Shown here: positions 1 through 64,000 of the stretch, in pieces
How positions within the stretch are numbered: the stretch's first letter is position 1
How the letters are laid out: each line of letters opens with the position of its first letter
Made by a program: the position numbers and the translations under genes
Source: an uncultured Bacteriovoracaceae bacterium
GTDB lineage: Bacteria > Bdellovibrionota > Bacteriovoracia > Bacteriovoracales > Bacteriovoracaceae
Assembly (NCBI GenBank): GCA_938034385.1
Contig: CALHLC010000017.1
Span: 1-64,000 of the forward strand
Direction of reading: 5' to 3'
Length of the DNA stretch: 64,000 bases
The notes under the pieces: model-generated
The model's input: only the letters and a program-made list of their open reading frames with translations
Told to the model about the DNA's origin: nothing
Database searches by the model: none

Positions 1-108
1 AAGAACAATCCAATCAGATGGAAAAAACAAACAAGAAATTGGGAGAAGATACAAAAAGTATCTTTAAATCCTGAGAAAATTGTGAAAGACTATCAAAAGG
101 TAGCCTAA
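1..108 (+). CDS. C-terminal fragment of an unidentified protein (partial)
   Basis: Frame 1 is open from the first base of the window and closes at a TAA at 106-108, giving 35 residues rich in Lys and Asn that end in YQKVA. The gene would enter from the left edge of the window. The fragment is too short to assign to a family, and chance openness over 35 codons in AT-rich DNA is possible. The 120 bases after it, up to the next gene, show nothing I can name. Confidence 0.4.
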   Translation, partial: KNNPIRWKKQTRNWEKIQKVSLNPEKIVKDYQKVA

Positions 109-230
109 ATCTAGGCGACACCTTTACGGTCATATACCACATTAAGAAGTAGTAAAAATTACACAGAAATGAAGCGTTGCATTGATTTTTGTGTCCAGGT
201 GCGTTAATGTCGCTTATTCTAAGGAGAATT

Positions 231-743
231 ATGAAGAAGGCACTAATTTTATTACTTTTATCCAGTACAATCTGGGCACAAGACTTAGGGTTCAAAGGAC
301 AATTTAAGTGTGATGGTCTTCTAGACGATGGTGATTCTATTGAGATGGATGTGAGTCTAAATCAAATCGGAAAGCTAGCTTGGAAAAAATACGATATTGA
401 GTTTCATACTTATAAAAGTAATTTATCATTTTATCAGTTAAATGGTTTTGAAAGAATTAAGCCCGATTTTAATGGATCAAAGCAATATTTAAATGGTCAT
501 AATTTAAAATCAAGTAAATCTGGGAATAGCTATTCTATTAATATTAAAGATTATTTTTCTCAAATTACAACTTTATTAAAGTTTGGTTTGATTGCAGATA
601 TTAATATTCAAATGGAGCTTTTAAAGTCAGGTAATACATTAAAAATCGATGTTTCATCTATCGAAGGAAAAAATAAATCCAAAAGCAGCGCAATGTTTTT
701 TTGTAAGAAAATAAGCTCTTTGCCTAAATTTTCAAAATTTTAA
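231..743 (+). CDS. Exported protein of unknown function (170 aa)
   Basis: I place the start at ATG 231 because AAGGAG at 221-226 lies at the right distance and the protein then opens with a clean signal peptide (MKKALILLLLSSTIWA, probable cleavage before QDLGF). The reading frame is open further upstream, to 189, but that extension has no ribosome binding site and would bury the signal peptide. The mature part is about 153 residues, polar, probably beta-rich, with cysteines near the N-terminus (FKCDG) and C-terminus (FFCKK) that could form a disulphide in the periplasm. I recognise no domain. It is convergent with yaaA, six bases downstream. Confidence 0.75.
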   Translation: MKKALILLLLSSTIWAQDLGFKGQFKCDGLLDDGDSIEMDVSLNQIGKLAWKKYDIEFHTYKSNLSFYQLNGFERIKPDFNGSKQYLNGHNLKSSKSGNSYSINIKDYFSQITTLLKFGLIADINIQMELLKSGNTLKIDVSSIEGKNKSKSSAMFFCKKISSLPKFSKF

Positions 744-749
744 TATTCT

Positions 750-1511
750 CTATCCTCTAGTGAAAACAGGGGAGTTATCACTAGATAGTTTTTTATTAAA
801 CTTATATCCATCAGTATCAAATTTATGAAGATCTTTCGTGTTTTTTATACGGTTATCAATAATAAATCGAGACATCATTCCTCTGGCTTTTTTTGCATAA
901 AATCCAACCATTTTAAATTCATTGCCCTTTTTTTCTTTGAAAGCAGGAGTAATAATTTCAGCATCTAGCTTTTTAAGGTCTATTGCCTGGAAGTACTCTT
1001 TACTGGCTAGGTTGATAAGAGTTTTTTCTTTCTTTAAGAGAGTGTTTATATTGTCAGTGATTGTTTCTTTCCAAAAATCATAAAGATTTTTGTTTTTACC
1101 GATAGGGAATTTCGTTCCCATTTCTAGTCGATAAGGCTGGACGAGATCTAGGGGAGAAACTAATCCATAAAGGCCTGATAATATTCGTAAATGTTTTTGA
1201 GCAAACTCTATATCTTTAGCTTTCATCGTTTCGGGATCTAATCCTACGTAAGTATCGCCTTTAAAAGCAAACATGGCCTGTTTAGCGTTTTTAAGACTAA
1301 AAGGTGTTTTAAAATCTTTGTAGCGCTTCATATTTAGCTCAGTAAGTTTATCGCTTAATTTCATCAAGCTTGAGATTTTCTTAGCATCACATTTTCTAAG
1401 TTCTTTTATAAGAACTTTTGACTTATTTATTTCACTTAGTTGAGTGAACTTTTTGGTTGGTGCAGGTATTTCAAAATCTAATTTCTTAGCAGGGGAAACA
1501 ACAATAAGCAT
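750..1511 (-). CDS. yaaA: Peroxide stress protein YaaA (UPF0246/DUF328)
   Basis: The 253-residue product begins MLIVVSPAKKLDFE, the signature opening of the YaaA family, and its length matches E. coli YaaA (258 aa). The conserved LSGLYGLVSPLDLVQPYRLEMG block and the C-terminal FYAKKARGMMSRFII segment are present. In E. coli this cytoplasmic protein is induced by OxyR and lowers free intracellular iron during hydrogen peroxide stress. The start is supported by AAGGAG six bases upstream on the minus strand. It is monocistronic, convergent with the gene ending at 743 and divergent from the GNAT-like gene at 1578. The family assignment is strong; the physiological role here is inferred from E. 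coli. Confidence 0.93.
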   Translation of the reverse strand: MLIVVSPAKKLDFEIPAPTKKFTQLSEINKSKVLIKELRKCDAKKISSLMKLSDKLTELNMKRYKDFKTPFSLKNAKQAMFAFKGDTYVGLDPETMKAKDIEFAQKHLRILSGLYGLVSPLDLVQPYRLEMGTKFPIGKNKNLYDFWKETITDNINTLLKKEKTLINLASKEYFQAIDLKKLDAEIITPAFKEKKGNEFKMVGFYAKKARGMMSRFIIDNRIKNTKDLHKFDTDGYKFNKKLSSDNSPVFTRG

Positions 1512-1577
1512 AGAGGACTCCTTAAGCTTAATTTATCAAAGGAATTTGAATTTGAGAAGATTCATCAGTTTCGTGAT

Positions 1578-2684
1578 ATGCTCCCTAGGATGACAATTAA
1601 AATAGTAGATAGGGTGAGCTTAAGTGGTTGGGATGATCTTGATTCTATTGATTTTCCTTTTTTAACATCTAGTTTTTTTAAGACTCTAGAAGAGAGCCAA
1701 TGCATAGGCGAGGGGACTGGATGGAATCCAATTTATATAACAGATCCAGGTGTCTCATTGATGTATAGTTTCATTAAGGATCAAAGCTACGGAGAATACA
1801 TTTTTGATTGGAACTGGACCAATTCGTATCATCAAAACAATATATCTTATTATCCTAAACTCACTTCTATGATTCCTTTTACTTCTGTAACAACTCCTCA
1901 TTTCTTAGGTGACTCGTCACAGAAATTGATGGAAACTTATGAGAGTTTTTATAAGGAACACCATTTTTCATCTTCCCATTTTCTCTTTCTTAAACCTGAT
2001 GAGTTAGATTTCTATCAATCATTTGGTTATATTCTTAGAGATAGTTTTCAATATCATTTTGAGAACAAGTCTTATCTTTGTTTTGAGAGTTTCTTAAAGG
2101 ATCTTAAAGGAAGAAAAGCTAAACAAATCAGAAAGGAGAGGGTTTTCCCTGAAGAGGTAAGTTTTAAGCAGTTTACAGGAGAGAGCTTATTACCAGAACA
2201 TGGGAAAGAAATGTTTGAGTTTTACCTCTCAACAATTAGTAAGAAAAATGCAATTGCTTATCTGAATGAAAAATTTTTCATCAAGGTCTTTGAGCGCTTG
2301 AAAAATAATATTTTATATGTACAAGCAAGAAAGAATGAAAAACCTATTGCGGGAGCAGTCTATTTTTATAATAGTGATCGCCTATATGGAAGGTATTGGG
2401 GAGCTAAAGAAGATATGATAAATCTTCACTTTGAGTTATGTTTTTATCAAGGGATTGAATTTTGTATTAAAAATAAGTTATCCGTTTTTGAAGCAGGAGC
2501 TCAAGGAGAACATAAGATTAGTCGTGGTTTTAGACCTATAAAAACCTATAGTGCACATAAATTTAAGCATCCTGGATTTCATGAAGCAATTACCCAATAT
2601 ATTTATAATGAGCGAAAGCATATAGAACAACTCATTGCGAGTTTAAGTCAGAGACTACCTTTCGTAGCGGATAAATTTAGTTAA
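1578..2684 (+). CDS. GNAT/FemAB-like protein (COG3146, PF04339 type)
   Basis: The 368-residue protein has the organisation of COG3146 proteins, often labelled peptidoglycan biosynthesis/recognition or GNAT N-acetyltransferase. It has an N-terminal substrate-binding half with SSFFKTLEES and TGWNPIYI, a central TPHFLG and SSSHFLFL region, and a C-terminal acetyltransferase-like half with AGAVYFY, YGRYWGA and FEAGAQGEHKISRGF. There is no signal peptide, so it should be cytoplasmic. The substrate is unknown. The start is uncertain: ATG 1578 is the longest, but ATG 1590 follows a TATGCT hexamer seven bases upstream and may be a leaderless start, as for other genes here. It is transcribed alone, divergent from yaaA. 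Confidence 0.8.
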   Translation: MLPRMTIKIVDRVSLSGWDDLDSIDFPFLTSSFFKTLEESQCIGEGTGWNPIYITDPGVSLMYSFIKDQSYGEYIFDWNWTNSYHQNNISYYPKLTSMIPFTSVTTPHFLGDSSQKLMETYESFYKEHHFSSSHFLFLKPDELDFYQSFGYILRDSFQYHFENKSYLCFESFLKDLKGRKAKQIRKERVFPEEVSFKQFTGESLLPEHGKEMFEFYLSTISKKNAIAYLNEKFFIKVFERLKNNILYVQARKNEKPIAGAVYFYNSDRLYGRYWGAKEDMINLHFELCFYQGIEFCIKNKLSVFEAGAQGEHKISRGFRPIKTYSAHKFKHPGFHEAITQYIYNERKHIEQLIASLSQRLPFVADKFS

Positions 2685-2791
2685 ACCTTAGAGAATCATC
2701 ATCTTCATTAGTCTATGTAATAAATTCAATCATGTTTGATCCTTATCTATAAGAGTGTTAGGTTGTTGCAAAAATCATTAAGGAGAAAAAA

Positions 2792-3160
2792 ATGAAGAAA
2801 TTAGTATTTTTAGCAATGTTATCAGGTCTTGTTTTCGGTGCAACTATTGAGGACGCTCGATTTAATACGCAAACGAATCAAATTGAACTGGATGTTAAAT
2901 ATGGTGGAGGTTGTGGTGAGCATTTATGGGACTTAGAAGTGGGTATGTGTTTAGAGTCTTTTCCTGTTCAATGTGATGTAAAACTAGTTCATCTTACTGA
3001 TGATACTTGCGAAGGGTTGAGATTTGAAACTATAAAGTTTGATTTAGCTGAAGTTGGTTTGAAGAATGATTATTATGTTGGGGCGTCTTTATCTATCTTT
3101 ACAGTTGACTATGGAAGGAGAAGTGAAGCTAAGTATATTTCTCTTCCTAGAAGTTTATAA
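2792..3160 (+). CDS. Small exported cysteine-containing protein, unknown
   Basis: This 122-residue protein starts at an ATG preceded by AAGGAG and opens with a signal peptide (MKKLVFLAMLSGLVFG, cleavage near ATIED). The mature part of about 105 residues has four cysteines (GGGCGEH, GMCLES, VQCDVK, DTCEGL), an even number suggesting two disulphides in the periplasm or outside the cell. I recognise no family. It is transcribed alone and is followed by a strong hairpin at 3178-3207 that separates it from the convergent aroC operon. Confidence 0.75.
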   Translation: MKKLVFLAMLSGLVFGATIEDARFNTQTNQIELDVKYGGGCGEHLWDLEVGMCLESFPVQCDVKLVHLTDDTCEGLRFETIKFDLAEVGLKNDYYVGASLSIFTVDYGRRSEAKYISLPRSL

Positions 3161-3177
3161 ATATTTTTTCTAATATA

Positions 3178-3213
3178 ATGGATCTGAATAGATTTATTCA
3201 GATCCATGTTTTT
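3178..3213 (+). terminator. Bidirectional intrinsic terminator
   Basis: A perfect 13-bp stem (ATGGATCTGAATA paired with its complement) with the 4-base loop GATT is followed by TTTTT at 3209-3213. It sits between the convergent gene ending at 3160 and aroC ending at 3217, so it probably stops transcription from both sides. Confidence 0.8.
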
Positions 3214-3216
3214 AAG

Positions 3217-4278
3217 TTATTCAATTATATTTATTAGTGCTACATGAATCATCGCTTCAACAATAGGGCAAAATCTCGGTCCTAAGCATGGATCATGACG
3301 ACCATTCACTTCAAGGTCGACTGTTTGAAGTTCTTTATTTATCGTTACTTGCTTTTTAGAAATTGAAGAGGGTGGCTTTAGAGTCACATTAATTAAAATA
3401 TCTTCTCCTGTCGATATTCCGCCTAATATTCCTCCATGATTATTACTTTCAAAAGTAACTTCTTTATTATCATTATTACTACTCATCTGATCATTATGAT
3501 CACTACCTTCCATTGAAGATGCATTCACCCCAGATCCAAACTCAACAGCTGTAACAGCTGGTAGTGAAAATATACTATAAGAAAGTAATGCTTTTATAGA
3601 TCCATAAAAGGGCATACCTAAACCTTTAGGAACATTTTTAATAATGACACTTACTTGTGATCCAAGGGAGTCACCCATTTTTTTTGCACCTATAATAGAT
3701 TCTTTCATTTCTTTAGCAATACTTATTGGTGCATTGATCTCAGGGTCTATGGATTTAGGTATTTTGAAAGGTTGTGGATATTCAATAGGGCCTATCTTAT
3801 TAACAAACGCATTAACTTCAATAGATATATTTTTACTCTTTAATATTTTCTTCGCTATTACTGCCCCTATAACTCTAGAAATGGTTTGTCGTGCACTAGA
3901 TCTCCCTCCACCTCTATAATCTCTATGAGAAAATTTTAGATGATAAGAATAATCAGCATGGCCAGGCCTAAAAGTTTTTTCTAAGTGAGAATAATCTTTT
4001 GAGTTTTGATTTAAATTATTGACTAAAATAGCTATCGGAGCTCCAGTAGTTCTTCCTTCAAAGATTCCTGCTAAAATAATAGGAACATCTTTTTCATCTC
4101 TAGGACTAACAAACTTTGATTTTCCGGGGCGTCTTTTATTTAAATCTTCTAAAAAGTCTTCAACGGACAAATCAATCCCAGATGGACAACCTTCAATGAT
4201 AGTAACATATCCGGGGCCATGAGACTCACCGGCATCTGTGATAATAAATTTTGAGCCAAAACTATTGCTTGGAAACAT
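3217..4278 (-). CDS. aroC: Chorismate synthase AroC
   Basis: This enzyme removes phosphate from 5-enolpyruvylshikimate-3-phosphate to give chorismate, the last step of the shikimate pathway, using reduced FMN. The 353-residue length is normal. Family signatures are GESHGPGYVTIIEG near the N-terminus, RRPGKSKFVSPRDE, the FMN-binding HRDYRGGGRSSARQT block and the C-terminal GRHDPCLGPRFCPIVEAM. It is the last gene of the minus-strand aroE-aroK-aroB-aroC operon; its ATG lies inside the 3' end of aroB (17-base overlap), which suggests coupled translation. It reads towards the shared terminator at 3178-3213. Confidence 0.97.
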   Translation of the reverse strand: MFPSNSFGSKFIITDAGESHGPGYVTIIEGCPSGIDLSVEDFLEDLNKRRPGKSKFVSPRDEKDVPIILAGIFEGRTTGAPIAILVNNLNQNSKDYSHLEKTFRPGHADYSYHLKFSHRDYRGGGRSSARQTISRVIGAVIAKKILKSKNISIEVNAFVNKIGPIEYPQPFKIPKSIDPEINAPISIAKEMKESIIGAKKMGDSLGSQVSVIIKNVPKGLGMPFYGSIKALLSYSIFSLPAVTAVEFGSGVNASSMEGSDHNDQMSSNNDNKEVTFESNNHGGILGGISTGEDILINVTLKPPSSISKKQVTINKELQTVDLEVNGRHDPCLGPRFCPIVEAMIHVALINIIE

Positions 4279-5197
4279 AGTCTTTTAAATACTCTAATAT
4301 TTCTTTTTTCTCAAACTCTTTAACGACTAATTGGTCCTCTAAGAGAATAAACTTGATTTTTTTTAGGTTTTTCTTATCATATCCCATTGCTGAGACTAGT
4401 TTATTAATTGACTTTGGATCAATAGTTTTTTTGATAGGAAGATCATCACGCCTTTTTTGAGTTAGAAAAAGGTTAAAATCACATCCTCTAAAGACCGCCT
4501 CACCATGGCTCCATTTAGTTGTGCCTTCTACTTTTTCAAGAGCGTGGGCAAGAGTATGACCAAAGTTTAAAAAAATTCTTTTATCGTTTCGATCAAAGAA
4601 ATCCTTCTTGTAAAAGCTTGATTTTATTTTTTGCAGCTTTTTTATTTTTGATAGACTTATATATTCATCATATTTATGTTTTGAAATAATTGAGTATTTG
4701 TACTCTTCACCTTTTCCTGAAAGAATATGTTTTTTAGGCAAAGTAGTTAGGAATTGTAAATCAACTAAAGTGACTTGAGCTTCATAGAAACTTCCCAATA
4801 AATTCTTATAGTCTTTTAAGTTAATGGCAGTTTTTCCTCCATAAGCACTATCAATTTGAGCAAGATAGGTCGTAGGAATATTAATCCATCGAACTCCTCT
4901 CATGTAAATGGAGGCCAAAAACCCTATGGCGTCACCAATACAACCACCTCCAATACTGACTATAGTACTAGATCTATTAACTTGAAGTTTTAATAATTTA
5001 AGGGCCAATTGTTCAATAGATTCAAAATTTTTTAGTTTTTCAGAAGAAACGACACTTATTGATTTTTTATCTTTAAAGAATGCAGGATGCAACTTCTTCA
5101 CTTTTGAATCGATGATAAAAATAACATTTTCATCAATTAAGCTATTGAGTTTTTCAAGGCAATCTTCATGATCATTGTAAAAAAATATTCTACTCAA
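4262..5197 (-). CDS. aroB: 3-dehydroquinate synthase AroB
   Basis: The enzyme converts DAHP to 3-dehydroquinate with NAD and a divalent metal. Visible motifs are the glycine-rich GGGCIGDAIGFLAS, YMRGVRWINIPTTYLAQIDSAYGGKT, KNLLGSFYEA, and the metal-ligand region FGHTLAHALE followed by WSHGEAV. At 311 residues it is shorter than the usual 350-370, with shortened N- and C-terminal parts, but no catalytic motif is lost. The start is TTG at 5197, supported by AAGGAGA upstream and by an 8-base overlap with aroK. The conserved A in the GxAEVIKY segment appears as GEEYKY, a small deviation. Confidence 0.94.
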   Translation of the reverse strand: MSRIFFYNDHEDCLEKLNSLIDENVIFIIDSKVKKLHPAFFKDKKSISVVSSEKLKNFESIEQLALKLLKLQVNRSSTIVSIGGGCIGDAIGFLASIYMRGVRWINIPTTYLAQIDSAYGGKTAINLKDYKNLLGSFYEAQVTLVDLQFLTTLPKKHILSGKGEEYKYSIISKHKYDEYISLSKIKKLQKIKSSFYKKDFFDRNDKRIFLNFGHTLAHALEKVEGTTKWSHGEAVFRGCDFNLFLTQKRRDDLPIKKTIDPKSINKLVSAMGYDKKNLKKIKFILLEDQLVVKEFEKKEILEYLKDYVSKQ

Positions 5198-5678
5198 AAA
5201 TTATCTCCTTTAAAAGTGATAGAGTTGTATCAACATGACCATTGCCATTTATGGTGAAGTCACTTTGTAAATAACGCTCTTGCCTAGAATTATATAATTC
5301 TTGAACATTCTTAAATAGGGGGCGATCAAATTTGTCCTGTTCATTTAATCTACTACTGATGACTTCTAGATCGACCTGTAGATATATCAGTTGATAGTTT
5401 CTAGCGATATATTCTGAAGTTTTAAGGCCTTCAAGGCTTCCTCCTCCTAGAAAGATTAAATGAGGAGGTAGAGAATTAAGAAGACTCAACGTTTGAAACT
5501 CTATCTCTCTAAAAGATTGTTCTCCAACATTTTCAAAATACCTTTTTATCGATCCAATCTCTTTAGTGATGAGTTTGTCTAAATCAAATGCCTGGACTTG
5601 ATCTTTGATTTGCTCATAAAGAGTAGTTTTCCCAGCTCCCATAAAACCAGCAATTGCAAAATTATTTTTTAATTTCAT
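5190..5678 (-). CDS. aroK: Shikimate kinase AroK
   Basis: This enzyme phosphorylates shikimate at position 3 with ATP. The 162-residue protein has the Walker A loop GFMGAGKTT near residues 11-19, the shikimate-binding FDLDKLI, the FREIE motif, the LGGGSL loop and RPLF in the lid. The length is normal to slightly short. The start overlaps the end of aroE by 17 bases and its own end overlaps aroB by 8 bases, so the operon is tightly packed and probably translationally coupled. Confidence 0.93.
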   Translation of the reverse strand: MKLKNNFAIAGFMGAGKTTLYEQIKDQVQAFDLDKLITKEIGSIKRYFENVGEQSFREIEFQTLSLLNSLPPHLIFLGGGSLEGLKTSEYIARNYQLIYLQVDLEVISSRLNEQDKFDRPLFKNVQELYNSRQERYLQSDFTINGNGHVDTTLSLLKEIIFE

Positions 5679-6351
5679 TAAATATTTCTTTTTTTAATTC
5701 AAGCTCATCTTCATAAGTTATATCAAACCAGATAGAGAAATTTTTCATTGCCTGCCAAATAAGCATAGATAAGCCGTTTAATAATGAATTTTGATATCGA
5801 TGGTAATTTAGATCAAATTGGAATTTGTGATCAATCTCTATTGGAGTTGAATTAATAATCAAATCAAATTTTTTTGGTTCAAAGTCTGATAATAAATTAA
5901 AATTTTGATTTAGATATTGTTGAGATTTATCAGTTCTATTAAAAATAGAAACTTTTTTGTTTGCTAACACTTCCAAAATAGAACTGCTCACATCACCGGC
6001 TCCAATGAGAGCAATACTAAGATTTTCAAGACTAGTAACTTGTAAGGTCTTTTCTATTCCATATACATCGGTATTATCAGCGAGTTTTTTCTTATTATCA
6101 TAAATATTGGCATATCCCGTCTTCTTTGAAACCTCTGAACAATCAAAAATGGAGTGAATTTTTCTAAAGGTGTTCTTCTTAAAAGGAGAAGTGATATTAA
6201 ACCCATTCAATAATGAAAAATCATATTCCATGGGATCAAGGTTAAAGCAATGATACTTTAACTCAACTCCATATTGATGGGATAGATTTTTATAAATCTT
6301 GGGAGATAAACTTTCTTGAGTATTATCACCAAATAAAGCAAAGGTATTCAC
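5662..6351 (-). CDS. aroE: Shikimate dehydrogenase AroE
   Basis: The enzyme reduces 3-dehydroshikimate to shikimate with NADPH. At 229 residues it is short (270-290 is usual), yet the working parts are present: SLSP for substrate binding, NITSPFKK with the catalytic lysine, NTDVYG with the catalytic aspartate, the cofactor loop ALIGAGDVSSS, NRTD, and the C-terminal GLSMLIWQA segment. The start is GTG at 6351. It is the first gene of the minus-strand aro operon and is only 34 bp from the divergent DAHP synthase gene, so the two promoters must overlap. Confidence 0.92.
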   Translation of the reverse strand: MNTFALFGDNTQESLSPKIYKNLSHQYGVELKYHCFNLDPMEYDFSLLNGFNITSPFKKNTFRKIHSIFDCSEVSKKTGYANIYDNKKKLADNTDVYGIEKTLQVTSLENLSIALIGAGDVSSSILEVLANKKVSIFNRTDKSQQYLNQNFNLLSDFEPKKFDLIINSTPIEIDHKFQFDLNYHRYQNSLLNGLSMLIWQAMKNFSIWFDITYEDELELKKEIFNEIKK

Positions 6352-6373
6352 TCTTAGAAATTACCCTTTTTTT

Positions 6374-6388
6374 TATTATCTTGAAATG
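6374..6388 (+). promoter_or_regulatory. Candidate leaderless promoter -10 for the DAHP synthase gene
   Basis: TATTAT at 6374-6379 ends six bases before the ATG at 6386, and there is no Shine-Dalgarno sequence. A transcript started at the usual distance from this hexamer would begin at the start codon. No good -35 is visible. The spacing matches eight other genes in the window. Confidence 0.5.
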
Positions 6389-7423
6389 CTAGATTGGATG
6401 ATCATGGAAAATAGGCCTTATATTATCGCAGGTCCCTGTAGTGCAGAGACTAAGGAGCAGCTCTTTAAAGTAGCTGATTGCTTACTAGAGCTTGGTATTA
6501 AGAATATGAGGGCGGGACTTTGGAAGCCTAGGTCAAGACCTGATAGCTTTGAAGGTGTTGGAAGTGAAGGCTTACCTTGGTTAAAGGAACTTAAATCTAA
6601 AGGTATTTTGCCTCACACAGAGGTCATTTTACCTGAACATGTTAAGCTTTGTTTAGACTCTGGTATTGAGCACTTGTGGCTAGGAGCTAGAACTACGACT
6701 AATCCTTTTTTGGTTGATCAATTAGCTCAAAATATGAATAATCAAGTGAAAGTTGTATTAGTCAAAAACCCAATTGCTCCTGATATCAAATTATGGTTAG
6801 GGGCGATTGAGCGTGTTCAGAAATATAATCCTGATGCTTTGGTAATTGCTTTGCATAGAGGTTTTAGTACGTATTCTTCAGGGAAATTTAGAAATGATCC
6901 ATTATGGGATATGGTTTTTCGATTAAGGGAGCTAAGGCCAGACCTAACCTTTCTATCTGATCCAAGCCACATTGCAGGACAAGCAAAACTTATAAGCAAT
7001 ATCTCTCAATTTGCACTGGATTTAGGAATAAACGGACTTTTTTTAGAAATCCACCCTGATCCATCCAAAGCTCTAAGTGATGCTAAACAACAAATTAATC
7101 TTGAAGAGTTTAAAAGCTTAGTGAAACAATTGCATGTTAAGTCTTTGGTGAGCCAGAAAAATCTAGAGGAGCTGGAAAAGTTACGAACTCAAGTAGATGA
7201 AATTGATCTGAAATTAATAAAATCTTTAAAAGAAAGAACGGACATAATAAGAGAAATATCAAAGTTAAAAAAGGATCATGATTTACAGATCTTCTCTTAT
7301 GAAAGATATACAGAGTCTTTAGCCAGTCGAGTGGAATTGGCCAAGAGTTATGAGTTAGATCCTAAAGTTGTTGAAGATATTTATCGATTGATTCATTCAT
7401 ATTCGGTTGATCTACAGAGTTAA
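6386..7423 (+). CDS. aroF: Bifunctional DAHP synthase (type I-beta) / chorismate mutase (AroQ type)
   Basis: Residues 10-250 form a KdsA-like DAHP synthase, which condenses phosphoenolpyruvate and erythrose-4-phosphate: IIAGPCSAE, GLWKPRSRPDSFEGVG, LVKNP, HRGFS, SDPSHIAGQ and EIHPDPSKALSDAKQQI. Residues about 255-345 match an AroQ chorismate mutase helix bundle: LEKLRTQVDEIDLKLIKSLKERTDIIREISKLKK. Such fusions let prephenate or chorismate control the first step of the pathway. It is divergent from the aro operon across 34 bp. Family assignment is strong; allosteric behaviour is inferred. ATG codons at 6398 and 6404 are possible later starts, but the -10-like hexamer favours 6386. Confidence 0.94.
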   Translation: MLDWMIMENRPYIIAGPCSAETKEQLFKVADCLLELGIKNMRAGLWKPRSRPDSFEGVGSEGLPWLKELKSKGILPHTEVILPEHVKLCLDSGIEHLWLGARTTTNPFLVDQLAQNMNNQVKVVLVKNPIAPDIKLWLGAIERVQKYNPDALVIALHRGFSTYSSGKFRNDPLWDMVFRLRELRPDLTFLSDPSHIAGQAKLISNISQFALDLGINGLFLEIHPDPSKALSDAKQQINLEEFKSLVKQLHVKSLVSQKNLEELEKLRTQVDEIDLKLIKSLKERTDIIREISKLKKDHDLQIFSYERYTESLASRVELAKSYELDPKVVEDIYRLIHSYSVDLQS

Positions 7424-7560
7424 ATCGATCTCTTGATTCTAACTAATTCGAGTTTAGGGTATAAGTCTAGAGTTTATTTATAGATTTCTTGATAAAGGTT
7501 AACTTCTTTGGTTTAAATCTGTGATAATTTTTTGAAAATATTAAACCAAAGGACAATATT

Positions 7561-8694
7561 ATGAAAATGTTAATTTACTCTCTTTTGCTTATTCCATTTA
7601 TTGGTCTAAGTCAGTCAGCTTCAAACAAGCCAATTCCTTGGCACGGAATTGTACAAATTAAAATTGAAAATAAAGTATTTAATTATGAAAATGTTAAAGA
7701 TCTAAGAAACTTAAATAGGTTAATTCTAGGTGCTTCTTCTCAAGGTCTCTCTAGTAGCATTGGTCCTGCTCGAACAGGTTTTTTACCATTTGAAGTTCGA
7801 TTAATTGCAAATGATAATTTAATTCATGGCAGTAGAATTGAAGACTTTGAGGTTTCATTATTAAGATCAGGCGTTGAAGATTCTAACTCTAGTGGTACAT
7901 TTATTAATCATTTCTCTATTGATTTATTGAGTTGGGATAAAAGAAACTATGGAGAGAATATAGCTAATCCATTAACAATATATCGATTTAAACCTTTTCA
8001 AGCTCGTTATGTAGGGGTTAAAAAACTTGGCAAAAATGTAAACATAATCTTTAAAGGAAAGCTAGGATTTTTTCAAAGTACAATAGATTCTCATTTACCA
8101 GAATCACTTAAGAATCAGATTCAAGAATATGTTGAATCTGAACTTAAATTTGGGAAGAGAGATGGTAGAGAAGGAGGAATTTTTAGTTATACAGGAATTG
8201 GTCTAGATGGCTATAGATCTATGGATGTTCAAAGAAGACTTTGGGATGATAGAGATGCTAACAAGTATAACCCGATTTCATATCTTAAAACCTTTGAACT
8301 TTTCTTAGGAGACTCTGAATTTTCACTTGGTGTAGAGTTGTTTAACTTTATTACTGCTAGTGCATCTATTAGTTACAATTCTGATGCAGTCTTAGATCCA
8401 GAACAACTAAAATTTTTAACGATGAATTCAGTAAAGAGAAAAGGACAAATAAATGTAAACCTAGGAGATCTTATTAAGAAATCTAGAGTTTTAAATGGTG
8501 TCAGTGTTTTTGCATACATTCAAAGTGATAAGTTGAGAATACGCCAAGAGCAAACTGAAGATAATGGAGAGATTGCTAGATTTCCTGAACTCGACTTCAA
8601 TAATTATAATCAAAATAATGTTGCTGGGATTGGAGTGAGAGTAAGATTTGGGAAGAGATCTAAGTATAAGAAAGTAATTAAGCCTTTATGGTAA
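7561..8694 (+). CDS. Exported protein of unknown function, possibly outer-membrane
   Basis: The 377-residue protein starts at an ATG preceded by AAAGGA and has a signal peptide (MKMLIYSLLLIPFIGLSQS). I recognise no domain. The C-terminal third alternates hydrophobic and polar residues (FSLGVELFNFITASASISY, INVNLGDL, VSVFAYIQSDKLRIRQ, NVAGIGVRVRFG), which could be outer-membrane beta strands, but it ends KPLW after a basic stretch and not with a textbook barrel signature. It is monocistronic with an intrinsic terminator at 8723-8751. The mapping to the envelope is inference from the signal peptide. Confidence 0.8.
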   Translation: MKMLIYSLLLIPFIGLSQSASNKPIPWHGIVQIKIENKVFNYENVKDLRNLNRLILGASSQGLSSSIGPARTGFLPFEVRLIANDNLIHGSRIEDFEVSLLRSGVEDSNSSGTFINHFSIDLLSWDKRNYGENIANPLTIYRFKPFQARYVGVKKLGKNVNIIFKGKLGFFQSTIDSHLPESLKNQIQEYVESELKFGKRDGREGGIFSYTGIGLDGYRSMDVQRRLWDDRDANKYNPISYLKTFELFLGDSEFSLGVELFNFITASASISYNSDAVLDPEQLKFLTMNSVKRKGQINVNLGDLIKKSRVLNGVSVFAYIQSDKLRIRQEQTEDNGEIARFPELDFNNYNQNNVAGIGVRVRFGKRSKYKKVIKPLW

Positions 8695-8722
8695 TTTTTA
8701 AAAATTTAGTTTTATAAAGTTG

Positions 8723-8751
8723 AGGCAGTCTTTTTATGACTGCCTTTTTTT
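8723..8751 (+). terminator. Intrinsic terminator
   Basis: AGGCAGTC at 8723-8730 pairs with GACTGCCT at 8738-8745 around a 7-base loop, followed by a run of seven T. It lies 28 bases after the stop of the exported protein gene. Confidence 0.88.
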
Positions 8752-8881
8752 ATAGAAAAACCTAATCAGGCTCAGAATAGGCGTTTATGACACGCCGCAA
8801 AGGTAAGATTTATAGCTATAGAATCTACTCATTTAGCCTATTTAATTAGACATTTTTCAATATAGTGCTAGAGATAAACTG

Positions 8882-11800
8882 ATGAAATCTATCCTATTAA
8901 TAACATTTCTATTATCTCTATATGCAAATTCTCAGATTTCAAGAATTTCTATCAAGCCTAGTAATCCTCCCGCTAATGATCTTATTTTTAATGGTGAAGC
9001 CATTACTAGTAAACAAGCAAAAAAGTTATCTCAAAGTATAGATCTTTCTAGCTTAGATCCCAAAGAAAATGGTACCTGGGTAGCAAAAAAGCTTGAATTA
9101 AAAAAGAGTAAGATTATCCCTGCTAAAAGCGTCGATTTTAAAGGTCATTTAACATCAATTAATTTATTTCGATTCTCTGGGGTGAGTGATGATGGTGAAC
9201 TGAGAACATATTATTTAGATAAGTACCTCCATACAACAATTTTAAGAAGAAACTTTCTAACTAAGCTTGGTTATATCTTTCCTGAAATGGCCCATCAGAA
9301 AAAATTGATAGTGAACTTTACTTCAGAGAATCAAAAAGAACAGTTTAAAAAGAAATTGAGACTAGATACTCAAGCTGCTTCGACTCGTTGGATAGATAGT
9401 GAAGCTGCTACTGCTTTAACGTTAAGAGATTTGGCTCAAATTGAGCTGACAGGTAAAGACCTGCCAAATGTCTTGATGGGAGTTCCTCCTCAAGATCCTG
9501 ATGATCCAAGTCGAGGGATTCTAAGAAGCAGGACTCAAAGAGCAGTCGTATTTGCTTATTCAATTCTTGATTTAAAAGAAAGTGCTAATAAGTTTCACTG
9601 GCACGTATGCAGAGAAAGTGATGGAACAATTGAGCTGCCTCACTTTTATGAGTTTAATAATTTTCAATCAGCCGATTTTTCTGATCTTCAGTGGATTGGA
9701 AAAAGAATTAAGTCTTTAGATAGAAAAGATATATTAGAAGTTTTAGAGAAAACGGCGATGCCTTTAGCTGTTCAAGCAATAGTCTATCATAAGATCTTAT
9801 CACGGATTCAAAGTGCTCTTAAGTGTATTAATTTATTAGATGATAAGACTGCAAAAAAGTTTGCCTTTAAAGAAAAGCCAAGTGCTCATCCTTATTTAGT
9901 GAAAGGGAAGGTAACTAAAGAGAAATGGTACGACGAAGGTTATGCAACAAATTTTGCTAGTCCTATTCAATCCGGACCTTTTAGTGAATCAAAGTGGTAT
10001 TTATTTTCTCTTGGTCAGTCTTTGGCCATAGATAATATTATTGGTTTGTTTAATAAACAATTAAAAGCTTTTGATCCAAGTACAGCTAGAGCAAAGAAAA
10101 TCCAAGAAGTACTGGAGTTTAATAGAGATCAATTCGTTGAGAGTGGAGATACAAAATTCTTAACTGAATTCCCTGTATCTACTTGGAAATCACCTGTGTT
10201 AGGGGGAGATCTTATTGTTTCTAGAGATGTTATTGTTGGAAATTATCTTGGGACAGACAATCTTGTACAAGTTGCTGACACATTTGGTTTTGCTGTTAGG
10301 CCAGGTATAATTACCGGAGTAGAGTTTTTAGAAAATGTTAATAATACTATTTTTAGAGGTGGAGTAAACTATGTGAAAACATGGACTCATATTAAACCTT
10401 TAACTTCGATTAAAACAGTTTTTGAAGAAAACTATAAAAATATTGTTGTACCTCTTTTTAAAAAAGATATTTCTAAAACTTTAGAAAAAGTGAAACTCAT
10501 GAATGATCAAGAATCTATTCAAGAGTTGTTGGAGAGATTAGCAGATCCTAATGTAGATAATACAGAGGAGATCGCTGGTAAGATTGAACAGAAGCAAGAA
10601 AAAATAAATAAGGTTTTTAAAGAATTTTCAGCTAAATTGGGTACAGGGGAGAGTCTCCTAATTACACAAAGGATTATTCCATACCTTGCTGGACAAACAG
10701 TTGTGCCTATCGGTCCATCAAATTTTTCACTGAAAGTAGGATTGCAATCAGAGCATATAGGGTTAAAAAGAACTCAGATTTATAGAAAAGATGCCAGTAC
10801 TATTCAAATTTATGAAGATAAAGGTAATGGATTTGGGATTACATTCTCTTTAGAACTTAGAAATAAAATTCCAATTTTTAGATTTGAACAAGAAAGAAGA
10901 AAAGGTAAGTTTGGAATAAAACTCTTTACCCTAGATCTTAATACTAAGCTTGAAGAAAATCCTGATATTTATCAAAACTTGTTAGTTTTAAATGATGTTG
11001 TGAAGTCTAATGACACCGAAGTACTAGAAGAAGTTGCTCCTCCAATTAAAGTAAGTGCTGATTTTTCTGATAAATATAATCGAACTTCATTTTTATTCTG
11101 GAAAAGACAACGCTTTAGAGGATTTACTAATTATTCCATTGATACTCCAAGTGGACTCAATGGAAAGTTTTGTACATATTATGATTCTATCAATAATGGT
11201 TTTAATTATGAATCTTTCTTGAAAGAAATCGTCAATTTTCAATTAAGTGAGCGAAGTGAAAATATTTCATGGGCAAATAATGTATGGCAAAATCCTGACG
11301 ATACGATCTTAGGTGCTAAGAAAATTAAAGAAGTTACTTATGAGGCGCAAATAAAAAATGATAAAATCCATCGAGAATTTTTAAATTTCAAGGTTGGTTA
11401 TGCAGGATGGTCAAAATCTGAGAAAAAAATAATTAAAGCAGTAGAGAAGATAAATAAAAACTTTTCTGAAAACTTATTTGATGTGAAGTCTTTAAAGAAG
11501 ATTGGCACTCATCAGCTCTATGACATTTCTGCTAATATATTTTTATATGATCAGGGAGTTAAAAACTTAAAGAAGATCACTCCTGATACCTTAATAAGAA
11601 TGGCCTACCCTTTAGAGAAAAAACGTTTTGAGAGATGCCAAGATTATATGACTCAAAGAACTTTAAAAGATGGAAACAAAATACCTACATGTGGCCTTCT
11701 CTCTAAAGCAATTAAAATAAAAAAACAATGTGATAAAATTGTAAATACAATTACAAATACGCAAAAAATTAGTAAATGTTATCCTAAGTTTTTCAAGGCC

Positions 11801-12040
11801 CTTTATGAAGATTTAGAGATTGAGAGCTTATTAACTTTGATTGGTAAGCAAAACACATTCATTCAAGGAACAATTGATGGTTTTAGGACAAAATCAGAGG
11901 TTTTAAGAGAAACGATTTTTTCAAATAGCTTTGGACAAAAACACCCAAAGTACCCATATGGAATATTAAATAATGTACAAAAAAGAGTAGGACTAAATTC
12001 AGGTGAGTTCACTGGTCAATGGTTAAGGGAGAGACCATGA
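8882..12040 (+). CDS. Very large exported protein (1052 aa), unknown, coupled to a subtilase
   Basis: The protein has a signal peptide (MKSILLITFLLSLYANS) and about 1035 mature residues with no family I recognise. A charged, probably coiled-coil stretch lies near residues 530-580 (TLEKVKLMNDQ through KINKVFKEF). Regions near residues 600-700 look beta-rich (FSLKVGLQSEHIGLKR, GFGITFSLELRNKIPIFRFEQ). Cysteines are concentrated near the C-terminus (ERCQDYM, PTCGLL, KKQCDK, SKCYP). No Shine-Dalgarno is seen; TATAGT at 8861 would give a leader of only a few bases. Its stop codon overlaps the start of the protease gene (ATGA), so the two are made together and the protein is a candidate substrate or partner of the protease. 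Confidence 0.85.
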   Translation: MKSILLITFLLSLYANSQISRISIKPSNPPANDLIFNGEAITSKQAKKLSQSIDLSSLDPKENGTWVAKKLELKKSKIIPAKSVDFKGHLTSINLFRFSGVSDDGELRTYYLDKYLHTTILRRNFLTKLGYIFPEMAHQKKLIVNFTSENQKEQFKKKLRLDTQAASTRWIDSEAATALTLRDLAQIELTGKDLPNVLMGVPPQDPDDPSRGILRSRTQRAVVFAYSILDLKESANKFHWHVCRESDGTIELPHFYEFNNFQSADFSDLQWIGKRIKSLDRKDILEVLEKTAMPLAVQAIVYHKILSRIQSALKCINLLDDKTAKKFAFKEKPSAHPYLVKGKVTKEKWYDEGYATNFASPIQSGPFSESKWYLFSLGQSLAIDNIIGLFNKQLKAFDPSTARAKKIQEVLEFNRDQFVESGDTKFLTEFPVSTWKSPVLGGDLIVSRDVIVGNYLGTDNLVQVADTFGFAVRPGIITGVEFLENVNNTIFRGGVNYVKTWTHIKPLTSIKTVFEENYKNIVVPLFKKDISKTLEKVKLMNDQESIQELLERLADPNVDNTEEIAGKIEQKQEKINKVFKEFSAKLGTGESLLITQRIIPYLAGQTVVPIGPSNFSLKVGLQSEHIGLKRTQIYRKDASTIQIYEDKGNGFGITFSLELRNKIPIFRFEQERRKGKFGIKLFTLDLNTKLEENPDIYQNLLVLNDVVKSNDTEVLEEVAPPIKVSADFSDKYNRTSFLFWKRQRFRGFTNYSIDTPSGLNGKFCTYYDSINNGFNYESFLKEIVNFQLSERSENISWANNVWQNPDDTILGAKKIKEVTYEAQIKNDKIHREFLNFKVGYAGWSKSEKKIIKAVEKINKNFSENLFDVKSLKKIGTHQLYDISANIFLYDQGVKNLKKITPDTLIRMAYPLEKKRFERCQDYMTQRTLKDGNKIPTCGLLSKAIKIKKQCDKIVNTITNTQKISKCYPKFFKALYEDLEIESLLTLIGKQNTFIQGTIDGFRTKSEVLRETIFSNSFGQKHPKYPYGILNNVQKRVGLNSGEFTGQWLRERP

Positions 12041-14934
12041 AATATATAGTACTTTTATACTCTTTTACAATTTTTGCTAACCCATTTTTTAAGAATCAGT
12101 GGGGATTGGAAAATTCTTCTCAAAGTTATGTGAAGATTATTGGAGAACTAGAGAAAACTAATATACCTGGAGTAAAAGGCCTAGATATAAATTGGAAGAA
12201 ACCAAAACTGAAAAAAAGACCTATTATTGCTATCATAGATACAGGTCTTGATATTTATCACCCAGAATTTAAAGATAGAATCTGGAAAAACCCCGAGTTT
12301 TCACAAAAGTATGATTTTGCTCCAGAGCTGAGCCTTGGAAAAAATTTCTTAGTAGGTGATTATCAGAAAAAAATAAATTTCAAATTATCAAAAGATGAAG
12401 AATGCAAAAAAGATAAGAAAGCATGTATTCAAAAACTTAGTAAATCTACCTTCAATGTCATTGACGATAAAGGTCATGGTACACATGTAAGTGGAATTGC
12501 AGCTGCAGCCGATAATAAGCTTGGAGTTGTAGGGATTTCACCAGATGCTTTAATTATGCCTCTTAAAGTAATAGATAACGATGTGAGTGGATATTCTCAC
12601 AATGGTAAATCAATGGTTGATGTCTTTGCACAGGCCATAGAGTTTGCAGTGAAAAATAAGGCAGATGTCATCAATATGAGTGTAGGCTTTCCAAGTATCG
12701 TTCTTACGCAGAGATTTAAAAAAGCGATTAAATTAGCAAGTGATAATAACATTCCTATCATTGTTGCTGCAGGAAATAATAATAAAGAAATAGCAGTCTA
12801 TCCATGTAGTTTTGAATCAGTTATTTGCGTAGGTGCTATTGATCATACTGGTAAGATTCCAAACTTTTCAAACTTTGGACATAAAGTAGATATTCTAGCT
12901 CCTGGAGAGAATATTTTAAGTACTTATCCTCTTGAGATAGAATCTGAACTTCTTAGAGTTCAAGGTTATGAGTATATTAAAGGATCATCTCAAGCGGCCC
13001 CTTTTGTAACTGGAGTTGTTGCAAATATTAAAGGAGTATTTCCTGAGATAGGTCTTAAAGAACTTAAAAATAGATTGTTCTCTAATGCGAAAAAAATAGA
13101 AGATAAAAAGAAACATTCGATGTTTGGTCTTGTTGATCAAGAAAGATCGTTACAAAAAAGTAATGAATTCTTAGTTGTTCCTAAGTTCAAAGGAAGAGAT
13201 AAAATTGAAATTGATTCTAAACGCGGGTTTTCCTATAACTTAAAAATTGAAAACCTAGGTAAGGCAGGTGAATTAAAAATTGAATTAAGTTCTAATGTTT
13301 TAAAATTCAAGAAGAAAGTGTTTACACGAAACATTGAAAATGAACTTAAATTGAGTATCCAAGGTCAAATTGAAAATTTAGAAATAGATTTCAGCGTTCC
13401 ATTAAATATTACTTTATCTATAGGAAACTTTAGCGAAACTTTTAAAGTGAATTTAAATGCTGTCAAAAAGATAGATTTAGCCAAGATCGAGAAAATTGAA
13501 ATCCCTGAAGAAAAACTTTCAAACATTCTACTTTTTAGACGAGGTAAAAAAACCTCTCTTTTAAGATATATACAACCTTTTCAAGGAACTATGGATAATA
13601 GTGAATACTACTATTTAGATAGGTCAAAGAAAAATGAAATTCATGTTAAGCTTTTAATTCATACTAACAATCAATTCAAAAAATTAGAGCTAATATATCC
13701 TAAAGGTGAAAGAGTAAATCATATAGTTAAGGGAGATTATAACCTTGATGGTAAATCTGATTATTTAGTAGTTACCAAGAAATTGAATAATCCTGAACGA
13801 TCTCAGAGATCAAGAGCTCTTTATACTTATAATTTATATTTTTATAAATCTGATTTTACGAAGCTTTATCCTGGAGATCTTTATAATTGGAAATATAGTG
13901 ATAATTATTCCGTTCTAGATTCAAGTAAAGGATTATTACCATTTAAGAATCGACAATCTAAAGTAAACTGGATTAAACATACTCATCCAAAACTTGGAGA
14001 TATACTTCTTCCTATAATTAAAAGAGTTGGAATCAGAACTAGTATTGATAATGGGGATGATTTATTTGACTTCGATCTTTTTCAAAAAAGTAATAGATAT
14101 TATGTATTGATTCCCAATAAAGCTAGAACTCTAGAGCCGAGAGTTTTTAAATCATTTCAATTTGAAGAGAAATTAAGACAATTATTGGATTTAAGTGATA
14201 GTGCAAGAATTAGATTTCTATCAATTATTACTTCTCCTTTAGGCGTCATCAACTTCATTACTCAGATTGAAGAAGGATCAACAAAAAAATATTACTTGGT
14301 GAACTTTAGTAAGTTTGAACATTACACTCTTAGTTCAAATATTCTTGATGGAGTGAGTTTTCTTGATAAGGCAGTAACTCTAAACCTACAAAAGCATCAA
14401 AATGAGTCGCTCCTGTTTAGACTCGTAGATCAAAGTTTAGGAAGTATTAAAGTTATTTCAGATAATGGGAACTTAGTTGAAACTAAAGAATTAAACTCTA
14501 GAGGGTGGGATGATCCTATCATCAGTCACTTAGGAAGTTATAAATTAAACGGTGAAGCAAATATATTTTTAGAGTCTCGGTACTGGATGCATTTATTTTC
14601 AGGGGGAAATCACTTTACACTCCCGATAAATCGAGAGAGTTCCTTTCCAGGAGTGTTCTTTAAGGAAACAATGGAGGTTATAGAGACATCTATTAAAGGT
14701 GAATTAACCCCATCTTTGTTTGTAAACTCTACACTTTTATATGGTGATCAACTCTATAGTTCCGTTCAAGTTGATGGAAAGTTCATAAGACCTATTGATT
14801 TCAGCATTAGTATCCCTGAAAATTGTACTTATGTAGCTCCAGGAAAAACAAATTCTACTGGTGCTCATAATTATTTACTAAACTGTAAAGTAGATAATAA
14901 GGCCTATATTTATAAAATCCCTTTAAATATCTAA
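12037..14934 (+). CDS. Secreted subtilisin-like serine protease (peptidase S8) with long C-terminal region
   Basis: Start is ATG 12037, which overlaps the upstream stop (ATGA) and follows AAGGGAG; it gives 965 residues with a signal peptide (MKYIVLLYSFTIFA). The S8 triad is visible: Asp68 in IIDTGLD, His147 in GHGTHVSGIAAA and Ser318 in KGSSQAAPFVTG, with the oxyanion Asn in VAAGNNNK. Catalytic residues therefore lie in the first 350 residues. The remaining 600 or so are uncharacterised and probably beta-rich, with one FG-GAP/calcium-loop-like motif at 567-578 (DYNLDGKSDYLV). The large C-terminal part may bind a surface or the co-expressed 1052-residue protein. There is no obvious separate propeptide domain; the sequence goes quickly into FKNQWGLENS, typical of S8 start regions. 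Confidence 0.9.
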   Translation: MKYIVLLYSFTIFANPFFKNQWGLENSSQSYVKIIGELEKTNIPGVKGLDINWKKPKLKKRPIIAIIDTGLDIYHPEFKDRIWKNPEFSQKYDFAPELSLGKNFLVGDYQKKINFKLSKDEECKKDKKACIQKLSKSTFNVIDDKGHGTHVSGIAAAADNKLGVVGISPDALIMPLKVIDNDVSGYSHNGKSMVDVFAQAIEFAVKNKADVINMSVGFPSIVLTQRFKKAIKLASDNNIPIIVAAGNNNKEIAVYPCSFESVICVGAIDHTGKIPNFSNFGHKVDILAPGENILSTYPLEIESELLRVQGYEYIKGSSQAAPFVTGVVANIKGVFPEIGLKELKNRLFSNAKKIEDKKKHSMFGLVDQERSLQKSNEFLVVPKFKGRDKIEIDSKRGFSYNLKIENLGKAGELKIELSSNVLKFKKKVFTRNIENELKLSIQGQIENLEIDFSVPLNITLSIGNFSETFKVNLNAVKKIDLAKIEKIEIPEEKLSNILLFRRGKKTSLLRYIQPFQGTMDNSEYYYLDRSKKNEIHVKLLIHTNNQFKKLELIYPKGERVNHIVKGDYNLDGKSDYLVVTKKLNNPERSQRSRALYTYNLYFYKSDFTKLYPGDLYNWKYSDNYSVLDSSKGLLPFKNRQSKVNWIKHTHPKLGDILLPIIKRVGIRTSIDNGDDLFDFDLFQKSNRYYVLIPNKARTLEPRVFKSFQFEEKLRQLLDLSDSARIRFLSIITSPLGVINFITQIEEGSTKKYYLVNFSKFEHYTLSSNILDGVSFLDKAVTLNLQKHQNESLLFRLVDQSLGSIKVISDNGNLVETKELNSRGWDDPIISHLGSYKLNGEANIFLESRYWMHLFSGGNHFTLPINRESSFPGVFFKETMEVIETSIKGELTPSLFVNSTLLYGDQLYSSVQVDGKFIRPIDFSISIPENCTYVAPGKTNSTGAHNYLLNCKVDNKAYIYKIPLNI

Positions 14935-14998
14935 TGTCACTTTGACCCTAAATCTATTAATCGGTGTCATTTTCTCTGTCAACTTCATACAGTCATAT

Positions 14999-15013
14999 TG
15001 CACCAGTTTTCAA
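14999..15013 (+). promoter_or_regulatory. Upstream element shared by the duplicated lipoprotein genes (copy 1)
   Basis: TGCACCAGTTTTCAA here recurs as TGCACTAGTTTTCAA at 16123-16137, one difference in 15, about 100-115 bases before each paralogue's ATG. It may be a retained regulatory element or a remnant of the duplication. No factor is identified. Confidence 0.4.
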
Positions 15014-15127
15014 AACGTTTCGTCTGTAGAACACTCGTATTAAGTTTAAAAGTAATAGGATTTACTTCGTAGATAACGCCAAACCGTTACCCGTAATTTA
15101 TTTGGGGTGCAAACAAAGGAGAGGGAC

Positions 15128-15982
15128 ATGGCATTAGGGAAAAGAATTATTTTAATGTTTACAGGATTATTATTATCCATGACATTCGTATCTTGTGATT
15201 CAAGTACGACTTCAGGAGGAGGAACAGTTGTTGTTGTTCCACCGGCAGTAGAGAAACTATTGACTTCACCAAACGTCACAGCAGACGCTTTTGTTGATTC
15301 AATTAACTTTATCGATGGAAACTTGGACTCATATGTTGAGCTCTATGACACATTTAGAGATGAAGATGAAGGACTAGATAATTGGTTTGTCATCTGGGAC
15401 GACTTTTATGGTGAATACAAGGCAGTTAGCCTTCAATACATTAGATCAATCCAATATTGGGACTTCGTGAAAAACACTGATTCACTTGCTGATGAGTTCA
15501 GAGCAATAGAATCTGATGATATTGCTGCTGGAGAGCTAGATGGTGATTTCTTTGGTGATGATTATGAAGTTGTAGATTATTTTGAAGATGATGACATTTT
15601 TGTTGGAAGAAACTCAGGTTGGGAATATGAAGATGAAGATCAAACATCAGATGTGAATCTTATGGCAGCTAAAATTGCTCAAAAGAAATTCTTAACAATG
15701 GCATCAGCTGTTTCTTATGAATTTAAAGTAAATATCTCTACAGCAATGGGATTAGTAACTTTAGGTGATAAAATGGGAGCAATGAAGTCTAAAGGTGATT
15801 TATCAGCTGAAGATCAATTAGCACTTTCTGCTGACCTTCAGAAACTAACAGGAATTAGTCTTGATGATTTAGCAAGTAAGTCAAAAGAGCAAATCTTTGC
15901 TAAAGCAGCAAAGAGCTTAGGAACTAGTGCTGTGAACTTAGAGCAGAAGCTTTTACCTGAAGTATTTGGAATTGAATTATAA
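15128..15982 (+). CDS. Acidic lipoprotein, tandem paralogue 1
   Basis: Start ATG 15128 follows AAAGGAGAGG. The 284-residue product has a lipoprotein signal with lipobox FVSC, then a short Ser/Gly/Val/Pro linker. The mature part is very acidic (LYDTFRDEDEGLDNW, DYFEDDDIF, WEYEDEDQTSD). The C-terminal half is Ala/Leu/Lys rich and likely helical (MAAKIAQKKFL, GDKMGAMKSKGDL, NLEQKLLPE). Its neighbour at 16233 is over 80 percent identical by eye, so the pair arose by tandem duplication. No family is recognised. A calcium or cation role for the acidic patches is only a guess. Followed by a strong terminator at 16015-16042. Confidence 0.85.
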   Translation: MALGKRIILMFTGLLLSMTFVSCDSSTTSGGGTVVVVPPAVEKLLTSPNVTADAFVDSINFIDGNLDSYVELYDTFRDEDEGLDNWFVIWDDFYGEYKAVSLQYIRSIQYWDFVKNTDSLADEFRAIESDDIAAGELDGDFFGDDYEVVDYFEDDDIFVGRNSGWEYEDEDQTSDVNLMAAKIAQKKFLTMASAVSYEFKVNISTAMGLVTLGDKMGAMKSKGDLSAEDQLALSADLQKLTGISLDDLASKSKEQIFAKAAKSLGTSAVNLEQKLLPEVFGIEL

Positions 15983-16014
15983 GACTTAAAAATCTTAAAA
16001 TATAATTTAAAAAG

Positions 16015-16042
16015 AGGGCCAAGTAATTGGCCCTTTTTTTTT
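16015..16042 (+). terminator. Intrinsic terminator
   Basis: AGGGCCAA pairs with TTGGCCCT around the loop GTAA, followed by nine T. It separates the two paralogous lipoprotein genes, so each has its own transcription unit. Confidence 0.92.
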
Positions 16043-16122
16043 CTATCATTTCTTTAGCTGTCTATAGCCGTTTTTTTTCTCTTTATCGACTTTCTTACAC
16101 TGAGTATGGGAATTAGCCAAAA

Positions 16123-16137
16123 TGCACTAGTTTTCAA
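16123..16137 (+). promoter_or_regulatory. Upstream element shared by the duplicated lipoprotein genes (copy 2)
   Basis: TGCACTAGTTTTCAA matches 14999-15013 at 14 of 15 positions. The leader near the ribosome binding site is also conserved (TTGGGTGC then AAAGGAGA at 16209-16228, compared with TTGGGGTGC then AAAGGAGA upstream of 15128). Confidence 0.4.
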
Positions 16138-16232
16138 TCCTTGATTTAAGATCTAAAACATATTCAAGAAAATCAGTAATAAGATATTACAAAAAACTTC
16201 CAAATACATTGGGTGCTTTTAAAGGAGAAAAA

Positions 16233-17033
16233 ATGAAATCAATGATTATTTTAACTATTTCGAGCTTGCTATTATTTGCTTCATGTAATGATGTAGACTA
16301 TGTAGATGCTTACACTTCGCCAAACGTAAGTGTAGATTCTTTTGTCGATTCATTAAATTACGTAGATGGGAACCTAGATTCTTACGTTGAATTATATGAT
16401 ACGTTCAGAGATGAAGATGAAGGACTAGATAATTGGTTTGTTATTTGGGACGATTTTTATGGTGAGTATAAAGCAGTTAGTCTTCAATATATTAGATCAA
16501 TTATTTATTATGATTATGTAAGAAATACAGATGCTCTTGCTGATGAATTCAGAGCAATCGAAGCTGATGATATTGCAGTTGGTGAACTTAATGGTGATTT
16601 CTTCGGAGATGATTATGAAGTTGTAGACTATTTTGAGTTTGATGATGTATTTGTTGGAAGAAACTCTGGTTGGGAATATGAGGATGAAGATCAAACTTCA
16701 GATGTAAACCTTATGGCAGCTAAAATTGCTCAAAAGAAATTCTTAACTCTTGCTTCAGCTGTGTCTTATGAATTTAAAGTAAGTATCTCTACAGCAATGG
16801 GATTAGTTACTTTGGGTGAGAAGATGGAAACAATGAAGTCTAAGGGTGATCTTTCACTTGAAGATCAATCTGCATTATCAGCTGATCTTCAAAAATTAAC
16901 AGGTGTAAGTCTTAATGATCTAGCTAATAACTCTAAAGAAGTAATATTAGCAAAAGCTGCAAAGAATTTAGGTACTAATGCTGTAAACTTAGAGCAAAAG
17001 CTTTTACCTGAACTATTTGGAATAGAGCTATAA
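16233..17033 (+). CDS. Acidic lipoprotein, tandem paralogue 2
   Basis: Start ATG 16233 follows AAAGGAG; earlier in-frame starts would bury the signal. The 266-residue protein has lipobox FASC (MKSMIILTISSLLLFASC). From TSPNV to the C-terminal LFGIEL it aligns without gaps to the gene at 15128. Differences cluster in the signal, in the linker (which is shorter here) and at scattered conservative positions, while long stretches such as NLDSYVELYDTFRDEDEGLD and SGWEYEDEDQTSDVNLMAAK are identical. The conserved protein with diverged synonymous codons suggests selection after duplication. Function unknown. Confidence 0.85.
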   Translation: MKSMIILTISSLLLFASCNDVDYVDAYTSPNVSVDSFVDSLNYVDGNLDSYVELYDTFRDEDEGLDNWFVIWDDFYGEYKAVSLQYIRSIIYYDYVRNTDALADEFRAIEADDIAVGELNGDFFGDDYEVVDYFEFDDVFVGRNSGWEYEDEDQTSDVNLMAAKIAQKKFLTLASAVSYEFKVSISTAMGLVTLGEKMETMKSKGDLSLEDQSALSADLQKLTGVSLNDLANNSKEVILAKAAKNLGTNAVNLEQKLLPELFGIEL

Positions 17034-17062
17034 TTTAAAAATTAGTATTTTTTTAGAAAAGA

Positions 17063-17086
17063 TAAGGGATGATTTATCATCCCTTA
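17063..17086 (-). terminator. Hairpin between convergent genes, probable terminator
   Basis: TAAGGGATGAT at 17063-17073 pairs with ATCATCCCTTA at 17076-17086. On the minus strand it is followed by a T-rich stretch (TCTTTTC then a run of A-complement T); on the plus strand the T-tract is poor. It lies between the lipoprotein gene and the convergent glycosyltransferase gene. Confidence 0.55.
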
Positions 17087-17097
17087 CTTATGTATGA

Positions 17098-17802
17098 TCA
17101 CCTTAGTGGTTTGGCATACCAACTCTTCCATGTTTCAATTCTTCTTTTAAAAAAAAGAACCATTAGTGGGTTAGTCTCAATAAGCAACTGCCAGATAGGT
17201 ATTGTGTCCCACTTACGATTAGATGGATAAACTTGAGTATCTTTGATTTTGATCGTTTTAATATGAGGTTTTTTTTTCTTTAATTCCCAAAAGTATATTA
17301 CATCTTCTCCCATGAATATGCTTTCATCAAAGCCTCCATTATCTAAAAATGTCTGTTTCTTATGAAATTGACAAGCTCCTTGATGCATTTTCAGAAGTAA
17401 AGCAAGGAGCTTCCATCCATTCATATAAAGATTAACCAATTTTCTTTTGCTAAATGAGATAACTTTCACTGAACCTGCTAGAAAGTGATTATTGAATTGT
17501 TCTAAGATCTTTGAAATAGTATCAGTAGAAACAATAGTGTCAGCATCTAAAAATACCAAGTTTTCGAATTTGGCCTCTTTAGCTCCTCTATTTCTAACAG
17601 TTGAAATATTTCGTTTAGGCTCATCTAAGACTTTTAATTTAAAATCCATCGCAACTTTCCTGGTTTTATCAGTTGAATTATTATCTACTAAAATGATTTC
17701 ATAGTCCTTAGTTTTAGAATACGCAATAGATTTTTTGAGAGCTTTAATCGTTTCAGGCAAATATTTTTCTTCATTATATGCAGGAATAATTATACTAATC
17801 AT
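17098..17802 (-). CDS. Family 2 glycosyltransferase
   Basis: The 234-residue GT-A enzyme has MISIIIPAYNEEKYLPETI at its start, VDNNSTD, and the nucleotide-sugar/metal motif LDADTIV (DxD). The later GGFDESIFMGEDVIYFWEL resembles the acceptor-side (ED) region. I choose ATG 17802: GGAG lies six bases before it, and it forms an ATGA overlap with the stop of the DUF6624 gene; an upstream ATG at 17829 is less likely. There are no transmembrane segments. It transfers a sugar to an unknown acceptor, possibly an envelope glycan. It is the second gene of a two-gene unit that may read through from aroA. Confidence 0.88.
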   Translation of the reverse strand: MISIIIPAYNEEKYLPETIKALKKSIAYSKTKDYEIILVDNNSTDKTRKVAMDFKLKVLDEPKRNISTVRNRGAKEAKFENLVFLDADTIVSTDTISKILEQFNNHFLAGSVKVISFSKRKLVNLYMNGWKLLALLLKMHQGACQFHKKQTFLDNGGFDESIFMGEDVIYFWELKKKKPHIKTIKIKDTQVYPSNRKWDTIPIWQLLIETNPLMVLFFKRRIETWKSWYAKPLR

Positions 17803-18395
17803 TTTCTCCATCCTACTTTTTTTAACCATAACTGAAACTTTCGTTTTTTCTCTTGAAGGTCAATGGGTGGACGCTCATTATTGTTATTGGCATGTAGACG
17901 AATTTCGAGAATCGTTTCATCGAGTGAAGGAAGTCCCATCGTTTCTCTCAAAGAATCTACGTTTTTAATATCCTGAATAGGAAGTGGACTAAGCTGCTTA
18001 TTTTCATCCCAATCAAACTGAGTTCCATAAATCTGTGGTTTCCCTTCGAAAAAACAGATCCTATCCTGAAGCTTGGCAATTTTACTTAACTCAATTAGGC
18101 CTTTGCTTGCTTGCACTTTCAATATCTCAAGGCATTTTCTTTGAAAGTCTGGTTTACTTATTGCATGTTGAGCAATGATCCAAGCCGCATCTGAAGCTGA
18201 TTGGCCAACTTGATCTTTGTTAGGCCAACCAGATTGATTAATGATCTCTAAAAGCTTTGCTGCGTTTTGATTATGAACTTCTTCCATCTCTGGATGATAT
18301 CCATCATTTAAGACTCCTTGAGCAACTAAGTCCTCACGAACCTTTTGATCAAGTTCGAGCATATCAAGTAATGTTTTCTTTAAAGCTTGATCCAC
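17799..18395 (-). CDS. DUF6624-like protein
   Basis: The 198-residue cytoplasmic protein has the pattern of the DUF6624 family: WPNKDQVGQSASDAAWIIAQHA, a FQRKCLEIL segment, then AKLQDRICFFEGKPQIYGTQF followed by a Pro-rich LSPLPIQD. Biochemical function is unknown. It starts at GTG 18395 with no ribosome binding site; on the minus strand GATAAT at 18402-18407 lies exactly six bases upstream, with TTGATG 17 bases further, so the mRNA may be leaderless. Its stop overlaps the glycosyltransferase start. It lies 24 bases downstream of aroA. Confidence 0.75.
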   Translation of the reverse strand: MDQALKKTLLDMLELDQKVREDLVAQGVLNDGYHPEMEEVHNQNAAKLLEIINQSGWPNKDQVGQSASDAAWIIAQHAISKPDFQRKCLEILKVQASKGLIELSKIAKLQDRICFFEGKPQIYGTQFDWDENKQLSPLPIQDIKNVDSLRETMGLPSLDETILEIRLHANNNNERPPIDLQEKKRKFQLWLKKVGWRK

Positions 18396-18430
18396 AAGGG
18401 TATTATCTCAATATTGAGATCAAGCATCAA
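18393..18430 (-). promoter_or_regulatory. Leaderless promoter with overlapping palindromic operator
   Basis: On the minus strand TTGATG (18430-18425), a 17-base spacer, GATAAT (18407-18402), six bases, then the GTG start codon at 18395. A perfect 16-bp palindrome ATCTCAATATTGAGAT (18405-18420) fills most of the spacer and runs into the -10, the position of a typical repressor site. It also spans the aroA stop codon. Confidence 0.6.
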
Positions 18431-19673
18431 GCGATTCATTCACTAGTAATAGTAAATGGTTCATAAAGTCAGGGTACGAAATCTCGATGTTTTTTAACTC
18501 ATTATGCTCAACCTGAGAAACAGATTCAATGGCTTGAGCGATAATTTGAGTCATTAATATTCTGTGATCAATGCTTTGTATTTTAGTAAACTTTTGGTAA
18601 TCACCTATGATTTTCAAATTGTTTCCTTCAATGCTAGCTGCAGGAAAAATCTGTGTGATTTCACTGAGCCTATTACTTTCTTTAAACTTAAGTTCTTGAA
18701 CTTGTTCAAGTTCTACACTTCCTTTTGAGCGAGAAAAAAGAAGACTCAAAATAGGGATCTCGTCTATAATTAAAGCAATTTTATCACTACCAATAGATTT
18801 AAGATTGTGTAGATTGGTTGAATAATCAATTTGAAGATCACCACATTTCTCTCCTAATACAAATTTTTCGTTTTCTACTTTTATATTCGCTCCCATTTCT
18901 TTAAGTAGATCAAGACTATAGGATCTAGTTGGATTTAATAAAATGTTTTTCAATGAAAGAGTCTTACCAGGTACGAGTAATCGATAAACAATTAAAAACA
19001 TTGCAGAAGAAAAATCTCCAGGGACTTTAACCTCAAAATCATTTAAGGCACTAGAGGGATGGAGTTGTATTTCACCTTGGTTAATATAAAGATCTGCACC
19101 TAATTGTTTTAAGAGTATTTCTGTATGATCACGACTTAGGATTTTTCCTTTAATGTTCACTTCTAAACCTTTTAGGTATGCAAATAACAAAACTGAAGAT
19201 TTAACTTGAGCACTCGCAATTTCTAATTCAATGAGATGACTTTTATGAGTGATTATTGGAGGAAAGATTCCTAGCGGTGGCATTCCCTGCTTAGATTTAA
19301 TTCTTGCTCCTAGTGAGTTCAAAGGTTTAATTATTCTCTTCATAGGTCTCTTTGAGAGACTGGCATCACCTATGAGTTTTGTACTGATTTCTTTAGCAGC
19401 TAATATTCCTGCTAATAACCTCATTGTAGTTCCAGAGTTTTCACAATTCAAAGGAACATGCAGATCTTTACTATAAGCATAACTGGAGTCAGTAATTAAA
19501 TATTGATCAGTTTTTTCAAAATGCATACCAAGCTTAGTAAGAACTCTGAGCGTAGTAGCTACATCTCTACCTTTATTTAAATTTCTAATTTTACATTGAG
19601 TTCCTATCAATGATGAAAAGAGTAGATATCTATGGCTAAGAGATTTATCCCCATCTATTGTTAATTCAATCAC
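18420..19673 (-). CDS. aroA: 3-phosphoshikimate 1-carboxyvinyltransferase (EPSP synthase) AroA
   Basis: The enzyme joins phosphoenolpyruvate to shikimate-3-phosphate, the step before AroC. At 417 residues it is of usual length. Motifs: GDKSLSHR near the N-terminus (PEP and substrate binding), NSGTTMRLLAG, LSKRPMKRIIKPL, AQVKSSVLLFAYL, PGDFSSAMFL, IIDEIPILSLLF and the ESNRL/K region KFKESNRLSEI. The start is GTG at 19673. It lies 11 kb from the rest of the aro genes and is the first gene before DUF6624 and the glycosyltransferase. Confidence 0.95.
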   Translation of the reverse strand: MIELTIDGDKSLSHRYLLFSSLIGTQCKIRNLNKGRDVATTLRVLTKLGMHFEKTDQYLITDSSYAYSKDLHVPLNCENSGTTMRLLAGILAAKEISTKLIGDASLSKRPMKRIIKPLNSLGARIKSKQGMPPLGIFPPIITHKSHLIELEIASAQVKSSVLLFAYLKGLEVNIKGKILSRDHTEILLKQLGADLYINQGEIQLHPSSALNDFEVKVPGDFSSAMFLIVYRLLVPGKTLSLKNILLNPTRSYSLDLLKEMGANIKVENEKFVLGEKCGDLQIDYSTNLHNLKSIGSDKIALIIDEIPILSLLFSRSKGSVELEQVQELKFKESNRLSEITQIFPAASIEGNNLKIIGDYQKFTKIQSIDHRILMTQIIAQAIESVSQVEHNELKNIEISYPDFMNHLLLLVNESLDA

Positions 19674-19750
19674 TCTTAATCAATATCATTTGGACAAGAA
19701 GAAATCGATACCTTAAAATTGCGTATTCATTTTAATAAAAGGATGTTGCT

Positions 19751-20677
19751 TTGAGTCAAAATAGAAGTTCTAAAGGTATTTGGATTTTAATAGGAATAGT
19801 TGCTCTATTTATGTTGATGTTTTTTCTCTTTGGACTATTTGCTATTAAAGGACTTAATAGTTCTTCAATATCATTAGATTCTAACAATCTATTAGAAAGT
19901 GTTGGAAGTAGTGATTCTCCAATAGCAGTTGTTGAAGTTAAAGGGGTGATTATGGAGTCTGATAAAACAATCAGGCTATTACATAAGGCAGAAAAAGATG
20001 ACTCAGTTAAAGCAATTATCTTAAGAATTGATAGTCCAGGTGGAGCAGTTGGTCCTACTCAAGAAATTTATGAAGAGATTATGAGGATAGATATTGAAAA
20101 ACCGATTTATGCAAGTTTTTCAAGTGTTGCAGCAAGTGGGGGATATTATCTAGGTTCTGCTTGTCGAAAGATATTCTCTAATGCTGGAACTATCACAGGC
20201 TCTATTGGTGTGATTATGCAATTTATGGATATGTCTAAGTTATATAAATGGGCAAAGATGAAACCTCAAACTATAAAGGCCGGTAAATATAAAGATATTG
20301 GTAATCCTGCCAGATCAATGACTAAAGAAGAAAAAGTTTTCATGGATAATATGATTACAAAAGTCCATAAACAATTCATTGATGATATTATGAGAAAGCG
20401 ATCACATGTTATTAAAAAAGATATCAATGAACTGGCCCAAGGCCAAATTTTTTCAGGTGAAGAAGCAAAAGAACTAGGGCTTGTCGATGAGGTTGCAGGA
20501 CTTTGGAAAGCTGGACGAATGATTCATGAAGAAATGCAATTTGATGGGAAATTTGACTTAAGATTTATTAAGAAAAAGAAGAAGTTCCAAATGATTAGTT
20601 TATTTGAGGATCTTGAAGAAGAAGCCAAGTTACTTCTTCACCAAACAGGTGAAACTCCAATGTTTCTTTACAAGTAA
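19751..20677 (+). CDS. sppA: Signal peptide peptidase SppA (S49), short form
   Basis: This membrane serine protease degrades leftover signal peptides. The 308-residue protein is the short, single-domain type: one transmembrane helix near residues 10-32, then IAVVEVKGVI, RIDSPGGAVG, the nucleophile region SSVAASGGYYLGSA (Ser129) and the general-base region IKAGKYKDIGNP (Lys181). The start is TTG at 19751 with AAAAGGA seven bases upstream. It is the first gene of an operon with lapB (0-base gap) and zupT (1-base overlap). Confidence 0.93.
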   Translation: MSQNRSSKGIWILIGIVALFMLMFFLFGLFAIKGLNSSSISLDSNNLLESVGSSDSPIAVVEVKGVIMESDKTIRLLHKAEKDDSVKAIILRIDSPGGAVGPTQEIYEEIMRIDIEKPIYASFSSVAASGGYYLGSACRKIFSNAGTITGSIGVIMQFMDMSKLYKWAKMKPQTIKAGKYKDIGNPARSMTKEEKVFMDNMITKVHKQFIDDIMRKRSHVIKKDINELAQGQIFSGEEAKELGLVDEVAGLWKAGRMIHEEMQFDGKFDLRFIKKKKKFQMISLFEDLEEEAKLLLHQTGETPMFLYK

Positions 20678-21919
20678 ATGCCAGATTTAAGTTTTTTAAA
20701 CTATGATTTTCTAAGTGAACATTTGCTCACAGTTTTAATCGTTATTGTCACAATTGTATTGTTTTATAATTACTTCTTAGATAAAAATAAAGTTGTAGGA
20801 CTTTCTAAAAAATATAAATCCTCTATTTATGAAAAACAGTCTCAGATATTTTTAAATGCAACTCATTATTTAATATCAGGAGAAAAAGACTTAGCAATAA
20901 AAGAATTTTTAAATGCTGTTGAAATTAATAAAGAGACAGTCGATACGTATCTTACCTTAGGACGATTATTTCGCTCTAATGGAGAAATAGATAAAGCCGT
21001 TAGTATCCATCGATCTATTGCAGCCAGAGAAGACATCCTTGAATCTACTCGTTTAGATGCATTAAAAGAGTTAGGTAAAGACTTTGAGAAGGGAGGTTTT
21101 TTAGATAAAGCCTTGTCGACTTATAAAGATGTTTTAGAGATGAATAAAGAACAGGTTGAAGTTATAAAATCGATGTGTCGTATTCTCGAAGATCTTGAAG
21201 AGTGGGAAGAAGCTCTGAAATATAGAAGATTATTATCAAATGTTTCGAGTGAAAATTACTCAGATACTATCTCACATATTTATGTGAAAATTGCGACAGA
21301 AAATCTAGAAGATGAGAAATACTCTGATGCTATGGAAAAGATAGAACAAGCTTTCAGATATGCACCAAGTATTTCTGCTAAAATCTTGCAATTAAAAATT
21401 TACTTGATTACTGGGAAGATGGATGCAGCTAAAGCCCTGACAGTTGAAGTTTTAAATGAACATGAAATGTTTTTAAGCTTTATGTTTCAAGATCTAGATA
21501 TTTTAAAAACTGATGACCAAAAACTGCGTGATTTATATTTTACACGTTTAAAAGAGTTAAAAGAGTTCTTTCTAGAAGCAGATATGAATGATGCTGATAA
21601 AAAAACTTCTGTGTTTTTATCTAGAGCGAAGATGATGAAAAACATGGGGAACCTTAAAGAAACCTATGATTATTTTAAGTCATGGATTGAAAAGAAAAAA
21701 GATACTTCTGAGATTGTAAAACTTGAATTTTTGAAAGTCTTAAGAGAATTGAAAAAAGATGAAGAGGCATTAATATTAGCAGATTCTTTAATTACCCAAT
21801 TACAAAAGACGTCTACAAATCATTTTTGTAAAAATTGTGGTTATAAATCAGATGCTGTTTTTTGGAGATGCCCACAATGTTTTGAATGGGAAACAATAAA
21901 CTTTAAGGTGAGTCTTTAA
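20678..21919 (+). CDS. lapB: LapB (YciM)-like TPR protein with rubredoxin-type zinc motif
   Basis: The 413-residue protein has an N-terminal membrane helix (LLTVLIVIVTIVLFYNYF), a series of tetratricopeptide repeats (AIKEFLNAVEINKETVDTYLTLG and following) and a C-terminal rubredoxin-like metal site CKNCGYKS..CPQCFEW. This is the LapB architecture (E. coli 389 aa). LapB acts with FtsH to set LpxC levels and so balances lipopolysaccharide synthesis. The start immediately follows the sppA stop. The KDO operon 14 kb away is consistent with an LPS-making cell. Confidence 0.9.
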   Translation: MPDLSFLNYDFLSEHLLTVLIVIVTIVLFYNYFLDKNKVVGLSKKYKSSIYEKQSQIFLNATHYLISGEKDLAIKEFLNAVEINKETVDTYLTLGRLFRSNGEIDKAVSIHRSIAAREDILESTRLDALKELGKDFEKGGFLDKALSTYKDVLEMNKEQVEVIKSMCRILEDLEEWEEALKYRRLLSNVSSENYSDTISHIYVKIATENLEDEKYSDAMEKIEQAFRYAPSISAKILQLKIYLITGKMDAAKALTVEVLNEHEMFLSFMFQDLDILKTDDQKLRDLYFTRLKELKEFFLEADMNDADKKTSVFLSRAKMMKNMGNLKETYDYFKSWIEKKKDTSEIVKLEFLKVLRELKKDEEALILADSLITQLQKTSTNHFCKNCGYKSDAVFWRCPQCFEWETINFKVSL

Positions 21920-22737
21920 TGGATGATTCCAATTTATATTTAGCTTTAGGCCTAACTGTTTTTGCCGGTCTTTCTACTGGAATAGGTAGTGCTCTTGCCT
22001 TTTTTACCAAAAGAACAAATACCAAAGCTTTATCAATCGCTCTTGGTTTTTCTGCTGGGGTGATGATTTATGTTTCCTTTGTAGAGATCTTCTTTAAGGG
22101 ACAAGCCCTATTAACAAAAGCTTATGGACTAAAACTTGGTTCTATTTATAATACCTTAAGTTTTTTTGCTGGGATTTTTCTAATCGCTATTATTGATAAG
22201 ATTATTCATAAGATAGGGATCGAAAACCCACATGAAGATATGATGATTGAAGATATGGATAATCCCGAAAAGAAACAAGATTATACTAAACTTTATAAAA
22301 CTGGTCTTGTGACTGCTTCAGCTATTGCTATTCATAATTTTCCCGAAGGGCTAGCAACATTTTTCTCGGCCATGCAAGATCCTTCAACAGGAATAATAAT
22401 TGCATTGGCTATAGCCATTCATAATATTCCAGAAGGGATCGCTGTATCTGTTCCTATTTATTATGCTACCGGTGATAGAAAGAAAGCGTTTTATTATTCG
22501 GTTCTATCAGGACTTTCAGAACCAATAGGTGGTTTAATAGGCTACTTCTTTTTATCTCAATTTATAGGAGATACATTAGTCGGGTGTATTTTTAGTGGAG
22601 TTGCGGGGATTATGATTTTTATCAGTCTCGATCAGTTATTACCTGCGGCCAGAGAGTATGGTGAACATCATTTATCTATTTATGGCTTGATTCTCGGTAT
22701 GGGAACAATGGCAGTTAGTTTACTTTTATTTATTTGA
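21919..22737 (+). CDS. zupT: ZIP family metal transporter ZupT-like
   Basis: The 272-residue polytopic protein has the ZIP signatures AIHNFPEGLATF in TM IV and AIHNIPEGIAVSVP in TM V, which bind zinc and other divalent metals during uptake, and a charged loop (IGIENPHEDMMIEDMDNPEKK) in the variable region after TM III. Typical ZupT length. It shares one base with the lapB stop (TAATG), so it is the third gene of the sppA operon. Confidence 0.93.
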   Translation: MDDSNLYLALGLTVFAGLSTGIGSALAFFTKRTNTKALSIALGFSAGVMIYVSFVEIFFKGQALLTKAYGLKLGSIYNTLSFFAGIFLIAIIDKIIHKIGIENPHEDMMIEDMDNPEKKQDYTKLYKTGLVTASAIAIHNFPEGLATFFSAMQDPSTGIIIALAIAIHNIPEGIAVSVPIYYATGDRKKAFYYSVLSGLSEPIGGLIGYFFLSQFIGDTLVGCIFSGVAGIMIFISLDQLLPAAREYGEHHLSIYGLILGMGTMAVSLLLFI

Positions 22738-22820
22738 TAGTAAATTAGGTCAGGATTCCTTGTTTTGACATTTATGTCTAGAATAATGTCGTTTAAGCCA
22801 GTTCTAGTTTCTTTACTCAT

Positions 22821-22849
22821 TTGACCAAGCAATGAGCAGCTAAGATAAT
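22821..22849 (+). promoter_or_regulatory. Promoter of the Bax-inhibitor-1-like gene
   Basis: TTGACC at 22821-22826 and GATAAT at 22844-22849 are separated by 17 bases, followed by AAGGAG and the ATG at 22869. This is a good sigma-70 type match. Confidence 0.6.
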
Positions 22850-22868
22850 ATAGATATAAGGAGTTTTT

Positions 22869-23573
22869 ATGCAAAATTTTGGATTTGAAGGAATTAAAGC
22901 TGAGTCATCTCAAAGAAGGAGCTTTCTTTTTAAAACTTATCTTCATGTTTTTTTAGCTTTAGTACTTTTTGTTTGTATGCAAGCCTTGATGTTTCAAACA
23001 GGTGTTGCCAATGTCATATTACAAAAAATGGCTGGAATTAATTGGTTGTTAATTTTAATGGCCTTTGGGATTTTATCATCTATGGCTTCACGAATGGCGT
23101 ATCAAGTAAAAACACTTGCTGGTCAATATATGGCCCTCATCGCATTTGTTTTCTTATGGGCAATTTTATCATTATCTTTGGTTTCTAACTTTTATTATGG
23201 CTCAGGTCATATGGTAAAAAATGCAGCTCTTTTAACTTTAATATCTTTTTCTCTTTTAACAATTGGAACATTTGTTACAAAGGTAAATTTTTCATTTTTA
23301 GGAGTTTTCTTAAGATGGATAGGTATTTTAGCTATTTCTTTAATTGTTGTTCAGATACTTGGACCAATGCTTTTTGGTGCTGGACTTAGTTTTGGGTTAG
23401 GGACTTGGTTTACTCTAATGATGATTGCTTACGCTGGAGGATCTATACTTTATAGTACTTCAAGAATTATGAGGGATTTTCCTGTAGATAAGCATGTTGC
23501 TGCTTCATTGGAATTATTCTCATCTATTATATTACTTTTTTGGTATATCTATAGTTACATGGGAAGAGATTAA
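22869..23573 (+). CDS. Bax inhibitor-1/YccA family membrane protein
   Basis: The 234-residue protein has about seven hydrophobic segments and BI-1 family features: RSFLFKTYLHVFLALVLF at the start, GTWFTLMMIAYAGGSILYSTSRIMRDFPVDKHVAASLELF near the end. Bacterial members (YccA, YbhL) are inner-membrane proteins. YccA modulates FtsH, which is notable next to lapB, though that link is inference. AAGGAG precedes the ATG, and a strong terminator follows. Confidence 0.9.
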   Translation: MQNFGFEGIKAESSQRRSFLFKTYLHVFLALVLFVCMQALMFQTGVANVILQKMAGINWLLILMAFGILSSMASRMAYQVKTLAGQYMALIAFVFLWAILSLSLVSNFYYGSGHMVKNAALLTLISFSLLTIGTFVTKVNFSFLGVFLRWIGILAISLIVVQILGPMLFGAGLSFGLGTWFTLMMIAYAGGSILYSTSRIMRDFPVDKHVAASLELFSSIILLFWYIYSYMGRD

Positions 23574-23584
23574 ATTATCAATTT

Positions 23585-23614
23585 AGCGGTTTTAAATCTT
23601 AAAACCGCTTTTTT
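23585..23614 (+). terminator. Intrinsic terminator
   Basis: AGCGGTTTTAA pairs with TTAAAACCGCT around a three-base loop (ATC), followed by six T. It lies 12 bases after the BI-1-like gene. Confidence 0.9.
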
Positions 23615-23765
23615 ATCTATTTATAATTCTGACAGGTCTTTGCCATTTTTTGTTCTCGTTTTTGCTAAGTTAGAAAAATAACAATTTTACTCATATTCAA
23701 ATTCATAAGATAAGTACCTATCATTTCAATAACTTAAACTTTATTTTTAAGTAATAAAAAAAAGC

Positions 23766-23779
23766 CAGTAAATTTACTG
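23766..23779 (+). promoter_or_regulatory. 14-bp perfect palindrome upstream of the coiled-coil lipoprotein gene
   Basis: CAGTAAATTTACTG lies 46 bases before the ATG at 23825 and just upstream of TATGAT (23788-23793), a possible -10. This is the position of an operator; no factor is identified. In AT-rich DNA the chance rate of such a palindrome is not negligible. Confidence 0.35.
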
Positions 23780-23824
23780 TCAGGGTTTATGATATTTATA
23801 CATTTTCAAATCGGAGAGATATAA

Positions 23825-25792
23825 ATGAAGTTTTCATTGAAATTATTAGTTCTTAGCTTATTCCTTAGTTCGTGTATGAATCAAGGAGTAAATACAGATA
23901 ATAACTTAGATACAAAACTAGAAGAAAAAGTAATTTCTGAGGATGCAGTACATGCAGCAGAATCTATTATACCTCACTCAGTTGCAGATGAGATCTTACA
24001 AGAAATTAAAGCCAATAATGATGAAGTCCTTGAAGTACAAGACGAGGAAAAAATTCAAAAATGTATTTTAACAAATTCTCAAATTTTAATCTTTCAAAGT
24101 ATTGGTGGTGAAGTTAACTTAAAAAAACTTGAATCATTTGAAGAAGGAATGTTATTTGAGCATTTATCCTTGATCTTAGACGAGGAAGCTTTAATTGAAG
24201 AACTTAAGAAGATTTGTTCTCTTGAAAACATTGAAGAAATGGAAGCATTTTTAGAGCGATCAAAAGTTGAAAAATTTGAAAAACTAGAGGGCGAGATAAG
24301 GTTAATAATTGCTCAGGAGGTAGATGATAAGAAGGAAAAATTTGAAGAGGCTGCAGATAAAATTTCTGAACTAAAAAGAAGAGGAGATTTAGTCGGTGCT
24401 GCAAGGTTAATGAAGTCTATAGAGAAACATGTAAAGCATAAAAGTCGAAAATTAAAATCTAATGCTGTTAAAAATCTTTTTAGAAAGATTAATAATAGAG
24501 AGGAATTATTAAGTAATATTGATGCTCAGCAAACGATTGCAAAAGATGCTGATGTTGAGGATAAAAAAGAGGCCATAGAGAAAATATCAAAGTCGGAACA
24601 AGACATTAAAGAGATTGAGAAGAAAAGAATTGCATTAAAGAAGATGCAAGATAAAATTTCTAAGTCTAAAGCAGAGATAGAAGAACGTAGAAAGAAAATG
24701 GTGAAGTTACGTCGAATAGAACTGAGACAAAGAAAAAAAGCAGGTAAAGCTGCTGATAAGAAAAAAGACCTTGAATTCAGAAAGAAGTTAGCAGAGATTA
24801 AGAGAAACAAATCAAAGAATAAAAAGAGTGAAGAAGAACTGAAGCTTAAGGTGGAGAGAAATCTAGAGAAACTTAAAAAGAACCAAGAGTTGAGAAAATC
24901 TTTAGCTGATAAACATAAGGACTTACAAAGTGTTTTTAAAAATAGTAAAGCAATAAAGATTAATACACTTAGTGCCGGGTTAACTCAAACAACGAAAGAA
25001 CAAGATCTTATTATTAATAAAAATAAATCCAGAGCTATTCATTCAAAACTTAATAAAACTAAAAATTTATTAATTAAGGCAAGGTTAAGCAATAAGAATA
25101 TTCTATTGCTTAAAGAGAACATTGAAGAATCAAAAAAGCTAATGAAATTAAGATCGAAACTTTCTAAGAAAGAATTTAGAGCTAGACTTTTAAAAATCTT
25201 AAAGGACAGACACGAAATCTTAAAAGTAGAGAATAACAAGATCGAAAATGAAGATCTTCCTAAAGCTCCTATTTTAAAAGATACAAAAGAAGAAGAGCAA
25301 AAGCGTGATAGAAAGTTACTAGAACTTAAGAAACGCAGAGATATAGAAAGAAAAAGAATCCAAGAACGAAGAGACAGAGAAGAAGATGACAGAGGTGAAG
25401 AAGAAGATAGAGACGAGGAAGAAGATAGAGATAAAGAAGAGGACAGAGACGAAAAAGAAGACAGAGACGTGGATAGAGACGAAGACAGAGACGAAGAAGA
25501 TAGAATGGAAGTCATAAAACCTCCTCGATTTGCTTGCTTACAAGCAATTCCTAAATGTAGACCAGGTTTTATAGCTCAAGATACAAGATCGGATAAAACA
25601 CAAGGATGCCCAAGATATGAATGCGTAGGTGGCGATGATGAAGGAGATGACTTTGAGTTTGGTCTTGAAGATCACGAGGCTGGTCAAGAATGTAGAGAGA
25701 AACTTGAGAGAATGAGGGCCGTAATGAGGTGTGGTTCTGAAACTATTCCTCGAATTGTGAACTTCAAAGGTTGTGATATAAAGTGTCTGTAA
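23825..25792 (+). CDS. Long coiled-coil lipoprotein with RD/E repeat tract and cysteine-rich C-terminus
   Basis: The 655-residue product has lipobox LSSC (MKFSLKLLVLSLFLSSC). It is organised as an acidic N-terminal region (20-140), then a very long Lys/Glu-rich helical region (about 140-500) that should form extended coiled coil, then a low-complexity tract near 510-560 built on RD and EED units, then a C-terminal domain with eight cysteines (FACLQAIPKC, QGCPRYEC, RCGSE, GCDIKCL). The anchor-rod-head layout resembles an envelope spacer or fibre. I know no named family. GGAGAG precedes the ATG. Confidence 0.82.
   Translation: MKFSLKLLVLSLFLSSCMNQGVNTDNNLDTKLEEKVISEDAVHAAESIIPHSVADEILQEIKANNDEVLEVQDEEKIQKCILTNSQILIFQSIGGEVNLKKLESFEEGMLFEHLSLILDEEALIEELKKICSLENIEEMEAFLERSKVEKFEKLEGEIRLIIAQEVDDKKEKFEEAADKISELKRRGDLVGAARLMKSIEKHVKHKSRKLKSNAVKNLFRKINNREELLSNIDAQQTIAKDADVEDKKEAIEKISKSEQDIKEIEKKRIALKKMQDKISKSKAEIEERRKKMVKLRRIELRQRKKAGKAADKKKDLEFRKKLAEIKRNKSKNKKSEEELKLKVERNLEKLKKNQELRKSLADKHKDLQSVFKNSKAIKINTLSAGLTQTTKEQDLIINKNKSRAIHSKLNKTKNLLIKARLSNKNILLLKENIEESKKLMKLRSKLSKKEFRARLLKILKDRHEILKVENNKIENEDLPKAPILKDTKEEEQKRDRKLLELKKRRDIERKRIQERRDREEDDRGEEEDRDEEEDRDKEEDRDEKEDRDVDRDEDRDEEDRMEVIKPPRFACLQAIPKCRPGFIAQDTRSDKTQGCPRYECVGGDDEGDDFEFGLEDHEAGQECREKLERMRAVMRCGSETIPRIVNFKGCDIKCL
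25370..25505 (+). repeat. Low-complexity RD/EED-coding repeat tract
   Basis: Units close to GAAGAAGATAGAGAC recur imperfectly about every 15-21 bases inside the lipoprotein gene, encoding alternating Arg-Asp and Glu-Glu-Asp. Such tracts vary in length by slippage. Confidence 0.7.
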
Positions 25793-25907
25793 CTGATTAA
25801 GTCAGTTCCCTTATAGCACATTTTTCCTTTCTTATTAAGCTATTAAGATCTATTTAAGAGTAAATATTAAAGTCCCGATTATTAAATAACATGATCGGGA
25901 GAATTCA

Positions 25908-26438
25908 TTGAAAAACCTTATTCAAATTATTTCATTATTACTGTTTTTTTCTTGTGGAGAGCTAAGTAGTACAAGTAATAAACCCTTTATAGAAGAACTA
26001 AGTCCTGATGATCCTAATACGGAAGTAGAAGTTCCTCGGGTTATAGAGAGAACTTTTCAAGTCACCTATCCTTGGGGACTTAGAGAAGGTTTGATTTATC
26101 AAAATGGAAGTGCTGAAATTATTCATTGTGGTAATTTATCAGATGAAGAAAAAATAGAAATCAGTGAGTTATTAAATATTGGGTTGCAAGATCACTTAAG
26201 TGGAAATGAAAGAAATGATCCATTAAGTACAACTGCTGATACTATCACAGATGATGATTGTCACAAGAGAGAGGTCTATATAAGAGAAGGAATTTATTCC
26301 ACTCACGAGCTTGATGATGTAAGAGGACATAGTATTGACTCTATTGTAAATTGTATAAATACAGATGGTGTGACTATAGATGAGAATGGTCCGTACTTTG
26401 CTATCAAATCAACTTGTGCTTTGTTAGAAAAATTATAA
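25908..26438 (+). CDS. Small lipoprotein of unknown function
   Basis: The 176-residue protein starts at TTG 25908, with GGGAG upstream, and has lipobox FFSC (MKNLIQIISLLLFFSC). The mature part has an acidic/proline-rich linker (EELSPDDPNTEVEVPR) and a domain of about 120 residues with four cysteines (IIHCGN, DDCHKR, VNCINT, STCALL), suggesting disulphides. No family recognised. It is transcribed alone and convergent with the AI-2E-type transporter gene, six bases downstream. Confidence 0.72.
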   Translation: MKNLIQIISLLLFFSCGELSSTSNKPFIEELSPDDPNTEVEVPRVIERTFQVTYPWGLREGLIYQNGSAEIIHCGNLSDEEKIEISELLNIGLQDHLSGNERNDPLSTTADTITDDDCHKREVYIREGIYSTHELDDVRGHSIDSIVNCINTDGVTIDENGPYFAIKSTCALLEKL

Positions 26439-26444
26439 TTAGGC

Positions 26445-27506
26445 TTAGTCTACTAAATATTTGTCTCGGAATAATTTTGCAGTAGTTAAGAATAAAGTTC
26501 CAATTAATGGACCATAGAAAACGCCTGCTATACCAAAAACTGTCATCCCACCTATAATGGTAAATAAAACAAACATTGAGTTGATTTTAATTCTATTTCC
26601 TATGAATTTGGGTTTAAACCAATTTTCAACGAGAAAAGCAACACCTAAGGTAAAGACTAATAAGAAAATTCCAGCACCTAAACGTTGTTCAAATAAAATT
26701 AAATATAAGCTGGCAGGTATTGTAATAATTGAAATTCCAAGTAAAGGAATAAATGCTAAAATAACCATCATAGCTGTCCATAAAAAAGGTGAGTCGATCC
26801 CTAAAACTAGAAATGCAATTCCTGCAAGACCACCTTGGATAACTCCACCAAGGCCATTACAGACTAAAGAAACGTAATTCATTTGGTTGAATGTAGAAAT
26901 GAGTAATTCTTCATCTTTAGTTTCAAGTGGAGAAAGAGCTATGACGTACTTTTTAAGAATATCACCTTGAGCAAATAAAACAAATGTAGTCATAATTGCA
27001 ATTGAGAAGTCGAAGAAAAATCCTAATAAATTTCCAGCTATTTTATTAAATATGCCGAGGAAAGTTCCAGATAAGTTTTGAGAAGCTTCTAAGATTTTTG
27101 CATAAAGTGTATTAAGATCTGGATTAATTCCCAAAAAAGACATTGTTTTTTGAAATAATTTTGCAACATATCCATCACTTTCTAGAAAAGTTTCTAGCTT
27201 TCCACTTGCTATAAAACCTTTAGTTATAGAGTAAAATTGATAGGCCTCCGAAGAGATTTGAGCGACAAGATAAAGAAGGGGTAAAACAACTCCTATAGTG
27301 ATCAATAAACATGTAATAATAGCACTAAGATTTTTTGATAGCTTTTTTTTAAGGTTAAAATACCGAAACAAAGAAACAAAGCTTCCAGCTAGAATTCCAC
27401 CGAAAATCATGGGGCCTAGTAAAGGTTTGAATATTAAATATAAAAAATAAATTAAGATTAAAAAAATAACTGTAAAAAAGATGACTTCATTTTGCTTTTT
27501 ATTCAT
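26445..27506 (-). CDS. AI-2E family transporter (PerM/YdiK type)
   Basis: The 353-residue membrane protein has about eight hydrophobic segments and the family pattern: FVLFAQGD, GLGGVIQGGLAGIAFLVLGIDSPFLWTAMMVILAFIPLLGISIITIPAS, and the C-terminal IGNRIKINSMFVLFTIIGGMTVFGIAGVFYGPLIG. The family (formerly UPF0118) includes TqsA and also Na/H antiporters, so the substrate cannot be told from sequence. Its start overlaps the upstream LOG-like gene by 8 bases, so the two form an operon. Confidence 0.9.
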   Translation of the reverse strand: MNKKQNEVIFFTVIFLILIYFLYLIFKPLLGPMIFGGILAGSFVSLFRYFNLKKKLSKNLSAIITCLLITIGVVLPLLYLVAQISSEAYQFYSITKGFIASGKLETFLESDGYVAKLFQKTMSFLGINPDLNTLYAKILEASQNLSGTFLGIFNKIAGNLLGFFFDFSIAIMTTFVLFAQGDILKKYVIALSPLETKDEELLISTFNQMNYVSLVCNGLGGVIQGGLAGIAFLVLGIDSPFLWTAMMVILAFIPLLGISIITIPASLYLILFEQRLGAGIFLLVFTLGVAFLVENWFKPKFIGNRIKINSMFVLFTIIGGMTVFGIAGVFYGPLIGTLFLTTAKLFRDKYLVD

Positions 27507-28044
27507 TTTCTTTTAACCATTTGAAAAATTGTTCATTGTTTTCTAAAAATTGGGGTTCGAAAGTATCATAGACTTTAATGAATTTTTCTTTTTCAGCATT
27601 TTGTATCCAAGTTTTGATTCCATCAAAGTAGCCAAACCAATTTATAAAAACAACCGGTTTTTTATGAATATCAAGCTGATTCCAAGTAATAGATTCAAAG
27701 GCTTCATCCAGTGTTCCAAAGCCTCCTGGGAGAATAACTAAGATATCTGACCTTTTATACAAGATTTTTTTTCTCTCATGCATGTCCTCAGTGATAATCA
27801 ATTCATCTATTTTTTCGTTAGCTATTTCTCTAGTCGTAATAATCTTAGGAACAACCCCTAAGACATGTGCTCCGAATTTCTTTGCTTCATCAGCAATACA
27901 ACCCATGAGACCAATAGTGGCCCCTCCATAGACTAAATCATAATTATGCTCACACATAGAGCGAGCAAACTCTTTAGCTTTATCGAAGTATTTGTCATCT
28001 AAATGACTACTTGCTGAACAAAAGACTCCTAAGGTTTTGAACAT
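27499..28044 (-). CDS. TIGR00730/LOG family nucleotide hydrolase-like protein
   Basis: The 181-residue Rossmann-like protein begins LGVFCSAS and has the family motif PGGFGTLDEAFE, preceded by MHERKK, which together form the active site of LOG-type cytokinin riboside 5'-monophosphate phosphoribohydrolases. Bacterial homologues cleave nucleoside monophosphates; the true substrate here is unknown. AGGAG precedes the ATG on the minus strand. It is the first gene of a pair with the AI-2E transporter. Confidence 0.9.
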   Translation of the reverse strand: MFKTLGVFCSASSHLDDKYFDKAKEFARSMCEHNYDLVYGGATIGLMGCIADEAKKFGAHVLGVVPKIITTREIANEKIDELIITEDMHERKKILYKRSDILVILPGGFGTLDEAFESITWNQLDIHKKPVVFINWFGYFDGIKTWIQNAEKEKFIKVYDTFEPQFLENNEQFFKWLKENE

Positions 28045-28163
28045 ATTTTGACTCCTAGCAAAATTGTGTCAATTACATTTATTTTTGTCAATTTATAAGG
28101 CCTCTTATATTGTAAATAACCATGATTGTCCAAATGGATCCAATCAGTATTTAGGAGTACATT

Positions 28164-29576
28164 TTGAAAAAAAACGTTAGGTTAATTGAAGCTCTCATTC
28201 CAGTGATTGTCCTTATCATTTTATTAATAATTAATGTCAAGATCTTTAAAGATGACGCTACTTATGGACCTAATCAATTAGCACTATTTTTTAGTGGTTT
28301 TATTGCTTGCCTTTTAGGAGTGACTCTTCAAAAAGTGTCTTATAAAGATCTGGAAAATGTTGCAATTTCTTCTATCAAAAATTCCTTGCAGGCAAACTTA
28401 ATACTTTTATTAGTTGGGTCCTTAATTGGGTTGTGGATTCTATCAGGAGTTGTTCCAACAATGATTTATTATGGAATTCAAATTATAAGTCCTAAATTCT
28501 TTCTCCCTACAGCCTGTATTTTATGTTGCTTTGTTTCTCTTTCAACTGGAAGTAGTTGGTCAACAGGTGGAACAGTTGGTATTGCTTTGATTGGTATAGG
28601 AGCAGCTCTTGATATTCCTCTCCCTATGGTAGCAGGTGCCGTTATTAGTGGAAGTTATTTTGGCGATAAACTTTCACCCTTATCAGATACAACAAATCTT
28701 GCTCCGGCCATGGCGGGAGCGAATTTATTTGAACATATTAGGTATTTATTAATTACTACTCTTCCAGCAATTACCATAGCAATCATTCTATTTACAATTG
28801 TAGGGCTGAACTATGCTCCTTCAGAAGTAGACTTGGATAAAGTGAAAGGTTTCTTAGAAACGATTAATTCTCAATTTAAAATCACTCCTTTTCTATTTAT
28901 TGCCCCTTTGTTTGTATTATTTTTAGTTTATAAAAAAGTTCCAGCTCTCCCCTCTATGTTTTTAGGCGCTTTACTCGGTGGGATTTTAGCGATGATTTTT
29001 CAACCTCATCTATTAGATTCCAATGCTTATAAAAGTATAATCGAAGTTGCTGCAGATGGTTTTAAATCAGATTCAGGAGTTAAAGAAGTTGATAAGCTCT
29101 TTTCTAGGGGAGGGATGTCAAGTATGTTAAATACCGTTTGGCTTATTATTACAGCAATGTTTTTTGGTGGGATGATGGAAGCATGTGGGTATTTGCAAAA
29201 AATTGCAGGTGTATTATTAGACTTTGTTTCTGGAACTGGTTCTTTAATATTGGCCACAATTTCAAGTTGTATATTCCTAAATATCACGGCCTCAGATCAA
29301 TATCTATCTATTGTTGTTGCTGGTAGAATGTTTAGAAATGCTTTCAAACAAAGAGGTCTTGCTGCCGTTAACTTATCCAGAAGTTTAGAAGATGGAGGAA
29401 CAGTCACTTCCGTTTTGGTCCCATGGAATTCAGGAGGAGCTTATTTTAGCGGAATTTTAGGTGTCCCAACGCTTTCTTATTTACCGTATTGCTTTTTTAA
29501 TCTTTTAAGTCCTGTTATCTCTGTCATAATTGGATTCTTAGGTCTTTATATTAGAAAAGGAAGCGAGACAGCTTAA
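28164..29576 (+). CDS. nhaC: Na+/H+ antiporter NhaC family
   Basis: The 470-residue polytopic protein has NhaC family features: STGSSWSTGGTVGIALIGIGAALDIPLPMVAGAVISGSYFGDKLSPLSDTTNLAP and, near the C-terminus, SRSLEDGGTVTSVLVPWNSGGAYFSGILGVPTLSYLPY. It exchanges sodium for protons across the inner membrane, in keeping with a saline habitat, although this class also includes malate/lactate antiporters. The start is TTG at 28164 with AGGAG seven bases upstream. A YiiX-like gene follows after 8 bases. Confidence 0.92.
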   Translation: MKKNVRLIEALIPVIVLIILLIINVKIFKDDATYGPNQLALFFSGFIACLLGVTLQKVSYKDLENVAISSIKNSLQANLILLLVGSLIGLWILSGVVPTMIYYGIQIISPKFFLPTACILCCFVSLSTGSSWSTGGTVGIALIGIGAALDIPLPMVAGAVISGSYFGDKLSPLSDTTNLAPAMAGANLFEHIRYLLITTLPAITIAIILFTIVGLNYAPSEVDLDKVKGFLETINSQFKITPFLFIAPLFVLFLVYKKVPALPSMFLGALLGGILAMIFQPHLLDSNAYKSIIEVAADGFKSDSGVKEVDKLFSRGGMSSMLNTVWLIITAMFFGGMMEACGYLQKIAGVLLDFVSGTGSLILATISSCIFLNITASDQYLSIVVAGRMFRNAFKQRGLAAVNLSRSLEDGGTVTSVLVPWNSGGAYFSGILGVPTLSYLPYCFFNLLSPVISVIIGFLGLYIRKGSETA

Positions 29577-29584
29577 GTAGTTTT

Positions 29585-30142
29585 ATGATGAAGTATGTAC
29601 TTTTATTTTTAAGTCTTTCTGGCTTTTCTTTTGAGATTGGTGATTTAATCTTACAGCCTCTTCATTGCAGTTTGTGTACTGCTATTGAAAACGAGACTGA
29701 TAGTATTTACTCACATATTGGGATTGTTATTAGCAAAAATCCAATCTTAGTTGCTGAGGCATTTGAAAAAGTAAGAGTCGTCTCTTTAGAAAAATTTTTA
29801 AGCAAAACACAAAGAAATCAAAATGTTAAAATATTAAGAAACTCTGAGATGAGAAAAGTGAATAAGTATTTATTTGTACAAGATTTTCAAACAATCTTTC
29901 TAGGTCTTTCTTATGATTCTGAATTTCTATGGTCTAGTGATAAGATTTATTGCTCTGAGCTGATCTATAAACTTCTCAACCTTTATGGTATCTCTCAACC
30001 TCGTCCTGAAGTAATGAGCTTTTCTAAGGCCCATACATTTTGGGATAAATATTACAAGGGTAATATCCCTGTTCAGGAACTGGGTATATCTCCAGCAGAT
30101 TATGATGAAAGTCCATATTTTAGAGAAGTGATAAGACTTTAA
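29585..30142 (+). CDS. Exported YiiX/YebB-like permuted NlpC/P60 cysteine hydrolase
   Basis: The 185-residue protein has a signal-peptide-like start (MMKYVLLFLSLSGFSF) followed by EIGDLILQPLHCSLCTAIE, the usual opening of YiiX-like proteins. The active-site pieces are His in YSHIGIV and Cys in IYCSELIYKLL, in the permuted papain-like (DUF830) order. Members hydrolyse amide or acyl bonds; the substrate is unknown, and a cell-wall or lipid target would be inference. It follows nhaC by 8 bases and overlaps by 4 bases the end of the convergent kinase-like gene. Confidence 0.85.
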   Translation: MMKYVLLFLSLSGFSFEIGDLILQPLHCSLCTAIENETDSIYSHIGIVISKNPILVAEAFEKVRVVSLEKFLSKTQRNQNVKILRNSEMRKVNKYLFVQDFQTIFLGLSYDSEFLWSSDKIYCSELIYKLLNLYGISQPRPEVMSFSKAHTFWDKYYKGNIPVQELGISPADYDESPYFREVIRL

Positions 30143-30981
30143 GAGTTCTTTGCTTTTTCAACCTTTTCAAAAAAATCGTTAAATCTTGCAAGCAAACTTC
30201 TAATTTCAGATTGATCGAGGATAAATTGTAACTCTCTTTTTAACTTATTAAAATTTAAGTTTTTGAGATGTTGATATATCTGAATGGCTTCTGGCTTTTC
30301 AAGGAAAATGTTTATGTTCCCATCAAAATGTTGATGTTTATATGTAGTATGGAAACTAAATCCATTATCTATGAGAGCAAGGTTTCCATCTTCATTCATT
30401 AGAAAATTCCCTCGATTATATCTATCCTTATTAGCAATAAGAGAATCAAATAGCACCATTTTGAAGTAATCAGTTCTATTTGTTTCCTGTACGAGTTTAT
30501 TTTGAGGAGTATAATTCCTGACGAAGTATTGCAATGATCCTTTTTTGAATGTTTTATAATTAAAAACTGTAACAGGAACTAAACCAAAACCTAGGAACCT
30601 ATCAACAATGTAAGCTGCAACTTCTTTATTGGCTGATGATGCTTTGTGTGAAATTTCAGGTTTCCATATTGCTGAAATTGTTTTTGAAATCGTTAATTTA
30701 TAACTTTTAGTAACTCCACGAGAGATTTCTTCAGACTTTAATGAAGAAATGGAGATATTTGATAAAATCTCTTCTATTTGTCCATCAATGACTGACCCGT
30801 CTTTATTCAATTTATATAAATTAGAGGCATCTTTAAAAGGAGTTTTTGAGAGTTTTTCAAGTTGAACTAGTTCATGCTCAAGGTTTATTCGAGGTTTTAA
30901 ATGTTTAATACAAGCATCAATTAAATTGGCGTTAGAATTTATACTCCAAAAGATGATAAAAATGAGTGAGAAAACCTTCAT
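30139..30981 (-). CDS. Exported kinase-like protein (PI3/4-kinase-like / SCO1664-type fold)
   Basis: The 280-residue protein has a signal peptide (MKVFSLIFIIFWSINSNA). The rest fits the atypical kinase pattern of the SCO1664/PI3-4-kinase-like group: Lys107 in IWKPE (ATP-binding), Glu120 in NKEVAAYIVDRFLGFGLVPVT, Asp186 and Asn192 in NKDRYNRGNFL (catalytic loop), and Asp205 in LIDNGFSFH (metal site). All expected catalytic residues are present, so activity is plausible, but in the periplasm or outside the cell, where ATP is scarce. No Shine-Dalgarno; TAAAAT lies exactly six bases before the ATG. Substrate unknown. Confidence 0.72.
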   Translation of the reverse strand: MKVFSLIFIIFWSINSNANLIDACIKHLKPRINLEHELVQLEKLSKTPFKDASNLYKLNKDGSVIDGQIEEILSNISISSLKSEEISRGVTKSYKLTISKTISAIWKPEISHKASSANKEVAAYIVDRFLGFGLVPVTVFNYKTFKKGSLQYFVRNYTPQNKLVQETNRTDYFKMVLFDSLIANKDRYNRGNFLMNEDGNLALIDNGFSFHTTYKHQHFDGNINIFLEKPEAIQIYQHLKNLNFNKLKRELQFILDQSEIRSLLARFNDFFEKVEKAKNS

Positions 30982-30993
30982 TGTAATATTTTA
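30979..30993 (-). promoter_or_regulatory. Candidate leaderless promoter -10 for the kinase-like gene
   Basis: On the minus strand TAAAAT (30993-30988), then ATTACA, then the ATG at 30981. There is no ribosome binding site. Confidence 0.5.
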
Positions 30994-31193
30994 TGAAAAT
31001 CCACGAATTATAAAAGGGAAGGTAAGTGATGGGCCTATATAACTTGATCTAAACCATTGGTTAGAAATCAGAGGCTTATCAAGTCGAATCAGTCGCTAAA
31101 CCCTTAAAATCATAGCTATCTAAAAGTTAGTCACTTTATGTAACTTGTTCACTCTGCTTAATTTGACCTTTATATACATGGTCTAATATTTAG

Positions 31194-32537
31194 ATGAAGT
31201 ACCTTATATTATTTTTTTTATCATTGAATATTTTTGCAAATCTTGACTTGGCACCTCCCTCATTTGCTCTTGAAGATGGGAAGAAAGCTGTCTTTATTGA
31301 TATGATTTCTAATGATTCTCAATTTCATTTCAAACCTGGATATCTGGAAGTTGAAACTAAGTTTGTTTTCAAAACACAAGAAACAGGCTTTGCTCTTTTT
31401 GACCTTGTAAATGAATTGGATTCTATTTCTTTAAATGGTGAAAAAGTTGCTCAAAAATTAGTTAACCTTCCAGGGAAGGATGTTCCGATGAGGATGATTT
31501 TGTCTTCGGTTGAAAAAGATCTTGAACATACTGTAGAGATTAAATTTAAATTTTATCCAAGTAAACAAAGACCTGAATTAAATTTTGATAGAAATAAAAA
31601 AAGATTATCATTTTATTTTAAATTTTGCGATGGAAAGGGAGTAAGACAACTTTTAGAGAGCTACCTCCCTTCAAATCTACAATATGATCAATTTAAATTA
31701 AACTTGAAAGTACTCTTTGCACCTGAGTTTGCAAATCAAGTCATTATAGCAAATGGTGATGTGACAAAGATAAGTAAGTTTGAATATGATGTTAATTTCC
31801 CTGAGTTTTATAACCCAGGAAGTTTTTATTTCCAAACAGTACATAAAAGTCAAGATATTGATGTTTTCAATTACAAGGGAATTAAGTTCACTCTTTTGTA
31901 TGCGAAATCTAATAAGGTTCTGAATAAGGATGTTTTCTTTGTGTCTGCTATTAAAGATAAAATTGATAAACTAGAACAATTATTTGGGGCTTTTCCTCAC
32001 AGAGAAATGATTATCTATTTTGGTGAGAATTTTTCAGGTATAGAGCACTTTGGTGCAACAAGAACCTCAAGGTACTCTCTGGGTCATGAGTTGTTTCATA
32101 TGTATTTTGGAAGGGCAGCGATGCCTTCTGATGGACGTTGTGCTTGGATTGACGAAGGACTTGCTAGATGGGCCGATGGTGGGTCCTGGAAGAAATGGGT
32201 TTCTTCTATGTTTACAAGAAAGAGCTATATACCTTTTGATAAGCATGAGGTTTTAAATGAAAAATTTGTTGGTCTCAAAGGACAATCGCCTTACCAAAGA
32301 CAAACTTATAACCTAGAAACGTTGCACCTAGATCCTTATGAACAAGGTCGATACTTTTTTTCTCATATTCATCATTTAATGTCTGACAAAATTTTTGACT
32401 TCTTAGAGTATTTCCACAAAAAATATTTTAAGAAACTTTATACTCAAGAGTTATTTTTTGAAGAATTAGTTGATTTTAATGAAGACGAAGAAACTAAAAA
32501 AGTTATAAGAAGGTTAGAGGAACGATATTTTAAATAA
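31194..32537 (+). CDS. Exported gluzincin metalloprotease (M1-like)
   Basis: The 447-residue protein has a signal peptide (MKYLILFFLSLNIFA). An N-terminal beta-rich domain of about 200 residues is followed by a catalytic domain with His298-Glu299-Leu-Phe-His302 (GHELFHMYFGR) and Glu321 in WIDEGLARW, the HExxH-18-E spacing of gluzincins such as M1 aminopeptidases. The protein is about half the length of classical M1 enzymes and lacks the GAMEN-type exopeptidase motif as far as I can see, so it may be an endopeptidase or a distinct subfamily. No Shine-Dalgarno is seen before the ATG. An imperfect terminator hairpin follows. Confidence 0.82.
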   Translation: MKYLILFFLSLNIFANLDLAPPSFALEDGKKAVFIDMISNDSQFHFKPGYLEVETKFVFKTQETGFALFDLVNELDSISLNGEKVAQKLVNLPGKDVPMRMILSSVEKDLEHTVEIKFKFYPSKQRPELNFDRNKKRLSFYFKFCDGKGVRQLLESYLPSNLQYDQFKLNLKVLFAPEFANQVIIANGDVTKISKFEYDVNFPEFYNPGSFYFQTVHKSQDIDVFNYKGIKFTLLYAKSNKVLNKDVFFVSAIKDKIDKLEQLFGAFPHREMIIYFGENFSGIEHFGATRTSRYSLGHELFHMYFGRAAMPSDGRCAWIDEGLARWADGGSWKKWVSSMFTRKSYIPFDKHEVLNEKFVGLKGQSPYQRQTYNLETLHLDPYEQGRYFFSHIHHLMSDKIFDFLEYFHKKYFKKLYTQELFFEELVDFNEDEETKKVIRRLEERYFK

Positions 32538-32565
32538 ACAGGAAGAATTTCTTCCTCCTGTTTAA
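32536..32565 (+). terminator. Probable terminator hairpin between convergent genes
   Basis: AAACAGGAAGAA pairs imperfectly with TTCTTCC..TGTTT, with a 3-base bulge, followed by a T-rich stretch. It lies between the metalloprotease gene and the convergent yceI-like gene. Confidence 0.5.
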
Positions 32566-32573
32566 TAGTTTTC

Positions 32574-33275
32574 TTATTTATCAGCTTTAGCTACAATTGT
32601 AAGACTTAAAGTAACATCCTCATCAACAGCAATTTTTCCTATTTTACCCATTAGAGTTACTTCTTCATCCAATGGCTTATTCCAATTTAGACCAAACTTT
32701 GTTCTATTGATAACACCAGTTGCTTTTACAACAAGGTTGTCAAAGTCTCTGCTAACTAATGTACCTTGTAATGTAATTGGAAGCTTTACACCTTTTATCT
32801 CAATTTCACCTGGTAGATCAAAGCTTTTCCCAAGCTCTACTGCAGATGAAGTAGTAAAAGAAATGATAGGGTGCTTTGCAACTGCAAACCATTCTTCAGA
32901 TTTAAGGTGTCCATCTCTTTTCTCATCAGCTGTGTTTATTGAATTAGCATATATAGCAGCTTGAACACTTGATAAATGTTTACCATCATACTTTGCTACT
33001 CCTTGAAACTTTGTGAATTTTCCTTCAATTTCAGCAAGTTTAGCAAATTTTAATACCTTGAACTCTATCTTGCTTTCTTGAGTTAAAGTGATTGGTTTAA
33101 GAGGACCAGCTACAACTTCATGACCAGATTCATTATTTGTTTGAGCGGCTTCGAGTCCTTTATCAACAACAGCTTCTACCGAGTCCTTAGCAGCGTTTAC
33201 AGTCTCATTTACTACTTCTTTGGTCTTATTACATGATAAAGTTATCATCATTAAAATAATTGTTAAAAATTTCAT
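32574..33275 (-). CDS. YceI-family lipoprotein
   Basis: I place the start at ATG 33275, which follows AAAGGAGAAGAAG and gives a 233-residue lipoprotein with lipobox TLSC; the longer frame to 33335 would bury it. After a Val/Ala/Glu-rich linker (about 25-60) comes a YceI-like lipocalin beta-barrel: SKIEFKVLKFAKLAEIEGKFTKFQGVAKYD, DEKRDGHLKSEEWFAVAKHPIISFTT, LQGTLVSRD and NRTKFGLNWNKPL. YceI proteins bind polyisoprenoid-type lipids in the periplasm; ligand and role here are not known. Monocistronic. Confidence 0.88.
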   Translation of the reverse strand: MKFLTIILMMITLSCNKTKEVVNETVNAAKDSVEAVVDKGLEAAQTNNESGHEVVAGPLKPITLTQESKIEFKVLKFAKLAEIEGKFTKFQGVAKYDGKHLSSVQAAIYANSINTADEKRDGHLKSEEWFAVAKHPIISFTTSSAVELGKSFDLPGEIEIKGVKLPITLQGTLVSRDFDNLVVKATGVINRTKFGLNWNKPLDEEVTLMGKIGKIAVDEDVTLSLTIVAKADK

Positions 33276-33407
33276 TCTTCTTCTCCTTTGAATAATATAT
33301 CTGGCCATTAGATTCCTTTGAAAAAAGCTTGTCAATTAGGAGAGAAATATAATGATAAATTAAACAATATTCATGGACTTTTAAACTCATGAGTTAATTG
33401 CTAGAAA

Positions 33408-33782
33408 TTGGATATGGAAAAATTTGATTCGAAGAATGTGTTTGGTGAAGCTTTATCTGATTGTAGTCAAGACCCAGTGACTGGATTTTTTAGAGATGGT
33501 TGTTGTAATACTAATCATCAAGACCAAGGGATGCATACAATTTGTGTCAGACTTACCGATGATTTTCTAGAGTTCTCTAAAGCTCAAGGAAATGATTTAT
33601 CTACACCAAAACCTGAATTTAATTTTTCAGGATTAAAAGCAGGGGACTCTTGGTGTTTATGTGCTCCAAGATGGGTTGAAGCCTATAAACAGGGTGTAGC
33701 ACCTCAAGTAAATTTAAGTGCGACACATGAAGAAACTCTTGCAATTGTTCCATTAGAGCTCTTAAAGGAATATGCATTTTAA
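33408..33782 (+). CDS. DUF2237 family protein
   Basis: The protein of about 122 residues matches DUF2237: KNVFGEALSDCSQDPVTGFFRDGCC, HTICVRLTDDFLEFSKAQGNDLSTP, and GLKAGDSWCLCAPRWVEAYKQGVAP, ending in ATHEETL. The function of the family is unknown; the conserved cysteines and acidic residues are present. The start is TTG 33408 or, more likely, ATG 33414 (TAGAAA six bases upstream, no ribosome binding site). The 3' end overlaps by 4 bases the convergent acyltransferase gene. Confidence 0.88.
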   Translation: MDMEKFDSKNVFGEALSDCSQDPVTGFFRDGCCNTNHQDQGMHTICVRLTDDFLEFSKAQGNDLSTPKPEFNFSGLKAGDSWCLCAPRWVEAYKQGVAPQVNLSATHEETLAIVPLELLKEYAF

Positions 33783-34342
33783 GATAGTTGTGGAATTAAA
33801 AATTTTTCAGGAAACTTAGGTGAGATAGTTTTATAATAATCAATCATTTCTTTTAAAGTTTCTTCATAGCTTCCAGTTATATTTATACATGGCCCAAAAC
33901 CAGCAAGCTTCTTGTTATAATCAATAAACCCTAAAACGAGAGGAACATTTGCCCCTTTTGCTATATGGTAAAAACCTGTCTTCCAATTCGCATTCGGGTT
34001 TCTTGTAGCTTCAGGAGTGATACTTAGATAAAAACTTTTACTTTCATTGAACTTATTAACAACCTGTTTTACAAAGTTCTCCTTTAAATCTCGCCTGATA
34101 GGAAAGGCTCCCATTTTAAGCATCGCATTTTTAAAAGGAAACCGGACCCAAGATTGTTTAATTGTAAACTTGATATCCATATCAAAAAAATCACCAACAA
34201 CTGATCCATTTACAAAGTCCCAATTACTAGTGTGACCTAAGACAATAATAACGGCTTTTTTTATATCAGGCTTATTGGGATGAACTTTCCAGCCTTTGAG
34301 CCAAAATAAAAACTTAAACATTGTTCTGAAAAAATAGGTCAT
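33779..34342 (-). CDS. PlsC-like 1-acyl-glycerol-3-phosphate acyltransferase family protein
   Basis: The 187-residue protein has the acyltransferase block I LGHTSNWDFVNG (H-x4-D), block II FPIRRD and block III ITPEATRN, and is short like other compact PlsC relatives. It would transfer an acyl chain to a lysophospholipid or similar acceptor at the inner membrane. It begins with an ATGA overlap with the stop of the glutathione peroxidase gene, so the two are co-translated; a lipid-repair link between them is only a suggestion. Confidence 0.87.
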   Translation of the reverse strand: MTYFFRTMFKFLFWLKGWKVHPNKPDIKKAVIIVLGHTSNWDFVNGSVVGDFFDMDIKFTIKQSWVRFPFKNAMLKMGAFPIRRDLKENFVKQVVNKFNESKSFYLSITPEATRNPNANWKTGFYHIAKGANVPLVLGFIDYNKKLAGFGPCINITGSYEETLKEMIDYYKTISPKFPEKFLIPQLS

Positions 34343-34821
34343 AGATTTAATGACTTTATTATATCTTGTTCTATGCTTTCAGGTTTGGTCTGAGGAGAGT
34401 ATCGATTAACGACTTGTCCAGTCTTATCAACTAGGAATTTTGTGAAATTCCATTTAATACCTTCACTTCCAAGTAGTCCTGGTTGATGTTTTTTAAGGTG
34501 AGCATAAACGGGGTGAGTAGTAGGTCCATTTACAGAAATTTTTGAAGCAATAGGGAAGGTAGTATTGTAGTTCGTTTGACAAAAATCTATTATTTCGGCA
34601 TCGCTCCCTTTTTCTTGTTCACCAAATTGGTTACAAGGAAAAGCAAGTACTACAAAACCCATTGGTTCATATTTTTCATATAAACTTTGTAAAGCATTGT
34701 ATTGATTAGTAAAGCCACAAGCACTGGCAGTATTAACGATTAGAATACTTTTATTTTCATATTCGCTCATTTGTATTTTTCGACCATCAGCTAAAGTGAA
34801 TTTGTGACTGTAGATACTCAT
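34339..34821 (-). CDS. Glutathione peroxidase (BtuE-like, cysteine type)
   Basis: The 160-residue thioredoxin-fold peroxidase has the catalytic Cys in NTASACGFTNQY, Gln in LAFPCNQFGEQE, and Trp-Asn in IKWNFTKFLVDK. A TGT codon, not TGA, encodes the active-site residue, so it is a cysteine enzyme. It reduces hydrogen and lipid peroxides, often with thioredoxin as donor. GGAGGA precedes the ATG on the minus strand. Confidence 0.94.
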   Translation of the reverse strand: MSIYSHKFTLADGRKIQMSEYENKSILIVNTASACGFTNQYNALQSLYEKYEPMGFVVLAFPCNQFGEQEKGSDAEIIDFCQTNYNTTFPIASKISVNGPTTHPVYAHLKKHQPGLLGSEGIKWNFTKFLVDKTGQVVNRYSPQTKPESIEQDIIKSLNL

Positions 34822-34872
34822 CTATTCCTCCGAAGGGATAATTTAATAATAGTCAATGTTAACAAATTAAAT

Positions 34873-34887
34873 TAAAATAGATAAGTG
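34873..34887 (+). promoter_or_regulatory. Candidate leaderless promoter -10 for the KDO operon
   Basis: TAAAAT at 34873-34878 ends six bases before the GTG start of kdsB, with TAGTCA 17 bases further upstream as a weak -35. No Shine-Dalgarno is present. Confidence 0.5.
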
Positions 34888-35625
34888 AACCCCCTAATTT
34901 TAATTCCTGCTCGTTACGAATCTTCAAGGTTGCCTGGCAAGCCATTGAAATTGATTGCTGGTAAATCATTAATTCAAAGAGTTTATGAAAACTTAGCTCA
35001 ATCTGACATTGATGTGTTTATTATTACAGATAGTCAAAAAATTGAAGATCATTTAAAGGGATTTAATGCAGAAGTTTTAAGGGTAGATGATGAAACAAAA
35101 AATGGAACAGAAAGAATTTATTTAGCCTATAAAAGATATTTTGACTCAGAAGATAAAAGTAAAACTTATGATTTTATAATCAATGTCCAAGGAGATGAAC
35201 CTCTCTTAACGATTAAATTAATTAATCAATTAATTAGCTTCCATAAAAATAGACCTGAGTTTGATATTGCTACGGTATATAGAGAAAATTCAGATAATGA
35301 ATTATTTAATGATCTCAATACAGTAAAGGTAGTTACGAATCCAGATGGGTCGTGTCATTACTTTTCAAGATCGCCTATTCCGGCTGGAAGTAAAGTTTGG
35401 AAACAACATATAGGAATATATTCTTATAAGGTGAAAGCCTTGGAGGAATATTGCAATGCTCCATTGAGTGAGCTCTCCGAACAAGAGAATTTAGAGCAAT
35501 TAAAAGCACTTGATTTAGGGATGAAAATAGGAGCGATTATGACTAAAGAAGAATTAATTGGAGTAGATGTTCAGGAGGATATCTTCAGGGTAGAGTCTTA
35601 CTTGAAAGATAAAGGGTTAAAATGA
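34885..35625 (+). CDS. kdsB: CMP-KDO synthetase KdsB
   Basis: The enzyme activates 3-deoxy-D-manno-octulosonate with CTP for addition to lipid A. The 246-residue protein has the nucleotide-binding IPARYESSRLPGKPL, TDSQKI, NGTERI, the NVQGDEPL metal motif and YFSRSPIPAG, followed by HIGIYSYK. The start is GTG at 34885. It heads a four-gene operon; kdsB overlaps pyrG by 4 bases, pyrG overlaps kdsA by 8, kdsA overlaps kdsC by 4. Confidence 0.95.
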   Translation: MNPLILIPARYESSRLPGKPLKLIAGKSLIQRVYENLAQSDIDVFIITDSQKIEDHLKGFNAEVLRVDDETKNGTERIYLAYKRYFDSEDKSKTYDFIINVQGDEPLLTIKLINQLISFHKNRPEFDIATVYRENSDNELFNDLNTVKVVTNPDGSCHYFSRSPIPAGSKVWKQHIGIYSYKVKALEEYCNAPLSELSEQENLEQLKALDLGMKIGAIMTKEELIGVDVQEDIFRVESYLKDKGLK

Positions 35626-37241
35626 ATAAAAAAAATAAGAAATATATTTTTGTTACAGGTGGTGTTGCCAGTTCTTTGGGAAAAGGATTAGCCGCTGCAA
35701 GTATAGCCAGTCTACTTGAAAGACGTGGGGTTGGTATTAATCTTTTAAAAATGGATCCCTATATAAATGTTGATCCAGGTACAATGAGTCCAACTCAACA
35801 TGGAGAAGTTTTTGTTACAGATGATGGAGCAGAAACTGATTTAGATTTAGGACATTATGAGAGGTTTACAAGTTTAACTCTTTCTAAGAGAAATAACTTC
35901 ACAACAGGGCAAGTTTATTTGCAGGTTATTGAAAATGAAAGAGAAGGACGTTACCTAGGAAAAACTGTTCAAGTCGTTCCACATATTACTGATGAAATAA
36001 AAAGACGGATTCATCTAGCAGCACAAGATTGTGAGTTACTTATTGGAGAAATAGGTGGAACTGTTGGAGATATTGAATCTCAACCATTTCTTGAAGCTAT
36101 TAGACAATTTTCTCATGACGTTGGTGCAGAAAATGTATTATTTGTTCATCTTGTTTTAGTGCCATATTTAAATGCTGCTGGAGAATTAAAAACAAAACCT
36201 GCTCAGCATTCTGTTAAAGAGCTAAGATCTCTAGGACTTAGTCCTCACATTATTATTTTAAGATCAGAGCAACCAATAGATAAGGATATCTCTGATAAGA
36301 TCTCACTATTTTGTAATGTTTCTAAAGACAATGTTTTTAAATCAATGGATCAGGATTTGATCTATAAAGTTCCTTTATCATTTCATGAACAAGGATTAGA
36401 TCAAAAGATCACAGAACATTTAGGAATGTGGACTAAAGATCCAGACATAAGTTCATTAAAGGAAGTTATACACAATGCTGAAAATCCTACAGACGAAGTA
36501 AATATTGGAATCATTGGTAAATACACAGAGCTTATTGAATCTTACAAATCTCTTGATGAGGCACTTCAACATGCTGCCTTTTCTAACAAAGTAAAATTGA
36601 ATCTTATCTATGTTGATGCTCAAGACCTTGAAGCTAAAAATGATTATTCAATTTTAGAAAATATACATGGAATTTTAGTTCCAGGTGGTTTTGGAGAAAG
36701 AGGAACTGAAGGAAAGATAGATGCTATTAAGTTTGCAAGAGAAAACGATATTCCATATTTTGGAATTTGTTTAGGAATGCAGCTTGCGATTATAGAGTTT
36801 GCTAGAAATGTTGCAGGGATAAAAGATGCAACTAGTGAGGAGTTTTCTCAAAAAGGTAGTCCAGTGATTCATTATATGAAAGGGCAAACCAAAGATGGTA
36901 AAAAAGGTGGCTCTATGAGATTAGGTGCTTATGATTGCCAGATTAAAAAAGAAACTTTAGGAGCTAAAATTTATAAGAGCACTCATATTAGTGAGAGGCA
37001 TAGACATAGATTGGAAGTAAACAATGCATATGTTGATTCCTTAATCACTAGTGGGATGGAAGTATCGGGAATCAATAAAGAATTAGACTTAGTAGAAATC
37101 ATTGAGATTCCAAAGCATCCTTACTTTATAGCTTGTCAGTATCATCCTGAATTTAAGTCAAAGCCAGATAAAACTCATCCTTTGTTTTATGAATTCATTA
37201 GTGCTTCTAGAAAATTTAAGTCTGGAGAGTTAAGTGTCTAA
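35622..37241 (+). CDS. pyrG: CTP synthase PyrG
   Basis: The enzyme makes CTP from UTP, ATP and glutamine. At 539 residues it is of usual length, with the N-terminal synthetase domain (FVTGGVASSLGKGLAAAS, MDPYINVDPGTMSPTQHGEVFVTDDG, EIGGTVGDIE) and C-terminal class I glutaminase (LVPGGFGERG, FGICLGMQ with the nucleophile Cys, CQYHPEF). It starts inside the kdsB stop (ATGA). Its position between kdsB and kdsA supplies CTP where CMP-KDO is made; the order kdsB-pyrG-kdsA also occurs in other Gram-negative bacteria. Confidence 0.97.
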   Translation: MNKKNKKYIFVTGGVASSLGKGLAAASIASLLERRGVGINLLKMDPYINVDPGTMSPTQHGEVFVTDDGAETDLDLGHYERFTSLTLSKRNNFTTGQVYLQVIENEREGRYLGKTVQVVPHITDEIKRRIHLAAQDCELLIGEIGGTVGDIESQPFLEAIRQFSHDVGAENVLFVHLVLVPYLNAAGELKTKPAQHSVKELRSLGLSPHIIILRSEQPIDKDISDKISLFCNVSKDNVFKSMDQDLIYKVPLSFHEQGLDQKITEHLGMWTKDPDISSLKEVIHNAENPTDEVNIGIIGKYTELIESYKSLDEALQHAAFSNKVKLNLIYVDAQDLEAKNDYSILENIHGILVPGGFGERGTEGKIDAIKFARENDIPYFGICLGMQLAIIEFARNVAGIKDATSEEFSQKGSPVIHYMKGQTKDGKKGGSMRLGAYDCQIKKETLGAKIYKSTHISERHRHRLEVNNAYVDSLITSGMEVSGINKELDLVEIIEIPKHPYFIACQYHPEFKSKPDKTHPLFYEFISASRKFKSGELSV

Positions 37242-38031
37242 GTTTCCAGTATTTTTAGGGCCATGTGTTTTAGAGAGTTTAGAACTTGCCAAAACTGTAG
37301 CCGAATTTTTAAAAGAAAACGTCGATAATAATCAATATGATCTACATTTCAAAGGAAGTTTTGATAAGGCAAATAGAAGTAGTATTGATTCATATAGAGG
37401 ACCTGGTCTTGATGAAGGTCTAAAAATTTTAGAATATATTGCGAAAGAATTTGAGTTAAAGACAATTACAGATTATCACCATCCAGATCAAGCTCTAGCC
37501 GTTTCAGAAGTTGTAGATGTTTTACAGGTGCCGGCTTTCTTATCAAGACAAACAGACATGGTTGTTGAGGGAGCCAAGGCTTGCAAGAAAAATAATTCTA
37601 AATTAAAGGTGAAGAAAGGTCAGTTCTTATCACCAGAGGATACAAAAAATATAGTAGAAAAGGTAACAACGATCATTCCAGCCAATCAAATGTATTTAAC
37701 TGAGCGAGGAACTAGCTTTGGTTACAATTCCTTAGTTGTCGATATGACATCTTTTGCAATAATGAAAAGTTATGGAGTTGAAGTCATTCACGATGCAACT
37801 CATTGCCTTCAAAGACCAGGAGGTCTTGGGAAGAGTACTGGAGGGAGAAGAGAGTTTCTTATGCCTCTAGCAAAAGCCGCAATTGCAGCTGGTGCAGATG
37901 GATTGTTTTTAGAAGTACATCCTAATCCATCAAAGGCCTTAAGCGACTCGACTACTCAACTGGAATTATCTAAACTTCCAAATGTCCTCAATAAACTTAT
38001 GACTCTGAAAAAATGTGTGGATAATTTATGA
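37234..38031 (+). CDS. kdsA: KDO-8-phosphate synthase KdsA
   Basis: The enzyme condenses phosphoenolpyruvate with arabinose-5-phosphate. The 265-residue barrel has LGPCVLES, FKGSFDKANRSSIDSYRGPG, ITDYHHPDQA, VPAFLSRQTD, ERGTSFGYNSLVVDM, DATHCLQRPGG and EVHPNPSKALSD. The cysteine in GPC, where metal-free enzymes have Asn, marks the metal-dependent class. The start is GTG at 37234, overlapping the pyrG end by 8 bases. It belongs to the same superfamily as the DAHP synthase at 6386. Confidence 0.96.
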   Translation: MSKFPVFLGPCVLESLELAKTVAEFLKENVDNNQYDLHFKGSFDKANRSSIDSYRGPGLDEGLKILEYIAKEFELKTITDYHHPDQALAVSEVVDVLQVPAFLSRQTDMVVEGAKACKKNNSKLKVKKGQFLSPEDTKNIVEKVTTIIPANQMYLTERGTSFGYNSLVVDMTSFAIMKSYGVEVIHDATHCLQRPGGLGKSTGGRREFLMPLAKAAIAAGADGLFLEVHPNPSKALSDSTTQLELSKLPNVLNKLMTLKKCVDNL

Positions 38032-38567
38032 TCAATTTACGAGATGTTGCAAAAAAATATGAAGAGAAATTAAAAAAAATCAAAGTGGCGCTCTTTGATT
38101 GTGATGGCATCTTAACTGATGGAAGAGTTTTTTATCAAGGTTCAGAAATGGGCTTTAATAGATATTTTCACGTCTCTGATGGATATGGTTTTAGAGTTTT
38201 AATGAAATCAGGTATAGAAGTAGGAATTATTTCAGGAGGAGATTCTCTTGGTTTAAATAAACGATTAGACCTTTTAGGAATTAAGCTCAGATATCTTGGA
38301 AATGAAAATAAAAAGCAGGCCTATCTTGATATTAAGAATAAAACTGGAGCTCAAGATGATGAGATTTTATACGTAGGGGATGATCTTTTTGATATACCTC
38401 TTCTAAATGTTGTTGGATTTAGCGCAACGGTAAAACATGCTAGTCTTGAAGTTCAAGAGGCCAGTGACTATATTTGTAATAAACCTGGTGGCTTTGGAGC
38501 AGCAAGAGAAGTTATGGACTTAGTTCGATACGCTCAAGGAATATTTCCTGAACTTGAGGCTATTTAA
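38028..38567 (+). CDS. kdsC: KDO-8-phosphate phosphatase KdsC
   Basis: This HAD-superfamily phosphatase of 179 residues releases KDO from KDO-8-phosphate. Motif I is FDCDGILTDGR, motif II IISGGDS, and motif III/IV GDDLFDIPLL. It lacks a cap domain, as KdsC tetramers do. It overlaps kdsA by 4 bases (ATGA) and overlaps by 8 bases the end of the convergent cdd gene. With kdsA and kdsB it completes the route from arabinose-5-phosphate to CMP-KDO; the isomerase KdsD is not in this window. Confidence 0.94.
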   Translation: MINLRDVAKKYEEKLKKIKVALFDCDGILTDGRVFYQGSEMGFNRYFHVSDGYGFRVLMKSGIEVGIISGGDSLGLNKRLDLLGIKLRYLGNENKKQAYLDIKNKTGAQDDEILYVGDDLFDIPLLNVVGFSATVKHASLEVQEASDYICNKPGGFGAAREVMDLVRYAQGIFPELEAI

Positions 38568-38958
38568 AAAAATCAAAGCGATAGGGCATCATATCATTAA
38601 ATTTAAACTCTCGTTTTATCTCATTTGGATTAGCAAGATAGACAATAGTTTCATCATTTGAGAACTCACTTAAAGTTTGGAGACAAAGTCCGCATGGATA
38701 ATCACCATTTTCTCCACTTGTAACGATCATAATTGCTTCAATACATTGTTTTTTTAACTCTGAAATCCCTTTATAAATAGCGACCCTTTCAGCACAAATT
38801 GTTCCACCAAAGCTTCCATTTTCGATATTACATCCTGAGTATATATGATCAGAGTCTTTAAACTTAATAGCAGAGCCAACAGAGAAGTTTGAATATGGGC
38901 TATAGGAGTTTTCTCGTGCATCTCTAGCTTTTTCAAATAGGGTTTTTTTCAATTTCAT
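38560..38958 (-). CDS. cdd: Cytidine deaminase
   Basis: The zinc enzyme converts cytidine to uridine. The 132-residue homotetrameric-type protein has YSPYSNFSVGSAI, CNIENGSFGGTICAERVAI with the zinc Cys and catalytic Glu, and PCGLCLQTLSEF with the other two zinc cysteines. GGTGAG precedes the ATG on the minus strand. It is convergent with kdsC. Pyrimidine salvage would suit a cell that takes up nucleosides, but that is inference. Confidence 0.93.
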   Translation of the reverse strand: MKLKKTLFEKARDARENSYSPYSNFSVGSAIKFKDSDHIYSGCNIENGSFGGTICAERVAIYKGISELKKQCIEAIMIVTSGENGDYPCGLCLQTLSEFSNDETIVYLANPNEIKREFKFNDMMPYRFDFFK

Positions 38959-39100
38959 GGATTCTCACCATATCAGGAGAAGTACATAAGATCTAATGCT
39001 AAATAAAGTATGAAACTTTTATAGAGTATCTAAAATTAGCTCACTCTAATTCAGATGGTGAAGATCTTACATATCTGGCCTAATTATTAGTAAAATTGTC

Positions 39101-39115
39101 TATAATCCTGCTATG
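39101..39115 (+). promoter_or_regulatory. Candidate leaderless promoter -10 (perfect TATAAT)
   Basis: TATAAT at 39101-39106 ends six bases before the ATG at 39113. No ribosome binding site lies in between, so the transcript probably starts at the start codon. Confidence 0.6.
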
Positions 39116-41167
39116 AAAATTCTTTTAAACCTTATTTTAATGTCTCTCAGTTTTAATCTTATTGCTGATGACAAGCCTATCAATGATGCTATACGTGTTT
39201 ATTTTTCTGATAAAGGAGTGAGTTATTTCGAAGATAATTTACTAGATGTTGTCACTCAAAATATTGGAGTAGATCCAGGTTATTATGAGCAAACAAATTT
39301 TAAAACAAAATTTCATATTGGGGATCTTTATAAGAACCAAAGTGTTGGTGAAGGTCAAAGTCTAAATGAATTAAAGCGTAAGATGCTCGATAAATTGAAC
39401 AAAAGATTTTTAAGGTTAATGAACAAGAAAGCAACTATTGTAAATATAGATGAGATGGTATTTCAAGCAAGATGGGATAATGCAAGTTTGAAGGTATTTT
39501 CAAATTATAATAGCAAATATGATTTTAAGGAATCACAATACTTATTTTCTCTTAGTGCTATCATAGAGGCTTCAAATTTAAATTTTCATATGAAAGGTTT
39601 AAAGCTTAAAAATAAATATCTTTCTATTTATGATCAAAATTCATTAAATATATCTACAGATCTAGACTCAACTCCGTTGAAGTTTAAAGTGGAGATTGGA
39701 TTTTATAAAGAAGATGGCGTTTATAAAGTACAAGTATTAGATCCATTTTTAAATATTGCTGATATTTTTCTTAATTTAAATTATACGAATAATGTTCCTC
39801 TCGAATTAGTTCTACCAGATATTAAGGTGACTCTAGATGATGAAGAAATTTGGTTATATAAAAATGGAGCAGTTCTAGATACAGATGATTGGGATACAGC
39901 TCAGGCAAAAAAAGATACCCAAGAGTTAAAAGAACAATTATTAGTATTTCTTCCTAAGAAAATTGAAGATTATTTAGTGAAAGAATATCCTAAAACTGTT
40001 GCTGCTATCAAGACTGCAGTTCAAGAAGCCTTTGATGAATCAGCTCAGAAAATGATGGAAGAAAATATTAATGATGCTCTTTTTGTAGGATATAATGATA
40101 GTTCATTAATGGCTCCTCCTGGAGCAGATTTTGGTTATATGACTCATGATTGTTCTCAACAAGTTCCAAAAGTCGATGCTAATTCAGGAGAGTATGTTTT
40201 AGATGAAAATGGAAAAGTACAGTTTTTTGAAGCAGACACTGGTTTACAAGACTTAGAAACTGGTAATAAAGTTAGTCAGCTTTCTTTGTTACAAAGTGAT
40301 TTTGAAAAACAATCCACAGACTTCCAAACTTATTCTTCTTATTTATATGATGAGATCTTCCTTCAAAGAAGTAGTGATGAATATTCTGATTACTTTGATG
40401 AAAGTGAAAAACTAAGACTCATCTGTGGCTTTGAATGGGAGATTTCTTTAAGTGACTTAGGGAAGAAAAATGATTCTTTTTATATTGGATTTGATGGAAC
40501 AACAAATGATACTTTAAAAAAGTATGAACCATCAATTCTCGAAACTCCTTTTAAAGGACAAGGTTTTGCTGATTATAATAATAGTTTAATCGATGATTAT
40601 GATATTACCTTAAGTTTTGATATTGAGTTTTTTAATAGAATTATAGAAATGAGTTATAAAAGAGAGTACTTTAAAGTTTTTCCTATCAGTGACAATGAAG
40701 AAGATGGATTTGTGAATGTTAATCAATCTCCTAAACTGTACGTGAATGATGAGAATAAATTAATGATGACTCTTAATATTAGTTATCCTAGAAGTAACGT
40801 TGAAATGGGTAAGTTTAAAAAGTTTTTAATGAAGGCCTTTGTTCTTAAAGATTGGATTTTGCTAAAAATGAATGTGGAAGCACATTTTATATTAAATGAT
40901 GATGGTACTTATAGGCTAGAAATGGGAGCTTTAGAAAAGGGATCAGTCAAGCCAGATAAAGCAGGTTATAAGCTTTTTGGAAAAATTTTTAGTGGCAAAG
41001 TGACACCAAATATTCAAAGTGTGGTCAATGAAGTCATGGAAAAGATGAATGGGAAAATTTTATCTGCACAAATTCCAATTCCAAGTGAATTGGGTATTAT
41101 AAGTTTGAAACATAAGAAGATGTCTGTTGACAGAGCAGGTCGATTAATGTTTTACACAGAGTTATAG
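39113..41167 (+). CDS. Large exported protein (684 aa), unknown, possibly lipid-binding-protein-like
   Basis: The protein has a signal peptide (MKILLNLILMSLSFNLIA). It seems to have two related halves, each with long amphipathic beta stretches and a terminal helix: an N-terminal half to about residue 310 and a C-terminal half ending VNEVMEKMNGKILSAQIPIPSELG. Between them lies an acidic segment (about 340-430). The pattern vaguely resembles BPI/LBP-type tubular lipid-binding domains, but I cannot confirm this. Cysteines are few. The next genes, at 41185 and 41671, follow closely and may be co-transcribed. Confidence 0.8.
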   Translation: MKILLNLILMSLSFNLIADDKPINDAIRVYFSDKGVSYFEDNLLDVVTQNIGVDPGYYEQTNFKTKFHIGDLYKNQSVGEGQSLNELKRKMLDKLNKRFLRLMNKKATIVNIDEMVFQARWDNASLKVFSNYNSKYDFKESQYLFSLSAIIEASNLNFHMKGLKLKNKYLSIYDQNSLNISTDLDSTPLKFKVEIGFYKEDGVYKVQVLDPFLNIADIFLNLNYTNNVPLELVLPDIKVTLDDEEIWLYKNGAVLDTDDWDTAQAKKDTQELKEQLLVFLPKKIEDYLVKEYPKTVAAIKTAVQEAFDESAQKMMEENINDALFVGYNDSSLMAPPGADFGYMTHDCSQQVPKVDANSGEYVLDENGKVQFFEADTGLQDLETGNKVSQLSLLQSDFEKQSTDFQTYSSYLYDEIFLQRSSDEYSDYFDESEKLRLICGFEWEISLSDLGKKNDSFYIGFDGTTNDTLKKYEPSILETPFKGQGFADYNNSLIDDYDITLSFDIEFFNRIIEMSYKREYFKVFPISDNEEDGFVNVNQSPKLYVNDENKLMMTLNISYPRSNVEMGKFKKFLMKAFVLKDWILLKMNVEAHFILNDDGTYRLEMGALEKGSVKPDKAGYKLFGKIFSGKVTPNIQSVVNEVMEKMNGKILSAQIPIPSELGIISLKHKKMSVDRAGRLMFYTEL

Positions 41168-41184
41168 ATTTAAAGGAAACAATT

Positions 41185-41646
41185 ATGAAATACTTATCTC
41201 TTTTATTACTTTTAACAAACTTAGCTTTTGCTAACGAAATACTCATTCCTTCTTTGACTGTGAAAGGTTTAGATAGCTTCAAAGAAAGTAATATTTCAAC
41301 ATATCTTGTATCTGTAAAAGTAAATGCTTTCTCAAAGAAAAAAGTTATTAATGCTGTCATAAAAAAGACTGCTTCAAAAGTTATAAACACTAGTGATCTT
41401 GTTCTTGAAGGAGTAACTCTTCCAAGATCAACAGCAAAATCATATGCACCTAATTATATTCTTTTGGCCATTCATGCTCAAAGTGACCTGGCAATCAATA
41501 AAAATGTAAAAGCTCCTTTATTTGAAAAAGTAGTTAATTTAGATAAAGAAAATCAAGTTGCCCCTATACCTGCTAATAGAAAATTTAAAAAATTATTACT
41601 TTTACCCGTTTCAATTTTAGCTACTAATCCAGTTATTTCTTTATAA
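41185..41646 (+). CDS. Small exported protein, unknown
   Basis: The 153-residue protein starts at an ATG preceded by AAAGGAA and has a signal peptide (MKYLSLLLLLTNLAFA). The mature part is basic (many Lys) with no cysteines and a hydrophobic C-terminal stretch (KLLLLPVSILATNPVISL). It lies 17 bases after the 684-residue protein gene, which suggests an operon. No family recognised. Confidence 0.72.
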   Translation: MKYLSLLLLLTNLAFANEILIPSLTVKGLDSFKESNISTYLVSVKVNAFSKKKVINAVIKKTASKVINTSDLVLEGVTLPRSTAKSYAPNYILLAIHAQSDLAINKNVKAPLFEKVVNLDKENQVAPIPANRKFKKLLLLPVSILATNPVISL

Positions 41647-41658
41647 GAAAAATTACCT

Positions 41659-41673
41659 TATACTTTTTAAGTG
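41659..41673 (+). promoter_or_regulatory. Candidate leaderless promoter -10 for the HTTM gene
   Basis: TATACT at 41659-41664 ends six bases before the GTG at 41671. No Shine-Dalgarno is present. Confidence 0.5.
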
Positions 41674-43134
41674 TTTAGAAAATACTTTTATTTAGATATA
41701 AGGTCTTTGGCCTTGAGTCGAATTTTCATGGGTCTAGTAATACTTTATGATATCTTTCATAGAGTCCAAGTTGCTGATTTGTTTTACAGTGATAGTGGAG
41801 TATTGAGCCGAGACTACTTCTTGAAATATATGGCCCATCCTTGGTCATTTTCTTTATTGTTTTTTAATGGAACATTAACATTTTCTTATCTTTATTTTTT
41901 TGTATATTTCTTAATTACTTGCTTCTTTATAATAGGTTTTAAAACGAAGTTTATTACTATAATGCTATGGATTTTTACAGTTTCTCTTCACGATAGAAAT
42001 TGGTGGGTGCTAAATGCAGGAGATGATATATTACGAATATATTTATTGATTTGTATCTTCTTACCTATGGGTGCGATTTGGAGTGTTGATTCTCTTAAGG
42101 AAAATCGAGAGAAGATTATAAATTATTCCAGTCTTTGGAGTTTTGCTTTTTATTTTCAGATAGCAATTATATATTTTTCAACATTTTTCTATAAAGATTC
42201 ACCTGAGTGGCGAAGTGACTTTAGTGCTACTGAGTACGCTTTGGGCTTAGATACTTTTCTATCTTATTTTGGATCTTTTTTTAGAGAGGCCAGTACGATA
42301 TTACAAGGCCTAACATTATATTCCATTATCGGCGAAATTGTCTGCCCTGTATTATTAATGCTTGGATTCATTTTTTATAGTTACGCATTTATTCCCAAGA
42401 TTTTAGCTATTATATTTGGTCTCTCTTTTCATTGTGGACTCATTGTGATGATGACTCTTGGAGATTTCCCATTTTTTTGTGTTGCTTATTGGCTTGGACT
42501 ACTACCCAATGAATTTTGGGCCAAGATGTTTAAGAAATATCCTAAGCTTGTTTTTAAACAAGGTTTTTTCAGGAGATTTTCTTTTCTTAACTTTTTTGAA
42601 TTTAAGATTCATCTAAGCAAAAAAGTTACTAAATGTTTAAAGTGGGCAAGTAACCTTACTGCTTTAATATTTCTATTTAGTATCGTTCAGTGGAACCTTG
42701 CTGAATTTTATCCGAAAAAATTTGAAAAGCTTGAGTATCTAAGATGGCCTGCTAGAACCTTACATACTTTTCAGAAATGGAGTATGTTTGCACCTTTTCC
42801 ATATTCACATAACGAATGGCTTAGTATGCCGTCAGTATTTGAAGATGGAGAGACAAGAGATGTTATGGATTATGGTTACAAAGGTACAGATTCAAGACCC
42901 GATTTTAAAGTAGTTAATGGTGTGAACTCTTTAACCAAAAAATTTCTCTCAGTGATCTTTGAAGACAAAGAAGCATTAGAGCAGTTTGCATTCTATAATT
43001 GTAGAAGATTTAATAAAGATAAGAATAGAATGAAAAGCTTTAGTATCATTAGATATAGACAAGCAGTAACCCTTAAGGATATGGATATAGCTCCAGTTGA
43101 TAAAGAAAATGCTTGGAATCATGATTGTTATTAA
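41671..43134 (+). CDS. HTTM-domain membrane protein (vitamin K-dependent gamma-carboxylase-like)
   Basis: The 487-residue protein has many hydrophobic segments and the HTTM pattern: DIRSLALSRIFMGLVILYDIF near the N-terminus, FFIIGFKTKFITIMLWIFTVSLHDRNWWVLNAGDDILRIYLLICIFLPMG and WSFAFYFQIAIIYFSTFFYK. The family is named from homology to gamma-glutamyl carboxylase; function in bacteria is mostly unknown. The C-terminal 120 residues, after the last membrane segment, form a soluble part (WSMFAPFPYSHNEW onwards). The start is GTG at 41671, without a ribosome binding site. Confidence 0.87.
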   Translation: MFRKYFYLDIRSLALSRIFMGLVILYDIFHRVQVADLFYSDSGVLSRDYFLKYMAHPWSFSLLFFNGTLTFSYLYFFVYFLITCFFIIGFKTKFITIMLWIFTVSLHDRNWWVLNAGDDILRIYLLICIFLPMGAIWSVDSLKENREKIINYSSLWSFAFYFQIAIIYFSTFFYKDSPEWRSDFSATEYALGLDTFLSYFGSFFREASTILQGLTLYSIIGEIVCPVLLMLGFIFYSYAFIPKILAIIFGLSFHCGLIVMMTLGDFPFFCVAYWLGLLPNEFWAKMFKKYPKLVFKQGFFRRFSFLNFFEFKIHLSKKVTKCLKWASNLTALIFLFSIVQWNLAEFYPKKFEKLEYLRWPARTLHTFQKWSMFAPFPYSHNEWLSMPSVFEDGETRDVMDYGYKGTDSRPDFKVVNGVNSLTKKFLSVIFEDKEALEQFAFYNCRRFNKDKNRMKSFSIIRYRQAVTLKDMDIAPVDKENAWNHDCY

Positions 43135-43150
43135 GATATTAGTTTAAGAA

Positions 43151-43177
43151 AGTGGGAAGATATTCTTCCCACTTTTT
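43151..43177 (+). terminator. Bidirectional intrinsic terminator
   Basis: AGTGGGAAGA pairs with TCTTCCCACT around TAT, followed by TTTTT; on the minus strand it is followed by TTTCTT. It lies between the HTTM gene and the convergent OmpA-like gene. Confidence 0.85.
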
Positions 43178-43188
43178 ATAAAAGATAA

Positions 43189-43845
43189 TTACATTTTAGC
43201 TTTTTCAGCCTCAACTTCAGCAACTTCAATATCAATTTCAACTCTTCTATTTTGAGCTCTACCGTGAGTAGAAGTATTATCTGCTACTGGAGCATGTGGC
43301 CCTAGACCAGCTGTTGAAATTTGTGATGGGTTGACACCATTTTGAATAAGAACAGACCTAACTGAATTTGCTCTACTAGATGATAATTGCTCATTCCAAG
43401 ATAAAGTTCCTTGGCTATCAGTATGACCAGTTACTTGAATTGTATCATTTGGATATTGAGCTAAAATATTTGCAAGGTTTTGAATCTTACCCATTCCTGC
43501 TGCGTTGATAGATGCACTATTAGTAGCAAAAGAGATATCACCCTTAATTTTAGTTTTTAATTTTCCTTCTGGAGTTACTTCAGTTTCAGCAACTTGTTCT
43601 AATTCTTTTTTTCTTTTATCTAGAATTAATCCAACACCACCACCCAAAAGACCACCAACTCCAGCACCAATAAGTGTACCTTTAGTTTTACTTCCTTTTT
43701 TAGATAAGACAGTTCCTAATAAAGCTCCTGCAGCTGCACCGACACCAGCTCCAACTCCTGCCTTACTTGTTGTTCTTGTCCCATCTGGATTTGTTGCACA
43801 ACCTGCAAGTGTTAGCATAACGATTAAAGCAATAATTTTTTTCAT
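43189..43845 (-). CDS. OmpA-family lipoprotein with glycine zipper (YiaD-like)
   Basis: The 218-residue protein has lipobox LAGC (MKKIIALIVMLTLAGC), a glycine-zipper region near 30-75 (GVGAGVGAAAGALLG, GTLIGAGVGGLLGGGVG) and a C-terminal OmpA domain (about 95-210) with the peptidoglycan-binding signature TGHTDSQGTLSWNEQLSSSRANSV and NRRVEIDI. It tethers the outer membrane to peptidoglycan. AAGGAGAAAAT precedes the ATG on the minus strand. Monocistronic. Confidence 0.93.
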   Translation of the reverse strand: MKKIIALIVMLTLAGCATNPDGTRTTSKAGVGAGVGAAAGALLGTVLSKKGSKTKGTLIGAGVGGLLGGGVGLILDKRKKELEQVAETEVTPEGKLKTKIKGDISFATNSASINAAGMGKIQNLANILAQYPNDTIQVTGHTDSQGTLSWNEQLSSSRANSVRSVLIQNGVNPSQISTAGLGPHAPVADNTSTHGRAQNRRVEIDIEVAEVEAEKAKM

Positions 43846-44080
43846 ATTTTCTCCTTGTTAACCAGTTCATGATGAATGGATTAATACATTTCTCTTATTA
43901 TCGAGATCTGTCTTTTATTTTCAAGTAAATTTTATAACTGACAACTTAACTTGGAAGAGTCTCAATTCTGTCACCAATAAATTGAATTCTAGTTAGACCT
44001 TGTTGACAACTAATTTGGTAGGTTTTTACGTGAAAGTAGGTTCATCTTTACCTAGTTCTATTTGAAGTTAAGTTTTGGAA

Positions 44081-44095
44081 TAAAATAAAAAGGTG
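44081..44095 (+). promoter_or_regulatory. Candidate leaderless promoter -10 for the CXXCH lipoprotein gene
   Basis: TAAAAT at 44081-44086 ends six bases before the GTG at 44093. The 247 bases between this start and the divergent OmpA-like gene hold no gene that I can see. Confidence 0.45.
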
Positions 44096-45604
44096 AAAAA
44101 AATAATTAGTTTAGTAGTGTTTTGTATATGGATAACATCTTGTTTAGTCCAGACTGAAGAGCAAGGGGTGATTGATGTTCTTGGAGAGGCATCAGAACCG
44201 TGTCTTTGTGATAGTGCCAATCCAGGATCATCAGTAGATATTAGTGCGGCTAAAGCTTTATTTATTAGCAAAGTTGATCCCGAAAATTTTTCAACTTTTA
44301 ATGAAATAACAAACCAACTAGGGAAAGACTCTTTAGATGAACTTGAAAAAGAGTTTAGTTTCACAAAATTAATGAAATATATGCTCCCTAGTGATGGAAG
44401 TGTGAATTATAATCAATTTGTAAGAAGTTATCTTGATGGATATTTAAGTGTTCCAAGCAACTTATTTGAAAGTGGAGAGCTCAACGATGTTAGGTCTAGA
44501 TCAGTATCCAGAAATAAGATTTTTAACGAATGGTCTCCTGTTGGCACTCAAGCTGATAAAGTTTTAACAGCAGATTCAAGTTTATATAAATTATTGGCAG
44601 TTCTATTTCGACCAGACTTAATTGAAAAAGACGCCTCAGGGAACTTGCTAAATGCTGGTGAATTTAGATTTATTTTTCACTCTCAATCCACTGATCCTAA
44701 TAAACATAGCCTTCAAAAAAATCACGTAATTTTTGAATATAAATTACCTCTTGATGCAGCGACAGTAGATGGTCAAAATGTTGGAGCCTTAACAAGAAAT
44801 GAGTGGAATAAATTCATTGGTAAATTACAGTGCTTAAATGGTGCTGAGTATACTAAACACTTAATCAAAATAGCTACTCGAGTCACTAAGGCAAAGTTTT
44901 CAGGTTCTTGGAGAAATGGAAGTGCTCTTGGGCAATTAAGAATCAATGATTTCTTAGCTCCTCATACTCAAGGAGATCCGCAGAGTGCTCCTTGGAGCAT
45001 GTTTGAGTTTAGATTAGCAAGTAATGGTTTATTACAAAGGCATAGAATGCCAAAGACACCTAAAGATAATTTTGCCAATTTTAATGGTGCGCCTCCAACA
45101 GTATTTAGCCCAACTAGTGATAAGATTCTTAAAGATGGTTTGAGCTTTGGAAGTATAGGAAGTGTTTTGGCCTGGATGCAAACTAATTTTTCTAATGTTT
45201 TAAATCCTGATTCTGATTATAACCTTCCTCCTAAATTAGAAGCATGGCAAGTTGACTATGGTTCAAAGGCTAGTTGGATTAAAGCTTTAGAGACAGAAAA
45301 TATTGGGCCAAGTTCAGCTACCGATGCACAACAATCATTTGTAAAAAATAGGTTTTCGTTGAATTCATGTAACTCGTGTCATGGTGGTCATTTCTCTAGT
45401 CAAGCTTTATTAAATCCAAACTTGGGCGATACTGCTAGTTTACTTGGAATTGATGAGATTGATTTTGCTGACATTAGTCAGGTTGTCAAATTTGTTCATG
45501 TTGATGAGAAATCTCAACCAAGTGAATTTTTAGTACATGATTTAAGAAATAGAAAAGAAGAGCTAGAGTTTCAACTATCCGTTGGAAACTGCATGGAGAA
45601 TTAA
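44093..45604 (+). CDS. Lipoprotein with a single CXXCH (haem c-type) motif
   Basis: The 503-residue protein starts at GTG 44093 and has lipobox ITSC (MKKIISLVVFCIWITSC). Most of it is an unrecognised domain. Near the C-terminus is Cys426-Asn-Ser-Cys429-His430 in LNSCNSCHGGHFSSQALL, the covalent haem c attachment motif, so a mono-haem cytochrome-like segment is likely. It resembles exported proteins of predatory and marine bacteria that carry one CXXCH at the end of a long domain. A further Cys pair (CLCDSA) follows the lipobox. It is directly followed by the gene at 45605, no gap. Confidence 0.8.
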   Translation: MKKIISLVVFCIWITSCLVQTEEQGVIDVLGEASEPCLCDSANPGSSVDISAAKALFISKVDPENFSTFNEITNQLGKDSLDELEKEFSFTKLMKYMLPSDGSVNYNQFVRSYLDGYLSVPSNLFESGELNDVRSRSVSRNKIFNEWSPVGTQADKVLTADSSLYKLLAVLFRPDLIEKDASGNLLNAGEFRFIFHSQSTDPNKHSLQKNHVIFEYKLPLDAATVDGQNVGALTRNEWNKFIGKLQCLNGAEYTKHLIKIATRVTKAKFSGSWRNGSALGQLRINDFLAPHTQGDPQSAPWSMFEFRLASNGLLQRHRMPKTPKDNFANFNGAPPTVFSPTSDKILKDGLSFGSIGSVLAWMQTNFSNVLNPDSDYNLPPKLEAWQVDYGSKASWIKALETENIGPSSATDAQQSFVKNRFSLNSCNSCHGGHFSSQALLNPNLGDTASLLGIDEIDFADISQVVKFVHVDEKSQPSEFLVHDLRNRKEELEFQLSVGNCMEN

Positions 45605-45997
45605 ATGAAGTATTGTATTTTTTTAATTTTATTTGTATTTAGTCTTTCATCATTTTCAGAGAGTTTGAAACTAGCAGCATTTCATGTTTGCGAAAAAGAT
45701 TTAACTTTAGTTAAGAATTCCGATTGTAAAAAAAGAAGAGTCAAAGGACTTAGGCAGAAATTGATCTTAAAAAAAGAAGCAACATCAATAAATTGTGAAG
45801 GTCGAATTTATAGTTATATTGGTGATAAGGTATGTATTTCGGAGGTTCTAGAAGTAGGGGAAAATGCACCCGAGAGAAGCGATGATGACGATTCTAGACA
45901 TATGATCTCTCTTTCTAAATGGATTTCTAAAGTAAACTTAAATACTGAAAAGGATAGAAAAGAGATCCTAAATATAGTTAATCCAAGAACTCATTAA
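45605..45997 (+). CDS. Small exported protein, partner of the CXXCH lipoprotein gene
   Basis: The 130-residue product has a signal peptide (MKYCIFLILFVFSLSSFS) and a mature part with four cysteines (FHVCEK, NSDCKK, SINCEG, DKVCIS), suggesting two disulphides, then an acidic stretch (ERSDDDDSRH) and a polar tail. Its ATG follows the stop of the CXXCH gene without a gap, so they are co-translated. The 3' end overlaps the convergent hydrolase gene by 20 bases. Function unknown. Confidence 0.75.
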   Translation: MKYCIFLILFVFSLSSFSESLKLAAFHVCEKDLTLVKNSDCKKRRVKGLRQKLILKKEATSINCEGRIYSYIGDKVCISEVLEVGENAPERSDDDDSRHMISLSKWISKVNLNTEKDRKEILNIVNPRTH

Positions 45998-46817
45998 AGA
46001 AATTTGAAAAGTCTTTAATCATATTATTCCACTGAGAATCATTCATACAATTTTTATCAAAACAAAAATGTTGGACTTTTACTTTTTTTGAATTATCTAA
46101 TTCCTTCAATGTCCAAGAGTTAAGAGAATATTTATTAATTAATTTCAAAGTATTTTCATAAGAAATAACTTCATCACTCTTTCTTGTCATTACCAATGTT
46201 TTTGTATTTGGAGTATTTTCTTTATTTTTCTGGAAGTCTTCTTGCAATTCAAATAAGGCCTTAAAACTATTGATATGTAGATTTTCATCTGGCATGACAG
46301 GTAGTTTCCCTAAGTAATTTATCTTAGTCATAAGTTTCATCACTTTTGTGATTTGTTTTAGTTCTAATGCTGGAGCTAAGAAAATTTTTTTATCAAATTG
46401 TACAAGTTTTTGAATCTCAAGATTTAAAGCAATAAGTGCACTTAACGAATAACCTACAAAGTTTAAAGGATAAGATTTCTTTATTGATATTTCTTTGCAG
46501 AAATTAAAGCTTTGAAGAAATTCATCTGTCCATAGAGAGCTGGAACAAATCATTTGAGTTTCGCCTGGTCTATGTCCGGCCAGTGCAATTTTCACTACAT
46601 CATGACCAAGTAAATTTAATTCCTCTAGTAAGTCATTCATTTTTTCAGGGTTTAAGTTGACTCCATGGCCGAGTAAAACAAGTGACTTTGCATTAGATTT
46701 TGTTGGATGGAATGAATATACTTTAGTCGTTTCCACCAAAATATTATACCTTAGAGAATTGAGATTTATAATTGTTTCTTTAATATGGTAAGTTCTGCCA
46801 TTTTTTGATACTTTCAT
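45978..46817 (-). CDS. Alpha/beta hydrolase
   Basis: The 279-residue protein has the alpha/beta-hydrolase layout: oxyanion-hole LLGHGVNL, nucleophile elbow FVGYSLSALIAL with Ser as nucleophile, Asp in RKSDEVISYENT, and His in KVQHFCFD near the C-terminus. There is no signal peptide. Substrate unknown (esterase or lipase types are possible). No clear ribosome binding site is seen. It is divergent from gpmA and convergent with the small exported protein gene. Confidence 0.8.
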   Translation of the reverse strand: MKVSKNGRTYHIKETIINLNSLRYNILVETTKVYSFHPTKSNAKSLVLLGHGVNLNPEKMNDLLEELNLLGHDVVKIALAGHRPGETQMICSSSLWTDEFLQSFNFCKEISIKKSYPLNFVGYSLSALIALNLEIQKLVQFDKKIFLAPALELKQITKVMKLMTKINYLGKLPVMPDENLHINSFKALFELQEDFQKNKENTPNTKTLVMTRKSDEVISYENTLKLINKYSLNSWTLKELDNSKKVKVQHFCFDKNCMNDSQWNNMIKDFSNFFNEFLD

Positions 46818-46842
46818 AACACATTAAGTTGAAGGGTTTTAA

Positions 46843-47514
46843 ATGTATGAAGTAATTCTTATTAGACACGGTCAAAGTGAATGGAATAAATTAGGTCTCT
46901 TTACTGGTTGGACGGATGTTGCTCTTTCTGACCAAGGTCGACAAGAGGCGATGGAAGCTGGTGAGCTTTTAAAAAATTATCCTTTAACTTTAGCTTATAC
47001 ATCTTTATTAAAACGAGCCATTGGTACACTTTGGTTAGCACTTAAGCATGCTGATAAAATGAGTTTACCAGTTATCAAAGATTGGCATTTAAACGAGCGT
47101 CATTACGGTGCTCTGCAAGGAAAAAATAAAGAAGAGATGAGAAAAGTCCATGGCAAAGAACAAGTTCATACTTGGAGAAGAAGTTTTGATATAAGACCTC
47201 CTCAATCTGAAAATCAGCCTGTCCCGCCAGAATATAAAGGATTGAGCCAATACCCTACAGGAGAAAGCTTAAGTGATACTTGTGAAAGAGTGATTCCTTA
47301 TTGGGAAAATGAAATTTCTCAAAAAGTTAAAAGTGGAGAGAGAGTAATAATAGCAGCTCATGGGAATAGCTTACGAGCACTAATTATGCATATAGAAAAA
47401 ATACCAAGGGATGAGATAGTAAAACTCGAAATTCCGACGGGTAGACCAATAAAGATAACTTTAGATAAAGATTTTAATTTCACCAATCGATCATTTATAC
47501 AAGATCAAGTTTAA
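46843..47514 (+). CDS. gpmA: 2,3-bisphosphoglycerate-dependent phosphoglycerate mutase GpmA
   Basis: The enzyme interconverts 3- and 2-phosphoglycerate in glycolysis. The 223-residue protein has LIRHGQSEWNKLGLFTGWTDVALSDQG with the phosphorylated His, ERHYGALQGKNK with the catalytic Glu, and AAHGNSLRAL with the second His. GAAGGG precedes the ATG. The sod gene follows after 16 bases, so the two are probably one operon. Confidence 0.95.
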   Translation: MYEVILIRHGQSEWNKLGLFTGWTDVALSDQGRQEAMEAGELLKNYPLTLAYTSLLKRAIGTLWLALKHADKMSLPVIKDWHLNERHYGALQGKNKEEMRKVHGKEQVHTWRRSFDIRPPQSENQPVPPEYKGLSQYPTGESLSDTCERVIPYWENEISQKVKSGERVIIAAHGNSLRALIMHIEKIPRDEIVKLEIPTGRPIKITLDKDFNFTNRSFIQDQV

Positions 47515-47530
47515 CAACAAGGAGTAAATA

Positions 47531-48139
47531 ATGAGTTTTAGTTTTCCAGAATTACCTTACGCTTATGACGCCCTAGAGCCACATATGGATGCTCGTACTA
47601 TGGAGCTTCATTATTCAAAACACCATCAAGGGTATTTTAATAAATTTATGAAGGCCATTGAGGGAAGTGCTAATGTAAACAAATCTTTAGAAGATATCTT
47701 CTCTAATATAACAAATGAGGGTGCCGGAATTAGAAATAATGGTGGTGGTTATTATAATCATGGAATTTTTTGGAATTCTATGTCTCCAAATGGTGGAGGA
47801 GCTCCATCCGGTAAGTTGGCAGATGCTATTAATTCAGCATTTGGTTCATTAGATAAGCTTAAAGAAGAGTTTTCAAATGCAGCTAAGACTAGATTTGGAT
47901 CTGGTTGGGCATGGCTAATCGTTGATAAGAGTGGAGCTTTAAAAGTTACTTCAACTGCCAACCAAGATAATCCATTGATGAATAGTGAGTCAGTCAATGG
48001 AACACCTATTATGGGTTTAGATGTATGGGAACATGCTTATTACCTAAACTACCAAAATAGAAGGCCTGATTATGTTGCAGCATTTTGGAATGTTGTAAAT
48101 TGGGAGTATGTAGCTCAACAATTTGCAGCAGCTAAGTAA
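47531..48139 (+). CDS. sod: Superoxide dismutase (Fe/Mn family, Mn-type features)
   Basis: The 202-residue enzyme has metal ligands in [15 protein letters not shown], and [35 protein letters not shown] and TANQDNP place Gly and Gln at the positions that distinguish manganese from iron enzymes, so Mn or cambialistic use is likely; this is inference. There is no signal peptide, so it is cytoplasmic. AAGGAG precedes the ATG. It is followed by a 12-bp hairpin at 48149-48180. Confidence 0.94.
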
Positions 48140-48148
48140 TTTCATCTT

Positions 48149-48180
48149 AGGCACTTTAAGGTTCAAAGCTTAAAGTGCCT
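48149..48180 (+). terminator. Strong hairpin after sod, no immediate T-tract
   Basis: AGGCACTTTAAG pairs perfectly with CTTAAAGTGCCT around an 8-base loop. A run of seven T comes only about 15 bases later. It may terminate, or protect the 3' end of the sod mRNA. Confidence 0.55.
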
Positions 48181-48285
48181 CAATAATCTGTCTCTTTTTT
48201 TCGACCATTTTTTTTGTTAGGCAAAATTTTTATAGTGTATCTATCAACTATTAATACTAATTAAGAAGTGTCGATAAGCTAAAAG

Positions 48286-49029
48286 ATGGATACTTTAAAG
48301 GAGTATTGTAAATATTCTTTCAAATTGGAAGAGATTTATAATAATTTTCACATTGATAAAACAGATGAATTGTTTCTTACAATTCATTCTTTAAAAGGGC
48401 TATGTTTAGGTACAAAAAATGAGGCCCTTGCTAGGCGTTTACATGACTTTGAACATGAATTATTGAAAATTCAAAACTCTGAAAAAGTTGATTTTGTGAA
48501 GATAAAAAAAGAGTTATCTAATATAAAATCTATTACTAAAAACACATTAGATGTTCATTCTGATAATTTCTCTATGTATTTGAGATACTTTGTGACCAAT
48601 ATTAGTGAGCTCTCTCAAAAACAAGTAAAGTTTATTTTGGATATTGAAAGACTAGATCTTAATAGAATGGAAACAGGTATTTTAAAAGATATAGTCAATC
48701 CATTATTAATCAATGCTCTAGATCATGGAATAGAATATCCTGCTGAAAGGGTAAATTTGGGCAAAAACAAATTGGGGCGTGTTTACCTGCATCTTCGTAC
48801 TACAGATGATGTTATTCACTTGATTATTAAAGACGATGGCTGTGGAATTAAACTTAGATCTAGGCTGCCAGATAATAGCATTTTAAGTGGTCGTAAGGTA
48901 GGACTTCGACTTGTTCAATGGCATCTAACTGAATATAACGGTTCAATTGAGCTCAAAAATAATATTGGTCGAGGGACTGAAATTAATATTACTTTGCCGA
49001 GAATTCATAAATATCAAGAAGTGGCCTGA
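48286..49029 (+). CDS. Miniature CheA-like protein: Hpt motif plus HATPase
   Basis: The 247-residue cytoplasmic protein starts with a helical region carrying His34 in TIHSLKGLC, which fits the HPt phosphorylation motif (HxxKG), then a helical linker, then a GHKL ATPase with N-box LLINALDHGIEYPAER (Asn143), G1 box IIKDDGCGIKL and a G2-like box GRKVGLRLV. The order matches CheA P1 then P4, but the P2 CheY-binding and P5 CheW-binding domains are missing and the P3 dimerisation region is reduced. No response regulator is adjacent. No Shine-Dalgarno; GATAAG lies seven bases upstream. Partner and output are unknown. Confidence 0.82.
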   Translation: MDTLKEYCKYSFKLEEIYNNFHIDKTDELFLTIHSLKGLCLGTKNEALARRLHDFEHELLKIQNSEKVDFVKIKKELSNIKSITKNTLDVHSDNFSMYLRYFVTNISELSQKQVKFILDIERLDLNRMETGILKDIVNPLLINALDHGIEYPAERVNLGKNKLGRVYLHLRTTDDVIHLIIKDDGCGIKLRSRLPDNSILSGRKVGLRLVQWHLTEYNGSIELKNNIGRGTEINITLPRIHKYQEVA

Positions 49030-49059
49030 GATAATTTTTATTGTTAGATTAAATTTATG
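49022..49059 (+). promoter_or_regulatory. Candidate leaderless promoter for proC
   Basis: TAGATT at 49045-49050 ends six bases before the ATG at 49057. No ribosome binding site is seen. The -35 region (TGGCCT at 49022-49027) is poor. Confidence 0.45.
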
Positions 49060-49860
49060 AAAATCGCTTTACTTGGATGTGGAAATCTAATTACTTCTAT
49101 CTTTGAAGGAGTTGCTAAGCACGACATGCTTCTCAAAGAAAATACTTTTTCTACATATACACCTTCAATGACCAGGGCCCAAAACTTAGCAGATATATTG
49201 CAAGGTAAACATGTTCTCAGCCCTGAATCTCTTGAGTCGAAAGATATTTATATATTAGGATTTAAACCACAATCGTACACAGCTGCGATGGAGCAATATA
49301 AAAAAATTATTCCTAGCGGAGCTCAGATTTGGTCGGTACTAGCAGGGATAAATGTAGATAGATTGAGTAAAGATTTTCCAGATAATCCGATCTTAAGAAT
49401 TATGCCAAATATCTGCTCTAAGGTAGGTCAAGGTATTAATCTTTACATTCATTCAAAGGACTTTCCTGAAAGAGGGTTGGAGAAATTTCACCAATTATTT
49501 GGGGCCGTAGGGAATTCATATCTTATGAACTCTGATGACGAACTTGATTTTATTACAGGTGTTAGTGGTTGTGGCCCAGCTCTTATCTATAACTTTTTAG
49601 AGACTTTAGAAAAATCCTTAGAGACTACTTCTTTAAGTAAGGACGATAGAAAAAGCATTGTTATTAATCTTGCCATTGGCTCTATAGATCTTTTAGCAAA
49701 TAGCTCAGAGGGCCTAGAAGGCCTCAGAAGAAGCGTGACATCTAATAAGGGTGTAACTCATGAAGCTTTGGAAACTTATAGAGAGCGAAAACTTGAGGGA
49801 ATCACTCTGGATGCTATGAAAGCTGCTTATAAAAGATCACTAGAGCTAAGATCGCAATAA
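49057..49860 (+). CDS. proC: Pyrroline-5-carboxylate reductase ProC
   Basis: The last step of proline synthesis, reducing pyrroline-5-carboxylate with NAD(P)H. The 267-residue protein has the Rossmann start ALLGCGNLITSIFEG, LGFKPQ, LRIMPNI and the C-terminal signature GVSGCGPALIYNFLETLEKS, ending with SNKGVTHEALE. It starts 27 bases after the mini-CheA gene and probably has its own promoter. Confidence 0.94.
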   Translation: MKIALLGCGNLITSIFEGVAKHDMLLKENTFSTYTPSMTRAQNLADILQGKHVLSPESLESKDIYILGFKPQSYTAAMEQYKKIIPSGAQIWSVLAGINVDRLSKDFPDNPILRIMPNICSKVGQGINLYIHSKDFPERGLEKFHQLFGAVGNSYLMNSDDELDFITGVSGCGPALIYNFLETLEKSLETTSLSKDDRKSIVINLAIGSIDLLANSSEGLEGLRRSVTSNKGVTHEALETYRERKLEGITLDAMKAAYKRSLELRSQ

Positions 49861-49916
49861 TAGCATAGTAAGTTTTATTCTTAAGATTTTTAATACTTAT
49901 AGCCGAATAATAGTCG

Positions 49917-51965
49917 ATGAGAAAATTCTTATTATTATTGCTGGCCCTGAATCTTTTTTCAAATAATATTGAAAAAATTTGTGATATTTACTTTGAGCGC
50001 AAAACAAAAGATTACTTTGTTGAATCTGTAGACCGCGAGGCTCAAAACGCAACTTTACCCAATGAAGGGATAAGGCTTCTGAATGAAAAAATGGGAGTTT
50101 TATTAAATAATAGTGCAGATAAAAAGTACTTAAATCATTTAGTGTATAAAAATAATAAGTTAGATGATACTTCTGTCGCAAAAATATTTGAAACATTATC
50201 GGAAAAACAAATTATCTATCTTTTAGAATATAGTGTTTATGGAAAAAAATTAAACTTTTGGAAAAAGTTAATTTCTAGCTCATCTAAGCATCATCATAAA
50301 AATATTATCGGAATTATTAATGAAGCAGCTAAAGACCCAGATGCATGGAATGGATTAAAAAAATTTTTTGGTACAGGGAGATATTCTAAGTCAACGATGG
50401 AGAAGAGTTTTAATTTTTTATTAGCTCTTCGATATGAGAGGAGAAATTCTGAAAAATTAGTTGTGAATTTCTTAAGAAGAATGTCTGATGGGCGATTAAC
50501 TACTAATACTGTGAAAAAGAAAATTACAGAGGAGTTGAAAGAAAATATATATTGGAAGTTTAAAGGACGAAAAATAGCATTAAAATTTAGAAAGATTATT
50601 GACCGAATCTTTAAAAGATCTTCCCAAAAAGAAACTATTTTAGATCTAGATTATTCACCAGAAGCTTTAATGAATATTTTAACCCTTTCTAAAAGTAATC
50701 TCAATTTAGTTTATAAAGATTTAAAATCCTTAGAAAAAACAATTAATAAGAGTTTTGTGAATATGATTTTTCAAGAAATCGATAAGTCTGATTCAGCACG
50801 GGTATTGAAGCAGATAAAAGATATTAAAAAGTTACAAGAAGATAACTTTTTAGATCCAAGAGTCTTTCCTATTATGAAAGAGATTAATTGGAACCACGCT
50901 CCTAGCCAAGTATTTTTCAAAATGAGAAATGATTCTAAAGATGATGGAGTGATTAAGTCTATCCTAATTCTTGATAATCTTTTGAAGTTTTCATATTTAC
51001 GAACGGTTAATAATACAAATGTAATTAAAAAATATTTTGAAAATATGTTAGATGAATTTGAAGCAAACCAACATGTGATAGGAATTTCACAGCTTTATGC
51101 CGAATTAGGAGCTGGTACAAGTAAAGTCACGAGGGGAACTTTAGAAGATGAAGGTGCACGAGCGTTTTCTAATGATATGGTTACGGAGATAAAGTCACAC
51201 TTAAATAGAGGTGAATCCATTTATCAAAATCACAAATTTCGAGGAGCTCATTTTACTTATGAGTATTTTTTAAAGATAAAAAAACAACATAGAGGATTTT
51301 TCAAAAAATTTAAATTAATAGGCTTTGAAGTGGATCAATTTATAGTTAAAGATTCAAATAATAAACGACACATTATTATGGAATACTTAAATGGGACAGA
51401 GATTCAGTATGCATTTTTAAATAATAAAAAAATTAAATATATTGAAAAGAAATCAGTAAAAATAAATAAACAAACTAAGACTATTACAATTGGTAGAAAA
51501 GTTTATAAATATGGAGCTAAAGGATCTCAAATAGGACAATATAGGAAAGCTGACTTTGTTTATAAAGTAGGATCTAAAATTTATGTGAAAGAGATGAAGA
51601 ATTATTTGAGTCTCATGAATGTATTTAATAATGATGGCGAGTTATTCTTTGATCTATTAATGGCCCAAAAACTAGGGTTGAATTCTTATCTTAACCTTCA
51701 ATGGGTTGTAAACAGTGCTGCTCATATACCACAAAAAGCAATTAGTCGGAAGATGCAAATTGGTACTTTGATTGGTGAGATTTTAGCTAAAAATAGATAT
51801 GGAAAATTTTTGGAGAGTTTAGGCGGTAAGCAATCATCTCCTGCAAAAGTGATGGATTACTTCTCTGACTTTTTTAATGAGGTAAGTAGGGAAGCTCATA
51901 ATAAATTTGGAATTGCTTTTTTCAAGCCAGAGATTGATACTGATACTATATTTAAAAAGGATTAG
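49917..51965 (+). CDS. Large exported protein with PD-(D/E)XK nuclease-like C-terminal motif
   Basis: The 682-residue product has a signal peptide (MRKFLLLLLALNLFSN). A long helical, Lys-rich N-terminal region (to about 400) is unrecognised. In the C-terminal part KADFVYKVGSKIYVKEMKNY contains Asp546, twelve residues, then Glu559-Met-Lys561, the D...ExK core of the PD-(D/E)XK superfamily, followed by DLLMAQKLGLNSYLNLQWVV, like the helix and strand after the core in bacterial toxin nucleases. This is pattern recognition only; a non-catalytic explanation is possible. It is followed after 2 bases by the DUF4197 lipoprotein gene. Confidence 0.78.
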   Translation: MRKFLLLLLALNLFSNNIEKICDIYFERKTKDYFVESVDREAQNATLPNEGIRLLNEKMGVLLNNSADKKYLNHLVYKNNKLDDTSVAKIFETLSEKQIIYLLEYSVYGKKLNFWKKLISSSSKHHHKNIIGIINEAAKDPDAWNGLKKFFGTGRYSKSTMEKSFNFLLALRYERRNSEKLVVNFLRRMSDGRLTTNTVKKKITEELKENIYWKFKGRKIALKFRKIIDRIFKRSSQKETILDLDYSPEALMNILTLSKSNLNLVYKDLKSLEKTINKSFVNMIFQEIDKSDSARVLKQIKDIKKLQEDNFLDPRVFPIMKEINWNHAPSQVFFKMRNDSKDDGVIKSILILDNLLKFSYLRTVNNTNVIKKYFENMLDEFEANQHVIGISQLYAELGAGTSKVTRGTLEDEGARAFSNDMVTEIKSHLNRGESIYQNHKFRGAHFTYEYFLKIKKQHRGFFKKFKLIGFEVDQFIVKDSNNKRHIIMEYLNGTEIQYAFLNNKKIKYIEKKSVKINKQTKTITIGRKVYKYGAKGSQIGQYRKADFVYKVGSKIYVKEMKNYLSLMNVFNNDGELFFDLLMAQKLGLNSYLNLQWVVNSAAHIPQKAISRKMQIGTLIGEILAKNRYGKFLESLGGKQSSPAKVMDYFSDFFNEVSREAHNKFGIAFFKPEIDTDTIFKKD

Positions 51966-51967
51966 TT

Positions 51968-52681
51968 ATGAAGTTTCTTTTAGTGTTGATGTTGCTTGTC
52001 TCATGTACGAGTGCAGAATTAGCTCAAGTGGCAGGAGCAGTCTTACAAAGTAGTGCTACTCAGGGAGCTGTTACAAAAAATGAAATGGGACTAGGGTTAA
52101 AAGAGGCCTTATCTAATGGATTAATTGCTGCAGTAACAAATACAAACAAAAAAAATGGCTATTTGGGAAATCAACTAATTAGAATTGCTTTTCCTAAGGA
52201 AGCAAAAATAGTAGCTGATACTCTTAATGCTGTTGGTGGTTCAGCCCTTATAAGTAAGGTAACAACTTCACTAAATAGAGCAGCTGAGCATGCTTCGATT
52301 AAGGCAAAACCAATTTTTGCTTCAGCTATCTCTCAGCTAACATTTATGGATGTTGTGAAAATATTAAATGGAAACTCTAATGAAGCTACTCAGTACTTAC
52401 AAAGAGTAACTGGTTCTCAATTAATCTCAGCTTTTTCACCTGATATTACTCGTAGTTTGAAGGCCGTGCATGCTACTAAGTATTGGGGAGACGTGATGGG
52501 ACAATATAATCAAATTCCATTTGTAAAAAAAGTTAATCCAAATTTAACAAGTTATGTAACGAATCAAGCTGTGAATGGATTATTTAAAGAAATTGCCAAA
52601 ACAGAAAAATCTATTAGAGAAAACCCAGTAGAAAGAACGAGTCAATTATTAAAAAGAGTTTTTGGGCTTTTAGATAAGTAA
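51968..52681 (+). CDS. DUF4197 lipoprotein
   Basis: The 237-residue protein has lipobox LVSC (MKFLLVLMLLVSC) and the DUF4197 pattern: GLGLKEALSNGLIAAVTN, YLGNQLIRIAFP, ADTLNAVGGSALISKVTTSLNRAAEHA, FASAISQLTFMDVVKILNG and ATQYLQR, then FNVNPNLTSY-like region. Function of the family is unknown. It is co-transcribed with the exported nuclease-like gene and could be its partner or immunity/chaperone, but DUF4197 proteins occur widely without it. Confidence 0.88.
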   Translation: MKFLLVLMLLVSCTSAELAQVAGAVLQSSATQGAVTKNEMGLGLKEALSNGLIAAVTNTNKKNGYLGNQLIRIAFPKEAKIVADTLNAVGGSALISKVTTSLNRAAEHASIKAKPIFASAISQLTFMDVVKILNGNSNEATQYLQRVTGSQLISAFSPDITRSLKAVHATKYWGDVMGQYNQIPFVKKVNPNLTSYVTNQAVNGLFKEIAKTEKSIRENPVERTSQLLKRVFGLLDK

Positions 52682-52717
52682 GAAATATTTTTGTTGACCA
52701 AGGATAACTAATTATTT

Positions 52718-53791
52718 TTATCCATGTCCCGAATTCATAAAAACACCTTCAAAATCAATACTTTTCCCTCTGTTTTCAATAGAGAGGAAATATTGCTTAG
52801 TAGATATCATTAATGAATCTAAATCTTGATTTTGAAAGGCCGCAGCTCTAAATTTACTTGCATTTGGGAAACCAGCGGCGAACCAAACAATAAACTTTCT
52901 AAGTTGAATAAGTCTCACTCTATCTTGATCAAAGGCAGCACAGATAAGTTCAAATAATCTTTGGATGATCTCTAGATAATCAACTGAGCTAAATATTTGC
53001 TCTTTTGGGTTATCTTGCATGCTCTCTAAAAAAATAAAAGGATTTCTTAGTGCTCCTCTAGCTATCATTAAAGCATCTAGACCTGTTGTAGCTAATCTTT
53101 GGCTAACACTATAGGGGTTATGAAGATCTCCATTACCAATTAAAGGAAGAGGAGACTCTGCCTTAAGGCTTTCCAAATAGTTCCAATCGGCCTTGCCTGT
53201 ATATTGTTGAGCTCGTGTTCTTCCATGGATGGCAACAAATTCTATTCCTTCCTCATTGGCAACATGAATAATCTCATCAGCATTTACACCTTCTTCATCC
53301 CATCCCATTCTAATCTTAATAGTAAGTGGAATTGAAATAGCTGCTTTAATTTTTTTTAAATATGGACCTAATGCTAATGGGTCTTTTAAAAGTGCAGATC
53401 CTCCACCTTTAGTAACAACTTTTCTAACAGGGCATCCCATATTAACATCAATAAACTTAGGGCCAAAATCTTGAGCAACTTTGGCAGCTTGGGCCATCAT
53501 GTCTGCATTTTCACCAAAGAGTTGAATCCCAACATTTCTCTCCTTTTCATGGAGTCTTAACATTTTCATTGTTCGTGCATTACCATGATGAATAGCATGG
53601 GCCGAGATCAATTCACTAACTGTTCCACCAGCACCAAGTTCTTCTAATAAAAGCCTAAATGGGTAATTACAGATACTGGCCATGGGGGCTAAAATTAGCG
53701 GTGAACTAAACTCAATTGAGCCTAGAGCTAGGGGTTGCGATCTCTTTTGGAGATGATCGATCTTAGATTGTAATTGATCACTATAAGCCAT
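52718..53791 (-). CDS. dusB: tRNA-dihydrouridine synthase DusB
   Basis: The FMN enzyme reduces uridines in the D-loop of tRNA. The 357-residue protein has APMASICNYPFRLLLEELGAG at the start, DVNMGCPVRKVVTKGGGSALLKDP with the catalytic Cys, IHGRTRAQQYTGKADW, and IGNGDLHNP and MIARGALRNP for phosphate binding. It is monocistronic on the minus strand and divergent from the ArsC-like gene; the region between them is short (68 bases). Confidence 0.92.
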   Translation of the reverse strand: MAYSDQLQSKIDHLQKRSQPLALGSIEFSSPLILAPMASICNYPFRLLLEELGAGGTVSELISAHAIHHGNARTMKMLRLHEKERNVGIQLFGENADMMAQAAKVAQDFGPKFIDVNMGCPVRKVVTKGGGSALLKDPLALGPYLKKIKAAISIPLTIKIRMGWDEEGVNADEIIHVANEEGIEFVAIHGRTRAQQYTGKADWNYLESLKAESPLPLIGNGDLHNPYSVSQRLATTGLDALMIARGALRNPFIFLESMQDNPKEQIFSSVDYLEIIQRLFELICAAFDQDRVRLIQLRKFIVWFAAGFPNASKFRAAAFQNQDLDSLMISTKQYFLSIENRGKSIDFEGVFMNSGHG

Positions 53792-53844
53792 AAATAAGCT
53801 TTATTAGCATAAAGGAGTAGCTTTTTAAAGAAGCAAGTTTTTGA

Positions 53845-53862
53845 TATAATTGAGGGCCTATG
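53845..53862 (+). promoter_or_regulatory. -10 box of the ArsC-like gene
   Basis: A perfect TATAAT at 53845-53850 lies nine bases before the ATG at 53860. The leader would be about three bases, so this mRNA is nearly leaderless. Confidence 0.5.
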
Positions 53863-54204
53863 GAATATACAATTTACTATTATAATAAATGCTCTACTTG
53901 CCAAAAAACTAAGGCCATTATTGATAAGAGCTCTATTGAGGTAGAATATCACAGCTATTTTGATGATCGTTTAAGCGAGACTGATCTTGAAGAGCTTTTA
54001 AAAAAATTAAAGCTAAAACCCTCGGAATTTATTAGAAAAAAAGATCTGTATAAAGAATTAAATTTAGAAGAAATTGATGAAGCAGGTTTGATTAAGGCCA
54101 TGAGTGAACATCCAGGCTTAATCCAAAGACCTGTTTTAGTTAAGGGTGATAGGGCAGTTGTCTGTAGACCACCAGAGAGAGCATTGGAGTTAATAAATGT
54201 TTGA
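53860..54204 (+). CDS. ArsC/Spx-family reductase-like protein
   Basis: The 114-residue thioredoxin-fold protein has NKCSTCQKTKAII with Cys-x-x-Cys (residues 11 and 14), EFIRKKDLYKELNL and the C-terminal IQRPVLV..VVCRPPERALELI. This is the ArsC/YffB/Spx family, often annotated arsenate reductase. No ars genes are near, so a general thiol or regulatory role is as likely. Its end overlaps the start of ffh by 8 bases, placing it at the head of the ffh unit. Confidence 0.87.
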   Translation: MEYTIYYYNKCSTCQKTKAIIDKSSIEVEYHSYFDDRLSETDLEELLKKLKLKPSEFIRKKDLYKELNLEEIDEAGLIKAMSEHPGLIQRPVLVKGDRAVVCRPPERALELINV

Positions 54205-55645
54205 TAATTTAAGTGAAAAGTTTAGTGATGCTGTAAAAAACCTTACTGGTAAAGGTGAGATCTCAGAGAGTAATATTGAAGAAACTCTAAAGATTGTTAG
54301 ATCTGCTCTTTTAGAAGCAGATGTGAATTTCAAAGTAGTAAAGCAATTCATTGCTGCAGTTAAAGAAAAAGCTCTTGGAGAGAAGGTTGTCCGAGGAGTT
54401 GACCCTGGAGAGCAATTTATAAAAATAGTTCACGATGAGCTTGCTCATATGATGGGAAATGCCCATGAGGAATTAGATCTTGAGAGAAAAGTTCCTTACC
54501 CTATTTTAATTTGTGGGTTAAATGGTGTGGGGAAAACAACCTTTACAGGTAAACTTGCACTGTTTTTAAGATCAAAAAAGAAAAAAGATGTTTATATTAT
54601 TCCAGCCGATAATTTTAGACCTGCAGCAAAAGATCAATTATTAATTCATGCTAAAAATATAGGTGTTGATTATTTTGATTCAGATTTATCACTAAGTCCT
54701 GTTGAAATTGTTAAAGCAGGTATGCAAAAAGCTAAAGAACTACAAAAAGAAGTTGTCCTTATTGATACGGCCGGTAGATTACAAGTCGATGATGCCTTAA
54801 TGGCAGACCTTGTTGATGTAAAAAATTATCTTGGAGATCCAGAAGTACTTTTAGTGGCTGATGCCATGACAGGACAAGAATCAGTAAATGTTGCTAAAAC
54901 ATTTCATGATAAGATTGAATTAACAGGTATCGTTTTATCTAAGATGGATTCAGATGCCAGAGGTGGTGCCGCCTTATCAATGAGATATGTGACTCAAGTG
55001 CCTATTAGATTCTTCTCTACGGGTGAGAAGATGAAAGATCTTGAACCATTTCATCCTGATAGACTAGCAAAACGAATTCTTGATATGGGTGATGTCTTAA
55101 CTCTCGTTGAAAAAGCTGAAGAAGCCATAGATGAAAAAGAAGCTGAAGAGATGATGAAGAAGATGGAGAAGAATCAATTCACCATTGATGATTTCATGAA
55201 ACAGATGAATATGATGAATAAGCTTGGTTCAATGGGAGGACTTCTTAAAATGATTCCAGGAATGGGCGGAGTTTTAAGGCAAGTTGGTGATTTATCAGAT
55301 GCTGAAAATGAGATGAAGAAAATGAAAGTGATGATTTCTTCGATGACTAAACAGGAAAAAAATAATCATAAAATTTTAAATGACTCTAGAAAAGACAGAA
55401 TTGCCAAAGGATCAGGAACTACTAAAAAAGATGTTGATCAATTTATTCAAAAGTTTGTTCAAATGAGAAAGATGATGAGTGGGATGATGGGGATGATGAA
55501 AGGTGGAAATATGCCTGATATCGAAGCTATGATGAGTGGTAAAGCTCCAATGCCTGGTATGAAACAACAAGGTCCTGGTGCAAGAAGATCTGGCAAGCCA
55601 AAAAAGAAAGGAAAAGGTCCATTTGGTGGTGGATTTTTTAAGTAA
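54197..55645 (+). CDS. ffh: Signal recognition particle protein Ffh (SRP54)
   Basis: The GTPase subunit of SRP, which carries nascent membrane proteins to FtsY. The 482-residue protein has the N domain (MFDNLSEKFSDAVKNLTGKGEI), the G domain with GLNGVGKTTFTGKL, DTAGRLQ and LSKMDSDARGG, and a Met-rich M domain (MKKMEKNQFTIDDFMKQMNMMNKLGSMGGLLKMIPGMGG onwards) for signal-peptide and 4.5S RNA binding, with a basic Gly/Lys-rich tail. Three accessory genes lie between it and rpsP. Confidence 0.97.
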   Translation: MFDNLSEKFSDAVKNLTGKGEISESNIEETLKIVRSALLEADVNFKVVKQFIAAVKEKALGEKVVRGVDPGEQFIKIVHDELAHMMGNAHEELDLERKVPYPILICGLNGVGKTTFTGKLALFLRSKKKKDVYIIPADNFRPAAKDQLLIHAKNIGVDYFDSDLSLSPVEIVKAGMQKAKELQKEVVLIDTAGRLQVDDALMADLVDVKNYLGDPEVLLVADAMTGQESVNVAKTFHDKIELTGIVLSKMDSDARGGAALSMRYVTQVPIRFFSTGEKMKDLEPFHPDRLAKRILDMGDVLTLVEKAEEAIDEKEAEEMMKKMEKNQFTIDDFMKQMNMMNKLGSMGGLLKMIPGMGGVLRQVGDLSDAENEMKKMKVMISSMTKQEKNNHKILNDSRKDRIAKGSGTTKKDVDQFIQKFVQMRKMMSGMMGMMKGGNMPDIEAMMSGKAPMPGMKQQGPGARRSGKPKKKGKGPFGGGFFK

Positions 55646-55719
55646 TAAGAAAATATAACCTTCTTAGAATATTATCTAAAAACCTTATAATTAATTTACA
55701 TTCGTATTCAGGAGGATCA

Positions 55720-56286
55720 GTGAATTTAGCGAAAACAATGAATCTATTTTTATGTTTAATTTTCAGTGGTTGTGCGCAATTTTCGAGTTCGCGTAATATT
55801 GCTCAACTTAGTTCAAAAGATTTCTTAAGGGCGAAAAAGGTTCTATCAGAAATATTAATAGATAATAAGAAAGTTAAAAGATTGCCTCATGATCTTTTAA
55901 TGTATCATTGGCGACCTTATGTTAAGTCTGGAATCAAAGCTCGAAATAAGAATAAAACTAAAAACCAAGCTTTAGTATTAGATTATGTAATAGATCAATC
56001 CCAACGATTTTATGAGCACGCTGTTAGTCATAGAACTTTAATGGGCGTTGGACTTTATGCGGCTAGAGATCCATTTATGAGTGCTGGTTTTGGTAATTTA
56101 CTTCTAGAGTTTAATTTCCCTAAGGACACATATTATTTAGATACTAGAAATAATTTATCTGATTTAAATATTAATGTTAGCGATGACGGACCTACGATTG
56201 GAAACAGATTTAAAATAGAATTGAGTAAGGAAAACAGAGAACTCTTTAGTACTATAGGTTGTGAAATTAGTGAGAATTCTCATTAG
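55720..56286 (+). CDS. ADP-ribosyltransferase-like lipoprotein, cut by an in-frame TAG
   Basis: The start is GTG 55720 after GGAGG, giving lipobox FSGC (Cys18). The 188-residue product contains LLMYHWRPYVKSGIK (His63), then MGVGLYAARDPFMSAGFGNLLLEFN (Tyr113), which recalls the H...Y pattern of ADP-ribosyltransferase folds (HGT then GxGLYxA...S). The third motif is not obvious. The reading frame continues past the TAG at 56284-56286 without any other stop to 56694, so the original gene may have been 325 codons long. ART assignment is weak; the interruption is directly visible. Confidence 0.65.
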   Translation: MNLAKTMNLFLCLIFSGCAQFSSSRNIAQLSSKDFLRAKKVLSEILIDNKKVKRLPHDLLMYHWRPYVKSGIKARNKNKTKNQALVLDYVIDQSQRFYEHAVSHRTLMGVGLYAARDPFMSAGFGNLLLEFNFPKDTYYLDTRNNLSDLNINVSDDGPTIGNRFKIELSKENRELFSTIGCEISENSH

Positions 56287-56694
56287 AGAGGCTTAATTAC
56301 CGGGAATTGTAGATCTTTAGTTTTAGGAGTTTTATCAGATTTGAAAATACAATTTATTCAGCATTCATGGGAATATGCTCAAACCTTAAGGGATTGTGAG
56401 CCTGCTACAAGTGCGTTTATTATTATTTCGGGTGATGCTTTATCAAAGAAACGGTTAGATACATTTTTTGAAGATGATTTTATAAACCCTAATAGAAATG
56501 GAGACTTTGATTCGAAGATTAAAATTTTGGCAAAGGCTTCTAATGAACAAGGGATACAATATTCACGCCGTCGAACTATTAAGAATTGGACTGATAGCTC
56601 AAACAATTTAAGGGAATCATTATCTAATGTTAAAGGTTATAAAAAGTGGAGATCTAAGATATTTGCTTGTTCTGAGAAATTTCATGAAGAATAA
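56287..56694 (+). pseudogene. 3' part of the same reading frame after the TAG stop
   Basis: This is open in the same frame as 55720-56286 and ends at 56692-56694. The product (KIQFIQHSWEYAQTL, DFINPNRNGDFDSKI, GYKKWRSKIFACSE) has coding-like composition with Cys residues, but no good start: the only candidate, TTG 56341, has no ribosome binding site. It is best read as the C-terminal part of the upstream gene separated by a nonsense codon, a readthrough product, or a sequencing error. Confidence 0.6.
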
Positions 56695-56817
56695 GTAGAA
56701 AGTTAAGTGATCAAAACCAATCACTTTGAGTAAGAACTCTATATTCTTTGAAAGAAGATAGTCGCTGTATAGCTAGTAAAAATTACATAATGTTTAATGG
56801 CCTGCCTCAAAAACTGC

Positions 56818-56832
56818 TATAAACTCTTCATG
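56818..56832 (+). promoter_or_regulatory. Candidate leaderless promoter -10 for the DUF3943 gene
   Basis: TATAAA at 56818-56823 ends six bases before the ATG at 56830. This also decides the start, because the longer frame to 56797 would place residues in front of the signal peptide. Confidence 0.55.
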
Positions 56833-57717
56833 AAAACTTTTAAATTATCACTTTTTGTGACACTTTTACTCTCTCAGTCTCTAATGGCAGACTCGTCATT
56901 TTTCGAAATTTCTAAGGAAAATCGATCAAAAGACGTCGTATGCATAAGTAATGAAAGTCAGGCTAATAATCCTAGAGTTAAGCAGCTTGTATCGATTTTA
57001 AAAGAAATAGATGAAGTTGAAAGCGGAGCTCTAACTTCTACTGACGAGTATCCAACATTTCTTGGAAATTGCTTTTATCAATCGAAAATACCGCATACTT
57101 TGAGATATATTCCTGTCGAGATTATGGGCATAATTCAGGGTGAGCAGTTTGATAAAATTCATAAGCAAGTTGAAATCAAAGAAAATAACCCAGATTTAAA
57201 GTTTTCAAAGAAAAAGAGAAGAAAAGAGCTTCTTAAAACAGAACTTTTGATTACTCTTGGACAATTAATTGAATTTGGATATTTGTTATCTCTTCCGAGA
57301 AATTTCACTAAATGGGATGAAAATGGTCTTTGGAAGAATGCACCTAAGAAGTTTGCTGAAGCTTGGACAAAGCCGCCTAAGTGGGACAAAGACGGTTGGG
57401 TTGTAAATTATATCAGTCACCCATACAGTGGTTCACTTTATTATAATGCTATTAGAGACTTAGATTATACTCCTTTACAATCATTCATCTATACAACTTA
57501 TAAGTCTGCTTTTTGGGAATATATTGTTGAGTCTTGGGTTGAAACGCCTAGTATACAAGATCTTATTTTTACTCCAATAGGAGGAGCTTTAATTGGTGAA
57601 GCTTCTTACCAGTTGACTCAAAAAATGAAAAAAGGTGGATTTAACTTTTTGGAAAAAGTAATCGTAACGATTACTAACCCAACTTATGTTCTAAGACACG
57701 GTTATAAGACTAAATAA
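56830..57717 (+). CDS. Exported DUF3943-like protein
   Basis: The 295-residue protein starts at ATG 56830 with a signal peptide (MKTFKLSLFVTLLLSQSLMA). The C-terminal 130 residues match DUF3943: WVVNYISHPYSGSLYYNAIRDLDYTPLQS, SAFWEYIVESWVETPSIQDLIFTPIGGALIGEASYQL. Family function is unknown; it is probably an envelope protein. It is transcribed with no obvious ribosome binding site and ends 96 bases before rpsP. Confidence 0.82.
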   Translation: MKTFKLSLFVTLLLSQSLMADSSFFEISKENRSKDVVCISNESQANNPRVKQLVSILKEIDEVESGALTSTDEYPTFLGNCFYQSKIPHTLRYIPVEIMGIIQGEQFDKIHKQVEIKENNPDLKFSKKKRRKELLKTELLITLGQLIEFGYLLSLPRNFTKWDENGLWKNAPKKFAEAWTKPPKWDKDGWVVNYISHPYSGSLYYNAIRDLDYTPLQSFIYTTYKSAFWEYIVESWVETPSIQDLIFTPIGGALIGEASYQLTQKMKKGGFNFLEKVIVTITNPTYVLRHGYKTK

Positions 57718-57750
57718 TTTCACTGCAGCTTGTTAGGGGAGTTATAGCTC

Positions 57751-57778
57751 TTGACTAGCTGTAGCAAAACAACATAAT
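57751..57778 (+). promoter_or_regulatory. Promoter of the rpsP operon
   Basis: TTGACT at 57751-57756 and CATAAT at 57773-57778 are 16 bases apart, 36 bases before the ATG at 57814. A TTAGGAG site lies in between. Confidence 0.55.
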
Positions 57779-57813
57779 ATCGCTTATCTAATTATTAGTA
57801 TTTAGGAGAAGTA

Positions 57814-58056
57814 ATGATTTGTATTCGTTTAGCTAGAGGTGGAAAGAAAAAAGCACCTGTATTTACTATAGTAGCAGCAGATAGAAGATCACCAAGAGAT
57901 GGTAGATTTCTAGAAAAATTGGGTCAGTATGTTCCTAAGTCTGAAGCACCACTAAATTCTATTAAAACTGAAAGAATTGCAGAATGGGTAAAAAATGGAG
58001 CTCAACTAAGCGATTCAGTAGCTTCGCTTTTCAAAAAATATAAAATTTCTTTATAA
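57814..58056 (+). CDS. rpsP: 30S ribosomal protein S16 RpsP
   Basis: The 80-residue protein begins MICIRLARGGKKKAPVFTIVAADRRSPRDGRFLEKLGQY, the standard S16 signature, and has normal length. It heads the rpsP-khpA-rimM-trmD unit, separated from ffh by 2.1 kb of accessory genes. The start follows AGGAG. Confidence 0.97.
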   Translation: MICIRLARGGKKKAPVFTIVAADRRSPRDGRFLEKLGQYVPKSEAPLNSIKTERIAEWVKNGAQLSDSVASLFKKYKISL

Positions 58057-58114
58057 ATTTTTTTATAAATTCAAAGAACTTAAACGATTACAGGCAGCGG
58101 TGCGTTAAATTGTC

Positions 58115-58138
58115 TTATTTGGCAGTGCTACCAAATAA
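58115..58138 (+). other. Hairpin in the rpsP-khpA spacer
   Basis: TTATTTGG at 58115-58122 pairs with CCAAATAA at 58131-58138 around an 8-base loop. No T-tract follows, so it is not a plain terminator; it may affect processing of the operon mRNA. Confidence 0.4.
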
Positions 58139-58189
58139 AGGCTAAAATAAATTAAGAAAAACTGGTAATCAAAACAGGAGTTGAAGCAC

Positions 58190-58432
58190 ATGAGTACAGA
58201 ACTTAAAGATCTTATTTTAGTGGTAAGTAAAGCATTAGTTGATATGCCTGAAGAAGTTGAGGTTAATGAAATCGTTGGAGAGCAGACTACAGTTATCGAG
58301 CTTAAAGTTGATAAGTCTGACCTTGGGAAAGTGATTGGAAAGCAGGGAAGAACTGCAAGGGCCTTAAGAACTATTTTAAATGCAGCATCTACTAAGCTTA
58401 AGAAAAGATCTGTTTTAGAAATCATCGAATAA
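58190..58432 (+). CDS. khpA: KH-domain RNA-binding protein KhpA
   Basis: The 80-residue protein is a single KH domain with the GxxG loop in [18 protein letters not shown] choose ATG 58190 (ACAGGAG nine bases upstream) over TTG 58181. Position between rpsP and rimM is the usual one for KhpA, a small RNA-binding protein linked to translation and cell-wall control. Confidence 0.92.
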
Positions 58433-58445
58433 TTACATACCTTGC

Positions 58446-58961
58446 TTGCACTCTGGAGCTTCAAGAGCTAAATCTCTAAGAGTGAAACAAGTCTTATTAG
58501 GTAAAATTTTAAAGCCTCACGCCCTTAAAGGGATGATGAGTTGTTATCTTGAAAATACTGAAGATTCATCGATAAAACCTGGGAAAGAAATCACCATTAA
58601 TTCTCAAAAATTTGAAGTGGAGTCTATAAACTTTAGTAATGCAAAAAAAACGATTTTAAAACTTGTTGGACTAGATAATATCAATGACCTTGATCACGTT
58701 TTAGGCCAAGAAATCTTTATTAATAGATCAGATATTGATTGTGATGATAATGAAATAATTTTAAATGATCTAATTAATCTAGATGTTATCTCTAACGGAT
58801 TAAATTATGGAAAGGTAGATAATTTTTATTCTAACGGAGCTCAAGATATATTAGTTGTTAAGGGGGAGAACTCCATAGAGATTCCTTTGATTGATCAATT
58901 TATCAAAATGATAGACTTAGATAAAAATATTATTGAAGTTATTTTACCGGAATATTTGTAG
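58446..58961 (+). CDS. rimM: Ribosome maturation factor RimM
   Basis: RimM helps mature the 30S head around S19. The product has the N-terminal barrel start VLLGKILKPHALKGMMSCYLEN and the C-terminal PRC-barrel part (NDLINLDVISNGLNYGKVDNFYSNGAQDILVV, EIPLIDQFIKMIDLD). The frame opens at TTG 58446 (171 aa), but family alignment favours GTG 58482, which places the LLGKI motif near the N-terminus (159 aa). Neither has a clear ribosome binding site. trmD starts directly at its stop. Confidence 0.9.
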   Translation: MHSGASRAKSLRVKQVLLGKILKPHALKGMMSCYLENTEDSSIKPGKEITINSQKFEVESINFSNAKKTILKLVGLDNINDLDHVLGQEIFINRSDIDCDDNEIILNDLINLDVISNGLNYGKVDNFYSNGAQDILVVKGENSIEIPLIDQFIKMIDLDKNIIEVILPEYL

Positions 58962-59708
58962 ATGAGAAAAAAACGAATCTTCATTCTTACTCTTTTTCCT
59001 GAGTACTTTAATGCTTTTCAAAGTTGTGGAGTGATTTCCAAGGCACTAAGTGGTGATCGAAGTGATAATTTTGATTTGAAATTAGAGGTTATAAATATTC
59101 GTGATTATTCTCTTGGAAATTATAAGAGTGTAGACGCTTATCCCTATGGAGGAGGAGATGGAATGGTCATGAGACCAGATGTATTAGCAAATTCTATTAA
59201 TACTGGAATAATCGAAGAGTTTAAAATCTCTAGAGATTATTTACATATTATTTATCCTGGTCCTCGAGGGAAAACTTTTGACAATCAAATGGCTAAAGAA
59301 ATTTCAAAGAAGATTTATAATGATAAAGAAAAAGAATTAGTGTTTGTTTGTGGTCGTTATGAAGGTATAGACGAGAGGTTTTTAAAGAAGTATGTGGATG
59401 AATATATCTCAATTGGTAATTATGTGTTAACTGGTGGAGAGTTAGCGGTAATGAGTATATTGGATGCTAGTTTGAGATTTGTTGAGGGGTTTCTTGGTAA
59501 TAAAAATTCTAGTATAGAAGAGTCTTTTCAAGATAATAAAATTGAGTATCCGCACTTCACTAAGCCTAGAGAGTTTGAAGGATTAAGTGTTCCTGAGGTA
59601 TTATTAGGCGGGCATCATAAGAATATTGAAGAATATAAAATTAAGAAATCTTTAGAGATGACTAAAAGATATAGACCTGATCTTCTGGAGGGTAATGTTG
59701 AATCCTAA
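58962..59708 (+). CDS. trmD: tRNA (guanine-37-N1) methyltransferase TrmD
   Basis: This SPOUT enzyme methylates G37 next to the anticodon. The 248-residue protein has ILTLFPEYFNAF, YPYGGGDGMVMRPDV, YPGPRGKTFDNQMAKE, FVCGRYEGIDERF and YVLTGGELAVM, all in the usual order. It begins immediately after the rimM stop and overlaps the next gene by 14 bases. The usual rplS does not follow in this window. Confidence 0.96.
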   Translation: MRKKRIFILTLFPEYFNAFQSCGVISKALSGDRSDNFDLKLEVINIRDYSLGNYKSVDAYPYGGGDGMVMRPDVLANSINTGIIEEFKISRDYLHIIYPGPRGKTFDNQMAKEISKKIYNDKEKELVFVCGRYEGIDERFLKKYVDEYISIGNYVLTGGELAVMSILDASLRFVEGFLGNKNSSIEESFQDNKIEYPHFTKPREFEGLSVPEVLLGGHHKNIEEYKIKKSLEMTKRYRPDLLEGNVES

Positions 59709-60246
59709 AATATATGTCGCTCTCGTTCACCATCCAATTATAAATAAAAATGGAGAGAAAGTTACAACAAGTGTAACGAATTTAGATATTCATGATATAG
59801 CAAGAAGCTCTAGAACTTTTGGAGTTTCAAAATACTTCATTGTGACTCCTATAGAAAAGCAACATGCTTTGATTAATGAGATTTTGGGTTATTGGAATAA
59901 AGACTTTGCTCATATATATAATCCTGATAGGGCCGATGCTTTATCTTTTATTGAAATAAAAAATAGATTTCAAGATATTACTTCTGAATTAGAAAATCCT
60001 ATAATTGCAATGACTGGAGCGAATTTTAAACAATCAAATGGTTCAATGGAGGAGTTGCAAAAATATTCACAAACTGAGAACAGACCTATTTTGTTAGTTT
60101 TCGGAACAGGGCATGGCCTTCATCCTGAAATACTTGAGCAAAAAGATTATTCCGTAGATCCTATTCTTGGTATCAATTCAGATGGCTATAATCATCTCTC
60201 TGTTAGATCAGCAGTTGCCATCTATTTATCTCAACTAAAAGGCTGA
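59695..60246 (+). CDS. SPOUT-family RNA methyltransferase (COG4752/PF09936 type)
   Basis: The 183-residue protein has the features of PF09936: IYVALVHHPIINKNGEKVTTSVTNLDIHDIARSSRTFGVSKYFIVTPIEKQ, YNPDRADALSF, and the knot region LLVFGTGHGLHPEI followed by NHLSVRSAVAIYLSQL. The family is known beside trmD in many genomes; the target is thought to be tRNA but is not established here. GGAGG precedes the start; ATG 59695 or TTG 59698 are both possible. Confidence 0.88.
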   Translation: MLNPKIYVALVHHPIINKNGEKVTTSVTNLDIHDIARSSRTFGVSKYFIVTPIEKQHALINEILGYWNKDFAHIYNPDRADALSFIEIKNRFQDITSELENPIIAMTGANFKQSNGSMEELQKYSQTENRPILLVFGTGHGLHPEILEQKDYSVDPILGINSDGYNHLSVRSAVAIYLSQLKG

Positions 60247-60297
60247 GAACTTTTCCTGCAATGATTTAAGTACTTAAAATCCCTTAAAATATAAGGG

Positions 60298-61458
60298 ATG
60301 AAATATATTATACTAACACTCATTTTTTCATTCTCTTGCTTTTCTCAAAAAATATATCAAGTAATTGATAAAAAAAGGTTTGAAAAGCATGCTCAAGATT
60401 TAGATCTGGAATCTATAAGAATCTTAAAAGAAAGTGAAAAACTTCTTCTTGTTGAGACGACTGAATATAATATCACGAAGTTTTCAGATATGATCCATGA
60501 AAAAGAATTTGTCTGTGGTGCGGGTTCAACATTCTTTGATGAAGCTAGGGCCATAGAAGTTATGAATAGCTCAAATCGACAAAAAGGAATTCAATCGATC
60601 TTAATGGACTATTCTATTTCAAGACAATCAATTGTTAATCCTATGATTTCAAAAATCTCAGAGAGTCATTTTAAAAAGACCATTGAAGAAATCTCGAGCT
60701 ATTATTCAAGATATTTTAGAAGTCCAACGGGCGTTGATGGAAGTGAATGGATTTTAAATAAATGGAGAAAAATTACGAAAAGCAGAGATGATACCGAAGT
60801 TGTGTTTTTTCATCACCCATGGTCTCAACCTTCGGTTGTAGCTAAGTTAAAGGGATCTAGTGATAAGATGATCGTCATTGGTGGACATTTAGATTCAAAG
60901 AACTATACCCAAAGTGTTGGTCATGCTCCTGGAGCAGATGATGATGCGTCAGGAATAGCGACAATGACTGAAGTGTTAAAAGTCTTGGTTGAATCTAATT
61001 ATAAACCAGAACATACCTTAGTCTTTGTTGGATATGCAGCAGAAGAAGATGGACTCTTAGGTTCGGCTGATTATGTAAATTACATTAAGGGACAAAATAA
61101 AGAAGTTCTTGGTGTTATCCAAATGGATATGACTTTATATAATAATATAGATGATAAAATTTATGTAATAACTGACTTTACGAATAATGCTCAAAACAAT
61201 TTTGTTAAAGATTTAATTATTGAATACATTGGTTCTGATCGATATGCTGAAACTGAATGTGGTTATGGTTGCTCTGATCATGCATCATGGACAAATCAAG
61301 GATATCCAGCTTCTTTTCCTTTTGAATCTAGCTTTAATGGAGCCAACCCAACTATTCATACGACAGGGGATACTTTGCATAAAGTTAACGGAAATGTTGA
61401 TAAAGGTTTGAAGTTTATTAAATTAGGAATTTCATTCATGGTGGAGTTAGACAAATGA
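60298..61458 (+). CDS. Secreted M28 family metalloaminopeptidase
   Basis: The 386-residue protein has a signal peptide (MKYIILTLIFSFSCFS), a propeptide-like region to about 180, then the M28 core: VIGGHLDSKN (zinc His, Asp), PGADDDASGIATMTE (bridging Asp), YAAEEDGLLGS (catalytic and zinc Glu), QMDMTLYNN and IHTTGDTLHKVN (last zinc His). The set resembles leucine aminopeptidases of the Aeromonas/Vibrio type, which are secreted. TAAAAT lies seven bases before the ATG, so the mRNA may be leaderless. It overlaps the next gene by 4 bases. Confidence 0.92.
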   Translation: MKYIILTLIFSFSCFSQKIYQVIDKKRFEKHAQDLDLESIRILKESEKLLLVETTEYNITKFSDMIHEKEFVCGAGSTFFDEARAIEVMNSSNRQKGIQSILMDYSISRQSIVNPMISKISESHFKKTIEEISSYYSRYFRSPTGVDGSEWILNKWRKITKSRDDTEVVFFHHPWSQPSVVAKLKGSSDKMIVIGGHLDSKNYTQSVGHAPGADDDASGIATMTEVLKVLVESNYKPEHTLVFVGYAAEEDGLLGSADYVNYIKGQNKEVLGVIQMDMTLYNNIDDKIYVITDFTNNAQNNFVKDLIIEYIGSDRYAETECGYGCSDHASWTNQGYPASFPFESSFNGANPTIHTTGDTLHKVNGNVDKGLKFIKLGISFMVELDK

Positions 61459-62672
61459 AATATATATTAATTTTTTTACTTTTATCATGTGGTGAATTTC
61501 TAAGTTCACTAAATAGTAAATACCAAGATAATAGATCAATAGCTGGCGGTGAAGATGAAGTTACTTTCTTTGTTGGTAATAAACAAGGGACTTCAAAGCT
61601 TTACGCACTTAATCTCAAAGGGAAAATTCAAGAAGTGACAGATATCCCTTTTAACTTAGAGATGAGCTCTTTTGCATACTTTAATGATTCATTTTATTTC
61701 TCTCTATATGATATAGATGGAAAAAATGGAGAACTTTATAAACTAAGTGGAAGTACCCTTACTCTTGTTAAAAATATAAATATTACCGGTAGCTCTAACC
61801 CTAAGCACTTAACAGTTTATAAAGATGGATTATATTTTAGTGCCACTAATGGTGAGACAGGACGAGAATTATGGAGAATGTATAAAAATCAAAATATTGT
61901 CCAGGTGAAAGATTTACAAGGTGGAACTAAAGGATCTGATCCAGCTCAACTTATTGTTTCGGATGGAATCTTATACTTCAGTGCTAGCACTACTATTCAC
62001 GGTAATGAATTATTTTACCATGATGGGAAAAATACTTTAGTTGTTGAAGATAATGTACTGGCTGGTCGAGATACTTTTCCCCGATTTTTAACAGTGCTTG
62101 GAGATGAACTATATTTCTCGGGCCTAACAGATGGTCAAGGGAGATCAAATTATAGATCTCATCTTTATAAAGTAAAAAAGAATGTTTTATCAAAAGTAGA
62201 TACCACGGATTTAGATATAAAGTTTTTAAAATCTTATGATGGTGTTCTCTATGGGAGTTGTAGAGACTCTAGTAGTGGAACAGAATTATGTGATCTTCAG
62301 TTTAATCAACTAAGAGTTATTAGCGATATATTTGAAGGAAGTTCTAGCTCAAAACCAAGTTATATTGAAGCATTTAATAATAAACTCTATTTTAGTGCTT
62401 ATACTCAAAATTCTGGCTATGAATTATGGTCATATGATTTAACAACAAGACAAAAGTCCCTTGTGAGAGATCTGAATAATGGTATAGAAAGTTCATATCC
62501 TAAATCCCTTCATAGTTTTGGAGATTATCTCTATTTTAGTGCAACTGATGGAGAAAGTGGTCATGAGTTATGGAGAATAAATAAATCAGGAACAGTTGAA
62601 CTTGCTAGAGATGTGTTCCCAGGTAAAGGTAGTTCTTATCCTAATTTTGCTCAAGGATTTTATCACTTATAA
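61455..62672 (+). CDS. ELWxxDGT-repeat lipoprotein
   Basis: The 405-residue product has lipobox LLSC (MKYILIFLLLSC) and about seven blade-like repeats of the ELWxxDGT type: LYFSATNGETGRELWRMYKN, GNELFYHDGKNTLVV, LYFSAYTQNSGYELWSYD, LYFSATDGESGHELWRINKSGT. Such repeats probably form a beta-propeller for binding or surface contact. It overlaps the peptidase gene by 4 bases (ATGA), so the two are one unit. Confidence 0.88.
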   Translation: MKYILIFLLLSCGEFLSSLNSKYQDNRSIAGGEDEVTFFVGNKQGTSKLYALNLKGKIQEVTDIPFNLEMSSFAYFNDSFYFSLYDIDGKNGELYKLSGSTLTLVKNINITGSSNPKHLTVYKDGLYFSATNGETGRELWRMYKNQNIVQVKDLQGGTKGSDPAQLIVSDGILYFSASTTIHGNELFYHDGKNTLVVEDNVLAGRDTFPRFLTVLGDELYFSGLTDGQGRSNYRSHLYKVKKNVLSKVDTTDLDIKFLKSYDGVLYGSCRDSSSGTELCDLQFNQLRVISDIFEGSSSSKPSYIEAFNNKLYFSAYTQNSGYELWSYDLTTRQKSLVRDLNNGIESSYPKSLHSFGDYLYFSATDGESGHELWRINKSGTVELARDVFPGKGSSYPNFAQGFYHL

Positions 62673-62800
62673 AATTAAAGATTGTCTTTTTGTTTTGTCT
62701 TCTAAACTTTAGAAGAAGTTTAAAACTCTGTATTACCCAAGCTTTTATGTCCAGATAGAGAATCTATGAGTTTTTCTCTTTAATCAATCGAATATTAATC

Positions 62801-62806
62801 TATAAT
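62801..62806 (+). promoter_or_regulatory. -10 box of the repeat-protein gene
   Basis: A perfect TATAAT, 28 bases before the ATG at 62834, with GAAGGA as ribosome binding site between them. The -35 is weak. Confidence 0.5.
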
Positions 62807-62833
62807 GAAGTCATACTATAGAGAAGGATTTTT

Positions 62834-63562
62834 ATGAGTATCAATAAATATTTGAAAACGAGTCTATTTTTTTTCGTCTTATCCTTTAACTTACAAGCTC
62901 ACGAAGTTTGTAAAATAAAGATTCAATCAATGCAAAGTCTTTTTAATGATTCTAAGTTAATTTTGAAAAAAATGAATAGATGTATAAAAAACGTTGTTGA
63001 TAAGAAATCACAAAATTTCTTTTTAAATGTTTTTTCTAATGTTGAAGGGGACTTCATTTATTATCATAAATATCAATATGGAACAGTGTCTTTTTCAGAG
63101 AGGTTGTTTGAATCTATGAATCAAAGATTTTACTATCTTAGACATTCAAAAAGTAATGATAAAGTGATTTTTTCTACTAAAAGTTTTAAGGAAAATGATG
63201 ATTCGTTCTTATACTATCGAAAATATAAGAATGATGAACATGTGATTTGGTCTACTAAAGAGTTTAGAGAGGCCAAGTCCAATTTTACATATTTTAGAAA
63301 ATATAGAGGAGATGAGAGGGTATTATTTTCTATGAAAGAATCTTTTGAGAATAATGATAAGATTTTATATTTTAGATCTAAGAATGGATATGGCCGTGAA
63401 ATCTGCTCTATCAAAAATGGACGCTTCAGAAACCAATTTAGACAAGAGGTGACTATTGGCGAGTTTTATAAACTATTCGTTTCTGGTTTTTGGAATCCAC
63501 TAATTAAGCATACTGTTTATCCAAGCATAAAATTTATCAGTAGTGAATTAGATAGATATTAA
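62834..63562 (+). CDS. Exported protein with five 26-residue aromatic repeats
   Basis: The 242-residue protein has a signal peptide (MSINKYLKTSLFFFVLSFNLQA) and two early cysteines. Residues 74-202 consist of five repeats of 25-26 residues of the form F-x-Y-Y-R-K-Y-x-x-D-E-x-V-I-x-S-T-K-x-F, starting at FIYYHK, FYYLRH, FLYYRK, FTYFRK and ILYFRS. Alternating aromatic and charged residues suggest a beta-solenoid or beta-sheet stack. A short C-terminal domain follows. No family recognised. GAAGGA precedes the ATG. Confidence 0.8.
   Translation: MSINKYLKTSLFFFVLSFNLQAHEVCKIKIQSMQSLFNDSKLILKKMNRCIKNVVDKKSQNFFLNVFSNVEGDFIYYHKYQYGTVSFSERLFESMNQRFYYLRHSKSNDKVIFSTKSFKENDDSFLYYRKYKNDEHVIWSTKEFREAKSNFTYFRKYRGDERVLFSMKESFENNDKILYFRSKNGYGREICSIKNGRFRNQFRQEVTIGEFYKLFVSGFWNPLIKHTVYPSIKFISSELDRY
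63053..63439 (+). repeat. Five tandem coding repeats, period about 78 bp
   Basis: DNA encoding residues 74-202 of the exported protein; the protein period is 26 (25 in the first unit). DNA identity between units is lower than protein identity, so the repeats are not recent. Confidence 0.75.
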
Positions 63563-64000
63563 AAACCTACTGCCGCAGGTGAGTGCTTAATGAAGAAAAT
63601 TGCATCGAACTGTTCTGATGGGTTTTGATACATTGGAAGAGATTCATTATGCATCCACCAATTTTGTTTTTTTATCCAATTTTTCTTAGGATCAACAACT
63701 AGATAATTTCCTAGTTTATATCGCTCACTGATTTTTTTCAGTTTATAATCAAGTGAATCGTTTCTTTTCAATACAGGGTAATCACCATCTCTAGAACTAG
63801 AAACCTTATATCCTGTGAGAGCGATCGATTTATAGCCTGATCCTAAAGAAGCTCGCAAGTTTTCTCCAGTAGATCTAACGTTAACCCATTTGTTTGTTGA
63901 GCCATGATCAGATGGGACAACATTTGATTGGAATTTTGAGACATGGATATTATGAGCTAAAAGTATTGTTTTTTTATTTTCTTTAAACCTTTGAAACCAT
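63559..64000 (-). CDS. Erythromycin esterase-family protein, C-terminal part (runs off the window)
   Basis: The minus-strand frame is open from the window edge (64000) to the stop at 63559-63561, giving about 147 residues. Motifs match the erythromycin esterase-like family (EreA/EreB fold): TILLAHNIHVSK, GENLRASLGSGYKSIALTGY, and the C-terminal YQNPSEQFDAIFFIKHSPAA. The N-terminal catalytic His/Glu region lies outside the window. The family hydrolyses esters and many members are not resistance enzymes, so a resistance role should not be assumed. Convergent, and overlapping by 4 bases, with the repeat-protein gene. Confidence 0.75.
   Translation of the reverse strand, partial: WFQRFKENKKTILLAHNIHVSKFQSNVVPSDHGSTNKWVNVRSTGENLRASLGSGYKSIALTGYKVSSSRDGDYPVLKRNDSLDYKLKKISERYKLGNYLVVDPKKNWIKKQNWWMHNESLPMYQNPSEQFDAIFFIKHSPAAVGF

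Follow-up and report, generated by a model that had tools for sequence, protein, structure and literature searches.

A putative Sec-exported kinase of a Bacteriovoracaceae bacterium belongs to a divergent kinase-fold family recurring across Bdellovibrionota

Introduction

Can a protein that leaves the cytoplasm still act as a kinase, and on which molecules would it act? This question is raised by an open reading frame in a 64,000-nucleotide stretch of DNA from an uncultured Bacteriovoracaceae bacterium (contig CALHLC010000017.1 of assembly GCA_938034385.1), the whole of which is hereafter called the window. The frame (30139..30981, (-) strand, stop codon included) starts with ATG and encodes 280 amino acids, and its product had been predicted, from the sequence, to be an exported kinase-like protein with all catalytic residues in place, possibly at work in a predator-like cell. 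The lineage agrees with the last point: the window belongs to Bacteriovoracaceae and a relative of the protein is found in Bacteriovorax sp. DB6_IX, and on the strength of this kinship the organism is presumably a predator. The fold itself is not new, and public libraries already contain the domain, but in the open-access literature we found no description of exported kinases of Bdellovibrio or Bacteriovorax, and the exported kinase family in Bdellovibrionota is without description there.

Results

Kinase fold and catalytic residues

The open reading frame is a real gene. It stands alone on its own strand at the locus, its GC3 resembles that of the adjoining genes, and its GC content (0.297 vs 0.322 for the window) gives no sign of a recent transfer. 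The product is matched by PF00454 (PI3_PI4_kinase) with 38 bits (gathering cut-off 27.1; E 2.3e-9), as are 13 of the 15 members of the family alignment A1 at E < 0.01. An AlphaFold2 model, for which 19 relatives were included in the input, displayed a mean pLDDT of 79.4 and a pTM of 0.74, with a core of ~90; in blocks of ten residues the pLDDT is 75-95 from residue 71 onward and low upstream of it, and the N-terminus is rendered as a long helix. Based on the model, confident from ~residue 70, and on the alignments A1 and A3 (15 members and 20 sequences, respectively), the kinase domain is placed at ~residues 66-280 (30142..30786, (-) strand). Foldseek ranked PI4KII-alpha first (E 1.9e-8), followed by FAM20A/C, PI3K, CtkA of Helicobacter pylori and HipA, with modest TM-scores (mostly 0.3-0.6), and a profile of the exported-kinase family retrieved, by sequence alone, PI4KII-alpha (E 6.5e-13) and FAM20C (E 1.1e-9). 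The kinase-like fold of the original prediction, which had proposed a comparison with PI4-kinase, FAM20C and HipA folds, is well supported by these models, and the closest solved structures are those of PI4KII and FAM20.

The residues that had been singled out as catalytic (K107, E120, D186, N192 and D205) were checked one by one and their numbering is exact, as is that of R187. All of them are encoded on the (-) strand. K107, in the motif AIWKP (30661..30663), is the predicted ATP-binding lysine and is invariant; E120 (30622..30624), the glutamate predicted to form the salt bridge from the alpha-C helix, does not vary in A3, and 54 of 55 bacterial family domains have an acidic residue (E or D) at its position. 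The catalytic loop D186-R-Y-N-R-G-N192 (30406..30426) exceeds the usual DRHxxN by one residue, and its D186, R187 and N192 are the same throughout A3. D205 (30367..30369), in the motif IDNG that is the equivalent of DFG, is the predicted metal-binding aspartate; it is invariant in A3, and 52 of 55 bacterial family domains share it. The catalytic-loop histidine of most members is a tyrosine in the window kinase, and this position is variable across the family. A chance origin of the predicted catalytic pattern is excluded, since K107, E120, D186, R187, N192, I204 and D205 are the only invariant columns among the 20 sequences of A3, phage relatives included.

Among the bacterial family domains that could be aligned, the complete set of five residues is found in 47 of 54, or in 50 of 54 if an E to D replacement is allowed, one of the exceptions being the third, degenerate domain of a triple-domain protein. 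It is well supported that the predicted catalytic set of the window kinase is complete; a pseudokinase, considered as an alternative, is unsupported at the level of the family. The best reading is an exported phosphotransferase that would be enzymatically competent. The triple-domain protein (L116:4449-9434, (+) strand) is an exported chain of 1662 residues with three tandem kinase units, the third of which is without catalytic residues (KEGSN), and it may possibly combine active and pseudokinase units. Two kinase domains (~residues 549-774 and 1373-1615) are present in a 1639-residue open reading frame of another locus (L110, (-) strand), in which no signal peptide was seen.

The window kinase shares features with several known systems. 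PI4K type II (PF00454) is the top match for both fold and profile, and displays the K, the DRxxxxN and the metal Asp in the same order; unlike it, the window kinase is exported and bacterial, has Tyr for the catalytic-loop His, and the identity between the two is 16-19%. Phosphatidylinositol is an unlikely substrate, since its synthesis is not known from most Gram-negative prey, and a protein or a glycan would be likelier. The FAM20 secretory-pathway kinases (FAM20A/B/C), second best in fold and profile, act outside the cytosol, and the window kinase likewise enters an export pathway according to a rule-based scan; nevertheless, it stays below the Pfam Fam20C cut-off (18.6 vs 26.8 bits), and the secretory pathway of FAM20 is supplied with ATP, whereas the bacterial periplasm is not. 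SCO1664 (TIGR03843) weakly matches 15 of the 15 members of A1, but the window kinase reaches 53 bits against a cut-off of 172.4, and in a sample of 58 genomes of the phylum no match was above that cut-off. HipA/HipA_2 and CtkA of H. pylori share the bacterial kinase fold and were retrieved by Foldseek; in contrast to HipA_2 proper, the window kinase scores 15.5 bits where the cut-off is 27, and no HipB-type regulator or antitoxin lies beside it, both adjoining genes (YiiX and M1-like) being on the opposite strand. Membership of the SCO1664, HipA and FAM20 families was rejected, the window kinase being below every curated cut-off. A homologous domain with the same invariant residues is found in phage MuF and multi-domain proteins (PHROG 3162), where, unlike in the window kinase, it forms part of fusions with virion or other phage proteins; the polyvalent-protein kinase group is reported to be Ser/Thr/Tyr-kinase-like (PMC5512222).

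Export signal and lone cysteine

The N-terminus of the window kinase, MKVFSLIFIIFWSINSNA/NLIDAC, comprises a charged two-residue n-region with Lys, a hydrophobic core, a polar c-region and an S-N-A/N site. This is the n/h/c pattern of a Sec signal peptide, as originally predicted, and a rule-based scan locates the predicted signal peptide at residues 1-18 (MKVFSLIFIIFWSINSNA/N; 30928..30981, (-) strand), with signal peptides conserved in the relatives; the presence of a Sec export signal is well supported on these grounds. The scan was home-made and used in a strict and a looser version, and the baseline consisted of the other open reading frames of at least 200 residues from the same loci as the kinase relatives. 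With the strict rule a signal peptide was called in 27 of 38 complete kinase frames vs 78 of 238 others (Fisher p 9e-6, a value that is indicative only, given a home-made rule and statistically dependent relatives); the looser rule raised the former count to 31 of 38, and several of the remaining ones look exported by eye. A stronger argument than the p-value comes from the type of signal. Both signal peptidase I (SPI) and lipoprotein signals occur among the relatives, clear lipobox signals in the four short members L132-L135 and SPI sites in most others, and because the type switches at the same place, export itself appears to be under selection.

The sole cysteine of the protein, Cys24 (30910..30912, (-) strand), lies six residues past the predicted cleavage site. 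By hand count, a cysteine within ~10 residues of the mature N-terminus is found in 10 of 11 short stand-alone SPI members vs 13 of 116 other SPI frames, counts which were made post hoc, after the pattern had been spotted, and are not a prior test. In an oxidising compartment a lone cysteine could mediate a disulfide dimer or a tether. A cysteine near the signal-peptide site, often the only one of the mature protein, was seen in the window kinase (C24) and in the relatives at L105, L124, L128, L129, L136, L140 and L142.

Genomic context

The gene is flanked by two genes for exported proteins: a YiiX/C92 papain-like amidase (29585..30142, (+) strand; PF05708, E 3e-18), which is convergent with the kinase gene and overlaps it by 4 bp, and an M1-peptidase-like protein (31194..32537, (+) strand; PF01433, E 2e-6), which is divergent from it. 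Both belong to the core of the genus, being present in 4 of 4 genomes, and the kinase does not, so that its neighbourhood is probably accidental and both neighbours are probably outside the system. A functional pair with either of them was rejected on this basis, the kinase having no orthologs in the other genomes of the genus, and the link to the YiiX-type neighbour implied by the original prediction was not supported. The window genome has a second M1-peptidase-like paralog (G000:C46:1309-2286, (-) strand), and at least two are found per genome across the genus. When the neighbours of the kinase were clustered over ~40 loci, no recurrent partner gene was found, so the family has no linked gene for an antitoxin, for immunity or for delivery. 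An operon or a toxin-antitoxin pair was also considered and rejected, the kinase being alone on its strand and without a recurrent partner.

A profile search found no match for the kinase in the congeners G066 and G067, and the congener G068 harbors just one copy, 28% identical and on a different contig, while the conserved blocks on the YiiX side and on the M1-like side are both present there, on two contigs. With the kinase absent or non-orthologous in all three while its flanks are core, the gene is, on this comparison, accessory and placed in a variable slot between core genes. At the slot of the kinase in G068, a 912-residue open reading frame, whose N-terminus resembles a signal peptide and which matches no Pfam family, adjoins YiiX (L102:1582-4320, (+) strand).

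Distribution and evolution of the family

A search of the genome contigs with the window kinase as a single protein gave no match, because the family is so divergent. With a family profile, relatives were retrieved from Bacteriovoracaceae, Bdellovibrionales, Bacteriovorax sp. DB6_IX and Bacteriovorax sp. MedPE-SWde. Members of the family were found in 64 of 325 Bdellovibrionota genomes (47 of 165 genera), and within the taxonomic family of the window in 22 of 129; a set of 14 well-known control genomes gave no PF00454 match above the cut-off. An intact exported kinase had been thought unusual; on the contrary, with relatives in this many genomes, mostly exported and catalytically complete, it is a recurring feature of the phylum and not the oddity of one gene. 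Being missing from most genomes of the taxonomic family, it would be dispensable for predation as such.

The terminal branches of the kinase tree are long, with a median of 1.1 changes per site, and few of its deep forks are resolved; on its well-supported branches the label of the taxonomic family f1 must change three times or more. Such a pattern is compatible with gene transfer, duplication and rapid divergence, with long-branch effects as a real risk. Judged from the tree and the distribution, the family is very divergent, polyphyletic and effector-like in its evolution. The orthologs of the window gene itself are too distant for an estimate of selection, and the closest ortholog group available is that of genus g52 in family f3, whose proteins have ~735-769 residues with the kinase at the C-terminal end and an N-terminal signal peptide in 2 of 2 checked (L111 and L112). 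The dN/dS of the closest pair is ~0.1 in both regions (0.040/0.43 and 0.064/0.53), which indicates that these orthologs are under purifying selection. L111 and L112 (genomes G142 and G147) are exported proteins of ~750-770 residues, and orthologs of them occur in several genomes of one genus.

Related domains are also found in viruses. In proteins encoded on IMG/VR contigs the kinase domain is joined, in L031, to domains of the phage portal and MuF types and, in L037, to a Zeta_toxin and a nucleotidyltransferase domain, whereas a tblastn search of an annotated phage collection gave no kinase match. In the latter locus (L037:225-5678, (+) strand) a single protein of 1818 residues combines Zeta_toxin, a cytidylyltransferase-like domain and the kinase domain. 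MuF fusions are viewed as likely injected effectors (PMC5512222), and the predicted kinase domain thus also occurs in proteins that are presumed to be delivered. The phage domains form a branch of their own in the kinase tree, and for this reason they do not show that the window gene descends from a phage.

Discussion

The reading that we prefer, with a probability of about one half, is that the window protein is a Sec-exported, competent phosphotransferase of kinase fold, released by SPI, which would act on a substrate of the prey or of the predator-prey interface with ATP of the prey, and that it belongs to an accessory, fast-evolving, effector-like family. The kinase would be exported by Sec and released by signal peptidase I, and would then work outside the predator cytoplasm, during prey invasion or growth in the bdelloplast, where prey-derived ATP would reach it and where it would phosphorylate a molecule, protein or glycan, of the prey or of the interface. 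In this scheme the phosphate transfer, the source of ATP, the delivery into prey and the type of substrate are putative elements. The periplasm of the predator should lack ATP, which counts against this explanation, as do the absence of the kinase family from most genomes of Bacteriovoracaceae and the altered catalytic loop, one residue longer and with Tyr for His. Sec components are up-regulated in Bdellovibrio predation, a response that was read as secretion of enzymes into the prey (PMC2797640).

An exported kinase might instead modify the envelope of the predator itself (LPS, peptidoglycan or periplasmic proteins), in the manner of FAM20 and with ATP from lysed or leaky prey. We regard this as unlikely but worth serious attention: several relatives are predicted lipoproteins, which would stay on the predator envelope, and there is no conserved delivery partner, although the patchy distribution and the high divergence resemble effectors more than housekeeping proteins. 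It is rather improbable that the exported protein merely binds its ligands without transferring phosphate, or that its kinase fold serves a different chemistry, for instance AMP transfer or glutamylation. There is precedent for kinase folds that catalyse other reactions (PMC10870513; PMC7948968), and the third unit of the L116 protein is degenerate; however, nearly all members retain the full set of ATP- and metal-binding residues, which disfavours a pseudoenzyme while being compatible with an alternative transfer chemistry.

The long N-terminal helix of the AlphaFold2 model and the sequence kinship with the HipA_2 and SCO1664 families would both suit a cytoplasmic or inner-membrane-anchored kinase of the SCO1664/HipA type, with the helix as anchor and the kinase facing inward, but the short Lys n-region, the polar c-region with its SNA/N site and the independent SPI and lipobox signals at the same place in relatives make this arrangement very unlikely. 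Equally doubtful is a polymorphic-toxin-like or prophage-derived cargo kinase directed at rival bacteria and not at prey, for although related domains occur in phage portal-MuF and multi-domain proteins, these domains branch apart, no immunity or mobile-element gene recurs beside the kinase and the GC content of the gene is close to that of the window.

Beyond the single gene, we put forward, more tentatively than the preferred reading itself, that an undescribed, phylum-wide and rapidly diversifying group of Sec-exported kinases modifies molecules of the prey or of the bdelloplast with prey ATP, as a counterpart of FAM20 and of the effector kinases of pathogens, tethered in some members by a lipobox cysteine and perhaps in others by the lone cysteine. 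If active, these proteins would be a bacterial kinase family built for a compartment without ATP of its own, for which predation would be a natural source. Whether Bdellovibrio-like predators phosphorylate prey molecules during invasion thereby becomes a testable question and, with exported relatives in Bacteriovorax sp. DB6_IX and the conserved ~750-residue members of genus g52 in family f3, which come from single-contig genomes, a predator that can be cultivated may be available for it. Taken at this strength, the finding suggests that kinases are put to use by these predators on their prey or within it.
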